From: a virus
Direction: 5' to 3' (one strand)
IMG/VR virus record: IMGVR_UViG_3300030117_006596
Coordinates: 1-51,712 of that record
Length of the DNA: 51,712 nucleotides
The notes under the pieces were generated by a model. The model worked only from the letters and a program-made list of their open reading frames with translations, was not told where the DNA came from and ran no database searches. This document shows positions 1 to 51,712 of this stretch, piece by piece. The position numbers and the translations under genes are program-made. Position 1 is the first letter of the stretch. Each line of letters starts with the position of its first letter.

Positions 1-19
1 ACAACTAAATACAATCTCT

Positions 20-44
20 AAGGGGTGCTTGACACCCCTTTTTC
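20..44 (+). terminator. Intrinsic terminator overlapping an early promoter
   Basis: An 8-bp perfect stem (AAGGGGTG at 20-27 with CACCCCTT at 33-40) closes a 5-nt loop and runs into a T tract to position 43. It probably ends transcripts entering from the left of the window. The loop and right arm also contain the -35 hexamer of the next promoter, so the two elements share bases. Confidence 0.85.
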
Positions 45-57
45 TATCCAATATAAT
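29..57 (+). promoter_or_regulatory. Consensus sigma70-type early promoter
   Basis: TTGACA at 29-34, a 17-nt spacer and TATAAT at 52-57 match the bacterial housekeeping consensus at all twelve positions. Transcription would start near 63-65 and read into the small gene and thyX. The -35 box lies inside the terminator hairpin at 20-44, giving a compact stop-then-restart element. Confidence 0.85.
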
Positions 58-59
58 AT

Positions 60-245
60 ATGAATACACTCAAAGAAACAGTAAAACTAATCAAGGCAGC
101 ACTCAAACACAAGCATCTATACTCCAAGAAGGAAGTATTCTACATGAAAAATTCATTGAAGGAGGCAAAGAAAGAACTGAGGATGCGGAAGTCTGTCAAG
201 TCATTACAAGAAAATGAAAGTACAATTAATAACAGTGACACCTGA
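60..245 (+). CDS. Small basic hypothetical protein
   Basis: A 61-residue, lysine-rich, mostly helical reading frame that overlaps the start of thyX by 32 nt. No family is recognised. The ATG at 60 lies only 3 nt past the -10 box, before the expected transcription start near 64, so it may not be on the mRNA. The next in-frame ATG (144), preceded by a purine-rich stretch, would give a 33-residue protein. It may equally be a non-coding leader of thyX. The evidence is only an open frame between a strong promoter and thyX. Confidence 0.35.
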   Translation: MNTLKETVKLIKAALKHKHLYSKKEVFYMKNSLKEAKKELRMRKSVKSLQENESTINNSDT

Positions 246-843
246 TGCTGAAAAGAACATGGCATTTGTTGCCAGAGTTTCTAACCCTAACAATCAGACT
301 AACGAAAACTTCTCTGGTTTGTTAGCATACTGTATCAAGCATCAACACTGGTCTGTATTTGAACAGGCACACATGACTCTAGAGATTGAAACTACTCGTG
401 CTATTGCAGCACAAATTCTACGACATCGTAGTTTCACATTCCAAGAGTTCTCTCAAAGATATGCCAAGAGCAATGAACTTGGAGAGATACAACTTCCAGA
501 ACTCAGAAGACAAGACGTAAAGAATAGACAGAATAGTATAGATGATCTAGATGAAAAAGTTGTTGATAAACTCAACCGTCAGATGATCACTCTCTTTAGT
601 TCTGCTGAAAGTCTTTACAAACAGATGATTGAGGAAGGAGTTGCAAAAGAATGTGCAAGAATGGTTCTACCATTGTGCACTCCAACTCGGATATATATGA
701 CAGGATCGGTAAGATCTTGGATACATTATATAAATTTACGTTCAGCACATGGTACTCAGAAGGAGCACATGGAGATTGCTGAGTCATGTAAGGATGTATT
801 CAAGGAACAATTCCCTGTTGTATCTGAAGCACTTGAATGGTAA
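214..843 (+). CDS. thyX: Flavin-dependent thymidylate synthase ThyX
   Basis: A 209-residue protein carrying the ThyX signature RHR-x7-S-x-R (R70-H71-R72, S80, R82). ThyX methylates dUMP to dTMP using methylenetetrahydrofolate, FAD and NADPH, supplying thymidine for phage DNA. The length is usual for the family (200-250 residues) and the C-terminal part has the expected R-S-W-I and R-x-x-x-x-x-Q elements near residues 167-183. The gene overlaps the next one by 7 nt, so translation is probably coupled. It is common in marine T4-like phages. The start at ATG 214 is preferred because the family N-terminus begins here. Confidence 0.95.
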   Translation: MKVQLITVTPDAEKNMAFVARVSNPNNQTNENFSGLLAYCIKHQHWSVFEQAHMTLEIETTRAIAAQILRHRSFTFQEFSQRYAKSNELGEIQLPELRRQDVKNRQNSIDDLDEKVVDKLNRQMITLFSSAESLYKQMIEEGVAKECARMVLPLCTPTRIYMTGSVRSWIHYINLRSAHGTQKEHMEIAESCKDVFKEQFPVVSEALEW

Positions 844-1457
844 ATCTATTTCTAGGACCAACTCATGACTTGAGTTTTTTATATAATGATGAAGAAGCAA
901 TAAGAGTTACACCACAAGAGATCGCTACATTCATCATGCAAGATGAGATTGTAGCAGTCTATAATGGTAGATCAGAAGCAGGTCCTAGAGCACTAGGAAA
1001 TAGAAGTATATTATATGACCCAAGAGATAATAATACTAAGGAGACAGTAAACAAGGTAAAGAGGAGGGAACGTTTCCGACCCTTTGCTGCTGCTGTGTTG
1101 AAAGAACATGCAAATGAATGGTTTGATATGTCTGGACTGAATAGATCCCCTACAATGTCATATGCAGTGCAGACACGAGAAGAAAAGAAGGAATTGATAC
1201 CCGGAGTTGTTCATATAGATGATACATGTAGAGTTCAAACAGTAGAGAATGATATACCTCATTTGTATGAGGTCATACAAGAGTTCTACAAGTACACTAA
1301 AGTTCCTATGGTATTGAATACCTCATTCAACCTTGCAGGTCAACCTCTAGTGGAAACACCACAAGATGCTATAGATACATGGAAAGAATCTGATATTCAT
1401 GTACTCTGGTTTCCAGAAGCAAGACGAATGTATAAGAGTTCATCGCTAGGAGATTGA
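837..1457 (+). CDS. Carbamoyltransferase, C-terminal domain only
   Basis: This 206-residue protein equals only the C-terminal domain of NodU/CmcH/TobZ-type O-carbamoyltransferases. Visible signatures are G-P-R-A-L-G-N-R-S-I-L (49-59), R-F-R-P-F (79-83), C-R-x-Q-T (131-135) and N-T-S-F-N (161-165). In TobZ this domain transfers carbamoyl from carbamoyl-adenylate or binds the acceptor side, while the N-terminal Kae1-like domain makes the adenylate. The N-terminal half is encoded by the following gene, 1 nt downstream, so the order is reversed relative to a normal enzyme. It begins exactly at the domain boundary. The two products probably assemble into one enzyme; decay products of a former gene is the alternative, but both frames are intact and conserved. 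Confidence 0.88.
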   Translation: MVNLFLGPTHDLSFLYNDEEAIRVTPQEIATFIMQDEIVAVYNGRSEAGPRALGNRSILYDPRDNNTKETVNKVKRRERFRPFAAAVLKEHANEWFDMSGLNRSPTMSYAVQTREEKKELIPGVVHIDDTCRVQTVENDIPHLYEVIQEFYKYTKVPMVLNTSFNLAGQPLVETPQDAIDTWKESDIHVLWFPEARRMYKSSSLGD

Positions 1458-1458
1458 C

Positions 1459-2298
1459 ATGAGAATCTTAGGAGTAAATCTATCTAACAATGGTTCTATA
1501 TGTGTACTCAATGATGGTGAGATAGAACTATACTTAGAAGCAGAAAGATTATCGAGAAAGAAAAGGGATTATGATTGTACAAAACTGTTTGGGTTAGTAA
1601 ATGATGTGGATAAGATTGCTATAAGTGATGCCTGTTGGAGTCAAAATAAGAAGAAGTCTCTTATAACTTCAAAGAATATAGCAACTATCAAAAAGAAGTT
1701 TCCCAATGCTGAGAGATATGATTTGAGAGACAGACATCATCTTACTCATGCTGCATGTGGGTTCTACAACTCAGAGTTTGAAGAAGCAGCAGTCATTATA
1801 GTTGACTCAAGTGGATCTAACTTTAAGGAAGGAGACGAGTGTGAAACCATCATGCATGTCAAGCGAGGTAGAAGATTTCATTGGAAGGTGTTGCATAAGA
1901 GATATAATACCGAGGATGATTATGGTATAGGGTTACAGTTCGATTTGGTATCAGAGAAATGTAAATGGGGAAGAGAAGAAGCAGGGAAGGTTATGGGTCT
2001 TGCACCCTATGGACAATATGTTGATGGACCATACTTACATTCATCAAATGAGAACGCTTCTGCCACCATACAAAAGGACTGGGAGGATAGAGCAGTGGAG
2101 TTGGTCAAGATAGCATCAAAGAAATGTAATAATATTGTTCTGACGGGTGGATGTTTTCTCAATGTTGTGGTAAACTATAAACTATTGAAGGAATTTCCTG
2201 ATTTGAATTTCTATGTTGACCCAATAGCTTTCGATGGAGGAACTGCTATCGGAGCAGCATATATACTTCACCACAATCCCAAAATAAAATCTTACTAA
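1459..2298 (+). CDS. Carbamoyltransferase, N-terminal Kae1-like domain only
   Basis: A 279-residue protein matching the N-terminal ATP/carbamoyl-phosphate domain of NodU/CmcH/TobZ carbamoyltransferases. Motifs in order: the beta-strand start I-L-G-V-N (3-7), metal-binding H-H-L-T-H (93-97), V-D-S-S-G-S (115-120), G-K-V-M-G-L-A-P-Y-G (176-185), T-G-G-C-F-L-N (229-235) and D-G-G-T-A-I-G-A (259-266). It stops at the domain boundary; the C-terminal domain is encoded immediately upstream. No internal stop or frameshift is seen, so this is a genuine split rather than a broken gene. Likely works with the 837-1457 product on an unknown hydroxyl acceptor. Confidence 0.88.
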   Translation: MRILGVNLSNNGSICVLNDGEIELYLEAERLSRKKRDYDCTKLFGLVNDVDKIAISDACWSQNKKKSLITSKNIATIKKKFPNAERYDLRDRHHLTHAACGFYNSEFEEAAVIIVDSSGSNFKEGDECETIMHVKRGRRFHWKVLHKRYNTEDDYGIGLQFDLVSEKCKWGREEAGKVMGLAPYGQYVDGPYLHSSNENASATIQKDWEDRAVELVKIASKKCNNIVLTGGCFLNVVVNYKLLKEFPDLNFYVDPIAFDGGTAIGAAYILHHNPKIKSY

Positions 2299-2299
2299 C

Positions 2300-2551
2300 A
2301 TGCCAACATATCCTGTAAAAAATTTGAAGACTGGCGAGACCAAAGAGATCATGATGTCTATGAAAGCATATGATCAGTGGAGAAAGGACAACCCTGATTG
2401 GGATAAGGACTGGTCAAAAGGGACGGGTGGAACTGTCAGTGGCACAGGAGATGTGTATAGTAAAACAGATGGAGGATGGAATGAAGTCCTCTCAAGAGTC
2501 GGGGAAATGCCCGGTTCAAAAGTAAAACCTCAAAAGACTACACATTTCTAA
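2300..2551 (+). CDS. Small conserved hypothetical protein
   Basis: An 83-residue hydrophilic protein starting 1 nt after the carbamoyltransferase gene and ending in a TAATG overlap with phoH. It has a Trp/Asp-rich middle (W-R-K-D-N-P-D-W-D, around residues 27-35) followed by a Gly/Ser/Thr-rich tail. The N-terminus (T-Y-P-V-K-N-L-K-T-G-E-T) resembles the start of small FmdB-like phage proteins, but no zinc-binding cysteines are present. Function unknown. Tight spacing on both sides supports it as a real gene in this operon. Confidence 0.75.
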   Translation: MPTYPVKNLKTGETKEIMMSMKAYDQWRKDNPDWDKDWSKGTGGTVSGTGDVYSKTDGGWNEVLSRVGEMPGSKVKPQKTTHF

Positions 2552-3312
2552 TGCCTGCTAGAAAAAAGAAGACTTCCAATCAAGTTGGGGTAGGTATGAC
2601 TGCCAAACAGATTAGAAGGAAGAAACCCTACAATGCTGACATGATGATTCCGATCGAGGCATTGACTGAGAATCAGAAAAAACTATTTGCATCACTCAAT
2701 GAAGGTAAGAATGTATACACGTACGGAGTGGCAGGAACTGGTAAAACTTTTGTGGTTTTATATCATGCCCTCAAGGAGGTCCTCGATCCTATTACACCAT
2801 ATAACAGGATTGTAATAGTAAGGTCTCTTGTATCTACAAGAGAGATAGGTTTCCTACCCGGTGACCATGATGATAAGTCGGCACTATACCAGATACCATA
2901 CAAAAATATGGTCAAGTATATGTTTGAGTTACCTACAGACAGTGAGTTTGAAATGTTGTGGGGTAATCTCAAGACACAGGAGAGTGTCAAGTTTTGGTCA
3001 ACCAGTTTTGTTAGAGGCACAACACTCGATGACTGCATCATGATAGTTGATGAGTGTCAGAACTTGAATTTTCATGAGTTAGATAGTATAATAACAAGAG
3101 TAGGAGAGAACTGTAAGATCCACTTCTGTGGTGACGCTGCACAAACCGACTTAGTAAAAACAAATGAGAAGAATGGTATCCTTGACTTCATGAAAATACT
3201 TGCAGCAATGCCTGAATTTGATTCTATTGAATTTGGTATTGAAGATATAGTAAGATCAGGATTAGTCAAGAGTTATATTCTCAACAAATTGGCAATGAGT
3301 ATTGATGTTTAA
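2551..3312 (+). CDS. phoH: PhoH-like P-loop ATPase
   Basis: A 253-residue PhoH-family ATPase. The Walker A motif G-V-A-G-T-G-K-T is at 59-66 and the Walker B motif I-M-I-V-D-E-C-Q-N lies near 161-170. A basic N-terminal tail precedes the ATPase core. PhoH is a frequent gene of marine phages; it binds and hydrolyses ATP and may act on RNA or as a helicase, but its role in infection is not settled. It overlaps the preceding gene by 1 nt and the nuclease gene downstream by a few bases, suggesting one early operon. Confidence 0.93.
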   Translation: MPARKKKTSNQVGVGMTAKQIRRKKPYNADMMIPIEALTENQKKLFASLNEGKNVYTYGVAGTGKTFVVLYHALKEVLDPITPYNRIVIVRSLVSTREIGFLPGDHDDKSALYQIPYKNMVKYMFELPTDSEFEMLWGNLKTQESVKFWSTSFVRGTTLDDCIMIVDECQNLNFHELDSIITRVGENCKIHFCGDAAQTDLVKTNEKNGILDFMKILAAMPEFDSIEFGIEDIVRSGLVKSYILNKLAMSIDV

Positions 3313-3970
3313 TCATGTAGAGTGTGATCTTCCTGCACTATCAAGGAAGACTATCGATGGTGTTAGATATTATTCGGTTGATGATAGACCGATGGTATCC
3401 ATTACTTCTGTCACATCATATTGGAACCGAGAGATCTTCAAGAAATGGAGAGCGAGAGTTGGTGAGGAGGAAGCAAACCGAATCACTAAGAAGGCAACCA
3501 ATCGTGGCACGAAAACTCACGAGTTGATAGAGCACTTCTTACTCAATGAAGATGTTGTGCTAGACAACCCTAGCACTAAGATGTTATTCACTCAGGCAAA
3601 AAAAGAGTTGAGAAACATAAATAACATCTATGCGTTAGAGAAATCTCTATACAGCAGAGAATTAGGAGTAGCAGGGACGGTAGATTGCATCGCAGAATAC
3701 AAGGGAGAACTTGCAATCATCGACTTCAAAACTGCAGAGAAACCTAAACCTGTTGATTGGATTGAGAACTATTTTGTACAGGCAGCAGCATATGCTTGTA
3801 TGTTCTATGAGATCACAGACATCCCCGTCAAGAAACTTGTCATTCTCATGACATGCACTAACGGAGAGGTGAAAGTTTACGAAGAGTATGATAAGATGAA
3901 ATATATGAGAAAACTTGTCCAGTACATCCAACTATTTGTCGAGGAAAAACTAAATGAAATCCAAAAGTGA
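3305..3970 (+). CDS. RecB-like PD-(D/E)XK exonuclease
   Basis: A 221-residue nuclease with all RecB/Cas4-family motifs: G-T-x-x-H-x-x-x-E (68-76), G-T-V-D with D127, D140-F-K142 and a Q-x-x-x-Y motif near 160-164. It probably degrades DNA ends, during host DNA breakdown or recombination. No Cas4-type cysteine cluster is visible. I take the ATG at 3305; a TTG 3 nt upstream is in frame but less likely. The gene overlaps the end of phoH and runs 17 nt into the gp33 gene. Single nucleases of this type are usual near gp33/gp59 in marine T4-like phages. Confidence 0.85.
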   Translation: MFNHVECDLPALSRKTIDGVRYYSVDDRPMVSITSVTSYWNREIFKKWRARVGEEEANRITKKATNRGTKTHELIEHFLLNEDVVLDNPSTKMLFTQAKKELRNINNIYALEKSLYSRELGVAGTVDCIAEYKGELAIIDFKTAEKPKPVDWIENYFVQAAAYACMFYEITDIPVKKLVILMTCTNGEVKVYEEYDKMKYMRKLVQYIQLFVEEKLNEIQK

Positions 3971-4217
3971 AGTCAAAGAAATGATCAAGAAGAACTTTCT
4001 CTGTTCAGAGAAGTTTGCAATGGAGATCGAGAAACTGGTCAAAGAAAATGAATCTATGAATTACATTGAAGCAATCTGTCACTACTGTGATGAGAACAGT
4101 ATAGAGATTGATAATGTAAACAAACTCATATCTAAACCATTGAAAGAAAAGTTGAAGTGTAATGCTATCAACCTAAACTATTTGAAAAGAACATCTAAAG
4201 CAAAGTTCACAATGTGA
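3954..4217 (+). CDS. 33: gp33-like late-transcription coactivator
   Basis: An 87-residue helical protein that matches the phage late-transcription coactivator family (T4 gp33). The recognisable core is M-N-Y-I-E-A-x-x-x-Y-C, then I-E-I-D, K-L-I-S-x-P-L-K-E-K-L and a basic C-terminus. In T4, gp33 bridges RNA polymerase and the gp45 sliding clamp so that gp55-programmed polymerase fires at TATAAATA late promoters, and exact or near copies of that promoter occur in this window. The last codons overlap the GTG start of the next gene. Confidence 0.82.
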   Translation: MKSKSEVKEMIKKNFLCSEKFAMEIEKLVKENESMNYIEAICHYCDENSIEIDNVNKLISKPLKEKLKCNAINLNYLKRTSKAKFTM

Positions 4218-5134
4218 AACCTAAGTTTTTACTATGTCCCGGCACAGGATACTCTGCCACAACACCTTTATATTACACACTTGCAGTAAATCATAGGTAT
4301 TGTCATGGGGGATTTGATAAAGAATATAATTTACTTGAACTATTATATTTCAAAGAGGTCAACAATCTAAAACTGAGTACCGATCATTTCAAGTACAAAT
4401 TTAGAAGGCATTTTATAGACATACCATTTGATGACGGACAGTATCAAGGGTCTGTTTCTAAAAGGGAAAGACATCCTGATGTTGATTTCAATAATTCATA
4501 TACAAAACTTGATTCGGATTACTATTACAGTCGCCCAATCACTATTGAAAAGTATTTACAATATTATACAGAGCATTATAATAATATAAAAGACATATAT
4601 GAAAGTGTGTGTGACTTCTCGACAAACAATGCTGGGCTACCGGTATGGTTTTTGAAAAAGTATGCACCAATTTTACAGGAACATTTCAATGTCAAAGTAT
4701 TGATTATAAACAGAGACCCTGTAAGAAGACTCTTTAGTGAAATCAACACTAGGTTTCAGAAAGAACCAATGGAGTTCTCATCTGCAAAAGAAATGTTTTT
4801 TCATGTGTTAGAATATCCAACGTCGAGACACTTTGGATTGCACAGAATGTATGAGAACTTCAATGCTCTAACGTACCATAAAGATGTGGTATCAAATTAC
4901 ACTCAAGTATTTTCAGACGTACTAGAGATTTCGATGGAGGGTTTTTGGAAAGGCACTGAAAAAATATCAGACTTTTTGAACTACAAAATTGAACATCTAT
5001 ATAATAACTGCTACTATCCTTTCAAGGGTTCCAACCCACCACATCACAGATACCTAGCAGATCAATGGATGTCTGATAAAGAAGAACTAACGGAGGAGGA
5101 TTATGACAGAGCAAAATTATATTGGCATAGGTAA
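4214..5134 (+). CDS. Sulfotransferase-like P-loop protein
   Basis: A 306-residue protein resembling PAPS-dependent sulfotransferases. The N-terminal C-P-G-T-G-Y-S-A-T-T (8-17) fits the 5'-phosphosulfate-binding loop, and I-N-R-D-P-V-R-R-L-F-S (about 163-173) fits the 3'-phosphate-binding motif. It would move a sulfate group to a hydroxyl or amine of a glycan or lipid. It starts with GTG overlapping the gp33 stop (ATGTGA) and no ATG exists near the N-terminus. It overlaps the next gene by 32 nt. This is the first gene of the modification cassette placed between gp33 and gp59. The specific acceptor cannot be told. Confidence 0.68.
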   Translation: MKPKFLLCPGTGYSATTPLYYTLAVNHRYCHGGFDKEYNLLELLYFKEVNNLKLSTDHFKYKFRRHFIDIPFDDGQYQGSVSKRERHPDVDFNNSYTKLDSDYYYSRPITIEKYLQYYTEHYNNIKDIYESVCDFSTNNAGLPVWFLKKYAPILQEHFNVKVLIINRDPVRRLFSEINTRFQKEPMEFSSAKEMFFHVLEYPTSRHFGLHRMYENFNALTYHKDVVSNYTQVFSDVLEISMEGFWKGTEKISDFLNYKIEHLYNNCYYPFKGSNPPHHRYLADQWMSDKEELTEEDYDRAKLYWHR

Positions 5135-6512
5135 TGCATTGCACGACACAAGCATTGCTGCATTAATAGATGGTGAGTTCAAATATAGAAAGAGTGAACG
5201 TGCATTTGGAATCAAGCACCATAAAGCAGATGATAAGTGGTTCAAGTCTGTGCTTGATGAGTGGGGTGTTGATGAGAAGACTTCAAAGATTGTATATACT
5301 GATGCAGGTAGAAAAAGATTTGGAAGAAGGGTAAGGAAACCATATGACGGTGAAGATTATATTATAGAGGGCGACAGGATATGTCTCGATCATCATACAG
5401 CACATGTGTATTCTGCACAATCATATGCTTCACAGCATGCTGTCTTTGATGGTAGAGGATCAGGTGGTTATGGTGGTAGATGGACAGGTCTGACTATATC
5501 AGCAGACGGTCAGAAGAGATATAAAAATCTATCGATTGGTAAGTACCTATCATATGTTGGATATGCCATGGGATTCAAAGGTATGGAGGTTGATTTTGCA
5601 GGTAAGATCATGGGTCTACAGGCATATGGTACACCGGACATGGAGTTAGCAAGACAGATCAATCAAGATAATATTCTTGATTTATGTGGTGAGTGGATGC
5701 AGAGAGGTATTGATAGTAAAGATCCAAAGTTCCAAGACTTTGTGGCAACTGTACATAAGGCATGTGAATTAATACAATTAGAATATTTCAAGATATTTGA
5801 CCCAAATAAAAAGATTTCTTGCTCTGGTGGTGTGATGTTGAACACAGTCATCAACACAGAACTAAGAAAGACTTATGATTTAGACATACAACCTCACGTA
5901 TATGATGGTGGTCTTAGTATTGGTGCACTTAGGTATGCTGTTGGTCATAACTTTGACATGGGTAAGTTTCCATACTGTCAAGATGATTATGCTCCAGAAG
6001 AAGTAACTGATAAAACTATTGAAGAAACAGCAGAACTTTTAGCACAGGGTAAAATTATTGGGTGGTATCAAGGACATGGTGAGATAGGACCTAGAGCACT
6101 AGGTAACAGAAGTATCCTCATGAACCCGATGATCAAAGATGGTAAAGACATATTGAACTCCCGTGTGAAGAAAAGGGAATGGTGGAGACCCTTTGGAGCA
6201 TCTGTGCTAAAAGAAAAGGCAGCAGAATATTTTGATATTGAGGACTCTCCATACATGTTATACAATGCAAAGGTAAAACAATCTGGACTAGATCCTATCA
6301 CTCATGTGGATGGCACTTGTAGACATCAGACTGTCACTTATGAATCAAATTCTACATACTATAAATTGATCAGTGCCTTTGAGAAAAGAACTGGTTGTCC
6401 AATTCTTCTCAATACATCTTTGAATATAGGAGGTAAACCGATTGCCGGAACCCAAGAGGATGCAGATGTATCAGGTCTTGATGCTTTGATCATAGGGGAT
6501 CGAATTATTTGA
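5103..6512 (+). CDS. Full-length NodU/CmcH-type carbamoyltransferase
   Basis: A 469-residue O-carbamoyltransferase with both domains in the normal order. The N-terminal Kae1-like domain shows H-H-T-A-H (97-101), G-K-I-M-G-L-Q-A-Y-G (167-176), S-G-G-V-M-L-N (241-247) and D-G-G-L-S-I-G-A (268-275). The C-terminal domain shows G-P-R-A-L-G-N-R-S-I-L (329-339), W-R-P-F (361-364) and a late N-T-S-L-N. It should transfer carbamoyl from carbamoyl phosphate, through carbamoyl-AMP, to a hydroxyl group of a sugar or nucleoside. A strong Shine-Dalgarno GGAGGAGGA (5092-5100) inside the upstream gene supports the start. It is the intact counterpart of the split enzyme at 837-2298. Confidence 0.92.
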   Translation: MTEQNYIGIGNALHDTSIAALIDGEFKYRKSERAFGIKHHKADDKWFKSVLDEWGVDEKTSKIVYTDAGRKRFGRRVRKPYDGEDYIIEGDRICLDHHTAHVYSAQSYASQHAVFDGRGSGGYGGRWTGLTISADGQKRYKNLSIGKYLSYVGYAMGFKGMEVDFAGKIMGLQAYGTPDMELARQINQDNILDLCGEWMQRGIDSKDPKFQDFVATVHKACELIQLEYFKIFDPNKKISCSGGVMLNTVINTELRKTYDLDIQPHVYDGGLSIGALRYAVGHNFDMGKFPYCQDDYAPEEVTDKTIEETAELLAQGKIIGWYQGHGEIGPRALGNRSILMNPMIKDGKDILNSRVKKREWWRPFGASVLKEKAAEYFDIEDSPYMLYNAKVKQSGLDPITHVDGTCRHQTVTYESNSTYYKLISAFEKRTGCPILLNTSLNIGGKPIAGTQEDADVSGLDALIIGDRII

Positions 6513-7711
6513 TGGGAGTTTTTTGTAAATTACCGTTCACACATATTTTTAGTGACTCATATGGTATGATGATGCCATGTTGTCATGCCTCTGTAAATCA
6601 TCCACATAAAACAGATCGTCCGGGAGATTTTCCATGTGCTCCAGTTGAGGATGGCATTCTAAAGTATTGGAAGTCACCTGAGATGAGTCAACTTAGACTT
6701 GATATGATGAGGGGCACAACCTCAGACCTCATAGAGAGTGTGTGTAAGCAATGCATACACAATGAAAAGATTGGTCTACCTTCGGCAAGAGTCCCTTCAG
6801 ATAAGGTTCCTATTGGGAGAGTTATTGATATAAAATTGAGACTGTTTGGCAATAGATGTAATCTATCTTGTTACATGTGTGTAATTAAGAATTCAGATAA
6901 AAGAATAAGACAGACTGAGAAGATGATGGAACATGATTCTGACGTAGCAGAATACCTATCTTATGATGATGTACCAGATTCTCTAAAGAAAGATGGTGGT
7001 TTTGATTTAGCATCACATAATCCCGATGTATTTTCAAATCTGATGGAAGATATCAGAAAAATTGCACATAGGATTCGTCACATAACAATCATAGGTGGTG
7101 AACCAATGGTGCTTCCATCTCACTACAAACTTCTAGATGTGTTGGTAAAAAGTGGTGACTCTCAGAATATTATTCTAGGATATGATTCTAATCTTACAAA
7201 GTTACAATGGAAAGGTAATAAAGTTTTAGATTATTTTGATAAGTTCAAATCTGTAGAAATAAAATGGTCTATAGAAGGAGTGGGGAAGTATGATGAGTAC
7301 ATTAGATTTCCTACAGATTGGAAAACTGTAGAGGAAAACTTTGATTTTATTTCTCAACATCCGAAAGTAAGTATCACTGCCAACGCATGTATAAGTTTAT
7401 TGTCAGTTATCAATATGGATCTTCTTGTAGATTACCTCGATCAAAAACAATTGTATTGTAATTTTCTGACTGTGGATATTCCAGAGGTAACTTCTGTAGG
7501 ATACCTACATCCAAATATAAGGAAGAGGTTGTCTAATAAATATCGTGGAACTAAACTTGATTTTATTTGTAAAAATTTAGACAAAGATTATGATGATTGG
7601 AAGCAGAGATGGGACAAAGCAATAAAGTATCTCAACTCGATTGATTATGTCAATGGAACAAACTGGAAGGAAACATTCCCTGAACTGTGTGATCTGTCTG
7701 AAGATAGGTAA
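6512..7711 (+). CDS. Twitch-domain radical SAM enzyme
   Basis: A 399-residue radical SAM protein. The cluster-binding C-x3-C-x2-C is at 116-123 and a G-G-E-P motif follows near residue 195. The N-terminal 100 residues carry C5, C23-C24 and C78-x2-C81, the arrangement of twitch-type radical SAM proteins with an N-terminal auxiliary-cluster region. These enzymes use a 5'-deoxyadenosyl radical for C-H chemistry and often occur in sugar or capsule clusters; the substrate is unknown. The ATG at 6512 shares one base with the upstream TGA; a TTG 3 nt earlier is a less likely start. It overlaps the glycosyltransferase gene by about 23 nt. Confidence 0.88.
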   Translation: MGVFCKLPFTHIFSDSYGMMMPCCHASVNHPHKTDRPGDFPCAPVEDGILKYWKSPEMSQLRLDMMRGTTSDLIESVCKQCIHNEKIGLPSARVPSDKVPIGRVIDIKLRLFGNRCNLSCYMCVIKNSDKRIRQTEKMMEHDSDVAEYLSYDDVPDSLKKDGGFDLASHNPDVFSNLMEDIRKIAHRIRHITIIGGEPMVLPSHYKLLDVLVKSGDSQNIILGYDSNLTKLQWKGNKVLDYFDKFKSVEIKWSIEGVGKYDEYIRFPTDWKTVEENFDFISQHPKVSITANACISLLSVINMDLLVDYLDQKQLYCNFLTVDIPEVTSVGYLHPNIRKRLSNKYRGTKLDFICKNLDKDYDDWKQRWDKAIKYLNSIDYVNGTNWKETFPELCDLSEDR

Positions 7712-8372
7712 GTTATATTCTCATGAGTATGTAAACAATCTATACAAGGCGATTAGAAAACAAACTGATCATGATGTCTTGTGTTTTACTGATGATCCTA
7801 CAGGGATACATCCTGACATCTACACCTATGATATGCAACCAAGAGTCAGTGAAGGATGGTGGCCAACGTGGAGTAAGATAGAGATATTTGGTAGAGATGA
7901 ACTCTTGAAATATAAACGTAAGTTTTATTTTGATTTGGATCTCATCATACAAGGAGATCTCTCACCTGTTTTTGAGTCTATGTCGGATTGGGCAGCGATA
8001 AGAGCAACATGGAAGGGTATGAAATTTAGAATGAATCCAAATGAATCTATAATAAACACAAGTGTCATGACATGGTTAGATATTAGATGGATCTATGAGA
8101 AATGGGAATCTGATTGGAGAAATATTGTGAGAACATACAGGGGAACCGATCATTGGTATCACCTCAATGGATTGACTCCCACCACTCACCCAAAAATATT
8201 CTACTCATACCGTGAAGGATCTAAACCATCACACTACTGGGAAAATAATATGATACCATATCTACAGTATCAACCAGAGTACTCTGTGTGTTTATTTCAC
8301 CAGAAACCTGAGATACATGAACTAGATAAAGATAGCAAACTCTATCGAATTTGGAATGAAACAATTTCATAG
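7689..8372 (+). CDS. Glycosyltransferase-like protein (DxD motif)
   Basis: A protein of 227 residues if it starts at GTG 7689, which gives the N-terminus I-C-L-K-I-G-K-L-Y-S-H-E-Y-V, the first beta strand of nucleotide-sugar transferases of the GT-A fold. F-C/T-D-D and F-Y-F-D-L-D-L-I (a D-x-D metal site for the sugar nucleotide) follow, then N-T-S-V-M-T-W and an F-H-Q-K segment near the end. It probably transfers a sugar from a UDP- or GDP-sugar. An upstream in-frame ATG (7641) would lie deep inside the radical SAM gene and adds residues unlike the family, so I reject it. It overlaps the next gene by 17 nt. Confidence 0.78.
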   Translation: MICLKIGKLYSHEYVNNLYKAIRKQTDHDVLCFTDDPTGIHPDIYTYDMQPRVSEGWWPTWSKIEIFGRDELLKYKRKFYFDLDLIIQGDLSPVFESMSDWAAIRATWKGMKFRMNPNESIINTSVMTWLDIRWIYEKWESDWRNIVRTYRGTDHWYHLNGLTPTTHPKIFYSYREGSKPSHYWENNMIPYLQYQPEYSVCLFHQKPEIHELDKDSKLYRIWNETIS

Positions 8373-9261
8373 ATTTTATAGAGAAAACTTTGGAACTTAT
8401 ACTGAATCTGACAAACCAGTATTCAGAACTGTCAACGTGCATGCTCATAATGGATGCAACTTAGCATGCAAAGGATGTAATCATAATAGTAGTGTGCTCG
8501 CACCCGGAAGTGGTATCATGGTTGATCAAATGATTGATGATCTTGATAATATACTCCCAAGAATACACATATGGAGTCACATCAGTTTACTAGGAGGAGA
8601 ACCACTACTAGAACCAAGATGTCAAGAGATTCTTACCAAGATCGAAGAGTTGGTAGACTGTAAAGTAAAATTATTTTCCAACGCTCTTCTTCTTCATAAG
8701 AATCATGATTGGATTTTAGATCACATGAAAAGAGGAACGATACTAAGATTGAGTATGCATGTTAGTCCTGTTAGTAAGTTAGGTAAACAGAATTATAAAA
8801 ACGTAAAAGACTTTATTGAGTATGCAGAGGGTAAGGTAGATTTAGATTCAACTCTTGAGATAAGTGAACCATGGGATGAGAAATGGTTTGACATGCTCAA
8901 GTGGGAGGATAATAAGTTTCATCCTCACGAAAACAATGACCTAGAGAGTAGTTGGAGTCACTGCTCATGTCCTCAAATGCAGATATATAATGGGCATCTC
9001 TGGAAATGTGCTAGTATAGCTTATCTAAGAGAAACACTTGGATCTACACAGCAGTTAGATGATCCTGCATGGCAGAAGTATCTAAAGTATAAACCCACTC
9101 GTGCAGATGCTCCGATTGAGGACATCTACAAGATGGCAGACGGTCAAAACTATTCACATTCTATCTGTAACATGTGTCCTGCTAATCCTAAATGGTTCAG
9201 AGCATACAGACAATTGACAGGTGTGAAACAAGTCGTACCTCAAACCAAAATCGACTTTTAG
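8356..9261 (+). CDS. Second radical SAM enzyme
   Basis: A 301-residue radical SAM protein with C34-x3-C38-x2-C41 and G-G-E-P near residue 77. Later cysteines (H-C-S-C-P and W-K-C around 210-230, and I-C-N-M-C-P near 280) look like ligands of an auxiliary SPASM/twitch-type cluster. It is not a close copy of the enzyme at 6512-7711, since its extra cysteines are C-terminal. Radical SAM enzymes of this kind occur beside glycosyltransferases in capsule loci. Substrate unknown. The final codons K-I-D-F-stop lie within a 45-nt element repeated at 13957-14001. Confidence 0.85.
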   Translation: MKQFHRFYRENFGTYTESDKPVFRTVNVHAHNGCNLACKGCNHNSSVLAPGSGIMVDQMIDDLDNILPRIHIWSHISLLGGEPLLEPRCQEILTKIEELVDCKVKLFSNALLLHKNHDWILDHMKRGTILRLSMHVSPVSKLGKQNYKNVKDFIEYAEGKVDLDSTLEISEPWDEKWFDMLKWEDNKFHPHENNDLESSWSHCSCPQMQIYNGHLWKCASIAYLRETLGSTQQLDDPAWQKYLKYKPTRADAPIEDIYKMADGQNYSHSICNMCPANPKWFRAYRQLTGVKQVVPQTKIDF

Positions 9262-9290
9262 TTTACCAGATTCCGGAAAAAAAATCCCGG
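9246..9290 (+). repeat. Copy 1 of a 45-nt gene-end/terminator element
   Basis: The 19-mer CAAAATCGACTTTTAGTTT at 9246-9264 is repeated exactly at 13957-13975. Both copies are followed, at identical spacing, by CCGG, eight A residues, two variable bases and CCGG. Here the hairpin stem is reduced to 4 bp and no T tract follows, so termination is probably weak. The 19-mer includes the last four codons and stop of the second radical SAM gene. Confidence 0.85.
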
Positions 9291-9315
9291 CAAAATTTTA
9301 CCCCCTAGGTTTTTT

Positions 9316-10275
9316 ATGAGAGTATTAGTGACAGGTGGATGTGGATTCATAGGACACAGAGTTGTGCACCTGCTTGAGAAACAAGGACATGATGTTCTGA
9401 TTGTAGATAATCATACTACCTATGGGTCGATTGAATCTGATGAGTTAGTAGATCTTGTAAAGGAAAGGAAGAGATTTATAAAATCTAAGGTATTGACGAC
9501 AGATATTTGTGACTTCGTAGCATTATATAAAGCAATAGAATTTGATCCTGATGTGGTGGTGCATTTAGCATCATTCCCTAGACAAAAAAGTGTTGACATC
9601 AACCCTCAAGAGGGTGTCAAGACTATGATGGAAGGTCTCTTGAATGTCTTAGAGATATCTAAGAACAGAAGATTGATTTATATCTCATCATCTATGGTGT
9701 ATGGTGATATGGATGGTCCCGCTAGAGAAGATGATCCATGTAGTCCGAAGGGTCTGTATGCTATCATGAAATATACTGGTGAGAAGATGGTGAAAGATTA
9801 TGGTAGAAGATTTGGTATGGAGTATAATATTATAAGACCATCAGCAGTTTATGGTCCTCGTGATGTTGGTGATAGAGTGATTGCAAAATTCTTACTCAAT
9901 GTTAGGACAGGCAAACCACTCATAGTCAATGGTGTAGAAGAGAAACTAGATTTTAGTTTTGTAGATGACACTGCTAGTGGTATTTGTAGAGTTGTAAATA
10001 TTGGTTTACCAAATGAGACTTATAATATAACAAGGGGGCAGGCAAGAACAATTTATGATGCAGCATGCTGTGTGATAGATATGGTTGGTGATGGTGAGGT
10101 AATAGTTCAAGAAAAAGATGGCAAATTTCCTAGTAGAGATGCCCTATGCATCGATAAAGCAAGGGAACAACTCGAATACAATCCAACAACAAACTTAGAG
10201 GAGGGTCTACAAATTTATTATGATTGGTTCACAGAGTTCTACGATCACGTTCACTGGTTTACAGCGTCAGTATAA
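9316..10275 (+). CDS. NAD-dependent nucleotide-sugar epimerase/dehydratase
   Basis: A 319-residue extended short-chain dehydrogenase. The Rossmann motif T-G-G-C-G-F-I-G is at 6-13 and the catalytic set is S124-S126 with Y148-x3-K152. R-P-S-A-V-Y-G-P-R (around 177-185) is the usual nucleotide-sugar-binding region. It likely epimerises or dehydrates a UDP-, GDP- or dTDP-sugar, feeding the aminotransferase gene that overlaps its 3' end by 56 nt. No ribosome-binding site is obvious before ATG 9316; the leader is T- and C-rich. Confidence 0.88.
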   Translation: MRVLVTGGCGFIGHRVVHLLEKQGHDVLIVDNHTTYGSIESDELVDLVKERKRFIKSKVLTTDICDFVALYKAIEFDPDVVVHLASFPRQKSVDINPQEGVKTMMEGLLNVLEISKNRRLIYISSSMVYGDMDGPAREDDPCSPKGLYAIMKYTGEKMVKDYGRRFGMEYNIIRPSAVYGPRDVGDRVIAKFLLNVRTGKPLIVNGVEEKLDFSFVDDTASGICRVVNIGLPNETYNITRGQARTIYDAACCVIDMVGDGEVIVQEKDGKFPSRDALCIDKAREQLEYNPTTNLEEGLQIYYDWFTEFYDHVHWFTASV

Positions 10276-11197
10276 GTTTCTTCGAGATCAAATACTAGAA
10301 GCGACTGATCATGTTTATTCGACTGGTCAGCATATGTTGGGTCCAAATACAAGATACTTTGAGCAGTGGTTGACAAAGAAGAACAAGCAACCCTCACTCA
10401 CAGTAGATAATGGTACACAGGCATTAGAAATTGTAGCAGAGTGGTACAAGAAAACTTATGATGGCACTGTATATCTTCCTGCATTCTCATTCATTGCTAC
10501 AGACAATGCATTCAAGAGAGTGGGTTGTAAGATAAAGTATGTTGAGGTAGATGAATATGGATTGATGCAAGATGCACATGCAGAGGAGTGGACAGATCTT
10601 GTTGTATTGGTAGGACTATACGGAGCAGCACTCAAACCACAGAAAGGAATCATATGTGAAGATGGTGCACAGAATTGGACAGGTAATGGATTCAAAAGAA
10701 TCGGTGACATATGTACAATGTCATTCGACCCAATGAAAAACCTACCCAATTATGGGAATGGTGGTGCTATTTGCACATCTATACCTGAGTTGTATGAGTT
10801 TATAAAAAACTTCCGTCACCATCATCATCCAAAGTACACAGATGTAGCAACTAATTCAAAGATGAGTGAGTTAGATTGTGCATGCATGATGATCAAGGTA
10901 AAGTATTTGGAGGAGTGGGAAAGAAGGAGAAAAGAGATCGCTAAGTATTGGATGGAGAATTGTAAGCATAAGGTATTGATAAATGATTTGTACTCACATG
11001 CTGTACAGAAGTTTGTGATTCAACTTGATGATAGGGATGACTTTAGAGAGAAAGTATGTTATCCTACTAGAATCAACTATCCATACACACTAGCACCCAC
11101 AGAGAATGCAGTGAAGTTATCTAAGACAGTTGTATCGTTACCAATTTATCCTGAGTTGACAGATGCTGAAGTCGAGATTATCAATGACACCCTTTGA
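10220..11197 (+). CDS. DegT/DnrJ/EryC1-type sugar aminotransferase
   Basis: A 325-residue PLP enzyme of the DegT/DnrJ/EryC1/StrS family. D-N-G-T-Q-A-L (63-69) is the phosphate-binding region, E147-D148-x-A-Q is the PLP-stacking aspartate motif, and S-F-D-P-M-K (168-173) followed by G-N-G-G places the Schiff-base lysine at K173. It would convert a keto-sugar nucleotide made by the neighbouring epimerase into an amino sugar. The frame opens inside the epimerase gene with a 56-nt overlap; the family N-terminus (F-T-G-L-Q-R-Q-Y) supports a start close to 10220. A second in-frame start shortly downstream cannot be excluded. It overlaps gene 59 by 14 nt. Confidence 0.88.
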   Translation: MIGSQSSTITFTGLQRQYKFLRDQILEATDHVYSTGQHMLGPNTRYFEQWLTKKNKQPSLTVDNGTQALEIVAEWYKKTYDGTVYLPAFSFIATDNAFKRVGCKIKYVEVDEYGLMQDAHAEEWTDLVVLVGLYGAALKPQKGIICEDGAQNWTGNGFKRIGDICTMSFDPMKNLPNYGNGGAICTSIPELYEFIKNFRHHHHPKYTDVATNSKMSELDCACMMIKVKYLEEWERRRKEIAKYWMENCKHKVLINDLYSHAVQKFVIQLDDRDDFREKVCYPTRINYPYTLAPTENAVKLSKTVVSLPIYPELTDAEVEIINDTL

Positions 11198-11768
11198 CAC
11201 CTATAAAATATATCTTGCAATGAAGAGTCACTTCACCAGAGAGAAGTATGATTACTTTCAGTATGGTGGTAAGACTAATGCTAGTGTAGATTCATTTTAT
11301 AAAAGAAAGGACAGATATTTTTTCGAGAAAACATCAAGGAAGTATCCAGATGAGGAGGTCAAACAATTCTTTGTTGCTAATTTCGTAGAGTCAACTGATC
11401 CCCAAAGTCTTTGGATAGGGACGATCGCTAGGACAGGTGATGCAAACTACTCAGCATGGCAGAAGAGACAGCAGAGTTTATATTATAAGTTTACTCAAGA
11501 GATAGATGAATTATGTAAAGTTCCTTTTGCAGAGTGGTTCACAGGTAAAGGTCATCCACACATACTCAAGTGTCATCTAAGAGATGAGTTGAGTATTGAG
11601 AATATGATAATTTTAGATAAGGTCTTTGGATATAAGAAGAACTTTGATAAGACTTTGACTGACCCTGTATGGGAGAAAATTAGTATGAAAATGCATAAGT
11701 ATTCACCGTTTCTAAATATTGATATATTTAAATACAAAACTTACCTAAAGGAACAACTGTATGAGTAA
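11184..11768 (+). CDS. 59: gp59-like replicative helicase loader
   Basis: A 194-residue protein matching T4 gp59, which loads the gp41 helicase on gp32-covered forked DNA. The N-terminal run P-F-D-T-Y-K-I-Y-L-A-M-K-x-H-F and K-Y-D-Y-F-x-Y-G-G-K is characteristic, followed by Y-K-R-K-D-R-Y-F-F-E-K. T4 gp59 is 217 residues, so the size fits. I choose ATG 11184; an upstream ATG (11163) adds seven residues inside the aminotransferase gene. It lies two kilobases from gene 32, its functional partner. It overlaps the DUF1825-like gene by 8 nt. Confidence 0.88.
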   Translation: MTPFDTYKIYLAMKSHFTREKYDYFQYGGKTNASVDSFYKRKDRYFFEKTSRKYPDEEVKQFFVANFVESTDPQSLWIGTIARTGDANYSAWQKRQQSLYYKFTQEIDELCKVPFAEWFTGKGHPHILKCHLRDELSIENMIILDKVFGYKKNFDKTLTDPVWEKISMKMHKYSPFLNIDIFKYKTYLKEQLYE

Positions 11769-12090
11769 ATTCTTCAGATCACAGATCATTCAAGAAGAAA
11801 TGCAGGATATATTTGAGACACAGAAAGACCTTTATGCAGTCATCATGAAGTTTGCAACGATGACTGACGAAGAGAAGAAAGAACATATGCAAAAACTTAT
11901 ATCACTTATTGATAAACAAGAAGTTATGTGGACAAGGTTATCATTGTCAGATGACCCAGAAGCAAAACAAATGAAAGAAAAAATCCAGATGACTTCTGCT
12001 GCTATGGGATTCAAAGAAGTTAATATGAACACAATCTTCAATAATATGAGACAGACACTAGAGAATTTGTCTAGTAAATTACATACATAA
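11761..12090 (+). CDS. DUF1825-like cyanobacterial-type protein
   Basis: A 109-residue helical protein resembling DUF1825, a family of short proteins from cyanobacteria and their phages. It starts with F-F-R-S-Q-I-I-Q-E-E, has a central L-I-S-L-I-D-K-Q-E-V-M-W-T-R-L-x-L-S-D-D, and ends with a helix containing M-R-Q-T-L-E. Function unknown even in hosts. Its presence supports a cyanobacterial host. It starts within the end of gene 59 and is probably translated from the same mRNA. Confidence 0.75.
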   Translation: MSKFFRSQIIQEEMQDIFETQKDLYAVIMKFATMTDEEKKEHMQKLISLIDKQEVMWTRLSLSDDPEAKQMKEKIQMTSAAMGFKEVNMNTIFNNMRQTLENLSSKLHT

Positions 12091-12111
12091 TATTATATTA
12101 CTCATTAGTAT

Positions 12112-12411
12112 ATGTTATCAACAGCATACCGCCTTCGGTTGGAAGGCATTTGCAAGTCAATTGCAGCAGGAACAGAAGTTAGTATGGAAGATATGATATG
12201 GGCACAGAAATTGTCGAAAGCAAATACATCTGCTAGAGGTATGTTGAATACAGCAAGAAGAATGAGAACAAATCCTAACGATTCTTTTCTGAATAACTTG
12301 AATATAGGAGACCCCGATTCAAGTAATCACCGTAGGGGTTTCTATAAACCAGAAGATGTGGTAGACTGGTTTCATCAGGACAGACCTGACGATTGGAGGC
12401 AAAGAGACTAA
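12112..12411 (+). CDS. Conserved hypothetical protein upstream of gp32
   Basis: A 99-residue protein with a helical, Ala/Met-rich N-terminal half (M-L-S-T-A-Y-R-L-R-L-E, then W-A-Q-K-L-S-K-A-N) and a polar C-terminus ending in W-F-H-Q-D-R-P-D-D-W. No domain is recognised. It ends in a TAATG overlap with the membrane peptide gene. The position between gene 59 and gene 32 suggests a replication-related role, but that is inference from location only. Confidence 0.75.
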   Translation: MLSTAYRLRLEGICKSIAAGTEVSMEDMIWAQKLSKANTSARGMLNTARRMRTNPNDSFLNNLNIGDPDSSNHRRGFYKPEDVVDWFHQDRPDDWRQRD

Positions 12412-12551
12412 TGCTAGGTTTAATACTATTAATTTTATGTATTCCTTTTGTTGTGCTGACACTATTTTTTGGCACGAAAGGAGGATTTTATGATAGTGAT
12501 AACTATGATGGACATGGAACTGCTCACAAGGTTTTAGTTGATGATGATTAA
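12411..12551 (+). CDS. Small single-span membrane peptide
   Basis: A 46-residue peptide. Residues 2-22 (L-G-L-I-L-L-I-L-C-I-P-F-V-V-L-T-L-F-F) form one hydrophobic transmembrane segment, followed by a polar, acidic tail ending D-D-D. Start and upstream stop overlap (TAATG) and the frame overlaps the next small gene, as expected for translationally coupled genes. Function unknown; it could be an inner-membrane anchor or a small early inhibitor. Confidence 0.68.
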   Translation: MLGLILLILCIPFVVLTLFFGTKGGFYDSDNYDGHGTAHKVLVDDD

Positions 12552-12684
12552 TGATTTTTTAGACAACCTTGCTGCAGATCAGTATCAAAAAATGCATAAG
12601 GAAAAAACACCTGTAGAGAGACTACATGACGACATCAGGAAAGATCGGGAAATCAACAAAAAAGACTTGAACTTACCTAAATAG
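12544..12684 (+). CDS. Small charged hypothetical protein
   Basis: A 46-residue hydrophilic protein (starts M-I-N-D-F-L-D-N-L-A; ends D-L-N-L-P-K) just before gene 32. It overlaps the membrane peptide gene by 8 nt; ATG 12541, in frame, would add one Met. The predicted gene 32 promoter overlaps its 3' end. No homologue recognised; evidence is the tightly packed frame and typical phage codon use. Confidence 0.6.
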   Translation: MINDFLDNLAADQYQKMHKEKTPVERLHDDIRKDREINKKDLNLPK

Positions 12685-12695
12685 TATGTTACAAT
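12667..12695 (+). promoter_or_regulatory. Candidate sigma70-type promoter for gene 32
   Basis: TTGAAC (12667-12672), 17-nt spacer, TACAAT (12690-12695). This is a moderate match to the consensus and lies about 70 nt before gene 32, giving a leader from about 12702 to 12763. It overlaps the end of the upstream small gene. A separate promoter would allow high expression of the single-stranded DNA-binding protein. Confidence 0.5.
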
Positions 12696-12763
12696 AATCT
12701 TGTTGTATGCAAGGTGTTAATCCACCGATTTACTCAATCCGACGAATCCAACTAATCAAACTA

Positions 12764-13678
12764 ATGTCATTCGCAAATCTAAAGAAACAGTCACGACTAG
12801 GCAGTCTCACTTCTAAACTTACAAGTGAGATCGAAAAGATGAACAAAGGCACTACTAATGGTGCTGATGAGCGTCTTTGGAAACTAGAAGTTGACAAAGC
12901 AGGTAACGGTTATGCTGTAATCCGTTTTCTTCCTGCACCCGACGGGGAAGAACTTCCATGGGCAAAGGTATGGTCACATGCTTTTCAAGGTCCCGGAGGT
13001 TGGTACATTGAGAACAGCCTCACCACACTAGGTCAGAAAGATCCAGTGTCGGAGTACAATAGACTACTATGGAATAGTGGTAGTGATGACGATAAAGATC
13101 AAGCAAGAAAGCAGAAGAGAAAACTCTCATATATCTCAAACATATATGTTGTAAAGGATCCTGCTAATCCACAAAATGAAGGTAAAGTATTCTTATACAA
13201 GTTCGGTAAAAAGATCTTTGATAAGATAACTGCAGCAATGCAACCTGAGTTTGAAGATGAGGAAGCAATTGATCCATTTGATTTCTGGCAAGGTGCTAAC
13301 TTCAAGTTGAAGGCAAAGAACGTTGCCGGTTATAGAAACTACGATTCAAGTGAGTTCACAAAGACCGAAGCATTATTGGATGACGATGATGCATTAGAAA
13401 CCCTTTGGAAAGGAGAATTTTCATTGGAAGAATTCACAAAGGCAGATCAATTCAAGTCCTATCAGGATTTAGAAAAGAGAATGAATGCTGTATTGAATCC
13501 ATCTACTGCAAGAAAAGCACTCGATCCTGAAACTTTTGACGAGCAAGAGGAAGTTACCCTCAAGTCTCGTGAGCAAGTCAAGGAAGAGGCAAGTGTCGTA
13601 AAAGAACCAGTTGCTGTGGCAGCAGGTGAAGACACTGATGATGCCCTTTCATATTTCCAACGTCTAGCGGAGGAATAA
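12764..13678 (+). CDS. 32: gp32-like single-stranded DNA-binding protein
   Basis: A 304-residue homologue of T4 gp32. The N-terminal basic LAST-like region (K-K-Q-S-R near 6-10) mediates self-assembly in T4. The OB core is recognisable by Y-x-S-N-I-Y-V-V-K-D-P-A-N-P-Q-N-E-G-K-V and F-K-L-K-A-K-x-V-A-G-Y-R-N-Y-D-S. The acidic C-terminal tail ends D-D-A-L-S-Y-F-Q-R-L-A-E-E. Notably the protein has no cysteine, so the zinc site (His-Cys3) of T4 gp32 is missing. I prefer ATG 12764 over a 12707 ATG that adds 19 residues before the expected N-terminus. It covers ssDNA in replication, repair and recombination. Confidence 0.93.
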   Translation: MSFANLKKQSRLGSLTSKLTSEIEKMNKGTTNGADERLWKLEVDKAGNGYAVIRFLPAPDGEELPWAKVWSHAFQGPGGWYIENSLTTLGQKDPVSEYNRLLWNSGSDDDKDQARKQKRKLSYISNIYVVKDPANPQNEGKVFLYKFGKKIFDKITAAMQPEFEDEEAIDPFDFWQGANFKLKAKNVAGYRNYDSSEFTKTEALLDDDDALETLWKGEFSLEEFTKADQFKSYQDLEKRMNAVLNPSTARKALDPETFDEQEEVTLKSREQVKEEASVVKEPVAVAAGEDTDDALSYFQRLAEE

Positions 13679-13679
13679 T

Positions 13680-13955
13680 ATGGCAGGATCAGACCTACTT
13701 GCAGCAGCAAGTCTCAACCTCAATGAAGCATGGAACATGTCATGGGGTGAGGGTATTCAATTCCTAATCGTATTGATTATCCTATACTATGTCAAGAAAC
13801 GTATTGATTTGCACTTCGCAAGAAAGACTGCAAAGAATACTATCTACAAGGTCAAAATTGTAGAAGGTCATATCGACATTGATCATGGACACATAGAGTC
13901 CATAGACCACAACCATGTCGAGGGTGATGTCAATACACATGCGAAACAATGGTGA
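13680..13955 (+). CDS. Small membrane protein downstream of gp32
   Basis: A 91-residue protein with one hydrophobic segment (about 26-38, F-L-I-V-L-I-I-L-Y-Y-V) followed by basic K-K-R and a C-terminal half rich in His, Asp and Ile in a repeating I-D-x-x-H-G-H/N-H pattern. It starts 1 nt after gene 32. The His-rich tail could bind metal, but that is a guess. No family recognised. Confidence 0.7.
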   Translation: MAGSDLLAAASLNLNEAWNMSWGEGIQFLIVLIILYYVKKRIDLHFARKTAKNTIYKVKIVEGHIDIDHGHIESIDHNHVEGDVNTHAKQW

Positions 13956-13956
13956 G

Positions 13957-14001
13957 CAAAATCGACTTTTAGTTTCAAAAATACCGGAAAAAAAACTCCG
14001 G
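13957..14001 (+). repeat. Copy 2 of the 45-nt gene-end/terminator element
   Basis: This stretch shares the 19-mer and the CCGG-A8-NN-CCGG layout with 9246-9290. Here the 19-mer is not the end of an annotated gene: it reads K-I-D-F-stop only as the tail of an 8-codon frame starting at ATG 13949, which overlaps the previous stop. It looks like the leftover 3' end of a gene once located here. Confidence 0.8.
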
Positions 14002-14011
14002 TATTTTTTTT
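13977..14011. terminator. Strong bidirectional terminator
   Basis: A 12-bp perfect stem (13977-13988 with 13997-14008) closes an A-rich 8-nt loop. Eight T residues follow on the plus strand and A residues precede it, so it can stop both the gp32 operon from the left and the gp53 operon converging from the right (minus-strand CDS ends at 14024). Confidence 0.9.
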
Positions 14012-14023
14012 GTCTTAAGGTTT

Positions 14024-14692
14024 TTATCTAGGTGACAGTATTCTAAGATTGTCGCCTTTTTTAGTGCGATTATCGATATATTGTGAACTATTGGTATATC
14101 TCATTACCTCTTTCATATCCAAAAATACTTGTGTTAGATAATTCGTTCTAAGTAAATATATGGTTCTTTTGGCATCATTCTTATTGACTTCATATTGGTA
14201 ATTAGTAACTTCACCCACTACCTGAGTTCCTGATAGAGTTACATTACCTGTTGTGTTAAGATAACTGAATTCAAATGTAGAATCCACTTCTAAACCCTCA
14301 CTAAGAAGTAACGAACCATCTACAGGATGAGTTATCTTTTTGGTTTCATAATGATGCACTTTATCGAGTTGTTCTTGAGTGTATTTGTTATCCAAGTAAC
14401 GATTTAGATCTGAATCAGACATTGGCCATTCATCACGAATATTCAATATGTTGTTTGATAATAGAACCACCCAATCAAGGTTTGGATCTTTATATGCCTT
14501 GAATGCTACATTATCAGGTCTATCATCACCTTGTATTGCAAATTCTTCAAATGCCACTGCATCACGAAATATATCATCACGAATTTTTGCACGTTTGAAT
14601 AAATTTTTAGATTTTACAAAATCAGTACTAGAATTCCTGTTATCTGTAAAAGATGGTAGTAAAATATCGGGAAATTCGGTAAAGTATGCCAT
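14024..14692 (-). CDS. 53: Baseplate wedge subunit gp53
   Basis: A 222-residue protein resembling T4 gp53, the wedge component that joins neighbouring wedges when the hub and wedges assemble. Recognisable parts are the N-terminal Y-F-x-x-F-P-D, the F-x-x-Y-x-x-x-D-P-N-L-D-W-V-V-L-L-S-N-N segment and the W-P-M-S motif that follows. T4 gp53 is about 196 residues. It is the last gene of a four-gene minus-strand operon; its start overlaps the gp48 stop by 1 nt. Confidence 0.85.
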   Translation of the reverse strand: MAYFTEFPDILLPSFTDNRNSSTDFVKSKNLFKRAKIRDDIFRDAVAFEEFAIQGDDRPDNVAFKAYKDPNLDWVVLLSNNILNIRDEWPMSDSDLNRYLDNKYTQEQLDKVHHYETKKITHPVDGSLLLSEGLEVDSTFEFSYLNTTGNVTLSGTQVVGEVTNYQYEVNKNDAKRTIYLLRTNYLTQVFLDMKEVMRYTNSSQYIDNRTKKGDNLRILSPR

Positions 14693-16671
14693 TAGAATCC
14701 TGTGTCCTCCAGTGAAATTGGTTCAAATCCTCCTTCTCCTTTAGGATTTCCGAATTCATCAGAGAAGTCCCCAAGAGTTCCCGCTTCAAGTTCATTGAGG
14801 TAATCACTACGGAATATTGGAGTGAGTTCAGTAAAGTTCAAATTCATGATGGTTCTAACCGGTGATGACCCTGCTGAAGCGTCCTCATATGATTGATATA
14901 CTCCATCAGGGGCATAATTTATCTCGCATGTTGTGAGTGCACATATTTTATGTAGTGGTAGACCCTTTATTCTTTGTCCTTCATTTGTTCGGTATCTAAT
15001 TCTAAAGATATTTGGAGATCCTAAAAATATCCTATTTTCTATAGATCTTCCCGGTGCCATACCTTGTTTGAAGAATCTTTGTATTCTTCTCATTACAGAA
15101 GCATCCAATTCATCATTTGGTGCAAAATTAAAGGAAAAAACAAAATTTCTCAATTTAGGACCATTGAACAATAGTTCTAAATTGGGGTTTATGACGGTTC
15201 CAACTGTTCTTGCCAACATTTGATTTGCATCAACTTGTATTCCTACTCTACCTAGAGCAAATTGTGATATTACAGCAGAAATTGCTTCTCCTGTGGGACC
15301 ACTAACTTTTCCTTTTTTAATATCATTCAAAACTGCCTTTATATCTCCTCCTATACTACTAAATGCACCTCCAAAGTTTCCATCCATGACTGCTTGTCTT
15401 ACTGCATTTTGAGAAGACATAAATGCTGCCATTTCTAGAGGATTTGCTCTTCCATTTCCCCATGCAACACCATTTGAAAAACTAAGATTATTTGGAATTG
15501 GCAATTTTACCATACCTAAAAAGGTTCTTAGTACAGAATTTCTTGTGACTCCTGATAGATATGTGGAATCTCTATTTTCCTGATTAGTCAAGTCTTTTAG
15601 TTGTTCTCTCTGAGGTGGTTTATATGAAAATTGTTCTAATATTATATGATCTTGACCACCTTCAATTCCCTCTCTTCCATATACAGCGTCATGTGGATAT
15701 TTCAAAGAAACAAAACCAAATTCTTCAGCACCAAATGATTTTATAAATTTTTCATCATCTTTTCCAAAAATTTCTTCGATAGCAACATCGATAGGATTGT
15801 AATCACGGTCTCCGTTCGTCAACGTTATAGTCTCATCGCTGCCAACGTCATCTGCAGTATTCGTAAATTCTTCTACAACTTCAGCAACTCTTTCACTTTC
15901 GGTAGTTCCAATTCCAACTTTGGTAAGGTCTTTGTTTTCTATAAGTGTATCAAAACTGTATCCATCTTCTAAGAAACCCTCATGAGTAAGATCTTTTTCA
16001 ACAATTGTTTCATACAGATCTGCAAGTTCTGGATTATTTGCTCTCAATTGCTCCACCAATACTTCTTTATCTAAATTATAGGTATCAGCATACTGGTCTA
16101 ATTGAAATAATTGAGTCAATACGGCAACTTTGTAATTAGGGTGAGCCATAATTGCCTTATAAGCATTGATATTATAATTTCTGTCTGCTCCAGTCAAACC
16201 TTCACCTCTATATCTTCCAACCCCTGACCATTGAGGGTGCCATATTGCTACGTTCTTGAATCCAAATTTGGTATCAAACTGACCAAAAGTCGGACTATTT
16301 GGATTAAGATCTATATATGCTATAAATTTTTCTGCTTCTGCACCGATAGTAGCATCTACTATCGTAGTTACACCATCTTTTACAACCACTCTCTTAAAAG
16401 TATTCTCTAAGTTTGGTATCTCTGAATCTATACCATTTATAAATTCATTATTTTCATTAGTGTCGTGTACCGAATCAATTCTTTCAATATAAATTTCGAG
16501 TCTACCATCTGGCAATCCTATTACTTCAGCACCATTAGTTTGATCTATAAATTCTCTTAGATGATCAAATCCCGTGAACCTTTGGGGCCAACCATTCTCC
16601 CACTCGATTAGATCACCTAGACCTTGTTTTTGATCAAGGAGATCAAACTCATTCATTATGTCATCTGACAT
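14692..16671 (-). CDS. 48: Baseplate tail-tube cap protein gp48
   Basis: A 659-residue protein whose C-terminal third resembles T4 gp48: N-P-N-L-E-L-L-F-N-G-P-x-L-R-N-F-x-F-x-F is the tube-protein-like fold, followed by the F-F-K-Q-G-M-A-P helix and an N-L-N-F-T-E-L strand. gp48 sits on the hub and starts the tail tube. T4 gp48 is only about 364 residues, so the N-terminal 350 residues are an extension rich in acidic and polar residues, probably an extra baseplate domain. The gene sits between gp53 and an unknown protein, with stop/start overlaps on both sides. Confidence 0.78.
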   Translation of the reverse strand: MSDDIMNEFDLLDQKQGLGDLIEWENGWPQRFTGFDHLREFIDQTNGAEVIGLPDGRLEIYIERIDSVHDTNENNEFINGIDSEIPNLENTFKRVVVKDGVTTIVDATIGAEAEKFIAYIDLNPNSPTFGQFDTKFGFKNVAIWHPQWSGVGRYRGEGLTGADRNYNINAYKAIMAHPNYKVAVLTQLFQLDQYADTYNLDKEVLVEQLRANNPELADLYETIVEKDLTHEGFLEDGYSFDTLIENKDLTKVGIGTTESERVAEVVEEFTNTADDVGSDETITLTNGDRDYNPIDVAIEEIFGKDDEKFIKSFGAEEFGFVSLKYPHDAVYGREGIEGGQDHIILEQFSYKPPQREQLKDLTNQENRDSTYLSGVTRNSVLRTFLGMVKLPIPNNLSFSNGVAWGNGRANPLEMAAFMSSQNAVRQAVMDGNFGGAFSSIGGDIKAVLNDIKKGKVSGPTGEAISAVISQFALGRVGIQVDANQMLARTVGTVINPNLELLFNGPKLRNFVFSFNFAPNDELDASVMRRIQRFFKQGMAPGRSIENRIFLGSPNIFRIRYRTNEGQRIKGLPLHKICALTTCEINYAPDGVYQSYEDASAGSSPVRTIMNLNFTELTPIFRSDYLNELEAGTLGDFSDEFGNPKGEGGFEPISLEDTGF

Positions 16672-17063
16672 TACTGATACCTCGCTATATTAACTGGCAT
16701 TTCAATACCACCTAGAACTCTTACAAATTCTGATAGTGATAAACTAAATGCTTTTTCCCAATCGGACATAGGAACTTCTGAAAAATTTGATCTTACGTAA
16801 CCGTACAGGTATTTATGGTATCCTGTGATGACTGTTGGATCATTATTTTCATCGATATACCTCATGATTGCCATTCTGTTTGCTGGTTTGGTGTAATGAA
16901 GGTTTATACCATAAAAAGCACCTGATTCTGTTGCTAGAACATAGCATAGTGGGTGCTTATCGTAGAAAGGGAGTGTGTCTTTATACTTTGCAGAGTATCT
17001 GAACAGCAAAAGTTTGCCCGGGCTGACGTTAGATGGTTGAGTGTTGAGTAGACTAGATGCCAA
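16671..17063 (-). CDS. Hypothetical protein in the baseplate/head-completion operon
   Basis: A 130-residue protein with no clear homologue. It starts M-A-S-S-L-L-N-T-Q, has an F-R-Y-x-A-K-Y-K-D-T-L-P-F-Y-D segment followed by P-L-x-Y-V-L and a strand-rich middle, and ends in a helix (F-S-L-S-L-S-E-F-V-R-V-L-G-G). It overlaps gp4 by 11 nt and gp48 by 1 nt, so it is certainly part of the structural operon. A role in tail or head completion is inference from location. Confidence 0.72.
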   Translation of the reverse strand: MASSLLNTQPSNVSPGKLLLFRYSAKYKDTLPFYDKHPLCYVLATESGAFYGINLHYTKPANRMAIMRYIDENNDPTVITGYHKYLYGYVRSNFSEVPMSDWEKAFSLSLSEFVRVLGGIEMPVNIARYQ

Positions 17064-17487
17064 GTTCTTTCTCCGTTATGATTTGAAAATTCCACTTACG
17101 GTCTTTACAGAATGATTCTGCTGCCTTCCATTTTGCTTGGTTTTTAGCAAATTCATATACTTCTGCAATATACTTCTTAGTTCTTCTTTTCTGTATAGTA
17201 GGACCTTTGACCTGTTTTTGTGGTTTGACTTCGATCAATCTTTCCTCTATTTTACCAGTAGAACTCTTCATTTTGACATAAAAGTCTGGAAAATACCTAT
17301 GAAAACGATTGTCAATAGGTGATTTGTATGGTATCACTACTTCTTCACTTGACCATTTCAATATATTCACATTACCATCACACCAACGCATGAATTTCAG
17401 TTCCCATAAAGAGCGATATATCACCTTAGTGGGATCACCTTTATACTTTTTTGGGTTGGAAGGTCGGAACTTCCCCTTATATGACAT
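17053..17487 (-). CDS. 4: Head completion protein gp4
   Basis: A 144-residue protein matching T4 gp4 (also called gp50/65), needed to finish filled heads before tail joining. The start K-G-K-F-x-P-x-N-x-x-K-Y-K-G-D-P-T-K is characteristic. The fold is TnsA/PD-(D/E)XK-like: E29, P-D68-F-Y and E86-V-K88 are the candidate active-site residues, so a DNA-end-processing activity is plausible. It is the first gene of the minus-strand operon, 21 nt after a late-promoter-like TCTAAATA. Confidence 0.88.
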   Translation of the reverse strand: MSYKGKFRPSNPKKYKGDPTKVIYRSLWELKFMRWCDGNVNILKWSSEEVVIPYKSPIDNRFHRYFPDFYVKMKSSTGKIEERLIEVKPQKQVKGPTIQKRRTKKYIAEVYEFAKNQAKWKAAESFCKDRKWNFQIITEKELGI

Positions 17488-17508
17488 ACATAGTATATAC
17501 TGTCCATC

Positions 17509-17516
17509 TATTTAGA
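17509..17516 (-). promoter_or_regulatory. Late promoter variant for the gp4-gp53 operon
   Basis: On the minus strand this reads TCTAAATA, one mismatch from the NATAAATA late consensus. It ends 21 nt before the gp4 ATG, the same distance seen for exact late promoters here (20-32 nt). The same variant occurs at 38951-38958. Confidence 0.5.
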
Positions 17517-18322
17517 TGCCTAATTCAAGAGTTTTTTCAAAAGATAGATTTTACTTGAGAACAGAAGAGTTGTATAATCTCGGTGGGTTCAATAATGCTG
17601 TACCTGCATTTAATAATCTTTATGACGTTTATATCAACTTCAATACTCAGGGTGGAAATCCTAATCTCATGCAATTTATAAAGCAGCATGTGATATTACC
17701 CTCTAATGATGTAATGAATGAACCGGGGGATAACTTAGCACTATTCTGTTCAGAAGCGGTTTTACCGGGTTCACAGATTCAAACTGCCTCTGTCAGTGGT
17801 TTGAGGCAAGGTATAACACAAAATTATGCTGTATACAGAAGATATCCTGATTTCAATCTTACCTTCTATGCTCAAAAAGACTATTTCACACAAGAAGTAT
17901 TCAATGCATGGTTAGAATATATCTCACCTATACAAGTTGAAGATCGTAATCATGGTAGTATTGATCGACAAAGAAGTAGAGATAATGCCTATAAAAAACT
18001 AAAATATCCTAGATCATATAAATGTGAGATGGAAATTACAGCATTTAGTAATGATTTCCTAATGCCTGAGAGTAGATTGGAAGATTCAAGAGGAACAGAA
18101 AAAAGAACACCCAACTACATCACATATTATATGAAGAATTGTTTTCCTGCTAGTATTATTGCTGCTCCTTTAGCATATGGAAAGGCAGAGTTAGTAAAAA
18201 CTACCATCACCTTCAAATATGACTACTTCACTATTGATAGAGGTGCAAGAACTAATGATGATTCTTCTTCATTGCAACAAAAGGCAAGAAAATTAATAAG
18301 TCCCTTTATGACTGCTATATAA
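17516..18322 (+). CDS. 54: Baseplate tail-tube initiator gp54
   Basis: A 268-residue protein resembling T4 gp54, which with gp48 caps the hub and starts tube polymerisation. The tube-like fold shows in L-P-G-S-Q-I-Q, then R-R-Y-P-D-F-N-L-T-F-Y and W-L-E-Y-I-S-P. T4 gp54 is about 320 residues. It is divergently arranged against gp4 across a 28-nt gap and opens a long plus-strand tail operon. gp54 and gp48 are related in fold; position and length favour gp54. Confidence 0.72.
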   Translation: MPNSRVFSKDRFYLRTEELYNLGGFNNAVPAFNNLYDVYINFNTQGGNPNLMQFIKQHVILPSNDVMNEPGDNLALFCSEAVLPGSQIQTASVSGLRQGITQNYAVYRRYPDFNLTFYAQKDYFTQEVFNAWLEYISPIQVEDRNHGSIDRQRSRDNAYKKLKYPRSYKCEMEITAFSNDFLMPESRLEDSRGTEKRTPNYITYYMKNCFPASIIAAPLAYGKAELVKTTITFKYDYFTIDRGARTNDDSSSLQQKARKLISPFMTAI

Positions 18323-18341
18323 TATACTGAAATGAAAAATT

Positions 18342-19070
18342 ATGCCATTACCAAAGGTTTCGACACCGGTATTTGAACTAGATTTGATTTCATCCAATAA
18401 AAAAGTAAAATTTCGTCCCTTTTTAGTGAAAGAGGAGAAATCTTTGCTTGTTGCATTAGAAAGTGGTGATGAAAAGACTATTCATAATACACTCAAAAGT
18501 GTACTGAAGTCTTGTATTCTCACTCGTGGTATCAAGGTGGATGAATTGCCTAGTTTTGATTTAGAGTTTTTATTTTTAAATATTAGAGGTAAATCAGTCG
18601 GTGAAACTGTAGAATTACTCATAACATGTAGAGATGATGGGGAAACTCAAGTTCCGTTGACTATACAAATGTCAGATATAAAACTCAGTGTTCCTGATGA
18701 TCATAATCAGACTATTGATTTAGGAAACAATCTATTCCTAAAACTAAAGTATCCTTCATTACAACAATTTGTGGAGAATAACTTTATTGTTTCTGAATTG
18801 AAAAACACAGATTTAGTTGAAAAAACATTTGATAGTGTCGCTGATTGTATAGATCAAGTTTATAATGAAGAAGAAGCGTGGTCTGCAAGTGAATGCACGA
18901 AAAAAGAGTTATTAGACTTTGTGGGGCAACTAAGTTCAAATCAATTTCAAAAAATTGAAGAATTTTTTACCACAATGCCTAAGTTATCATATAAAACCAC
19001 AGTGAAAAATCCCAAAACTAAAAAGGATAATGATGTTGTAATTGAGGGTTTATCAAATTTTTTCGCATAA
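18342..19070 (+). CDS. 26: Baseplate hub subunit gp26
   Basis: A 242-residue protein of the T4 baseplate gp26 family. The opening (P-L-P-K-V-x-T-P-x-F-E-L-D-L-I-S) and K-F-R-P-F-L-V-K-E-E-K-x-L-L-V-A-L-E-S, then S-x-D-L-E-F-L-F-L-N-I-R-G-K-S-V-G-E are typical. T4 gp26 is 208 residues. It acts in hub assembly. Its stop codon overlaps the start of the next small gene (TAATG), so the two are probably translated in a fixed ratio. Confidence 0.82.
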   Translation: MPLPKVSTPVFELDLISSNKKVKFRPFLVKEEKSLLVALESGDEKTIHNTLKSVLKSCILTRGIKVDELPSFDLEFLFLNIRGKSVGETVELLITCRDDGETQVPLTIQMSDIKLSVPDDHNQTIDLGNNLFLKLKYPSLQQFVENNFIVSELKNTDLVEKTFDSVADCIDQVYNEEEAWSASECTKKELLDFVGQLSSNQFQKIEEFFTTMPKLSYKTTVKNPKTKKDNDVVIEGLSNFFA

Positions 19071-19252
19071 TGATGTATCATGAGTCTCTATCATCATACA
19101 TGGAAAATATGTTTGCTCTGGTTCAATTCCATTCATGGAGTATATCAGAGGTAGAGAATATGGTACCGTGGGAGAAACAAACCTACATTGAAATGCTTCA
19201 TAATTATGTTGAAAAGAAAAATTTAGAAGCACAGCAAGCAAAGAATGGCTGA
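19070..19252 (+). CDS. gp51/GpE-like small hub-assembly protein
   Basis: A 60-residue protein starting on the gp26 stop codon. The core S-I-S-E-V-E-N-M-V-P-W-E-K-Q-T-Y-I-E-M-L resembles the short second segment of tail assembly chaperones (GpE/gpT-like) and the C-terminal part of T4 gp51. It may cooperate with gp26 as a hub assembly catalyst. It overlaps the next gene by 8 nt. A tandem ATGATG leaves the exact start uncertain by one codon. Confidence 0.55.
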   Translation: MMYHESLSSYMENMFALVQFHSWSISEVENMVPWEKQTYIEMLHNYVEKKNLEAQQAKNG

Positions 19253-20507
19253 AACAAACCAAAAATTAGTAATGCAGGGAGGGATGATGCTCCCTGAAAA
19301 TTTGGTGCGTTCTAATACCCCTATGATACCATCAAGGGAAAATAAGCAGAATAATGAAAATATAACAAAAAATCCAAAATTTTCTGGGGTAGTTTCTTTG
19401 TCACGTAGGATGGCAACTGCATTCGATAAATTGCAAGAAAAGGTTGATGTTGATAAAGGATTGCAGAAGAAAGATACCGTAGCACTTGGTAAACTCCTAT
19501 TAGAGATTGAATTAGTTAATAATAATCTAAAAAATATAGCAAATGAAGTTCTAAAATCTAATAAAAAAGTAACGGAATTAGCAGAAAAAGAAGAAGAAAT
19601 ACTGAAGGAAGAAGGTAAGAAACTAACAGGATTAGCAGCGAGTTTTAATAATCTAAGACGTCAATTTGGAGCATTTGCCGGTTTAGTCTCAGCGAAAGAG
19701 TTTCTTGAGGGAGATACTGCATCAGGATTAGAGAATGCAGGCATTGCAGTAACAGCATTCTTACCTGAGATTATAAAGGTTGTCAGCACTGTGGTGATGG
19801 CGAGAATGTTGCTAGGTGGTCGTGGAGGAGGTGCTGCTGTTGCTTCTGGAGGTAAAGGAAATTTATTATCTCAACTATTAGTTGGTGGTGGACTACTTAC
19901 TACAGGAGCAATCCTAGGTTCTCAAGGAGATTCTGACCAGAGAAGATTTGAATTACAGAAAAGGGAATTTTTACCTAACTTGCTCTCAAAGAATGATGTA
20001 GGTAGATTCAGAGCAACCACTACAAGATTTGATAGTATATTAGATGGGACGAATAGACCTGTTATAAAAAATAATAGACCAAATGTAATATCGGACGATG
20101 TTGAGATGCCTGCAGGTCCAATGGAACTTGCAGGTAATTTCTTTGAAGGTGTAAAAGATAGGTTCATGGGCAATGAAGAAGAAAACGATGAAGTCATTGA
20201 AGAAACTAATAAAAAAGATGGTGAAAACTTAATATCTGCTTTACCTAAAGATAATAAAACTCTTTTTGAAGAATCGGATATGTTGTTAGGAAGTGCACTT
20301 GATCTTGATTTTGGGGATTTATCAGGACTCACTAATGTATTTGTAGATGGAGGAGATGGTGAAGAGGGAGATATGAATAACGATATAGCATTCAATCCCG
20401 GAACTTCTCCGGGAAGTAGTTTTATTAATATTAATCCAGAATATGAGAATATTATAAAAATACCATTTGTATTGCAATATGGTGGTTTCTCGTCAATGGC
20501 AGGGTAG
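19245..20507 (+). CDS. Tape-measure-like hub protein A
   Basis: A 420-residue protein, not matched to a named family. A helical, probably coiled-coil region (about 60-130, Lys/Glu-rich) precedes a hydrophobic, Gly/Ala-rich stretch (about 165-230). The second half is disordered-looking and acidic. This layout is typical of hub or tape-measure proteins that thread through the tail tube. It sits between gp26 and gp27, where T4-type hubs need gp29-like tape-measure and gp28 functions. The assignment is from architecture only. Confidence 0.6.
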   Translation: MAETNQKLVMQGGMMLPENLVRSNTPMIPSRENKQNNENITKNPKFSGVVSLSRRMATAFDKLQEKVDVDKGLQKKDTVALGKLLLEIELVNNNLKNIANEVLKSNKKVTELAEKEEEILKEEGKKLTGLAASFNNLRRQFGAFAGLVSAKEFLEGDTASGLENAGIAVTAFLPEIIKVVSTVVMARMLLGGRGGGAAVASGGKGNLLSQLLVGGGLLTTGAILGSQGDSDQRRFELQKREFLPNLLSKNDVGRFRATTTRFDSILDGTNRPVIKNNRPNVISDDVEMPAGPMELAGNFFEGVKDRFMGNEEENDEVIEETNKKDGENLISALPKDNKTLFEESDMLLGSALDLDFGDLSGLTNVFVDGGDGEEGDMNNDIAFNPGTSPGSSFININPEYENIIKIPFVLQYGGFSSMAG

Positions 20508-21971
20508 ATGGACATTTCATTACTACTAAAAAATCAACAGATTGGTCTTAGGACTAGCAGTGCATTACTAAAGAATGCCATAGGTCAATCCATAGCGGTT
20601 AATGTTTTTTCTAAAACTAATCTATTAGAAAAAAAGAAGGAAGCATCAAAGAAAAGAATTAGAACTCTTGCTAATATACAGAATAACTTAGTACAAGAGA
20701 AAAGAACTGATAGATTAGTTGATAATATTGCTTCAGGTGCAGGATTACTTAGTCTAGGTATTGGTGGTGGGAGAGGAAGTAATGTAACTCCAAGAAATAA
20801 TATTGTATCTACAAGAGGACTCAGAACTACAAAACCCGGAAGATTTGGTAAATTATCCAGATTCAAAAATATTAGAGGTATAAGTAGAGGTAACGTTATT
20901 CTTAACACTGCATTTGCAGGACTTGATTTCAAGAATAGAAAATCGTTAGGTCAAACAAATACACAAGCATTAGCAGGTGCAGGTGGTGGTGCAGTTGGTG
21001 GTATTGCCGGTGCTGCAATAGGTCAAGCATTGATACCAATTCCTGTTATTGGTGCTCTTATAGGTGGTTTTATAGGTGCTAACATAGGTTCTGGTGTCGC
21101 TGATCGTATGACTGGAGTCACATCAGCAGATTTTAGAAGAAGAGAACAAGAGAAACAAACTAATCTGAGAGAAAATGCAAGAACAGAATTTACAGAGGGA
21201 TTAGATAGATTTGATAGTGCCTTAGATAAGTTCGGTAGATATAATGAAGAAACAGACCTCTTTGTTCTAGCAGCAACAGGTAGAGATAAGGATGGGAAAC
21301 TCATTAGAACACCCACTGGTGGTGGTGGAGTTGGTCAAGCATTTGTTAATGAAGCATATAGAAGAGGTATCGCTGTAGGTGCAACGGGATTAGTCGTTAC
21401 TATTGCAGGAACTGCTCTCGTGGTCAAGGGTCTACCAATTGCTCTCGGATTGAGTAAAAAACTTCTCATGCCAATGGTGACGAAAATTGGAAAGACGAAA
21501 TTATTTCAAAATATATTGAAATTTTTCAGAAGAAATGCAGATCCAACTAAAAGATTAAAAGAGCAACTTATCAAGAAAAGACTATTAGAACAGACTGAAA
21601 AGGAAAGGTTGATTGAAAAGATACTAAAAAACTTCAAAACTAAGGAATTTGAGGAAAGTATAAAATTAGGAGAGGAATTTTCAAGGCGAGTTGACACAGT
21701 AACTAAAGGATTGAAGGAAGGTGCTGTAAAAAAAGAATTTTCTCCAAGAATCGGTGATAAAGTGAAGATAAAAAACTTTCTAGATGATTTGTTAGACAAG
21801 GAGGGTATTACAAACATAATCAAAAAATCAAAAGATTTCAAAATAGATAAGAATTTGCAATCTAACAATAATATTATCACTGGAGGTGATACTATCGCAT
21901 ATAATACAGAAGATTCTCCTTACACTAGCACAATAAATAACATACGTGCTTTCAATCAGATGACGGTATAA
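20508..21971 (+). CDS. Tape-measure-like hub protein B with glycine zipper
   Basis: A 487-residue protein starting right after the previous stop. The basic N-terminal helix (K-K-K-E-A-S-K-K-R) is followed by a Gly/Arg-rich region and a clear glycine-zipper membrane-like segment (about 160-200, G-A-G-G-G-A-V-G-G-I-A-G-A-A-I-G). A second hydrophobic segment is near 285-320, and the C-terminus is Lys-rich helix. Glycine-zipper segments occur in tape-measure proteins that insert in the host membrane during DNA ejection. It overlaps gp27 by 1 nt. Function inferred from position and composition. Confidence 0.58.
   Translation: MDISLLLKNQQIGLRTSSALLKNAIGQSIAVNVFSKTNLLEKKKEASKKRIRTLANIQNNLVQEKRTDRLVDNIASGAGLLSLGIGGGRGSNVTPRNNIVSTRGLRTTKPGRFGKLSRFKNIRGISRGNVILNTAFAGLDFKNRKSLGQTNTQALAGAGGGAVGGIAGAAIGQALIPIPVIGALIGGFIGANIGSGVADRMTGVTSADFRRREQEKQTNLRENARTEFTEGLDRFDSALDKFGRYNEETDLFVLAATGRDKDGKLIRTPTGGGGVGQAFVNEAYRRGIAVGATGLVVTIAGTALVVKGLPIALGLSKKLLMPMVTKIGKTKLFQNILKFFRRNADPTKRLKEQLIKKRLLEQTEKERLIEKILKNFKTKEFEESIKLGEEFSRRVDTVTKGLKEGAVKKEFSPRIGDKVKIKNFLDDLLDKEGITNIIKKSKDFKIDKNLQSNNNIITGGDTIAYNTEDSPYTSTINNIRAFNQMTV
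21932..21939 (+). promoter_or_regulatory. Possible internal late promoter before gp27
   Basis: AATAAATA fits NATAAATA and ends 31 nt before the gp27 ATG, the usual distance here. It lies inside the upstream coding sequence, so a chance match is possible. Confidence 0.35.
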
Positions 21972-23296
21972 TGGCGAAGACAGGATATTATTCAAAAGGT
22001 GCTGAAATAAAGGTTTTTAATGTTAAAAGTCCTGATGGTTCAGTCACACATGACATGAAGACTCTTTTAGGACCAATACAAATATATGAGGATCTAACTG
22101 ATGCTTCAATTCATGTGAACGTAACTATACTTGATACCTTTGGTAAAAAGGAACATGTGCCAATACGAAGTGGTTCTGAAGTTCAACTTTTCATTGAATC
22201 TCCTTCTGGTGATATTGATTTTACTGATTATCCATTATACATCAGTAATATAGTAGCTAGTGGAAGCACAGAGAAAAGAGATGTTTATACTTTAGAACTT
22301 GAAACTGTAGGAATGTTCAACAATAATTTAACAAGATTATACAAGAAATATAATGGTAAAGCAGATGTTCTTATCACTGAGTTTCTAAAACAATTAGGTG
22401 TTCCTGATTCTTGGATCGTAAAACTTGAGAAACCAAAATACCCAATACAATTCATGGGTAATTATAAGAGGATTCTACAAACATGTATAAGATTAGCGAC
22501 ACGATCATTACCTGAGATAGAAGGAGGCACTGGTACAGACACTCCTAATGAGGGTAGTGGTGGATTCTTCTTTTGGGAGTCTATAAAAGGGTATGTGTTT
22601 AGGAGTATAGATAATCTCTTCAAAGAAGCAAAAGAATTGAAAAAAACTGGGAAGGTTGTAAAATATTTTCAGTCATCAACTATGGATGCATTAGACATGA
22701 GAAACAATTTTAGAATTGTTTCTCAACCAGTATGGTCTACTAACCACAATTTACTTGAAAAATTGATGTCGGGTCAATATGCATCATTTAATACCTTTAT
22801 AGATATGCTTGGGTCTACTCATACTATACCTATAAGAGATACAAAGGCATCACAACAATTTCAACCAACATATGCTGAAGATGGTGCTGTGTTAGCAAAT
22901 GAGGTCACTCATAATCCAGAACAATTCCTGAAGGAGTCCAGAATAACCCTGTCAGTTATCGATTCCCGTACATTTGATGACGGAGAGAAATTTGATCCTG
23001 AAAGCACTGGTAAAACTAACCAAGAACATGTATTATATAAGAGTAGGATTCAATCTCGTTATGCTTCCTTATTCTCAGAAGTGCTCACCATCACTGTTCC
23101 TATGAACGTTGATTTATCTGCAGGATCTGTCATAGAAGTTGAATTTCCTCGACTAAATATAGATGAACCTAATAGTGGGCATGTAAATCCTGCTTCAGGT
23201 TTCTATATGATCAAATCACTGTCTCATCAACTACTTGCAGAAGGTGATTTCACTGGACTCAAATTAGTTAGAGACTCTTATTCAGAACTATCATGA
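21971..23296 (+). CDS. 27: Baseplate central hub protein gp27
   Basis: A 441-residue protein resembling T4 gp27, the torus-shaped hub that holds the gp5 spike. The N-terminal half is tube-domain-like (L-G-P-I-Q-I-Y-E-D-L, then V-T-I-L-D-T-F-G, then Y-x-L-x-I-S-N-I and T-L-E-L-E-T-V-G-M-F). A later W-S-T-N-H/N-L-L-E segment and the C-terminal F-Y-M-I-K-S-L-S-H-Q-L motif also fit hub proteins. T4 gp27 is 391 residues. It is followed without a gap by the CP12-like gene and then gp5, its physical partner. Confidence 0.75.
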   Translation: MAKTGYYSKGAEIKVFNVKSPDGSVTHDMKTLLGPIQIYEDLTDASIHVNVTILDTFGKKEHVPIRSGSEVQLFIESPSGDIDFTDYPLYISNIVASGSTEKRDVYTLELETVGMFNNNLTRLYKKYNGKADVLITEFLKQLGVPDSWIVKLEKPKYPIQFMGNYKRILQTCIRLATRSLPEIEGGTGTDTPNEGSGGFFFWESIKGYVFRSIDNLFKEAKELKKTGKVVKYFQSSTMDALDMRNNFRIVSQPVWSTNHNLLEKLMSGQYASFNTFIDMLGSTHTIPIRDTKASQQFQPTYAEDGAVLANEVTHNPEQFLKESRITLSVIDSRTFDDGEKFDPESTGKTNQEHVLYKSRIQSRYASLFSEVLTITVPMNVDLSAGSVIEVEFPRLNIDEPNSGHVNPASGFYMIKSLSHQLLAEGDFTGLKLVRDSYSELS

Positions 23297-23520
23297 AATC
23301 TATCGAAGATCACATAGCACACGACAAAGAGGTCATCGAAGACCCTATCGCAAGTCCTGCTGCTAGAAGGCATGCAAAGGAAGAATTGCATGAACTACAA
23401 GAATACATGGATCACCACAAGAAAGAGATTGATGCAGGGGATCACCATGATCCTAATGCATTAGAACTATTCTGTGATATGCATCCAGATGAACCAGAAT
23501 GCCTTATTTACGACGATTAA
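23293..23520 (+). CDS. CP12-like Calvin-cycle regulator inside the baseplate operon
   Basis: A 75-residue acidic/His-rich protein ending in a CP12 C-terminal motif: L-E-L-F-C61, P-D-E-P-E-C70, then Y-D-D, with the C-x8-C spacing of the CP12 disulfide loop. The preceding helix (A-K-E-E-L-H-E-L-Q-E) also fits CP12; the N-terminal Cys pair of many CP12s is absent. Host CP12 ties GAPDH and phosphoribulokinase into an inactive complex, stopping carbon fixation; cyanophages are known to carry cp12. Here it overlaps the gp27 stop by 4 nt and precedes gp5 by 3 nt, so it would be made late with virion proteins. It might alternatively be a virion part that merely resembles CP12. Confidence 0.72.
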   Translation: MKSIEDHIAHDKEVIEDPIASPAARRHAKEELHELQEYMDHHKKEIDAGDHHDPNALELFCDMHPDEPECLIYDD

Positions 23521-23523
23521 ACA

Positions 23524-25494
23524 ATGTCGGGTAATCCATTCTTAGAATATGTTGGTTCAGATTTTGCCGGTGAAGACGGACTCAAATGGTTTTGGGGTCA
23601 CGTCACAACTGATGCAGCTTGGAGAGAACATCATAAAGAATATGGATATAGGGTAAAGGTTAGAATCATAGGAAAACACCCTGCGGAGGGAGGTGAAGAT
23701 GGAGTCGCAGATAAAGATTTGCCTTGGGCAATCGTAACGATGAATCCTGTTTTTGGATCTGGTAAAGATCATTCAGGAATGTCTATGAATCTTCGTGGGG
23801 GTGAGTTGGTATGGGGTTTTTACGCTGATGAAGACCAACAAGTTCCTGTAATTGTTGTTACTAATTATACTGGATCAAATCTTGTAAATTATACAAGTTA
23901 TCTTGACAACAGTAATTCTTCATATGAGTTCGTACAACCATATTCAAATCCGAATCTTATATGGTCTCTTGTCAATCAACCTATAGGTGGCATTGATCCG
24001 GCATCTACTAATGGTTTGCATGATGAAAATAATCAATTTAATAAAAACGATACAAAACAGGTAGATGTTGACGAGCAACAAGAAGTTGTAAGAAGACCTG
24101 AGAAATGTAAAGATGACAAATCCTTTATGAGTCAACTCTCAAGATCTCTTGCATCTTTTATAGAAGTTGCAGAAGGATTGGAAAAGTTTGAAGAAACTTA
24201 TATAGATCCTGTAATGGATGAGATAAGGGATGTTCAGAAACTCGTAAGTGATACAGCAGAAATAATAGCAGGAGCATATGCTCAAGTTATAAGACTAGCA
24301 AGGAAGTTCTTATTTGCCAAGATATATGACTTGGTTGAGCAACTTATGGGATTTCTACAACTCGATAGTTTATTGAAGGACATTGCTGTTAAGAAAGCAG
24401 TGGATCAAATCAATTGTGTATTAGAGAAAATAATAAAGGCACTACAAAAGGTTATAGAAGACTTTTTGATAGGATTGATAGGGAAGATTATACAAGCACC
24501 AGTTTGTGCAGCAGAACAGTTTTTGGGTGGATTGAACACAAAAATGTTCAATGAAATTGAGTCAGCTATTGGTGATGCAATGGACACTCTATCAGGAGTG
24601 TTAGGACCAGTAGGATCGTTTATGGGATACCTTGAAAAAGCAATGGGTTATGCTCAAATAGGTATAAAATTACTATCATGTGAAGATCAAAAATGTGAAC
24701 CAGAACCTTATGATTGGGCACTAAATTTTGGACCAACGAAGAAAACAAAACTCGATTTCAAGAAAACAATTGATATCTCTTCAAAATTCAATGCTGCAGG
24801 AATCGGTAAGTCTATTACAGATGGTATAGATAAATTCTTTGGATTAGATGAAGATGATATCGTAAATGCAGAAAGAGTTGCAGCGATCATTGGTGACTGC
24901 CCAGTTAATAATAAAGTTTGTGGTCCACCTAAGATAGAAATATTTGGTGGTGGTGGAATAGGTGCAGCAGCAAATGCTGTTATCAATGAATTTGGTAGTA
25001 TTGTGGGTGTAAATATGCAGTCATTGGGTGTTGGATATACTGAGAAACCTTATGTTAGTATAATAGACAATTGTGATGGTAGAGGAGCAGAAGGTGAAGC
25101 AATTATAAAAGATGGTCAAGTTATCAATATTATAATAAGAAGAGGTGGTGGAGGATATCAAACTCCCCCAGATGTAACTGACAGTGAGGGTGTGAATGTT
25201 GTTGGTGAGATTGAAGATGTAGAAATTATAAGGACAGGTAGAAATTATAGAGAAGGTGATCTTATCGTAAGTCAATGTGGAACATTCAAACCAATTTTAG
25301 ATGATATTGGTAGAATAGTTGGTGCAAAAGTCGTCAGTGTTCATAAAGGTTGTAAAGTCATTCCTGATCTATCAATAAATACAGAAACTGGTTATGGAGC
25401 ATTAGTGAGACCTATTATGAGATACAACAAATTTGATGGTGTTATCATTCCTGATGGTGCTATGAAAGTAATTGATTGTGTTGCAGCATACTAA
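23524..25494 (+). CDS. 5: gp5-like baseplate hub/spike protein without lysozyme
   Basis: A 656-residue protein. Residues about 20-125 resemble the N-terminal OB fold of T4 gp5 (W-F-W-G-H-V, Y-R-V-K-V-R-I-I-G-K-H-P, D-L-P-W-A-I-V-T-M-N-P, then Y-A-D-E-D-x-Q-V-P-V-I-V). The middle (about 195-400) is long helical sequence with several cysteines. The C-terminal part has G-V-G-Y-T-E-K-P-Y-V-x-I type strands. No lysozyme catalytic region and no gp5 beta-helix is present; the helix is encoded by the next gene. It should sit below gp27 at the tip of the tail. Confidence 0.72.
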   Translation: MSGNPFLEYVGSDFAGEDGLKWFWGHVTTDAAWREHHKEYGYRVKVRIIGKHPAEGGEDGVADKDLPWAIVTMNPVFGSGKDHSGMSMNLRGGELVWGFYADEDQQVPVIVVTNYTGSNLVNYTSYLDNSNSSYEFVQPYSNPNLIWSLVNQPIGGIDPASTNGLHDENNQFNKNDTKQVDVDEQQEVVRRPEKCKDDKSFMSQLSRSLASFIEVAEGLEKFEETYIDPVMDEIRDVQKLVSDTAEIIAGAYAQVIRLARKFLFAKIYDLVEQLMGFLQLDSLLKDIAVKKAVDQINCVLEKIIKALQKVIEDFLIGLIGKIIQAPVCAAEQFLGGLNTKMFNEIESAIGDAMDTLSGVLGPVGSFMGYLEKAMGYAQIGIKLLSCEDQKCEPEPYDWALNFGPTKKTKLDFKKTIDISSKFNAAGIGKSITDGIDKFFGLDEDDIVNAERVAAIIGDCPVNNKVCGPPKIEIFGGGGIGAAANAVINEFGSIVGVNMQSLGVGYTEKPYVSIIDNCDGRGAEGEAIIKDGQVINIIIRRGGGGYQTPPDVTDSEGVNVVGEIEDVEIIRTGRNYREGDLIVSQCGTFKPILDDIGRIVGAKVVSVHKGCKVIPDLSINTETGYGALVRPIMRYNKFDGVIIPDGAMKVIDCVAAY

Positions 25495-26039
25495 TGAGTA
25501 AAAATACAGAAGCACTCATAATAAATACACCGGAAGATGGTTTTCTTCGTATTGGTAACACTACCGAAGATAGAAAACTGAGACCAGATCAGGTGCAATT
25601 AGGTGCCGGTTGTGGATCTAGTCTGAGAATTTTTGAGGATGGTGGATGGGAACTAAGATCTACAGAAAATAAAAAAGGTTGTAATATCATAGCAAAAGGA
25701 GAAGGTGGTTTACACATCTATTCAGAGGGTGATGTTAACATAGATGCAAGAGGTGACTTTAATGTGTCTGCAAAAAATATTACAATGGAAACTACTGCTG
25801 CTGATGGTGATTTTACTGTTTTCTGTAAAAGAGACATAATGCTTGATGCAGACAATAACTTCAAAGCGTTTGGAACTAAGTGTGTTGTTTCAGCATCAGA
25901 TACTCTAGTATCACACTCGAAGGGATGGAATGTTGTTGCTGGAAATCCTGTATATGTGTATGAGAAGAAGACCAAACTTATACCAACTAGCACACAGGAT
26001 ATCTTAGACTCATTATTTGAACAATTTTTATTAGGTTAG
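25494..26039 (+). CDS. Spike needle beta-helix protein (gp5 C-domain-like)
   Basis: A 181-residue protein made of short repeating beta strands in its middle (G-D-V-N-I-D-A-R-G-D-F-N-V-S-A-K-N-I-T-M, and D-I-M-L-D-A-D-N-N-F), the pattern of the triple-stranded beta-helix needle in gp5/VgrG. The start ATG 25494 overlaps the gp5 stop; an upstream ATG at 25476 is less likely. In this phage OB fold and needle seem to be separate chains. It is followed 1 nt later by the gene for a probable tip protein. Confidence 0.65.
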   Translation: MSKNTEALIINTPEDGFLRIGNTTEDRKLRPDQVQLGAGCGSSLRIFEDGGWELRSTENKKGCNIIAKGEGGLHIYSEGDVNIDARGDFNVSAKNITMETTAADGDFTVFCKRDIMLDADNNFKAFGTKCVVSASDTLVSHSKGWNVVAGNPVYVYEKKTKLIPTSTQDILDSLFEQFLLG

Positions 26040-26040
26040 C

Positions 26041-26901
26041 ATGGAATCACCAGAAGTATCAGCAGGAAAAGTTTATATCGGTCCAAGTATACCGGTAAAA
26101 CTTGATCTATCAGCATTTACACTCAACTCAAAACTTCCTTTCAATGGAACGTTAGCATGTGTGGGTCCTGCATTTTTTGGTGCAGTTCCACCAACAGGTT
26201 TTGCGAGGGCAATGTGTCAGATGGGTCCGGGGATACCACCATTTGTATCAGCAGTTCCGGGTCTGACACTCGAAGTTACGGGTGGTACACATTTGATGGG
26301 ATATCTGAATGCCTTTGGTCTAAACTCTATGATTGGTGTGACTAATAATATTGGTGTTCATAATGGTATAGGACTCAAGAATATGCTTGGGTTTCATAAT
26401 AGAGTAGGAAAGCAGACAGCAGTTGGTGGAGAAACATCAGCAGAACCGAAAAAGTTCTGTGCAGCACCAACGATGACTCTTACATCTGTAAATGGAACAC
26501 TCAGAGGTAATTGGAAACATAATGGCACATCTTTATTTCTCCTGCATGCTCACTCTGATAGAAATCTAAAGAAGAATATACAACCTATACTATCACCTCT
26601 ATCTAAAGTTCTACAACTTCAAGGTGTGACGTTTGAATGGGATCACCCTAAGTTAGCAAAGAATAGACCGGGAACTAAGATGGGATTGATTGCCCAAGAC
26701 ACTGAAAAAGTAGTTCCAGAAGTCGTTATAAATATGACCATAGATGCTGATGGCGAAGAAAAAGAAGTCAAAGGTATCATGTATGAAAACCTTACTGGTC
26801 TCTTAGTTGAGGCGATCAAGGAACAAAACAAGCGAATTGAACATCTAGAACAATGCATTGCTACACTACAAGCGGAAAAGTCCACACCGACGGAATCATA
26901 G
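26041..26901 (+). CDS. Tail spike/fibre with C-terminal S74 chaperone domain
   Basis: A 286-residue protein. The N-terminal 140 residues are Gly/Pro-rich with repeated N-N-I-G-V-H-N-G-I-G-L-K-N type strands. From about residue 171 a peptidase S74 intramolecular chaperone domain follows: H-S172-D-R-N-L-K-K-N-I with the Ser/Lys self-cleavage pair, L-x-G-V-T-F-E-W, G-L-I-A-Q-D and Y-E-N-L-T-G-L-L-V-E-A-I-K-E-Q. Such domains trimerise, help fold a beta-structured fibre and then cut themselves off. The end has a coiled-coil helix. Its gene overlaps the next gene by 49 nt. Confidence 0.78.
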   Translation: MESPEVSAGKVYIGPSIPVKLDLSAFTLNSKLPFNGTLACVGPAFFGAVPPTGFARAMCQMGPGIPPFVSAVPGLTLEVTGGTHLMGYLNAFGLNSMIGVTNNIGVHNGIGLKNMLGFHNRVGKQTAVGGETSAEPKKFCAAPTMTLTSVNGTLRGNWKHNGTSLFLLHAHSDRNLKKNIQPILSPLSKVLQLQGVTFEWDHPKLAKNRPGTKMGLIAQDTEKVVPEVVINMTIDADGEEKEVKGIMYENLTGLLVEAIKEQNKRIEHLEQCIATLQAEKSTPTES

Positions 26902-27152
26902 AATTACCGGAAGATTGGCGGGGTAACATCAAACCAGAAACAATTGCTGTACAACTGACTGCCATAGGGACAGCTCAGGAATTGTTTGTCAAGGAAATAC
27001 AGTGGGGAACGAAAGTTATAATAAGAAACGGTGGAGGTGGTTCACTGAATGCATATTATACTGTAACTGCAGAACCAATCAAAGTTGAAGAGGCAAAAAA
27101 ACCAATCGTGCTGGATAATTTCAAACCAAAGACGAAAAAGTTGACTGCATAG
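26853..27152 (+). CDS. Small beta-rich fibre-associated protein
   Basis: A 99-residue protein in a different frame over the end of the S74 gene. It reads G-I-I-E-L-P-E-D-W-R-G-N-I, then I-A-V-Q-L-T-A-I-G-T-A-Q-E-L and Y-Y-T-V-T-A-E-P, a pattern I associate with segments near S74-type tail fibres. The 49-nt overlap and lack of another start suggest translational coupling, or that an ancestral fused protein was split. Function unknown; a fibre cap or adaptor is likely. Confidence 0.65.
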   Translation: MHCYTTSGKVHTDGIIELPEDWRGNIKPETIAVQLTAIGTAQELFVKEIQWGTKVIIRNGGGGSLNAYYTVTAEPIKVEEAKKPIVLDNFKPKTKKLTA

Positions 27153-27168
27153 TCTGATGTGGTATAAT
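27141..27168 (+). promoter_or_regulatory. Sigma70-type promoter for two very small genes
   Basis: TTGACT (27141-27146), 16-nt spacer and TATAAT (27163-27168). Eleven of twelve hexamer bases match the consensus. Start expected near 27175, about 16 nt before ATG 27191. It stands in the middle of late virion genes. Confidence 0.75.
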
Positions 27169-27190
27169 ATGTGAGTACCCGACTTTTATT

Positions 27191-27364
27191 ATGATTGATG
27201 AATTTGTAGATCTCGTAGAGGTAAATGTCGCTGCGAGATCTTTTTCTTTGTTTGGTTCTAACGGATCTTCAAAGATAATTGACAAACTAACAGTAAATCA
27301 ATTCATGGCAGTCCTAGAAGTGATTAGGGCAGCAGAAGATGATACGGAAATAATTTATGTATGA
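27191..27364 (+). CDS. 57-residue hypothetical protein
   Basis: A 57-residue protein (starts M-I-D-E-F-V-D-L-V-E-V; ends E-I-I-Y-V) directly behind the sigma70 promoter at 27141-27168. It has an acidic N-terminus and a Val/Ala/Leu helix near the end. It overlaps the next gene (ATGA). A terminator-like hairpin lies inside its 5' part. No family recognised. Confidence 0.62.
   Translation: MIDEFVDLVEVNVAARSFSLFGSNGSSKIIDKLTVNQFMAVLEVIRAAEDDTEIIYV
27208..27246 (+). terminator. Terminator-like hairpin within a short gene
   Basis: AGATCTCG (27208-27215) pairs perfectly with CGAGATCT (27234-27241) across an 18-nt loop and is followed by TTTTC. It lies about 35-65 nt after the predicted start of transcription and inside the 57-residue gene, so it could act as an attenuator or as the stem-loop of a promoter/stem-loop cassette. 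Confidence 0.6.
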
Positions 27365-27510
27365 GCAAAATAAAATGCCCTGTATGCGGACATATCTGCA
27401 ATAGCAGAATCGAATTTGGTTCGCATATAAGGCGTTGTCAAGCAATAACTGGAGATAGAAATTTCAAGTTCAATAGAAAAAAGAACTCAAAGAAGAAAAA
27501 GAAAAAATAA
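27361..27510 (+). CDS. Small C2HC zinc-finger protein
   Basis: A 49-residue protein with a single zinc-finger pattern C6-x2-C9-x12-H22-x3-C26, followed by a lysine-rich tail (K-K-N-S-K-K-K-K-K-K). Finger plus basic tail suggests binding to nucleic acid, perhaps as an early regulator. It overlaps the previous gene by 4 nt, and its stop is immediately next to the converging minus-strand gene at 27511. No named family recognised. Confidence 0.65.
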   Translation: MSKIKCPVCGHICNSRIEFGSHIRRCQAITGDRNFKFNRKKNSKKKKKK

Positions 27511-27834
27511 TTACGGTAGATCTTCCCATTTTGGATGTTTTATTTCCATATCCATCAATCCCTTCACTTCAGAGGGAGTTTCTGTGTACTCAGGAGCAAA
27601 TTGTTTTCTTTCTTCTTCATCCCACTCCTCTTTGATTTCTTTAGCCTGAATATCAACTTCTTTCATTGTATTTTCAATCTTAATATCAATCCATTTTTGT
27701 TTTAACCATTCAACAAAACCTAATGCAAGGTGTTGTATGAATGGGTTTTTGAATTTTTTCTTCACCCATCTTTCTGCCTTTGCATACCAAGGGTCTACAC
27801 CTTTACCAAATTGTTTTTCAAATTCTATTTTCAT
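27511..27834 (-). CDS. Hypothetical structural-region protein
   Basis: A 107-residue highly charged, helical protein (F-G-K-G-V-D-P-W-Y-A-K-A-E-R-W near the N-terminus; many Lys/Glu; ends K-H-P-K-W-E-D-L-P). It forms a two-gene minus-strand unit with the upstream protein (ATGA overlap) under a late promoter. Function unknown; location between spike and fibre genes suggests a virion or assembly role. Confidence 0.68.
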   Translation of the reverse strand: MKIEFEKQFGKGVDPWYAKAERWVKKKFKNPFIQHLALGFVEWLKQKWIDIKIENTMKEVDIQAKEIKEEWDEEERKQFAPEYTETPSEVKGLMDMEIKHPKWEDLP

Positions 27835-28562
27835 TCCCTTATAAATTGAGCAAGATCGGGGTCTTGTAGTGTCTGTACGATCAAATTAGCACTAGCAATA
27901 TCAGAATCTAATTCAACTTGTGTCTTACGGTATCCATATCTCTGTAATTGATACTCTGATCGTGCTGCTTTCATTTCATTTATAGGTGTAATGACAGCAT
28001 CTCGTGGTGCTCGTAATGCTGTTATCTCATTATTTTTTGCAGTGATACTACTAGCATATGATGGACAACTTCCTGTCAATTCAAAAAATGTTCCAATACT
28101 TACAGTTGTTATAGCAGTATGAGTTGCAATTCCAACATTTGCTGTGGTCATTGCAAAATTACTTTCGTTGAATGGATCTTCACCTGTATATGAATTATCA
28201 GTGTAATCGTAATTGAATAGAGTAACTACGTCTCTTCTTACATCCACAACTGCTGTGGCATCAGATACATAAGTTGCACATCCAACTTGTGTTGCACCTG
28301 TATAAAGATTGAATAATTCTGTCTGTGCATCACTAACAGGAGTGTTGAGTGTTAGTATACGATCATCTAATCCTTGTGTAATTGGATCAAATCTGTTTAT
28401 AACTTCATCTAAGTTTTCTATTTTAGCAAGAATATTATCTTCTGAATCTTTTATTTCAAAACCTTCTTGGGTTTTTGCCACTTCAGTTTTATCTTTCGCT
28501 GCTTTCTTTGCCTTCTCTTGAAAGGTCACTATTAGTTTTTCGGTTTCAGGACCAGATGCCAT
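27831..28562 (-). CDS. Probable virion structural protein
   Basis: A 243-residue protein with helical, Lys/Glu-rich ends (about 1-75 and 180-243) around a middle rich in Thr, Val and Ala (Y-T-G-A-T-Q-V-G-C-A-T-Y-V and I-G-T-F-F-E-L-T-G-S-C). No domain identified. A perfect late promoter on the minus strand (28594-28601) precedes it by about 31 nt, which marks it as a late, probably structural, gene. Coiled-coil ends suggest a connector or fibre base. Confidence 0.7.
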   Translation of the reverse strand: MASGPETEKLIVTFQEKAKKAAKDKTEVAKTQEGFEIKDSEDNILAKIENLDEVINRFDPITQGLDDRILTLNTPVSDAQTELFNLYTGATQVGCATYVSDATAVVDVRRDVVTLFNYDYTDNSYTGEDPFNESNFAMTTANVGIATHTAITTVSIGTFFELTGSCPSYASSITAKNNEITALRAPRDAVITPINEMKAARSEYQLQRYGYRKTQVELDSDIASANLIVQTLQDPDLAQFIRE

Positions 28563-28564
28563 AG

Positions 28565-28572
28565 TATAAATA
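28565..28572 (+). promoter_or_regulatory. Perfect T4-type late promoter, plus strand
   Basis: TATAAATA, the exact T4 late consensus. It ends 32 nt before the ATG of the large fibre gene (28605). A second perfect copy on the opposite strand lies 21 bp to the right. Confidence 0.85.
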
Positions 28573-28593
28573 GGTTGAAGGAGATAGTGTCAG

Positions 28594-28601
28594 TATTTAT
28601 A
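28594..28601 (-). promoter_or_regulatory. Perfect T4-type late promoter, minus strand
   Basis: Minus-strand TATAAATA. It drives the 28562-27831 gene. Together with 28565-28572 it forms two promoters that face each other, so the two transcripts start inside one another and share about 10-20 complementary bases. Confidence 0.82.
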
Positions 28602-28604
28602 GGT

Positions 28605-31600
28605 ATGCCGTTAAGCAGACTCGAAAATTTTCTCAAGAATGTCACAGGTAACGTAATTTACGTTAATCCTGAAGAACTTGATGCAACAGATGATATTAGT
28701 AATAGGGGAAGTAGTCGAGCAAGACCTTTCAAAACTATTCAACGTGCATTAATTGAGGCAGCGAGATTTTCATATCAGGTAGGTGGGAATAACGATAAGT
28801 TTGATAAAACCACAATTTTATTATCTCCGGGTATTCATTATATTGATAATAGACCCGGATTGCAAATCAATACATCAGGTTCACTTACTGATGTAAATGG
28901 AACTGCAGCAACAATAGATCAAATGTCTATTGGTACTAATTTTGACATTCAAGATCCCAACAACGTATTATACAAGTTTAATAGTGCCGGTGGTGGTGCC
29001 ATTGTTCCTCGTGGTACATCAATAGTTGGTCAAGATCTAAGAAAGACAAAGATAAAACCAAAGTTCGTTCCACAACCCGACAACGGTAATATTGATACAG
29101 CAGCAATATTCAAGGTCACAGGTGCATGTTTCTTCTATGGATTTAGTTTCTTTGATGCTGATCCAAATGATAGAATCTTCAGAGACTATACATCAAATGT
29201 ATATGCCCCAAACTATTCTCATCATAAGTTAACATGTTTTGAGTACGCTGATGGCGTGAACACCATTGCAGGTAAGGGTAACACCGACCTTGACATGTAC
29301 TATTATAAGTTGACACTTGCTTATGGTACTAACAGTGGTCGTGCTATACCAGTATATCCTACTAATACAGATTTTGAGAAGTCAGTTGATGAAACTCGTA
29401 TTGTGGGTGCTATCTCACAGGTAGGAACTATTTCTATCAATGACATATATTCTGGTGCAAACCCAACAGATTCAACAGCAACACCTATCGTTACTGTTGT
29501 CACAGCAACTAATCATAATTTTGAAGTAGGCACACCAATATTAATAAATGGTATAGGGGATACAAACTATGATGGAAGTTATATTGTATCTCAAGTTCTT
29601 AGTGATACTTCATTTACTTACGCTGTACCTATAACACCTACAAGCACAGCAACACCAAACTTGTCTGGTCTGAATGCAGTAGTAAAAATTGAAAGTGATA
29701 CTGTTTCATCTGCATCACCATATATCTTCAACTGTTCAATAAGATCTGTTTACGGTATTTGTGGTCTAAACGCTGATGGTAGTAAAGCAACTGGATTCAA
29801 GTCCATGGTTGTTGCACAGTTTACTGGTATTGCACTCAACAAAGATGACAATGCTTATGTCAAGTACAACACTACAACAGGTGTGTGGCAAGATCAAGCA
29901 GCACTCGGATCATCAGTCAGTTTGCACACAGATAGTTTAGCAAAACATAAACCATCTTACCAAAACTATCATATAAGAGTAAGTAATAACGGTATAATTC
30001 AGGCAGTATCAGTATTCGCTATCGGTTATGCTCAACATTTCTTTGCTACTACTGGTGGTGATATGTCAATCACTAACTCTAATAGTAACTTTGGTGCCAA
30101 GTCATTAGAAGCAGATAAGTTTAGATTTGAAGCGTTCCTGAAAGATGATAAAGGATTCATAAGAGAGATAAATCCTCCACAGCATAACTTTGCAAAAGAA
30201 ACTTCAGTAGGATTTTTACCATTAGATGTAGAGGCAACTGTAGGTGTATCGACAGACATCAAAGTCTACCTCAACGATTTCAAGAATAAGGATAATAAAC
30301 CAAATGTTGTACTTAATGGATTCCATCTTGGTGCTAAGATAGGAGATCAACTCAATGTAAGTATTGGTAACACAGTATTTGGAGCAGACATCGTTATGCC
30401 TGTTCCTCAGACTGACCCTGATGAAAGAGTATCTGGTCAGAAAGAAATATTCGTTGGTAGAGTATCAGGTATCAATAGTATAACTGGAAATACTTTTACA
30501 TTACAGTCTGATCATAAGTTTATAAACGGTGAGACAGTCAGAGTTTATTCTGAAAACGGATCACTACCTGATGGATTAGATTATAACAGAGTTTATAATG
30601 TTATAACTACATCCCTCAATGCTGATCAAGTTCAGTTAGCATCAACCCTGAACAATGCCGTTGCTGGTAATGAGATCACAGGCATCAATAATTCAGGTGG
30701 ACTTCTTCGTATAGTATCAAAAGTATCTGATAAGGAAGCAGGAGATGTGGGACATCCCGTGCAATTTGATACTTCAGGTTGGCATCTAAACGTTGGAGTG
30801 GGTAATACTTTATCTGCTGCTATTACAGCAAACCAGAGTGCTATTACACCAAAGACCAGATCTTCATTCATAAAGAGAACGCTGGATAGACGGGAGGAAA
30901 AGGATAAGAATTATGGAGTAAAGTATGTCATACCTCAAGATTCTAGTCTAGCATCAGCACCTATTGCAGGGTTTAGTATCGCTGAAACATCTGCAGTTCC
31001 TGATGATACAAATTATCAGAATGATAATAATGTTCTTACATCACCGACTAATCTAAGACAATCAAACAATATTATAAACGCTTCATGGGGAGGTAATGTC
31101 GGTATCATTACTGCAGAGCAACCTCATGGATTGAAGGTAGGTCATATCGTACAGGTTTATAGAGTTAGGAGTTCAGGAAATACATCAGGAACCGACAACA
31201 GTGGTTTCAATGGTATATTTGAAGTATCTGCAGTTCCAAGTGATACCTCATTCAGAGTCGGATTGAATACAAATCCCGGTGGAATAACAACAATCTCTAC
31301 TGGAACTCCTTATACATTCCATGATAGAAGTGTAGTTGGTTCGGGTAGAACATTTAGTCCTTACTTCGTAAAACGTGATTTCAATACCAGTTATCAGATA
31401 CAGAATACACAAGAGATACAGGAATATAAGCAGGGAGTGCAAGATGGTGAGTATGATCTAACATTACGTGGATATATCTCACAACCAGAAGTTTCTCCAT
31501 TCTCTACTACTACCAATTATTTTGGACAGGACATTACTGATCTTATCCCTTCAGAGGATGTAGATAATAGAAACTATGATCCAAAGGCATCAGTCAGTTA

Positions 31601-34004
31601 TGCTGTAAGAGATGAAATTGGTAAGGTAGAAACTAATGATCCTGAAAGAAGTATTACTAAGGAAGGTCTAAATTCATTCCTAAGACAAACAGGTTCTGTA
31701 AAGACTATTGATACTACATCAACCAGTTCGGGAACACTTACTGTAAACACTGAAGTGGATCATGGATTCAACGGTGTTGTAGGTATACAAAGTATTACAG
31801 GTGGTGCTCAATATGGTACTAATAGTGGTAATGCTGAGTTCTACTTCAATGTAAGACTTGAGGGTGGTACAGGTGAGGGAGCAACTGCAGACGTAACTGT
31901 CTCTGCTGCAAGCACAATAAGTGGTATAACACTAAATTATCCCGGTTCAGGTTATAGTATTAATGATATACTAACAGTCAGAGGAGTTCCTTTCCACACA
32001 CCCGGAACAGCATGTACACTTGGTGTCTCAGAAATCGATAATAAAGTCGGTGATGTAGTCCAAATAGTAGGAGTTTCAAGCGAGACATATAATGGATTAT
32101 TCAGAATCAAGGAAGTCACAGACAAAAATAGTTTCACAGTCAACGGAAGTGCTGATGGTGCAGGAACCGGAGGACATGTTTACCACGTTGGTGTTTCTAC
32201 TGGGGTTGTTGATATTACCCATGATGCGATAAGTGGTATTGCTACAGTACAACTTAGTGGTGACATTGGACTCAGAAGAGGTGATCAAATCGTTATTGCT
32301 GGTGCTACTAACTTTGCATCAATCTATAATGGAACTCACTTTATTACAGATAGAGTAGGTTATGGTACTTCTTTAGCAGTCAATATTGGTATAACTTCAA
32401 ATGCTCCTGCTTTCACTGGCGTAGCGACAGCCCATGGGACAGGTATTTCAGTAAGAGGACATGGTAGAGGTATACCGTTATACGGTGGTCATACTACCAA
32501 ACTCAACAATGATATTACTTCTACATCTACAGGTGTAACTCTTGCTAACAAGGGTAACTTGAGAAGAGGAGACTTCTTGATTATAGAGGATGAGATCGTG
32601 ATGGTTTCAAACTCTGCAATTACAACTGTTATCAGAGGTGTGCTTGGCACAAATGCAGTAGCACATAATAAGGAAGTATCAGTAAGAAAGATCAAACCAA
32701 TTCCTACTGAGAACAGAAGATACTCTGTATTGAGAGCATCAGGACATACATTTGAGTATGTCGGATTCGGACCCGGAAACTACTCAACCTCAATGCCACA
32801 GGTACAGGATAGAGTAAGATCTGAGGAAGAGGAGTTGATCGCTCAGTCATTACAAACTAGAGGTGGATTCGTAGTCTACACTGGTATGAATGATCAGGGA
32901 GACTTCTACATCGGTAATGTCAAGATTGATTCAGCGACAAATTCACTCAAGTTTGTCGGTGGTATCGGTGGAAGAGGTGGAGGAGAAGTAGGAGACACAG
33001 TTCTCCCTGCTGATGCAACCTTTGATAACTTAGTTGCAGATCAATCATTCCAGTCTAATCAGGACACAGAAGTTATTGATATTCTCCTCAAAGGTAATCG
33101 TTCAGGCGACATAGGAAACAGTGTTTATGTTGGTATTCATGCCGGAAATACAGCACCTACAAGTAACGTTGATAACATCTTATTAAGAACTAACTTTGAT
33201 AAAGGTGGTTACTTAGGATGGGTCAAGACTGGTGGAAACTGGGCAAGATTTGGACCGATCTCAAAATCAGAGACAACTCAGTCTTATGCTTTTGACACAC
33301 TTGAAGTTGCCGGTGTTTCTACATTCTCAAGTGCTATCAATGTAAATGGAACTGCCACGATCACAGGATCTCTAAGTGCTAGTGCAACAGTCACAGCAGA
33401 ACAGATCACATCCACAGACGACATCAATGCTGCTGATGACATCACAGCAGGTGGAACAGTTACTGCTACTGACTTTGTTGGTAACGGTGTCATACCTATC
33501 GGTGGTATTATCATGTGGTCTGGAACTAATGCTGCCGTACCAAGTAATTGGGTTCTATGTGATGGTTCAGCAGCAGCACAAGCAGCAGGGGCACCAAACT
33601 TAGTTGACAGATTTATCGTTGGTCGAGGAAACAATTATTCATCAGGTGCAACAGGTGGTAGTAAAGATGCTGTATTGGTATCTCACGATCACACAGCAAC
33701 ATCTTCAGTTACTGATTCCGGTCACTTCCACTTTGAATTCAAGTCAGGTAATTATGGTGCAAACCAAAACCAAGGTGCTTCTAACTTGACTACAACTAAT
33801 TTCCCTGCTAGTGGTACTGGTCCATCAGGAAAATTTGAAGGTTATAACATTTGGGGTCAAGGTAGTGAACCAGACGTAGGTAAATCTCAAACTAAAACAA
33901 CTGGAATCACCGTTGGCACAACTCTAAGCACTGAGGGTGTTAGTGCCACTGATAAGAACTTACCTCCATATTATGCAATCGCTTATATCATGCGAGTTAG
34001 TTGA
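28605..34004 (+). CDS. Giant tail fibre with beta-helix and collar domain
   Basis: A protein of about 1799 residues. The N-terminus (P-L-S-R-L-E-N-F-L-K-N, then Y-V-N-P-E-E-L-D-A-T-D) is followed by a pectate-lyase-like beta-helix start (R-P-F-K-T-I-Q-R-A-L-I-E-A-A). The middle has many Gly/Asn/Thr-rich beta modules. The C-terminus is a phage tail-collar domain (I-P-I-G-G-I-I-M-W-S-G, L-C-D-G-S, D-R-F-I-V-G-R-G) with H-D-H and H-F-H-F pairs like the metal sites in T4 gp12/gp37 tips, ending P-P-Y-Y-A-I-A-Y-I-M-R-V. I use ATG 28605; GTG 28587, preceded by AAGGAG, is an alternative. It probably binds the host surface. Confidence 0.82.
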   Translation: MPLSRLENFLKNVTGNVIYVNPEELDATDDISNRGSSRARPFKTIQRALIEAARFSYQVGGNNDKFDKTTILLSPGIHYIDNRPGLQINTSGSLTDVNGTAATIDQMSIGTNFDIQDPNNVLYKFNSAGGGAIVPRGTSIVGQDLRKTKIKPKFVPQPDNGNIDTAAIFKVTGACFFYGFSFFDADPNDRIFRDYTSNVYAPNYSHHKLTCFEYADGVNTIAGKGNTDLDMYYYKLTLAYGTNSGRAIPVYPTNTDFEKSVDETRIVGAISQVGTISINDIYSGANPTDSTATPIVTVVTATNHNFEVGTPILINGIGDTNYDGSYIVSQVLSDTSFTYAVPITPTSTATPNLSGLNAVVKIESDTVSSASPYIFNCSIRSVYGICGLNADGSKATGFKSMVVAQFTGIALNKDDNAYVKYNTTTGVWQDQAALGSSVSLHTDSLAKHKPSYQNYHIRVSNNGIIQAVSVFAIGYAQHFFATTGGDMSITNSNSNFGAKSLEADKFRFEAFLKDDKGFIREINPPQHNFAKETSVGFLPLDVEATVGVSTDIKVYLNDFKNKDNKPNVVLNGFHLGAKIGDQLNVSIGNTVFGADIVMPVPQTDPDERVSGQKEIFVGRVSGINSITGNTFTLQSDHKFINGETVRVYSENGSLPDGLDYNRVYNVITTSLNADQVQLASTLNNAVAGNEITGINNSGGLLRIVSKVSDKEAGDVGHPVQFDTSGWHLNVGVGNTLSAAITANQSAITPKTRSSFIKRTLDRREEKDKNYGVKYVIPQDSSLASAPIAGFSIAETSAVPDDTNYQNDNNVLTSPTNLRQSNNIINASWGGNVGIITAEQPHGLKVGHIVQVYRVRSSGNTSGTDNSGFNGIFEVSAVPSDTSFRVGLNTNPGGITTISTGTPYTFHDRSVVGSGRTFSPYFVKRDFNTSYQIQNTQEIQEYKQGVQDGEYDLTLRGYISQPEVSPFSTTTNYFGQDITDLIPSEDVDNRNYDPKASVSYAVRDEIGKVETNDPERSITKEGLNSFLRQTGSVKTIDTTSTSSGTLTVNTEVDHGFNGVVGIQSITGGAQYGTNSGNAEFYFNVRLEGGTGEGATADVTVSAASTISGITLNYPGSGYSINDILTVRGVPFHTPGTACTLGVSEIDNKVGDVVQIVGVSSETYNGLFRIKEVTDKNSFTVNGSADGAGTGGHVYHVGVSTGVVDITHDAISGIATVQLSGDIGLRRGDQIVIAGATNFASIYNGTHFITDRVGYGTSLAVNIGITSNAPAFTGVATAHGTGISVRGHGRGIPLYGGHTTKLNNDITSTSTGVTLANKGNLRRGDFLIIEDEIVMVSNSAITTVIRGVLGTNAVAHNKEVSVRKIKPIPTENRRYSVLRASGHTFEYVGFGPGNYSTSMPQVQDRVRSEEEELIAQSLQTRGGFVVYTGMNDQGDFYIGNVKIDSATNSLKFVGGIGGRGGGEVGDTVLPADATFDNLVADQSFQSNQDTEVIDILLKGNRSGDIGNSVYVGIHAGNTAPTSNVDNILLRTNFDKGGYLGWVKTGGNWARFGPISKSETTQSYAFDTLEVAGVSTFSSAINVNGTATITGSLSASATVTAEQITSTDDINAADDITAGGTVTATDFVGNGVIPIGGIIMWSGTNAAVPSNWVLCDGSAAAQAAGAPNLVDRFIVGRGNNYSSGATGGSKDAVLVSHDHTATSSVTDSGHFHFEFKSGNYGANQNQGASNLTTTNFPASGTGPSGKFEGYNIWGQGSEPDVGKSQTKTTGITVGTTLSTEGVSATDKNLPPYYAIAYIMRVS

Positions 34005-34010
34005 TAAATA
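34003..34010 (+). promoter_or_regulatory. Late promoter before the second fibre gene
   Basis: GATAAATA fits NATAAATA. Its first two bases are the last two of the TGA stop of the giant fibre gene, and it ends 24 nt before ATG 34035. Confidence 0.7.
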
Positions 34011-34034
34011 CACATACGGAGAGCACTGCAGTAA

Positions 34035-36719
34035 ATGGCATCAGTAAATAAGAAGTTTGGTATCGAGAAGGGTCTGGAGGTAGGAACAGACGCTTTAGTT
34101 GTTGATGCCGATAATAATCGAACCGGTGTTGGTAAAACGAATGCACAATACGGTCTTGATGTAGCGACAACCGCCAACTTTGATGGTATAGTTGCTGCCG
34201 GACAGGTCGGTGTTGGTAGCACACAACCGGCATATGATGTAGATATCAGGACAGACATGCGTCTGACTGGTAGATTACGTGATGGAGATTCAAGTGCCGG
34301 TACAAATGGTCAGGCACTCATATCAGTCGGAACGGGTGTGTCGTGGTCTGATCTTGGTGAGATTGAAACAAACGCTGCAGATAAAGTACACTCAGTACAA
34401 TATAAGAAAGCAAACCTAAAATTTGGTGGTGCTGAAAATTTTGTTTTTGAACCAACAAATCAACGAGTTGGTATTGGTAGCACACAACCAGAATACTTAT
34501 TACAAGTTCAGAGACAAGGACAGAATGGTTATGTTCAGATAGGAGGTACATTCCTAGATTCTAACGCACAAACCGCAGGAATCGGATCAGTTCTTGGTGC
34601 TGATACAGATGGAGATCTAACATGGGTCGGTGCCGGTGCTAGTACACTGAACGTAATATACGTTGCAGAAGATGGATTGGACACAAATGATGGAAGAAGA
34701 CCAAGCACAGCAAAGAGAACAGTCAAGGCAGCAGCAGCAATAGCAGTTAATGGAGACGTTATAAGAGTAGCAGGCGGTATATATCAAGAAAACAATCCTA
34801 TATCATTACCACAAAACGTATCAGTTGATGGCGATGATCTAAGAAATACTAAAATTATACCAACAAATACTGGAGCAGACTTATTCCATGTTGATAACGG
34901 ATGTTTGATTCAGAATTGTTCGTTTGTGGGTGCTGCTAACACAGGTGCTATGGTAGCATACCACCCTCCAAGAGAAGTTCTTAATATATTCAACAAAGAT
35001 GCAGGTGTTCATACATTTGTAAGCGGTGTTACCAATGCTATTACAGCAAGTGCAGGTGCGAGTGGGAATTTTACAGCAGCATCTGGCACAACTTATAATC
35101 CTGTAACGGGAGTTATGGTATTAGAGATTGGGTCTCATAGTCTTACAACAAGTAATAAGGTCACTATTGCTGACAATGGAGTTACTTTTACTTGTGATCT
35201 TGATAATCATCAATCTGAAAAATCATATCCAAGATCAGGAGACCCTGCATCTGGAGTAGCACTTACTATTACTGCAGTCTCAGGCACTACAATTACTGTG
35301 AATGTTGGTAAGGTGAAGAGTGCAGAGGCAGTGCATGTTAGTTCATGGAATGGTGCAACTCTTGGTGTAACTGAATTTGATTATAGTAGTAAGAGTGGTA
35401 TTGCTACAGTTACAGTGGGTGCAGACCACGGATTAACCGCAGGAGCGACACAGATTGGATTCAGGACAGAATCAATAGGATTGAAATGCTCAACTGATAA
35501 CTTCAACAAAGCAAAATATTATCCTCGTGTTGGAACTGACCCTTATGTTGGAACTCTTATTAGTATAGCATCAACAACTGCTACAACCTTCACAGCAAAT
35601 ATCGGAGTAGCAGGAATAGGATCCGAGTATGTTGGTTTCATTACTCAGTCTCCATACGTTAGAAACTGCACTAACTTCGTACCTGATTCTATTGGTATGC
35701 AGATCAATGGAGATCGTGCCAGAGGTCTGAAGTCAATGGTTGTTGACTCATATACTCAGTATAACGAGAACGGTATCGGTGTTTCTATAACAAATAATGG
35801 TTATGGTCAGTTAGTTTCTATCTTCACAATATGCCCCAATATTGGAATCTATTGTGGTTCAGGTGGGCAGTGTGACCTAACCAACTCCAATAGTTCATTT
35901 GGTAATAAAGGTTTAGTAGCACAGGGTATCGGTACTGTAGGTTATAGTGCACAACTTGCTGCAAATGCAGTGGCAGAGGACAATGTTTTCGTATTGTCAG
36001 GACTAGGGACATTCAGACCATATTCAGGACAGGTTCTATATGTTGGAGAGTTATTCCAAGATGTAGACTCAGTTACAGTAACCAATGCGGGATCTGGTTA
36101 TACGAGTGCACAACCTCCCGTTGTTACAATATCCAATCCTTCAGGACCCGGTGGAATCGCTGCTGACGGCGTAGCAGTGATTTCTGGATTTGGATCTGTG
36201 ACTGGAGTGAACCTAATTGCAAACGGTAGGCAGTACAGATCTAGTGATACTGTCAGTGTAACGATTGCACCTCCAACTTCAGGTGTTACAGCAACAGCGA
36301 GTGCTGCGTTGGCACCTGCTTATTACACTATAAATAGTGCAACGACCCCTTCTGCAGGTATTTCCACTGTAACAGTGGATCAGACCATTCCTGCAGCGAT
36401 AGGTATTGGATCAACAGTTCCGATTGCTAGACAATCACTTATACTAGCATCATCACACTCTTTCGAGTATATCGGAACAGGAGTTACTATTGCACAAGCA
36501 AGACCGTCACAGGGCGGAGTAACAATTCCTGAGAACCAAGTCATATCACTGGAAGGTGGTAAAGTCGTTCATACATCCACTGATGAGAGAGGAAACTTCC
36601 TAATCGGTGACGACTTTATTATAAATCAACAAACCGGAACGATTGCCGGTGATTCTTTCAATAAGAGTATCCAAGCAACCCTAACACCACTCATCATAGC
36701 ACTCGGAGGACAAGCATAA
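34035..36719 (+). CDS. Large tail fibre / beta-helix virion protein
   Basis: An 894-residue protein. The N-terminus has S74-fibre-like repeats (T-G-V-G-K-T-N-A-Q-Y-G-L-D-V, V-G-V-G-S-T-Q-P-A-Y-D-V-D-I). A beta-helix region starts near 215 (D-G-L-D-T-N-D-G-R-R-P-S-T-A-K-R-T-V-K-A-A), with K-S-M-V-V-D-S-Y and N-S-N-S-S-F-G-N-K-G-L-V-A-Q, closely similar to segments in the giant fibre, so the two genes share ancestry. Near 685 a G-S-G-Y-T-S-A-Q-P-P-V-V-T-I module occurs. The C-terminus (F-E-Y-I-G-T-G, G-N-F-L-I-G-D-D-F-I-I-N-Q-Q-T-G) also matches fibre proteins. Likely another fibre subunit. Confidence 0.76.
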   Translation: MASVNKKFGIEKGLEVGTDALVVDADNNRTGVGKTNAQYGLDVATTANFDGIVAAGQVGVGSTQPAYDVDIRTDMRLTGRLRDGDSSAGTNGQALISVGTGVSWSDLGEIETNAADKVHSVQYKKANLKFGGAENFVFEPTNQRVGIGSTQPEYLLQVQRQGQNGYVQIGGTFLDSNAQTAGIGSVLGADTDGDLTWVGAGASTLNVIYVAEDGLDTNDGRRPSTAKRTVKAAAAIAVNGDVIRVAGGIYQENNPISLPQNVSVDGDDLRNTKIIPTNTGADLFHVDNGCLIQNCSFVGAANTGAMVAYHPPREVLNIFNKDAGVHTFVSGVTNAITASAGASGNFTAASGTTYNPVTGVMVLEIGSHSLTTSNKVTIADNGVTFTCDLDNHQSEKSYPRSGDPASGVALTITAVSGTTITVNVGKVKSAEAVHVSSWNGATLGVTEFDYSSKSGIATVTVGADHGLTAGATQIGFRTESIGLKCSTDNFNKAKYYPRVGTDPYVGTLISIASTTATTFTANIGVAGIGSEYVGFITQSPYVRNCTNFVPDSIGMQINGDRARGLKSMVVDSYTQYNENGIGVSITNNGYGQLVSIFTICPNIGIYCGSGGQCDLTNSNSSFGNKGLVAQGIGTVGYSAQLAANAVAEDNVFVLSGLGTFRPYSGQVLYVGELFQDVDSVTVTNAGSGYTSAQPPVVTISNPSGPGGIAADGVAVISGFGSVTGVNLIANGRQYRSSDTVSVTIAPPTSGVTATASAALAPAYYTINSATTPSAGISTVTVDQTIPAAIGIGSTVPIARQSLILASSHSFEYIGTGVTIAQARPSQGGVTIPENQVISLEGGKVVHTSTDERGNFLIGDDFIINQQTGTIAGDSFNKSIQATLTPLIIALGGQA

Positions 36720-36720
36720 A

Positions 36721-37062
36721 ATGGCAGCGATTCCATTAAATAAATTTCGTACGATTACTCATACTCTTACTACATCATCGGTTGGTATCTACACATGCCC
36801 TCCGGGTGTAGCATCATTGATTGTATATGGTAACGTAGCGAACGTAGGTTCTGGCAGTTCAGTAGTATCATTCAGTGCCTTTCATAGCAGAAGTTCAGTT
36901 GATACACCAATCATTGAGAAGGGTCAAATCCCTAACCAAGACTCAATGAGTTTCATTGAAGGTAGATTAGTTCTTGAGACTGGAGATATTCTCAAAGTCA
37001 AGAGTGAAGATAGAGATGGCACACAAAAAATCATCATAAGCATATTAGAGAACGCTAAGTAA
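36721..37062 (+). CDS. Small virion-associated protein between fibre genes
   Basis: A 113-residue beta-rich protein starting 1 nt after the fibre stop and ending right at the next start. It has Y-T-C-P-P-G-V-A-S-L-I-V-Y-G-N-V-A-N, then E-G-R-L-V-L-E-T-G-D-I-L-K-V-K-S, the pattern of small jelly-roll or fibre-cap proteins. No family assigned. The tight packing between structural genes suggests a virion component. Confidence 0.68.
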   Translation: MAAIPLNKFRTITHTLTTSSVGIYTCPPGVASLIVYGNVANVGSGSSVVSFSAFHSRSSVDTPIIEKGQIPNQDSMSFIEGRLVLETGDILKVKSEDRDGTQKIIISILENAK

Positions 37063-38955
37063 ATGGCAAAACTACTATCTGGAAAGGTCGGTGTTCAGAC
37101 TTTCGCCGGTTTATCTACATCCCGAAATCAAATAGTTGGAGGACAACCAACATTCATAAGTTTGAGTGAGGCAGAACCTAACTTGGGTTTATCTCCACAG
37201 AATGACTATGTTTTGTATGGGGATGCAAATGGAGGACGTCGTTGGGGTGAACCACAAGGATCTCCTTCTGGAACAGTTAGTGGTATATCAATAAGAGATG
37301 AAGGGTTAGTACAAGTTGGATTAGCAGGGTCAATAACAATAATTGATATAGTTGGCGATGGTATAGTAGCAATACAAACACACATAACTCAAGGTGGTAA
37401 ACAGGTAGGTTTAGCAACACTTACAGTACCGGCAAATAATTTAGATGGTCAAAGCGGATCAGGATTTTTAGAAGTTTCAGGTATCTCTACTATAAGAGTA
37501 GGTGCCGGTCTTACTATATTTGCCCCCAGTGGTACAACTGGAATAGCATCTATTGGTAACATAACTGATGCAAATATAGACGTATATGATGATAGATCTT
37601 TTCTTTCCATATCTAATGTAGCACAACTTCAGGCAGGTATAGGATTATCAGTCAGCAGTCCTTCAGTAAACAGGGCGAAGTTTGATGTTACTGGTAATAT
37701 ACCAAGACTCAACGTCAGTGGTATAACAACTCTAACACAAGTTGGTGCAACAGACCTCAACGCTTCAGGAATTGTCACCGCCACAACATTCGATGGCAAC
37801 TTAGAGGGTAACGTTACGGGTAATGTAACTGGAAATGTACAAGGTAATGTAACTGGTAATGTCACAGGTAATTTGACAGGTGATGTATACGCAGGACTGG
37901 CAACAGCAACAAAAGGATTTACAGGTAATATTAACTCAGCAGGTGTCAGTACTATATCTCAGTTATTCGTTACTACTATAAACAACACAGGTTTTGAGAC
38001 TGCTTTCGGATACATATCAAACGGTAACTCATTCATGGGTAACCTGAACTCAGGTGGTATATCAACAGCGAGATATTTACTGAATACTAATATAAACTCT
38101 TCAGGTATTATAACAGCAACATCATTTGTGGGTCCTGTTACAGGAGATATTGCCGGAGACGTAACTGGAACTATTCAAACTGCTGCACAACCTAACATAA
38201 CATCACTTGGAACTCTTACTTCAGTAACAGTTTCTGGTAATGTAAATGCGAATGGAAATATTGTAGGAGATAATGCAACAAATATAACTGGTATTGCAGG
38301 TGTTACTGCTTCGACTTTGACAGGAACATTGCAGACTGCTGCACAGACAAATGTTACATCACTTGGAACTCTAAGTGCACTTACAGTTTCAGGAGATATT
38401 AATGCTAATGGAAATATTGTAGGAGATACTGCAACAAATATTTCTGGAATCAGTTCTGTAACTGCTCTTTCTTTCTTTGGTAATGGTGCAAACTTATCAA
38501 ATATCACAGCGTCAAGTGTTCTAGTTACAGCAACCAATACAACAAACGCTACTCACTACGTTACATTCTCTGACTCAGTATCTGGTCAAGAGACTATGAG
38601 ATCTGATATTGCTTTGACATTCAATCCTAGCACAGATACATTATCATGCTCTACCTTTGCAGGAAATCTAACTGGTAGTGCAACAGGATTGACTGGTAGT
38701 CCTGATATAACAGTGGATGATATTACTTGTCATAATATCTTACCAAAGGCACATAATACTTACAGTCTAGGTTCTAATGCAGTCAGATTTGCACAGATAT
38801 ATGCTGCTGACATGCACTTCAGTAACAAGAATGCCACTCCTAATAGTGTTGATGGTACTACTGGAGACTGGACATTACAGGAAGGAGAGAATGATATATT
38901 CATGATAAACAATAGCACTGGCAAGAAGTACAAGATAAACCTTACCGAAGTCTAA
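37063..38955 (+). CDS. Repeat-rich tail fibre protein
   Basis: A 630-residue fibre-like protein. After an N-terminal attachment region (K-L-L-S-G-K-V-G-V-Q-T-F; Y-V-L-Y-G-D-A-N-G-G-R-R-W-G-E-P) come Gly/Ser/Thr-rich strands, six 4-residue G-N-V-T-type repeats (37807-37878) and two about 52-residue repeats containing T-S-L-G-T-L-x-x-x-T-V-S-G. The last 70 residues (Y-S-L-G-S-N, N-S-V-D-G-T-T-G-D-W, E-G-E-N-D, G-K-K-Y-K-I-N-L-T-E-V) match the C-terminus of the next protein. Probable distal fibre stalk. Confidence 0.75.
   Translation: MAKLLSGKVGVQTFAGLSTSRNQIVGGQPTFISLSEAEPNLGLSPQNDYVLYGDANGGRRWGEPQGSPSGTVSGISIRDEGLVQVGLAGSITIIDIVGDGIVAIQTHITQGGKQVGLATLTVPANNLDGQSGSGFLEVSGISTIRVGAGLTIFAPSGTTGIASIGNITDANIDVYDDRSFLSISNVAQLQAGIGLSVSSPSVNRAKFDVTGNIPRLNVSGITTLTQVGATDLNASGIVTATTFDGNLEGNVTGNVTGNVQGNVTGNVTGNLTGDVYAGLATATKGFTGNINSAGVSTISQLFVTTINNTGFETAFGYISNGNSFMGNLNSGGISTARYLLNTNINSSGIITATSFVGPVTGDIAGDVTGTIQTAAQPNITSLGTLTSVTVSGNVNANGNIVGDNATNITGIAGVTASTLTGTLQTAAQTNVTSLGTLSALTVSGDINANGNIVGDTATNISGISSVTALSFFGNGANLSNITASSVLVTATNTTNATHYVTFSDSVSGQETMRSDIALTFNPSTDTLSCSTFAGNLTGSATGLTGSPDITVDDITCHNILPKAHNTYSLGSNAVRFAQIYAADMHFSNKNATPNSVDGTTGDWTLQEGENDIFMINNSTGKKYKINLTEV
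37807..37878 (+). repeat. Six 12-nt coding repeats (GNVT)
   Basis: Six consecutive 12-nt units encode G-N-V-T or close variants (one G-N-V-Q, one G-N-L-T). Codons vary at third positions, so the protein repeat is kept while DNA identity drifts. Confidence 0.85.
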
Positions 38956-38958
38956 ATA
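38951..38958 (+). promoter_or_regulatory. Late promoter variant before the 1088-residue fibre
   Basis: TCTAAATA, one base from NATAAATA, overlapping the TAA stop of the previous gene and 29 nt before ATG 38988. A small 6-bp hairpin (38956-38970) overlaps it. Confidence 0.5.
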
Positions 38959-38987
38959 CTAGGGTAGTATACTAACATAACTCACTT

Positions 38988-41900
38988 ATGTCTAGAGCAA
39001 GAGAACTTGCGAAGGCGGGTGGCGTACAACAACGTATTGCTGGTTTCAGTAGTCACGTTGGAATGTCTACATTCTTGGCAGCAGTCCACATGGAGAATAA
39101 TCTCACTGTGGATGGAAATGCTAATGTAGGAGGTAACCTCACAGTTACAGGTACGACAACCTTCAATGGTGGAACACTTACACTTGGTGATGCTAATACT
39201 GACAACGTAGTATTTGGTGGAGAGGTTGATAGTAATATCATACCCGATGATGATAACTCATTCGACTTGGGTTCTTCAAGTAAAGAATGGAAAGATTTAT
39301 ATGTAGATGGGGTTGCCTATCTTGATAGCGTTGAATCCGATGGTGGTTCGTTCGGTAATATCCGAGTAGGAGAAACCGGGGATAATGAGATTGACACAGG
39401 ATCTGGAAACTTAACAATAGACTCTGCAGGGGGAACTGTAACAGTAGACGACAACTTGACAGTTGCCGGAACTGTAACTTTCAACACTGCACTTGCAAAT
39501 AGCAACTTAGCAAACTCAGCAGTAACAGTTACTGCAGGCGATGGACTCACAGGTGGTGGGTCAATTAGTTTGGGTGGAAGTGCAACTCTAAATGTTCAGG
39601 TTGATGATTCTTCTATAGAAACTAATAGTGATACCTTACGAGTAAAGGCAAGCGGTGTAACCAATGCTATGTTAGCAGGTTCGATTGCCAACGGTAAGTT
39701 AGCAAACAGCACAGTATCATACGGTGGTGTGTCGTTATCACTTGGTGGATCTGATGCAACTCCAGCATTCGATTTGCAAGACGCTACAGGTTATCCTACT
39801 TCTAGTCTAACAGGTACTATAACAAATGCTCAGTTAGCAGGTTCTATTGCTAACGGTAAGTTGGCAAACTCAACCATGAGTGTTGGTGGTGTGACATTGA
39901 CACTAGGTGGAACTGATGCAACTCCGGCGTTCAACTTGAGTGATGCAACAAACTATCCAACAAGTAGTCTAAGTGGTACCATAACTAACGCACAGTTAGC
40001 AGGTTCTATTGCAAATGGCAAGTTAGCAAACAGTTCAGTATCATATGGTGGTGTATCACTATCATTAGGTGGAACTGATGCAACTCCGGCATTCAACCTA
40101 GCAGATGCAACAGGACTACCAATAAGTTCAGGTGTATCAGGATTAGCATCAAACGTTGCTACATTCTTGGGTACTCCAAGTTCTGCTAACCTAAGATCAG
40201 CACTAACTGACGAGACAGGTTCAGGTGCTGCTGTATTTGCAGCGTCACCAACTCTAACTGGTACAGTAGTTGCAGCGAACTTAGACATATCTGGACAGGT
40301 AGATATTGATGGTCACACTGACTTAGATAACGTTAGTGTTGCAGGTGTTTCAACATTCGCTTCGGGTGTTACCATAACAGGTGCTCTTGATGCTAACGGT
40401 GGAGCAAGTATTGATAACATTCAAATTGGTGTCACCAATAACAATGAATTAGATACTGCTTCAGGAAACTTAGTAATCGACTCAGCAGGCGGTACAACCA
40501 CAATTGATGACAACTTGACAGTCTCAGGTAACTTGACAGTCAATGGTACAACAACTACCATTAACTCTACCACAGTTGCTATTGATGACAAAAACTTCCA
40601 AGTTGCAACAGGTGCAGCAGATGATGCTGCAGCAGATGGTGCCGGACTCACAGTTGACTCAGGCGATGGAGACAAGACGTTCAACTTTGAAGCAACAGGC
40701 GATAACTGGGGTGCTTCCGAGAACTTGAACCTTGCAAGTGGAAAGGCATATAAGATAAACAATAGTTCAATATTAAACGCTACTACACTAGGTTCAAGCG
40801 TTGTTGCATCTTCACTAACAAGTGTTGGTACAATCGCAACCGGTGTATGGAACGGTACAGCAATCGGAAATGCCTACCTAGCAAACTCAACTATGAGTGT
40901 TGGTGGTGTTACCCTAACACTAGGTGGAACTGATGCAACTCCGGCGTTCAATCTAACTGATGCTACAAACTATCCTACCAGTAGTCTAAGTGGTACTATA
41001 ACCAACGCTCAGTTAGCAGGGTCAATAGCAAACGGTAAGTTAGCAAACTCTTCTGTATCATATGGTGGTGTATCACTATCATTAGGTGGTTCAGATGGAA
41101 CTCCAGCATTCGATCTTTCTGATGCTACTAACTATCCTACTTCAAGTTTGAGTGGTACTATAACCAATGCTCAACTTGCAGGGTCAATAGCAAATGGTAA
41201 GTTAGCAAACTCTTCTGTATCGTATGGTGGTGTAAGTCTATCGTTAGGTGGTTCAGATGGAACTCCAGCGTTCGATTTGAGTGATGCTACGAATTATCCT
41301 ACTTCAAGTTTGAGTGGTACTATAACCAATGCTCAACTTGCAGGGTCTATTGCAGCAAGTAAGTTAGCAGGTTCAATTGGAGATAGCAAACTATCAACAA
41401 TCTCGACTGCCAATAAAGTTTCAATCAGTGCATTGAACATTGATGGTGGTACAGATATCAATGCTGCACTTGCAAACACTGACGAGATCATCGTTGACGA
41501 TGGTGGTGGTGGAACCAACAGACGTTGCGATATGAGTAGAGTCAAGACATACATCTATGGTGCAATGTCTGGAGACGCTACCGCATCATCTGGTGGAGCA
41601 GTAACACTTGCAGCGTCAGGTGTTAGTGCCGGAAGTTACGGTTCTGCAACTGCAATTCCTGCAATCACAGTTGATGCTAAAGGACGTATTACAGCGTTAT
41701 CAACAAACACTGTAAACACAACCACAAACTTAGGAAAGTCAACAGCGACTGGACAAATTACGATCACAAGTAGTACTGGAGATAACGTCGTTATTGGCGA
41801 AGCAACTGGTTCTATTGCAGGTCTGATGTCTACAACACATCATGATAAATTAGATAACATTGAAGCAGGGGCGACTGGCGATCAGTCTGCAAACGAAATC

Positions 41901-42254
41901 TTGACACTTCTCAAGACAGTTGACGGTTCAGGTTCTGGACTAGATGCTGACACACTTGATGGTATCAGTAGTGCTTCGTTCCTAAGATCAGATACTTCTG
42001 ACACATTCTCAGGTACACTAACAGTTTCGGGTAACATCATACCTAATGCTAACGGTACTCGTAACTTAGGAGCATCAGGTACAAGATGGGCAAACGTCTA
42101 CAGTTCTGACTTAGACTTATCAAACCAAGCAAAGGGTGCAAACTCGGTCGATGGCACTTGGGGATCTTACCTTATTGAAGAGGGAGAAGATCATTTATTC
42201 CTAACCAATAGACGTAGCGGTAAGAAATTCCGTTTCGTACTAGAGGAAGTATAA
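38988..42254 (+). CDS. Long repeat-built tail fibre protein
   Basis: A 1088-residue fibre. The N-terminal region resembles S74-fibre stalks (N-L-T-V-D-G-N-A-N-V-G-G-N-L-T-V-T-G-T-T-T-F-N). Two blocks of 54-residue repeats (L-A-G-S-I-A-N-G-K-L-A-N-S plus Y-G-G-V-S-L-S-L-G-G and Y-P-T-S-S-L-S-G-T-I-T-N-A-Q) lie at about residues 229-370 and 622-790. A D-N-L-T-V-S-G-N-L-T-V-N-G-T-T-T segment lies between. The C-terminal about 70 residues match those of the previous fibre. Likely a trimeric stalk whose length is set by repeat number. Confidence 0.78.
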   Translation: MSRARELAKAGGVQQRIAGFSSHVGMSTFLAAVHMENNLTVDGNANVGGNLTVTGTTTFNGGTLTLGDANTDNVVFGGEVDSNIIPDDDNSFDLGSSSKEWKDLYVDGVAYLDSVESDGGSFGNIRVGETGDNEIDTGSGNLTIDSAGGTVTVDDNLTVAGTVTFNTALANSNLANSAVTVTAGDGLTGGGSISLGGSATLNVQVDDSSIETNSDTLRVKASGVTNAMLAGSIANGKLANSTVSYGGVSLSLGGSDATPAFDLQDATGYPTSSLTGTITNAQLAGSIANGKLANSTMSVGGVTLTLGGTDATPAFNLSDATNYPTSSLSGTITNAQLAGSIANGKLANSSVSYGGVSLSLGGTDATPAFNLADATGLPISSGVSGLASNVATFLGTPSSANLRSALTDETGSGAAVFAASPTLTGTVVAANLDISGQVDIDGHTDLDNVSVAGVSTFASGVTITGALDANGGASIDNIQIGVTNNNELDTASGNLVIDSAGGTTTIDDNLTVSGNLTVNGTTTTINSTTVAIDDKNFQVATGAADDAAADGAGLTVDSGDGDKTFNFEATGDNWGASENLNLASGKAYKINNSSILNATTLGSSVVASSLTSVGTIATGVWNGTAIGNAYLANSTMSVGGVTLTLGGTDATPAFNLTDATNYPTSSLSGTITNAQLAGSIANGKLANSSVSYGGVSLSLGGSDGTPAFDLSDATNYPTSSLSGTITNAQLAGSIANGKLANSSVSYGGVSLSLGGSDGTPAFDLSDATNYPTSSLSGTITNAQLAGSIAASKLAGSIGDSKLSTISTANKVSISALNIDGGTDINAALANTDEIIVDDGGGGTNRRCDMSRVKTYIYGAMSGDATASSGGAVTLAASGVSAGSYGSATAIPAITVDAKGRITALSTNTVNTTTNLGKSTATGQITITSSTGDNVVIGEATGSIAGLMSTTHHDKLDNIEAGATGDQSANEILTLLKTVDGSGSGLDADTLDGISSASFLRSDTSDTFSGTLTVSGNIIPNANGTRNLGASGTRWANVYSSDLDLSNQAKGANSVDGTWGSYLIEEGEDHLFLTNRRSGKKFRFVLEEV
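39672..40097 (+). repeat. 162-nt tandem coding repeats, block 1
   Basis: Two complete 162-nt units (39672-39833, 39834-39995) and a partial third. Each codes for 54 residues. Between units most differences are synonymous. Confidence 0.85.
40851..41360 (+). repeat. 162-nt tandem coding repeats, block 2
   Basis: Three units with 162-nt spacing (about 40851-41012, 41013-41174, 41175-41336) and the start of a fourth. The second and third encode the same 54 residues; their DNA differs mainly at third codon positions. Confidence 0.85.
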
Positions 42255-42257
42255 ATA
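42250..42257 (+). promoter_or_regulatory. Perfect late promoter overlapping a stop codon
   Basis: TATAAATA begins two bases before the TAA stop of the long fibre gene. A Shine-Dalgarno (AAAGGAGA, 42260-42267) and ATG 42278 follow, so the next gene can be made from its own late mRNA. Confidence 0.85.
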
Positions 42258-42277
42258 ACCAAAGGAGATAAACACAA

Positions 42278-43039
42278 ATGGCTTTATACGGTGACGGTTC
42301 AAACGTCAATAAGACAACGGATGCCACAGCGAGTACTACGTTCGGTTCAGCGAACTTAATTCCTCGAATTACTGTAGATGCCAACCAGAGAATTAGTGCA
42401 ATAAATACAGCGTCCATTAGTTTAGATGCTTCTATAAACGCTAACGCTTCGGTTGGAGATGTAGGAACATATGCTTTCTTACAACAGGCAAACACCAACT
42501 CAGCAGTGAACGCAGGTTCTACTGCAGCAGGGTCAACACTTCGTTACTCTGATGCTACAGGTAGAATGAACGGTACACCTTCGGGTAGTTGGAGGTGTAT
42601 GGGTTATGACTCAGGTGCAGCGTTAGCAAGATCATCTAACACTGGTTCTGCTTCTGCTTCTGCTTCAGGTAACATATCTGGTTCACTACAAGGTGGAGAA
42701 GTTCAAGGTAACGCTTCGTTACAAGGTGGAGAAGTTCAAGGTAATGCTTCGTTGCAAGGTGGTAATGTTCAGGGTAACACAAACGCTAACGGTAGTTTGA
42801 ACGTTCAAGGACAAAACGTTGGAAACACCAAAGGTAGTATGAGTGTAACAACTAACCACTTAGGAGTTGGAGGTAACGTAGGTACAAATGGACTAAACGT
42901 TGGTGGTAACGTAGGTACAAGTGGACTAAACGTTGGTGGTAACGTATCAGGAACAGCGTCTATTAACGTATCAGTGAACTCAGTAAGTACAAACACAACG
43001 GTTGCATACAGTTCAACCTTGTGGTTACGTTATTCATAA
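42278..43039 (+). CDS. Glycine-rich adhesin-like fibre tip protein
   Basis: A 253-residue protein with a strong ribosome-binding site and its own late promoter. The N-terminal 130 residues are Ala/Ser/Asn-rich, with a W-R-C-M-G-Y segment. The last half is built of three 11-residue repeats (S-L-Q-G-G-E-V-Q-G-N-A) and several N-V-G-G-N-V-G-T-x-G-L repeats, ending in strands (T-T-V-A-Y-S-S-T-L-W-L-R-Y). Glycine-rich repeated tips are known from T-even gp38 adhesins, which set host range. By analogy this could be the receptor-binding tip, though sequence similarity to gp38 is not established. Confidence 0.7.
   Translation: MALYGDGSNVNKTTDATASTTFGSANLIPRITVDANQRISAINTASISLDASINANASVGDVGTYAFLQQANTNSAVNAGSTAAGSTLRYSDATGRMNGTPSGSWRCMGYDSGAALARSSNTGSASASASGNISGSLQGGEVQGNASLQGGEVQGNASLQGGNVQGNTNANGSLNVQGQNVGNTKGSMSVTTNHLGVGGNVGTNGLNVGGNVGTSGLNVGGNVSGTASINVSVNSVSTNTTVAYSSTLWLRYS
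42683..42781 (+). repeat. 33-nt coding repeats of the adhesin-like protein
   Basis: Three 33-nt units (42683-42715, 42716-42748, 42749-42781) encode S-L-Q-G-G-x-V-Q-G-N. The first two are nearly identical at DNA level. A second set of 30-nt units (N-V-G-G-N-V-G-T-x-G) follows at about 42860-42945. Confidence 0.85.
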
Positions 43040-43044
43040 GGAGG
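43038..43044 (+). promoter_or_regulatory. Strong ribosome-binding site deciding a start
   Basis: AAGGAGG, overlapping the TAA stop of the adhesin-like gene and 6 nt before ATG 43051, shows that the next gene starts there and not at the upstream in-frame 43021 codon. Confidence 0.8.
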
Positions 43045-43050
43045 TTTCAA

Positions 43051-43461
43051 ATGGCGTACACAATTACAGCAGCGAGAAGCCCTAAATGGGTAGACTCAGA
43101 TCACAATATGATTGACCTAGAGGTCAACTTTGCAGAACTTGAAGAAGAGTGGTTACCTTACACATCTAGTCCAACTGATGTATGTGAGCACTCAAGAACA
43201 CTTTACACTCGTGCAGCAGCAGGGGAGTTTGGCGAAGTTGAAGCAGAGAAGACTATTACAGAGGATGATTATTGGACTCCAGTTACACAAGTGATTACTG
43301 AAGTTTCAAGTGAAGCGTTAGTACAGATTCTTCTTGAAAAAGGAGTTATCAGTGATGATGATGTTGATTCAATTCTTGTCGATCGTGAAAGAGCGATAGG
43401 ATATACTCGTCCTACAACTGATGGTACTAGCCCAAATTGGCACTCACCAATGGTGGGATAA
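43051..43461 (+). CDS. Small acidic fibre-associated protein
   Basis: A 136-residue acidic protein beginning A-Y-T-I-T-A-A-R-S-P-K-W-V. The middle segment with P-Y-T-S-S-P-T-D-V-C-E-H-S-R-T-L-Y and A-A-A-G-E-F-G-E-V resembles short proteins that follow phage fibre or adhesin genes. It may be an assembly chaperone or a minor tip protein. The Shine-Dalgarno at 43038-43044 fixes the start. The next gene begins inside or just after its end. Confidence 0.68.
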   Translation: MAYTITAARSPKWVDSDHNMIDLEVNFAELEEEWLPYTSSPTDVCEHSRTLYTRAAAGEFGEVEAEKTITEDDYWTPVTQVITEVSSEALVQILLEKGVISDDDVDSILVDRERAIGYTRPTTDGTSPNWHSPMVG

Positions 43462-43469
43462 CAACCGTT

Positions 43470-44438
43470 TTGGTAATACAAAGCGACAAGTGGCAACACT
43501 CATTTCAGAGGTATTTCGGATTACATCCGGATACCTCTTTTCGTTTCGGGGTGATTCCCGGATTTTGTCGTGAGAGTGTAGGTCGAAGAGATTGGGTTTA
43601 TACTAGCACTAAAGTTTATAATACACAGCAGTTATATTGTTGGAGTGACTTTCATCATAAGAGGTTATGTAATGAGGGTCACTTTATAACATCATACTAT
43701 GGGACAGCACCATTTCTTTGGGATCTGGATCACCAGCAGGAAGAAGACGGCGGGACACTATTTTTTCTCCCAAATGATGATCTTTCTACCATAAGGGATG
43801 CTGATTATAAGATAGTGCAAGATGCGATAGATTCTGCACCAGAACCAATCACTTTCCTGCTGCCATGGCGGAGCGAGCAGGTATGGAGACACTGGGAAGA
43901 TTTGTCTATTCCGGGTCATGCTGAGATAATATCACTATCTGATCGTGTAAACAGACAACTTATATTAACAAAACTATTTCAACAGAAAGAATATATTTAC
44001 TTGGCGTATCCGGGAACGGATCTGTACTATGCCTCGTTCTTAGATAAAAAAATTATGATTTATGATAGTATAAAGAACTATCGTTCTAAGACTGATGAGG
44101 AGTTAGCAGCACATGGTTTGAAAAGAGAACAAATTTTATCTCATCTTATCTGGGGATATGATTATCTGAATGATATACAGAAGGAATACTTTCACTGGAC
44201 AGAGAACTGGAATGATATTGATTTACAGGATAGACAATTTCTTACTCAAAAAATTCTAGGATTAGATGCTCTAAAGTCTCCTGCCGATCTTTTTCGTGAT
44301 ATGAAAGAAAATAAGTTATTATATAATGAGAAATTCGTTGAAAATGAAAAATATAACATCACATACGAGTGGTTGAAGTCAAAAGTCAAAAAAATAACCC
44401 CTACAAGCGAAGGATTGGAGAAATATGCAAAAATGTAA
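43470..44438 (+). CDS. Unrecognised protein at the end of the fibre operon
   Basis: About 322 residues, no family recognised. No ATG is near the N-terminus: TTG 43470 (giving V-I-Q-S-D-K-W-Q-H-S-F) or TTG 43437, overlapping the previous gene, are the candidate starts. The sequence alternates strands and helices like a Rossmann/GT-B protein (T-F-L-L-P-W-R-S-E, E-I-I-S-L-S-D-R, I-Y-L-A-Y-P-G-T-D-L-Y-Y-A-S, K-I-M-I-Y-D-S-I) with an aromatic-rich C-terminal half. A glycosyltransferase-like or carbohydrate-related role is possible, but this is only an impression of the fold. It is not a typical fibre protein. Confidence 0.62.
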   Translation: MVIQSDKWQHSFQRYFGLHPDTSFRFGVIPGFCRESVGRRDWVYTSTKVYNTQQLYCWSDFHHKRLCNEGHFITSYYGTAPFLWDLDHQQEEDGGTLFFLPNDDLSTIRDADYKIVQDAIDSAPEPITFLLPWRSEQVWRHWEDLSIPGHAEIISLSDRVNRQLILTKLFQQKEYIYLAYPGTDLYYASFLDKKIMIYDSIKNYRSKTDEELAAHGLKREQILSHLIWGYDYLNDIQKEYFHWTENWNDIDLQDRQFLTQKILGLDALKSPADLFRDMKENKLLYNEKFVENEKYNITYEWLKSKVKKITPTSEGLEKYAKM

Positions 44439-44469
44439 CATGCTGATACACTTTTGCTCCCTCCAGAAT

Positions 44470-44490
44470 CGCCTGTAAGGTGCCTGTTTT
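44470..44490 (+). terminator. Weak terminator candidate after the fibre operon
   Basis: A 5-bp stem (CGCCT 44470-44474 with AGGTG 44478-44482, one G-T pair) is followed after three bases by TTTTT. A second inverted repeat, GTAACC/GGTTAC (44508-44534), overlaps the stop of the converging gene. Either may end transcription between the converging operons. Confidence 0.3.
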
Positions 44491-44525
44491 TATGTCTAGG
44501 TATGATAGTAACCCCCCAAAATGGG

Positions 44526-45368
44526 TTAGGTTACGTTCCAATCAATTTTTGTACGGATTTGTTCGTTATACTTCCATATCTCCTTGAACATACTACTATC
44601 CAGTTCTACTTCGTCAAACTGAGCGATCAAAGAGTTCAAATCTTTGGGGAAACATGTTCCTCCAAATCCTCTATCGTTATCCACACCCGGAACTTCACTA
44701 TGTGATTCTCCTATTCGTGGGTCTGCAACCACACCTCGTCTTACATCATCATAATCCATTTCGTGTTTCATACAGAAGTCATACATCTTATTGAAGTATG
44801 CAACCTTGTATGCTAGAAAGACATTAGAAAAATATTTCACTGCTTCACTTTCATTACTTGTCATATAATGTGTCTCAGTATTACTAAAATAATAACTATA
44901 GAACATTCCTAACTTACTACTATAATGTTGCCTTGCTCCTATAATTGCTCGTGGTGCATGACGAAAATCCTTCACAGCATTTCTTGCTGTCAGAAACTCA
45001 GGATTATGACACACACTATGACCTAACTCAGCATATTTCTCAGTAGTTCCAACTGGAACTGTTGACTTGATGACATACAGAGGGTCATCATAATCACTAT
45101 TATCCAAGAACTCAAGCGATTGATATGGGTCTAACTTACTAAAAAATTCGTCTAAGTAAGATAAGTCACACGTTCCGTCCATTTTCATTGGAGTGGGCAA
45201 GCATACGAATACAACACTTTGCTTTATTGTTTCTTCAAACGTATTCAAAGATCTCAATGGGTCAACATCATATACCTTTGTTTCTACTTTATCTCTTACA
45301 TTCTGATATATTGCATTTCCTACAAATCCATTACCTACGATACCAACAGTCAATCTATCTGAATACAT
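44526..45368 (-). CDS. Short UDP-glucose/GDP-mannose dehydrogenase-like protein
   Basis: A 280-residue protein with the dehydrogenase Rossmann motif G-N-G-F-V-G (12-17), C-L-P-T-P (about 56-60), S-T-V-P-V-G-T-T, N-P-E-F-L and the catalytic cysteine in G-G-T-C-F-P-K-D (C239). Full-size enzymes are about 400 or more residues; the C-terminal UDP-binding Rossmann domain is missing here. The active-site residues are present, so it may still oxidise a nucleotide sugar to a uronic acid, perhaps as an oligomer or with a partner. It has its own perfect sigma70 promoter. Confidence 0.8.
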   Translation of the reverse strand: MYSDRLTVGIVGNGFVGNAIYQNVRDKVETKVYDVDPLRSLNTFEETIKQSVVFVCLPTPMKMDGTCDLSYLDEFFSKLDPYQSLEFLDNSDYDDPLYVIKSTVPVGTTEKYAELGHSVCHNPEFLTARNAVKDFRHAPRAIIGARQHYSSKLGMFYSYYFSNTETHYMTSNESEAVKYFSNVFLAYKVAYFNKMYDFCMKHEMDYDDVRRGVVADPRIGESHSEVPGVDNDRGFGGTCFPKDLNSLIAQFDEVELDSSMFKEIWKYNEQIRTKIDWNVT

Positions 45369-45391
45369 ATTCTATTTGTAAAGTACATTAT

Positions 45392-45420
45392 ATTATATCA
45401 CATCTATTTGATGTTGTCAA
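45392..45420 (-). promoter_or_regulatory. Consensus sigma70 promoter for the dehydrogenase gene
   Basis: On the minus strand TTGACA (45420-45415), 17-nt spacer, TATAAT (45397-45392): a full consensus match. The -35 box overlaps the 3' end of the HAD gene. It allows the dehydrogenase to be expressed independently of the upstream kdsB-gmhA-HAD genes. Confidence 0.85.
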
Positions 45421-45796
45421 GGAAGTAATCAAAATCACTGCAACCTCTATCGTCCACATAGATAGATGCTCTCGGTTTACCAAAGAACAACTTAGTGTAT
45501 TTCACACCCCATGACTTGAGTTGTTCTTCTGTTCGTGATCTCATGTACCTGTCTGCTTCTGCTTGTTGAGCAATGATGTCAGCAGGGTGCATTTCACTGC
45601 TCACAATAAATCCCCTTGCTGTCTGTAGATATATGATAGCACCTTGATCGAATAGTGCATTGACTTTCTCTATTCTATCATAACGTGGCACAGCATCAAA
45701 GGGAGTTCCTTCGTGTACTTCAGTCAGTGTTCCATCTATATCAAAACAATAGATGTCAGACCTAGAGTCAGTTGGATCATCAAAAGTTTCATTCAT
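45404..45796 (-). CDS. HAD-superfamily phosphatase-like protein
   Basis: A 130-residue HAD protein with the catalytic D19-x-D21-G-T motif, Y-L-Q-T-A-R-G (motif II Thr) and a late K-P-R-A-S-I-Y-V-D-D-R (Lys plus acidic motif). Small single-domain HADs of this kind remove phosphate from sugar phosphates; with the GmhA-like neighbour it could act like GmhB, or like KdsC with the KdsB-like neighbour. It overlaps the SIS gene by 8 nt. The exact substrate is not visible. Confidence 0.8.
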   Translation of the reverse strand: MNETFDDPTDSRSDIYCFDIDGTLTEVHEGTPFDAVPRYDRIEKVNALFDQGAIIYLQTARGFIVSSEMHPADIIAQQAEADRYMRSRTEEQLKSWGVKYTKLFFGKPRASIYVDDRGCSDFDYFLDNIK

Positions 45797-46265
45797 GTTC
45801 GATTTTAGGTAGAGTTATACCATTATACTCCATAAGCATATAAAGAGTCCAAAGAGCATTTACTTCAAACTCGTGATATGTTTCTACAGGAATCACAATG
45901 GTGTCTAAATGTTCGTGTAATATAGGACGTGACACTATCGCTAGTGTTGGCATTGAAGAAGATATTTTTTTCATTGCTTCAATGAGTGGCGAGTTCGTCC
46001 TACACCCCACTGCAATAATCAGGTCAGCATATTGACAGGCATATTTTATAAATGCTTCTTTCCAATCTCCATCACGACCTAGTGCAGTCATGTGAACTGA
46101 ATCAGGAGCAAAACAAAATTTACCTGTATGTCTTTGTATGTCACTTGCCATGTGTTGACACACAGCAAGATTACCACCATTACCAACGAGGGCAACTTTA
46201 TTTGCTTGACGTAACAACCAAGCACCACGTTCGATCTCAGGACTTTTTACATACAATCTTTTCAT
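45789..46265 (-). CDS. SIS-domain sugar isomerase (GmhA-like)
   Basis: A 158-residue SIS protein with V-G-N-G-G-N-L-A-V-C-Q-H (27-38), the GmhA sugar-phosphate-binding signature, and A-V-G-C-R-T-N-S-P (second loop, around 105). GmhA turns sedoheptulose 7-phosphate into heptose phosphate for LPS core or S-layer heptose. It is slightly shorter than GmhA (about 190 residues). It overlaps the HAD and KdsB-like genes by a few bases, so the three are one operon. Confidence 0.78.
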   Translation of the reverse strand: MKRLYVKSPEIERGAWLLRQANKVALVGNGGNLAVCQHMASDIQRHTGKFCFAPDSVHMTALGRDGDWKEAFIKYACQYADLIIAVGCRTNSPLIEAMKKISSSMPTLAIVSRPILHEHLDTIVIPVETYHEFEVNALWTLYMLMEYNGITLPKIEHE

Positions 46266-46963
46266 AGTAATTTTTCGACTTCATCTATATGTTCTGGTCG
46301 ATCTATTGCTCTAAATTTAGCACAATTCAAGTTGTATGGCATCACATTATATTTACCTATGAACCCCTGAGTATCCAGTCCTTGCCATTGATTTATAAAT
46401 GTCATATCTAAATTAGGAAAGTCATTGATGACACTTCGTTTATATAGATATAATCCTATGATTGATTTTATATTTTCGTTTACTACTTCTATATCTCTCA
46501 TACAATGAGTCACAACACCATTATTGATTACACATTTGACTACATCTTGATCTTTTATTTCACTTTCATCTAAATCTCTTATTGCTTGCACCATGTCACA
46601 CCTATATGTGACCCCGAAACGAATTATATCGTCTATCCAGTCGGATTGAATTAGCGGTTCGTCTCCCTGCAAATTAAGAATGAAATCACTTTCCACATTT
46701 TGAGATACTTCTGCAACTCTATGAGTGCAAGTGTAGTGTTTTCTTGTAAGTCTGGATTCATAACCCTCCTTTTTGCAAAGATCAACAATTTCGTTATCTT
46801 CAGTAGCAACGATAACATTGTCAATATATTTAGACTTTCGTCCAATATCAGCAACCCTAAGAACCATTGCCCTGTCATTGATAAGGGCAAGAGGTTTTCG
46901 TGGAAACCTAGATGACGACAGTCTAGCAGGGATTACACATGTAATCTTCTGACCTAGATACAT
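46262..46963 (-). CDS. KdsB-like CMP-Kdo (acylneuraminate-type) cytidylyltransferase
   Basis: A 233-residue nucleotidyltransferase with V-I-P-A-R-L-S-S-S-R-F-P-x-K-P-L (10-25), V-A-T-E-D-N-E-I, T-C-T-H-R-V-A-E and N-L-Q-G-D-E-P-L, as in KdsB. KdsB activates Kdo with CTP to CMP-Kdo for sugar transfer. The R-L-S-S-S-R-F-P variant is the KdsB type rather than NeuA. I start at ATG 46963; the 47002 ATG adds 13 residues beyond the family start. First gene of the minus-strand sugar cassette, divergent from the 47045 gene. Confidence 0.85.
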   Translation of the reverse strand: MYLGQKITCVIPARLSSSRFPRKPLALINDRAMVLRVADIGRKSKYIDNVIVATEDNEIVDLCKKEGYESRLTRKHYTCTHRVAEVSQNVESDFILNLQGDEPLIQSDWIDDIIRFGVTYRCDMVQAIRDLDESEIKDQDVVKCVINNGVVTHCMRDIEVVNENIKSIIGLYLYKRSVINDFPNLDMTFINQWQGLDTQGFIGKYNVMPYNLNCAKFRAIDRPEHIDEVEKLL

Positions 46964-46995
46964 AATTTTTCTCGTGTATAGATATGATAACAGTA

Positions 46996-47013
46996 GTTGC
47001 AAATAATTGCAAC
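46996..47013. repeat. Palindrome between divergent early genes
   Basis: GTTGCAA-ATAA-TTGCAAC, a perfect 7-bp inverted repeat with a 4-nt centre. It lies about 30 nt from both gene starts (46963 minus, 47045 plus) and overlaps weak promoter-like boxes on both strands, so it might be an operator or a stem-loop in the leader. Confidence 0.5.
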
Positions 47014-47044
47014 ATGGAGTATTATATAGTTTTCAAGTCAATCA

Positions 47045-47320
47045 ATGAGAAGAATCAATCTAGGAGACATAGTAAGGTCAGGAGACGATACTGGCGAGGT
47101 CTGTTTTGTTTCTACTCATTATTTTTGCATGTGTGTTAGGTTGGGGGAGATCGCATTGTATGATGTAAAAATTGTTATACCAAGAACATTAGACAACTTC
47201 GAGATTATTCGCAAGGTGGATAGTGACAGTTTAGAAAGTGTCACAAAAGAAATTGAAAAAAAATACAGATATAATAGAGTAAGATCAAATCAAAAATGGA
47301 GAGTTCCTTATGCTATCTGA
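47045..47320 (+). CDS. Small hypothetical early protein
   Basis: A 91-residue protein with an N-terminal small-barrel look (I-N-L-G-D-I-V-R-S-G-D-D-T-G-E-V-C-F-V-S, a KOW/SH3-like pattern) and a charged C-terminus. No family assigned. It is divergent from the kdsB-like gene and overlaps the next small gene by 11 nt, forming a short operon before the CobT-like gene. Confidence 0.65.
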   Translation: MRRINLGDIVRSGDDTGEVCFVSTHYFCMCVRLGEIALYDVKIVIPRTLDNFEIIRKVDSDSLESVTKEIEKKYRYNRVRSNQKWRVPYAI

Positions 47321-47483
47321 AAACGAGTACAATCTTATAGTATATTGCTTGGAACAGCAAATGTACGAGTTCACACCTGATGAGCAAAATGATGCTAATA
47401 ATATAGTAGTCAAATTATCAGAACATGTGACACTTGACAAACTGGCACATAGGCACGAGCGTAGAGATTTAGACAGACTATAA
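47310..47483 (+). CDS. 57-residue hypothetical protein
   Basis: A 57-residue mainly helical, acidic protein (starts M-L-S-E-N-E-Y-N-L-I-V; ends H-E-R-R-D-L-D-R-L). It overlaps the previous gene by 11 nt in another frame. A TATAAT sequence (47479-47484) covers its stop, possibly part of a promoter for the CobT-like gene, but no good -35 box is visible. Function unknown. Confidence 0.6.
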   Translation: MLSENEYNLIVYCLEQQMYEFTPDEQNDANNIVVKLSEHVTLDKLAHRHERRDLDRL

Positions 47484-47505
47484 TAATAGTATAACAACAA
47501 AGATT

Positions 47506-49761
47506 ATGACAGTATCAATCGAAATCAAAGGTAATCTTGCTAAACTACTAGCAACTGAAGACCTTATCATTGAGCATAAACCAGTCGAGACAGCATCATT
47601 TGATGTTGATAGAAGAGTCCTTGTACTACCTGTATGGGATAGAGCAAGTGAGACTGTTTACGATATGCTAGTGGCACATGAAGTGGGTCACGCTCTATTC
47701 ACACCTAATAGAGATTGGTGGAAAGAAGATGAGTTCAAAACAGTACCACATGATTATGTCAATGTGGTAGAAGATGCTCGCATTGAAAGACAAATCAAGC
47801 AAAGATATAGAGGTCTCAACAGAGATTTCAACAAAGGATATTCTGAGTTACATAATGATGATCTATTTGAATTAGAGAATACAAATGTAAATCATTTGAA
47901 ACCTATTGATAGAATCAATCTATACTTCAAGATCGGTAGTTTCATTGACATTGAGTTCAATGATACTGAGAATGAGTTTGTGACCAGAATTTCTAGATGT
48001 GAGACATTTGACGAGGTACTACAAATATCTAAAGAGATACACGAGTACACTAAAGAAATGCAAGAGCAAATGCAGAAGCAAGCAAATGCCGAGCAAAAAG
48101 AGTCCGAAGCACAAGATAATGCCAAAGTCGAGGTCAGACCTGACATGTCAGAGTCTAATGATAACACTCAGGCACAAAAAGATGAGCAAGAAACTGATAC
48201 TCAGGGTCAGGAAGATCAAGAGGACGAATCAGTACAAGGTAGAACAGACAAACAATATCCTGATGAAGTAGAGGATACTCAAGAGGAAGAAACAGAGTCA
48301 GAGACAGAAGGTTCTGGCACTATGGGTTCTGAATTCGGAGACATCAATACTGCTACAACTCAGAGATCACTTGATGAGAGTATAGAGGATTTGACTAACA
48401 TTCATAAAGATCAAATACCTACACAATATGTTACTATACCTAACATGAAAATGGATAAGGTTGTTATTGATTTTGATACTATCAAATCATATCTTGATAA
48501 TCATTTTACTGAGAACAATACTACTGACTCAACAAATCAGTTCATCATTGACCACACTCAAAGATTCAATGAGTTCAAGAAATCAAGTAACAAAGAAGTC
48601 AACTATCTTGTCAAAGAGTTTGAAATGAAAAAGTCAGCAGACTCATACGCTAGACAGAGAACAGCAAAGACTGGTATGCTTGACACATCTAAGTTACACA
48701 CATACATGTACAATGAAGATGTATTCAAGAAAGTAACAACAATAACTGATGGAAAGAATCATGGTCTTATATTTGTTCTGGACTGGTCAGGTTCAATGAA
48801 CAACATACTTGAAGATACTCTCAAGCAATTATTTCAATTAGTCTGGTTCTGCAAAAAGGTTCAAATCCCTTATGAGGTGTACGCTTTCACAAATGATTCA
48901 TGGGGTTTAGGTGTTGAAGATGATGCTGAAAAACCATACACATCATACAGAAATACATCAAGCGAACTACTGGTTGATACTTGGAAAGAGGGAGACATCA
49001 ATATTGATGGGTGTTTCCGTATGGTAAACATATTATCATCTAAGGCAAGAACCAAAGATATTGAGAAGCAAATGATAAACTTATGGTTGACAAACTGTAG
49101 TTTCAAGTATCACTACAATCATTGTTTCTCACACCCTGCAAAGTTTCATCTATCAGGTACACCATTGAATGAAGCGATCATTGCCACTAAGCAATTAGTC
49201 AAGCAAATGATGAAGAAAATTCAAAAAGTACACGTTGTTATCCTGACTGATGGGGAAGCACACCAACCTAGTTACAATGTGGATAGATCAAAGTTACATG
49301 ATGGTTGGGGTGTTGACCATAAGGGAACAAGATCAGTTGGTTCAACATGTATGTTGAGAAATCGTAAGTCAGGTAAGACTTATGGATTGACCTATAGTAA
49401 TTGTTCATTGAAACTCATTGAGTCTATCAAGGACGATCTACCTAACGTCTCATACATTGCTTTTAGAGTGGTTGAGAGGGGTGGTATGAGATATGTGTGG
49501 TCTCAGTATGGTATGGAAACATATCCAGACTATGAGCAAATGAAAGAGCAAGTCAAGAAAGGCAATCTCTCACTCACATTGAATTCATTTGATAAATTCT
49601 TTATGATTCCCCAACAACATCTAAGTGTGGACTCAGATCAACTAGAACAAGTTGAAGAGGGTGCAACTAAAAGAGAAGTCTCAATGGCATTTCGTAAGAT
49701 GTTCAAGAACAAAAAGACTAACAAGTTTATGCTCTCAGAATTTGCAAAAGTCATTGCATAA
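47506..49761 (+). CDS. cobT: CobT-like VWA protein with metallopeptidase motif
   Basis: A 751-residue protein. The N-terminal region has H58-E-V-G-H62, a zincin-like metal site, followed by N-V-V-E-D-A-R-I-E (about 86-94) that could give a further ligand. A very acidic Gln/Glu/Asp-rich linker (about 180-285) leads to a VWA domain with MIDAS D-W-S-G-S-M (426-431) and T-D-G (near 579). CobT-type proteins pair with CobS-type AAA+ ATPases in cobaltochelatase or related MoxR/VWA chaperone systems; the partner gene follows. The HEVGH motif raises the chance of a protease-like or metal-handling function instead of cobalt insertion. Confidence 0.78.
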   Translation: MTVSIEIKGNLAKLLATEDLIIEHKPVETASFDVDRRVLVLPVWDRASETVYDMLVAHEVGHALFTPNRDWWKEDEFKTVPHDYVNVVEDARIERQIKQRYRGLNRDFNKGYSELHNDDLFELENTNVNHLKPIDRINLYFKIGSFIDIEFNDTENEFVTRISRCETFDEVLQISKEIHEYTKEMQEQMQKQANAEQKESEAQDNAKVEVRPDMSESNDNTQAQKDEQETDTQGQEDQEDESVQGRTDKQYPDEVEDTQEEETESETEGSGTMGSEFGDINTATTQRSLDESIEDLTNIHKDQIPTQYVTIPNMKMDKVVIDFDTIKSYLDNHFTENNTTDSTNQFIIDHTQRFNEFKKSSNKEVNYLVKEFEMKKSADSYARQRTAKTGMLDTSKLHTYMYNEDVFKKVTTITDGKNHGLIFVLDWSGSMNNILEDTLKQLFQLVWFCKKVQIPYEVYAFTNDSWGLGVEDDAEKPYTSYRNTSSELLVDTWKEGDINIDGCFRMVNILSSKARTKDIEKQMINLWLTNCSFKYHYNHCFSHPAKFHLSGTPLNEAIIATKQLVKQMMKKIQKVHVVILTDGEAHQPSYNVDRSKLHDGWGVDHKGTRSVGSTCMLRNRKSGKTYGLTYSNCSLKLIESIKDDLPNVSYIAFRVVERGGMRYVWSQYGMETYPDYEQMKEQVKKGNLSLTLNSFDKFFMIPQQHLSVDSDQLEQVEEGATKREVSMAFRKMFKNKKTNKFMLSEFAKVIA

Positions 49762-49771
49762 ACCAATCATC

Positions 49772-49804
49772 AAAGTGGCACATTGCATATTGCATTGCCA
49801 CTTT
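49772..49804 (+). terminator. Hairpin between the cobT- and cobS-like genes
   Basis: A 9-bp perfect stem (AAAGTGGCA 49772-49780, TGCCACTTT 49796-49804) with a 15-nt loop. No long T tract follows, so it may be a partial terminator, an attenuator or a processing/stability stem adjusting the ratio of the two proteins. Confidence 0.55.
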
Positions 49805-49844
49805 CCAACCATTACAATTAGTACATAAGCAATCAATCAAGATT

Positions 49845-50975
49845 ATGCCAAGAACAATCAACTTTGAACCACACTTTGATGCAATCACTTCTAAGTATGG
49901 TAAAGAACTAGATGCTGATATGGTCAAGGAGTATGTTGCAAACAACCCTGACGTATCCTATCAGACTGTCACTAAGTATCTAAACAAGTGGAAAATATCT
50001 AGAGGTAAGTGGAACATCAAAACACCACAACAAGAAACTCAGATACCAACTGCTACATTTCAAGTACAGCAACCACAATCAACTAAACTCACAAAGACTG
50101 AGAAAGTTGAACAAAATCTTATCCCTGCAAAGGATAACACATTCATTCCTTTTGGCAATTTCCCTTCACTCAAGAAAGTTATTGCATCAAGAGAATTCTA
50201 TCCAACATTCATTACTGGTATGAGTGGCAATGGTAAGACATTCGGTGTTGAGCAAGCATGCTCTCAGTTGAATAGAGAACTTATCAGGGTCAACATTACA
50301 GTCGAGACTGACGAGGACGATTTGATCGGTGGTTTCAGACTTGTCAATGGTCAAACAGTATGGCACAATGGTGCTGTTGTTGAAGCACTAGAGCGTGGTG
50401 CTATCTTATTACTTGATGAGATTGATCTAGCATCAAACAAGATACTATGCTTACAACCCATACTAGAGGGCAAAGGTCTGTTTCTCAAAAAGATTGGCGA
50501 GTACATCAAACCTGCAAAGGGATTCAATGTCATTGCTACTGCTAACACAAAGGGCAAGGGTTCTGATGATGGTCGTTTCATAGGTACTAACATACTCAAT
50601 GAAGCGTTCCTTGAGAGATTCCCTATCACATTTGAGCAAGAGTATCCTACAGTAGTGACTGAGAAAAAGATACTTACCAGACTATGTGAAGAGATCGGGA
50701 TACCTCTTACTGGCGATCACAAAGGGTTCATAGACTACCTATGTGACTGGAGTGACATAGTAAGACGTACATTCAAAGATGGTGGTGTTGATGAGATCAT
50801 ATCCACTCGAAGACTCGTACACATCATGAGAGCATATCAAATCTTTGGCGATAAAGTCAAAGCAATGCAAATGTGTCTCAACAGATTTGATGATGAGACC
50901 AAAGAGTCATTCATGCAACTCTATACTAAACTAGACGAGCATATCACACCAGAAGAGAATGTTACGGAGTCGTAA
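49845..50975 (+). CDS. cobS: CobS-like MoxR-family AAA+ ATPase
   Basis: A 376-residue ATPase. A helical N-terminal domain (Y-G-K-E-L-D-A-D-M-V, N-K-W-K-I-S-R-G-K-W) and a polar linker precede the AAA+ core: Walker A G-M-S-G-N-G-K-T (125-132), E-D-D-L-I-G-G (157-163), Walker B L-L-L-D-E-I-D (188-194), an A-T-A-N-T sensor-1 region and F-L-E-R-F arginine-finger region. It resembles CobS, a core gene of T4-like cyanophages annotated in cobalamin synthesis. A function with the CobT-like protein upstream is likely. Confidence 0.88.
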   Translation: MPRTINFEPHFDAITSKYGKELDADMVKEYVANNPDVSYQTVTKYLNKWKISRGKWNIKTPQQETQIPTATFQVQQPQSTKLTKTEKVEQNLIPAKDNTFIPFGNFPSLKKVIASREFYPTFITGMSGNGKTFGVEQACSQLNRELIRVNITVETDEDDLIGGFRLVNGQTVWHNGAVVEALERGAILLLDEIDLASNKILCLQPILEGKGLFLKKIGEYIKPAKGFNVIATANTKGKGSDDGRFIGTNILNEAFLERFPITFEQEYPTVVTEKKILTRLCEEIGIPLTGDHKGFIDYLCDWSDIVRRTFKDGGVDEIISTRRLVHIMRAYQIFGDKVKAMQMCLNRFDDETKESFMQLYTKLDEHITPEENVTES

Positions 50976-50979
50976 CATT
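50958..50979 (+). terminator. Hairpin at the end of the cobS-like gene
   Basis: AATGTTACG (50958-50966) and CGTAACATT (50971-50979) form a 9-bp perfect stem around a GAGT loop that contains part of the final codons. The downstream T tract is poor, so termination is uncertain. The next promoter starts 4 nt later. Confidence 0.55.
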
Positions 50980-50982
50980 CTA

Positions 50983-51011
50983 TTGACAGGGTAAACCAAA
51001 CCTGTCATAAT
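50983..51011 (+). promoter_or_regulatory. Strong sigma70-type early promoter
   Basis: TTGACA (50983-50988), 17-nt spacer, CATAAT (51006-51011): eleven of twelve bases match. Start expected about 51018, at the first base of a 5' hairpin. It serves the KTSC-like gene about 100 nt downstream. Confidence 0.85.
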
Positions 51012-51016
51012 GAGTA

Positions 51017-51119
51017 TGTCGGTCAGAGGTTTTGATTGATGACTGACAGACCGACAAACCATTTGTGTCATGTCGTATGACCTAAAACTAGGCACTTGAC
51101 AACTTACTACATTATGATT
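51017..51119 (+). ncRNA. Structured early leader or small RNA candidate
   Basis: The roughly 100 nt between the promoter and the next gene lack a convincing gene. An 8-bp stem (51017-51024 with 51049-51056) closes a 24-nt loop right at the transcript 5' end, and a 5-bp stem (51067-51071 with 51077-51081) follows. Only 9- and 13-codon frames are present. It could be a stabilising leader, a regulator of the KTSC-like gene or a small RNA. Confidence 0.35.
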
Positions 51120-51335
51120 ATGCAAATTACAGGTTCTTCCGCTATCGCAAACGTAAACTTCAAAGACGCTAGTCTTGTTGGAATCACATTCACATCACAA
51201 GATACTGAGTATGATTTTCTTGCGAAGGATTCAAACCTTGTTCGTAATGGACTAAGCAATGCAATCTCAAAAGGAGATAGCGTTGGCAAGTTGATCGCTT
51301 CATACAGAAGAGAAGGTCAACTAACAGAAGTGTAA
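51120..51335 (+). CDS. KTSC-like small protein
   Basis: A 71-residue protein. The pattern S-S-A-I-A-N-V-N-F, L-V-G-I-T-F, D-T-E-Y-D-F and a C-terminal helix with A-I-S-K-G-D-S-V-G-K-L-I-A-S-Y-R resembles KTSC domains, short modules of unknown function often found in phages and plasmids. ATG 51114 (two codons earlier) is an alternative start. It follows a strong early promoter and is closed by a terminator at 51392-51417, so it is a single-gene unit. Confidence 0.68.
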   Translation: MQITGSSAIANVNFKDASLVGITFTSQDTEYDFLAKDSNLVRNGLSNAISKGDSVGKLIASYRREGQLTEV

Positions 51336-51391
51336 TCTGAAACTACACAAAGACAACTGAATATTTTGATACTAGCATAATCTCGCAAAGC

Positions 51392-51417
51392 AAAGCACTC
51401 GAAAGGGTGCTTTTCTT
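51392..51417 (+). terminator. Intrinsic terminator with GAAA tetraloop
   Basis: A 9-bp stem (51392-51400 with 51405-51413, one G-T pair) capped by the stable tetraloop GAAA and followed by TCTT. It ends the KTSC-like transcript. The 160 nt around it (51336-51497) hold only this and the next promoter. Confidence 0.8.
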
Positions 51418-51446
51418 ATGCCAATTTATATACTGGTACAAATTGG

Positions 51447-51475
51447 TTGTTATAGCATAAGACTTATACTATAAT
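51447..51475 (+). promoter_or_regulatory. Sigma70-type early promoter at window end
   Basis: TTGTTA (51447-51452), 17-nt spacer, TATAAT (51470-51475). The 11 bases ATAATGAGTAT starting in this -10 box are identical to those at the promoter at 50983-51011. Confidence 0.7.
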
Positions 51476-51497
51476 GAGTATATCAATTACAGACACA

Positions 51498-51712
51498 ATG
51501 ATTACAGCAAAAGACATTCTACAATTCAAAACACACAAAGTTTCTCTACAAGAAAGTAAGAGTTGTATCTACAATGGTAGTCCGTTTCAAGTCTATAAAC
51601 AAATGAGTAGCAAGAAGAAAGGGGCAAGGTTCGAGGGTATTGTACAAGAGTATTGCACAAACTTAGGATACAAAGTTACAAAACCTGATAACTCAGATCA
51701 TGATAGAAAGAT
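51498..51712 (+). CDS. Partial gene cut by the window end
   Basis: The first 71 codons of a plus-strand gene. ATG 51498 fits the expected transcription start near 51482; the in-frame ATG 51474 lies inside the -10 box. The part seen has K-K-K-G-A-R-F-E-G-I-V-Q-E-Y and L-G-Y-K-V then D-H-D, which recalls the E...D arrangement of PD-(D/E)XK restriction-like nucleases. That is only suggestive; the end of the gene would decide. Confidence 0.6.
   Translation, partial: MITAKDILQFKTHKVSLQESKSCIYNGSPFQVYKQMSSKKKGARFEGIVQEYCTNLGYKVTKPDNSDHDRK

Follow-up and report, generated by a model that had tools for sequence, protein, structure and literature searches.

A viral MoxR ATPase and a vWA partner with a predicted zinc-peptidase domain: probably a remodelling machine rather than a cobaltochelatase

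Two adjoining genes at the right end of the virus record IMGVR_UViG_3300030117_006596 (51,712 bases, analysed at full length and called the window here) are best explained as a MoxR AAA+ ATPase and its vWA partner with a predicted minigluzincin-like zinc-peptidase domain at the N-terminus, a machine that would act on targets in DNA metabolism; we give this reading a probability of roughly 0.6. A preliminary description had already taken the pair for an AAA+/vWA machine rather than a plain cobaltochelatase, and the motifs, the zincin-like fold predicted for the N-domain, the tree and the scarcity of CobN all support it in this. Its further suggestion that a protease or metal-loading machine would be a new view was not borne out. 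The name “peptidase” is widespread, being given to the gene in most GenBank records and to its family PHROG 459, and Iyer et al. 2021 (PMC7824862, section 3.4.5) described a jumbo-phage MoxR-vWA pair with an N-terminal metallopeptidase domain, for which they proposed a role in virion assembly and processing. Liu et al. 2021 (PMC8651126) took the opposite view, reading the genes as cobST and one of them as “mistakenly annotated as a peptidase”. The 751-aa protein of the record extends a known family by one member; what is added here is a direct test between these two readings, the absence of the site from chelatase CobT, the finding that IncC/ICE elements and a haloarchaeal virus share the motif, and the replication/recombination neighbourhood.

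The gene pair and its relatives

Both open reading frames of the preliminary description were confirmed (Table 1), as were the elements it had named: HEVGH with a later EDARIE, an acidic linker, a VWA domain and an adjoining MoxR/CobS-type ATPase. The genes lie on a common strand with 83 bases between them, in a window that also contains genes for thymidylate synthase, a single-strand binding protein, and T4-type baseplate and tail fibre proteins. In a profile comparison PHROG 459 matches the larger protein over its full length (residues 3-751 to positions 2-736 of 736, E 5e-238), and the family of the ATPase, PHROG 249, is labelled “porphyrin biosynthesis”. Relatives of the 751-aa protein were found in 463 phage records and those of the 376-aa ATPase in 527, mostly cyanomyoviruses, with pelagiphages accounting for 3 of the records that have relatives of the pair. 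No clear close relative of cellular origin was found, the contig scan of genomes returning seven loci, all on phage-like contigs binned in MAGs or cells. A CobS-like ATPase is also present in Staphylococcus and Listeria phages, with no vWA or HExxH neighbour among the ORFs checked; these phages were left out of the pair counts.

Table 1. Coordinates of the gene pair and its predicted domains and motifs in the window
Feature	Residues	Positions	Strand	Basis or remark
Metallopeptidase-like/vWA protein, CobT-like in architecture	751 aa	47506..49761	+	PHROG 459 “peptidase”
N-terminal zincin-like domain (predicted)	1-200	47506..48105	+	AF2 pLDDT 88; Foldseek/VIA neighbours nearly all zincins
HEVGH	58-62	47677..47691	+	H58, H62 predicted zinc ligands; E59 predicted general base; invariant 74/74; in helix 49-65
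EDARIE	89-94	47770..47787	+	Candidate third ligand E89, D90 or E94; in the next helix, 82-100
Acidic linker, predicted disordered	203-283	48112..48354	+	pLDDT <50 for 203-275; 27 D/E vs 5 K/R
vWA domain	416-751	48751..49758	+	MIDAS D426-x-S428-x-S430, T552, D582
MoxR/CobS-type AAA+ ATPase	376 aa	49845..50975	+	AAA_5 E 1.8e-19; PHROG 249 E 7.7e-127
Walker A of the ATPase	125-132	50217-50240	+	GMSGNGKT
Walker B of the ATPase	187-194	50403-50426	+	ILLLDEID

An ATPase with Walker A and B motifs next to a vWA protein with an intact MIDAS (DWSGSM at 426-431, together with T552 and D582) is the composition of a MoxR AAA+/vWA pair. In VIA comparisons the vWA half was closest to the MIDAS domain of midasin (8ql1, Z 16.2), followed by the vWA domain of NorD bound to NorQ (9qh6, Z 15.5). 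The AlphaFold2 model of the whole 751-aa protein, built from 69 sequences, reached pLDDT 77, with the acidic linker disordered.

A predicted zincin domain with a conserved motif

Modelled alone from 74 sequences (pLDDT 88), the N-domain consists of three strands, a helix with HEVGH (49-65), a helix with EDARIE (82-100) and further helices. Foldseek against the PDB placed the minigluzincins abylysin, selecase and jannalysin on top together with ArdC and PprI, at weak E-values (0.05-0.3) and probabilities of up to 0.99. VIA gave Z 6.1 for abylysin, its best match and below the Z of 8 that marks a clear fold match, about 6 for BlaR1, jannalysin and selecase, 5.8 for ArdC, 5.4 for IrrE and 4.3 for Wss1; 19 of the best 20 VIA matches listed are proteins that we take to be zincins, by their titles or from established knowledge. 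Among predicted viral structures, phage CobT/VWFA proteins (one of them haloarchaeal) came first, and SprT-, IrrE- and PolyVal-type phage metallopeptidases followed. The Pfam family PhageMetallopep aligned with residues 42-91 below threshold (E 0.014), a profile of the N-domain had no meaningful match among PDB sequences, and the solved CobT structures (9uka, 21vu) did not appear in the listed fold matches of the N-domain, an absence that does not argue for different folds. The structure prediction that had been proposed as a check on the zincin fold returned neighbours that are nearly all zincins, at moderate scores, and the model, with moderate support, puts the motif on the active-site helix of such a fold. 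With moderate certainty, the N-domain is a zincin with a predicted metal site.

A lone HExxH motif says little, because its chance occurrence in a protein of the same composition is about 5% in shuffled sequences; it is conservation that carries the weight. H58, E59, H62, E89, D90 and R92 are unchanged in 74 of 74 N-domains, all of which have E or D at position 94, and the zincin motif recurs as HEV[GAS]H with ED[AVS]R[IV]E in each of 87 full-length viral relatives, retrieved with sequence patterns of which the motif was no part. The match of PHROG 1576 to the 751-aa protein is confined to the motif stretch (residues 57-110), as is the reverse profile match of the E. coli phage PhiR41_1 to PHROG 459 (72-128). 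Further afield, the two motifs read HEVAH..EDVFIE in PhiR41_1, HEVAH..EDTMIE in a Rhizobium relative, HESAH..EDVRID in Ochrobactrum OC, HECYH..VDHNIE in ICP2, with V at the position of E89, and HEAAH..EDCRIE on IncC plasmids and in an ICE-like region. Roseophage CRP-810 has HEAGH, both motifs are found in Salmonella SSU5 and in Gordonia/Tsukamurella phages, and the haloarchaeal virus HHTV-2 carries HEVQH..EDNHID on an ORF separate from the vWA. We consider it likely that the 751-aa protein is a catalytically competent zincin.

HExxH is gone in Pseudomonas phage nickie and Stenotrophomonas phage BUCTxx99, which retain the pair and its synteny, so cleavage may be an extra and the peptidase activity dispensable. 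These two phages favour the idea of a NorQ/NorD-like chaperone that remodels its target or loads metal without proteolysis, in which the zincin domain would be a mere target-binding arm; so do the nearest vWA relatives, midasin and NorD, and the N-domains of NorD and CobT, which retain only remnants of the HExxH motif. Yet if the domain neither bound metal nor acted as a catalyst, the strict invariance of H58, E59 and H62 in the cyanophage-type set would be difficult to account for, and a purely chaperone-like role appears unlikely to us.

Genomic neighbourhood and possible targets

The cyanophage-type gene order is uvsW-gp55-gp47-gp46-[peptidase]-[cobS]-gp45-gp44-gp62-regA, with gp46 upstream of the pair in 61 of 87 loci (median 192 b), gp45 downstream in 50 of 87 (2.2 kb) and structural markers downstream in 1 of 53. 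Ochrobactrum OC shares this gene order. In SSU5, PhiR41_1, nickie, the Rhizobium relative and BUCTxx99 the pair stands shortly upstream of DNA polymerase III, several of these loci also having ligase, primase or helicase upstream; in ICP2 primase, helicase and polymerase follow it, and IncC plasmids have the order AAA-x-ssb-bet-exo-DUF3150-vWA. The record's own pair is an exception together with its subclade: sugar-nucleotide genes lie upstream, replication genes do not adjoin it, and no gp44-gp47 markers were found in the 51,712-base record. A near relative, L002, has a DNA methyltransferase downstream of the pair.

The replication/recombination modules of the relatives suggest a target in DNA metabolism, the record's own copy sitting elsewhere. 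It is synteny alone that points to DNA replication or recombination; gene order may be a sign of when the genes are expressed and not of what they do, and the phages of the PolIII type may be one lineage, not several. We put a target of this particular kind at slightly under even odds.

A chaperone-protease of virion assembly that folds and cuts structural proteins, as proposed by Iyer et al. 2021 (PMC7824862), would agree with the like architecture described in jumbo phages, with the requirement, cited there, for a MoxR-vWA pair in building the tails of the two-tailed Acidianus virus, and with the tail fibre genes upstream of the pair in the record. In most cyanophage-type loci, however, gp46 and gp45 flank the pair, which stands outside the structural module, and relatives are found on conjugative plasmids, elements without a virion, so that a structural role does not look likely. 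An anti-defence or host-takeover protease, similar to ArdC- or SprT-type proteins and destroying a host restriction or repair complex, seems distinctly improbable. ArdC is among the best fold neighbours, and the genes are present on a broad range of mobile elements, but cobS belongs to the core genes of cyanomyoviruses (PMC3037559), the pair occupies a fixed replication cassette rather than variable regions, and a PADLOC search gave no match.

The cobaltochelatase question

Ocean virus studies use cobS as a marker of communities and list it among the genes of B12 synthesis, its function in phages being admitted as unknown (PMC9983427). The CobS model TIGR01650 matches the 376-aa ATPase at 61.7 bits (E 6.4e-17) against a cut-off of 558.55 bits, and the CobS of PDB entry 9ujv matches it at E 3.5e-17. 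Searches of the 751-aa protein with the CobT models TIGR01651, PF06213 and PF11775 gave no match. True CobT has HExxH in 0 of 18 parsed loci, with G-x-x-D-S-x-A-L at the site and EQARVE as the second motif. Strong matches to Pfam CobT (9e-27) and CobT_C (8e-82) were obtained for intermediate phage proteins that keep HEVAH..EDVFIE, which indicates that the N-domains are homologous and that chelatase CobT lacks the site. The homology of the phage protein to CobT is drawn through these intermediates, since direct alignment of the phage profile with true CobT is too weak (hhalign probability 2, only part of the vWA aligned). The earlier designation “CobT-like” therefore holds as distant homology but not as family membership, since neither the Pfam nor the NCBIfam models of CobT match the protein itself.

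A tree of 31 proteins joins the chelatase CobTs in a single clade that lacks HExxH (94/94) and is separate from the T4-type clade (100/100). Presence and absence of HExxH require five changes on this tree, a distribution that fits an ancestral site followed by several losses, with long branches urging caution.

A search for the CobN partner, also proposed earlier, found none in the 51,712-base record and CobN in 2 of 50,697 phage records, neither of them seen with the pair; CobN is encoded in a Prochlorococcus genome, and Prochlorococcus may not be the host of this record. The pair occurs in pelagiphages (PMC7029224), Mosig being one that has it, and SAR11 is a B12 auxotroph (PMC9296465). Pelagimyophages encode both subunits of a two-subunit ribonucleotide reductase (PMC7029224), which we take to be of the B12-independent class. 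Relatives of the pair are also present in E. coli K-12 phages and on IncC plasmids in E. coli. To our knowledge, E. coli does not synthesise the corrin ring.

That a phage CobST joins host CobN and boosts B12 for nucleotide metabolism (Liu et al. 2021, PMC8651126) is very improbable, because distant homology to CobS and, via the intermediate phage CobTs, to Pfam CobT/CobT_C, along with possible hijacking of CobN in Prochlorococcus, is set against the shortfall from the CobS cut-off, the missing CobT match, the separate HExxH-less clade, the near absence of CobN from phages, the SAR11 and E. coli hosts and the ribonucleotide reductase of pelagimyophages. Very likely the phage pair is a MoxR/vWA remodelling machine and no cobaltochelatase, and its B12 label is probably wrong.

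Proposed machine and its implications

The phage pair has an AAA+ ATPase, a vWA domain with MIDAS, a long linker and an N-domain in common with NorQD. In cryo-EM of NorQD a finger of the vWA domain sits in the AAA+ pore, the N-domain is docked on the ring and the linker is stretched during vWA rotation (PMC13036017); a twisting mechanism and a role of the N-domain have been described (PMC13036017, PMC9976466). By analogy with NorQ/NorD, a hexamer of the phage ATPase would grip the vWA protein in a physical complex, a target would be bound via the MIDAS and the N-domain, and an ATP-driven twist or pull would remodel it. The N-domain, with its intact HExxH and putative zinc ion, could also cut the target. 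The likeliest targets would be phage or host proteins of DNA replication and recombination, such as stalled or DNA-bound complexes.

It is tempting to extend this to a wide class of replication/recombination AAA+/vWA-zincin machines in T4-like phages, PolIII-bearing phages and phage-plasmids, haloarchaeal viruses and IncC/ICE elements, which would extract and cut proteins stuck on DNA as a mobile-element counterpart of SPRTN/Wss1 with a segregase, and of which chelatase CobT would be a descendant without the active site; we regard this generalisation as speculative and probably too wide. If the pair is a remodelling protease of the replication module, the metabolic B12 reading of phage cobS would have to be dropped, and the core function would be common to multidrug-resistance plasmids and testable in laboratory systems of E. 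coli.

Comparison with known systems

Closest to the pair of the record is the cyanophage “peptidase”/cobS pair (PHROG 459/249), like it in full-length match, gene order and motifs; the cyanophage pair lies in the gp46-gp45 cassette, whereas that of the record's subclade lies outside such a cassette. The jumbo-phage pair (PMC7824862), likened here by architecture, also has an N-terminal metallopeptidase fused to vWA and an adjacent MoxR ATPase; it was read as a virion assembly system, whereas the neighbourhoods of the relatives considered here favour replication and recombination. NorQ/NorD resembles the phage pair in joining an AAA+ protein to a vWA partner with an N-domain and a long linker, and the vWA folds are alike, but HExxH is missing from the NorD-like protein examined, and the substrate of NorQD is nitric oxide reductase, into which it inserts iron. 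Midasin (Rea1/MDN1), one giant chain that strips ribosome assembly factors, has in its MIDAS domain the nearest vWA fold by VIA and AAA+ domains that match the ATPase by sequence, but no peptidase domain. Minigluzincins (abylysin, selecase), ArdC, IrrE/PprI and Wss1 resemble the predicted fold of the N-domain, with an HExxH helix followed by an acidic helix; the similarity is moderate, and unlike the phage protein they have no vWA or MoxR partner. Cobaltochelatase CobS/CobT shares with the phage pair, by remote homology, the MoxR AAA+ protein and the architecture of N-domain, acidic linker and vWA, whereas CobT has G-x-x-D-S in place of HExxH, forms its own clade and works with a CobN partner that phages almost entirely lack.

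Genomic context and relatives of the vWA/AAA+ pair

In phages nickie and BUCTxx99 the HExxH motif is gone, while the vWA/AAA pair and its position before DNA polymerase III are retained, making these phages natural test cases for a function independent of the peptidase. On plasmids, relatives of the vWA protein occur in 1433 records, and in IncC plasmids an AAA+ gene and a HEAAH-vWA gene flank opposite ends of an ssb-bet-exo-DUF3150 block. Only one CobN match in a phage record, that of Y13, spans most of the query; it may represent either contamination or genuine acquisition.

Features of the window and of other records
Feature	Locus	Coordinates	Strand	Remark
Four-gene sugar cluster	window	44526-47002	-	immediately upstream of the pair, which lies on the other strand
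Two Nol-like carbamoyltransferase ORFs	window	1459-2298 and 5103-6512
Uncharacterised 182-aa protein (PHROG 6927), immediately followed by a DNA methyltransferase gene	L002	11965-13298		downstream of the pair
vWA/AAA pair without HExxH, phages nickie and BUCTxx99	L151 and L155	6974-9058 and 6992-8977
IncC plasmid block, AAA+ to HEAAH-vWA	L154	4801-12794
NorD-like protein	L149	2547-4775	-	'MAAHALW...EDARVE' retained
Full-length CobN-like gene, Pseudomonas phage Y13	OQ572414.1	16457-20017

The window's sugar cluster, comprising UDP-glucose dehydrogenase, HAD phosphatase-like, SIS-like and CMP-sugar-type cytidylyltransferase genes, looks like phage-encoded glycan modification; radical SAM, epimerase and aminotransferase genes follow the two carbamoyltransferase ORFs. 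The PHROG 6927 protein and methyltransferase of L002, a near relative of the window, possibly constitute a restriction-modification or DNA-modification unit.

The segment kept by the NorD-like protein is a remnant of the HExxH..EDARIE-type motif, and its retention suggests a possible single common origin for the N-domains of vWA proteins linked to MoxR, a reading that runs against the published view that these domains are not conserved.
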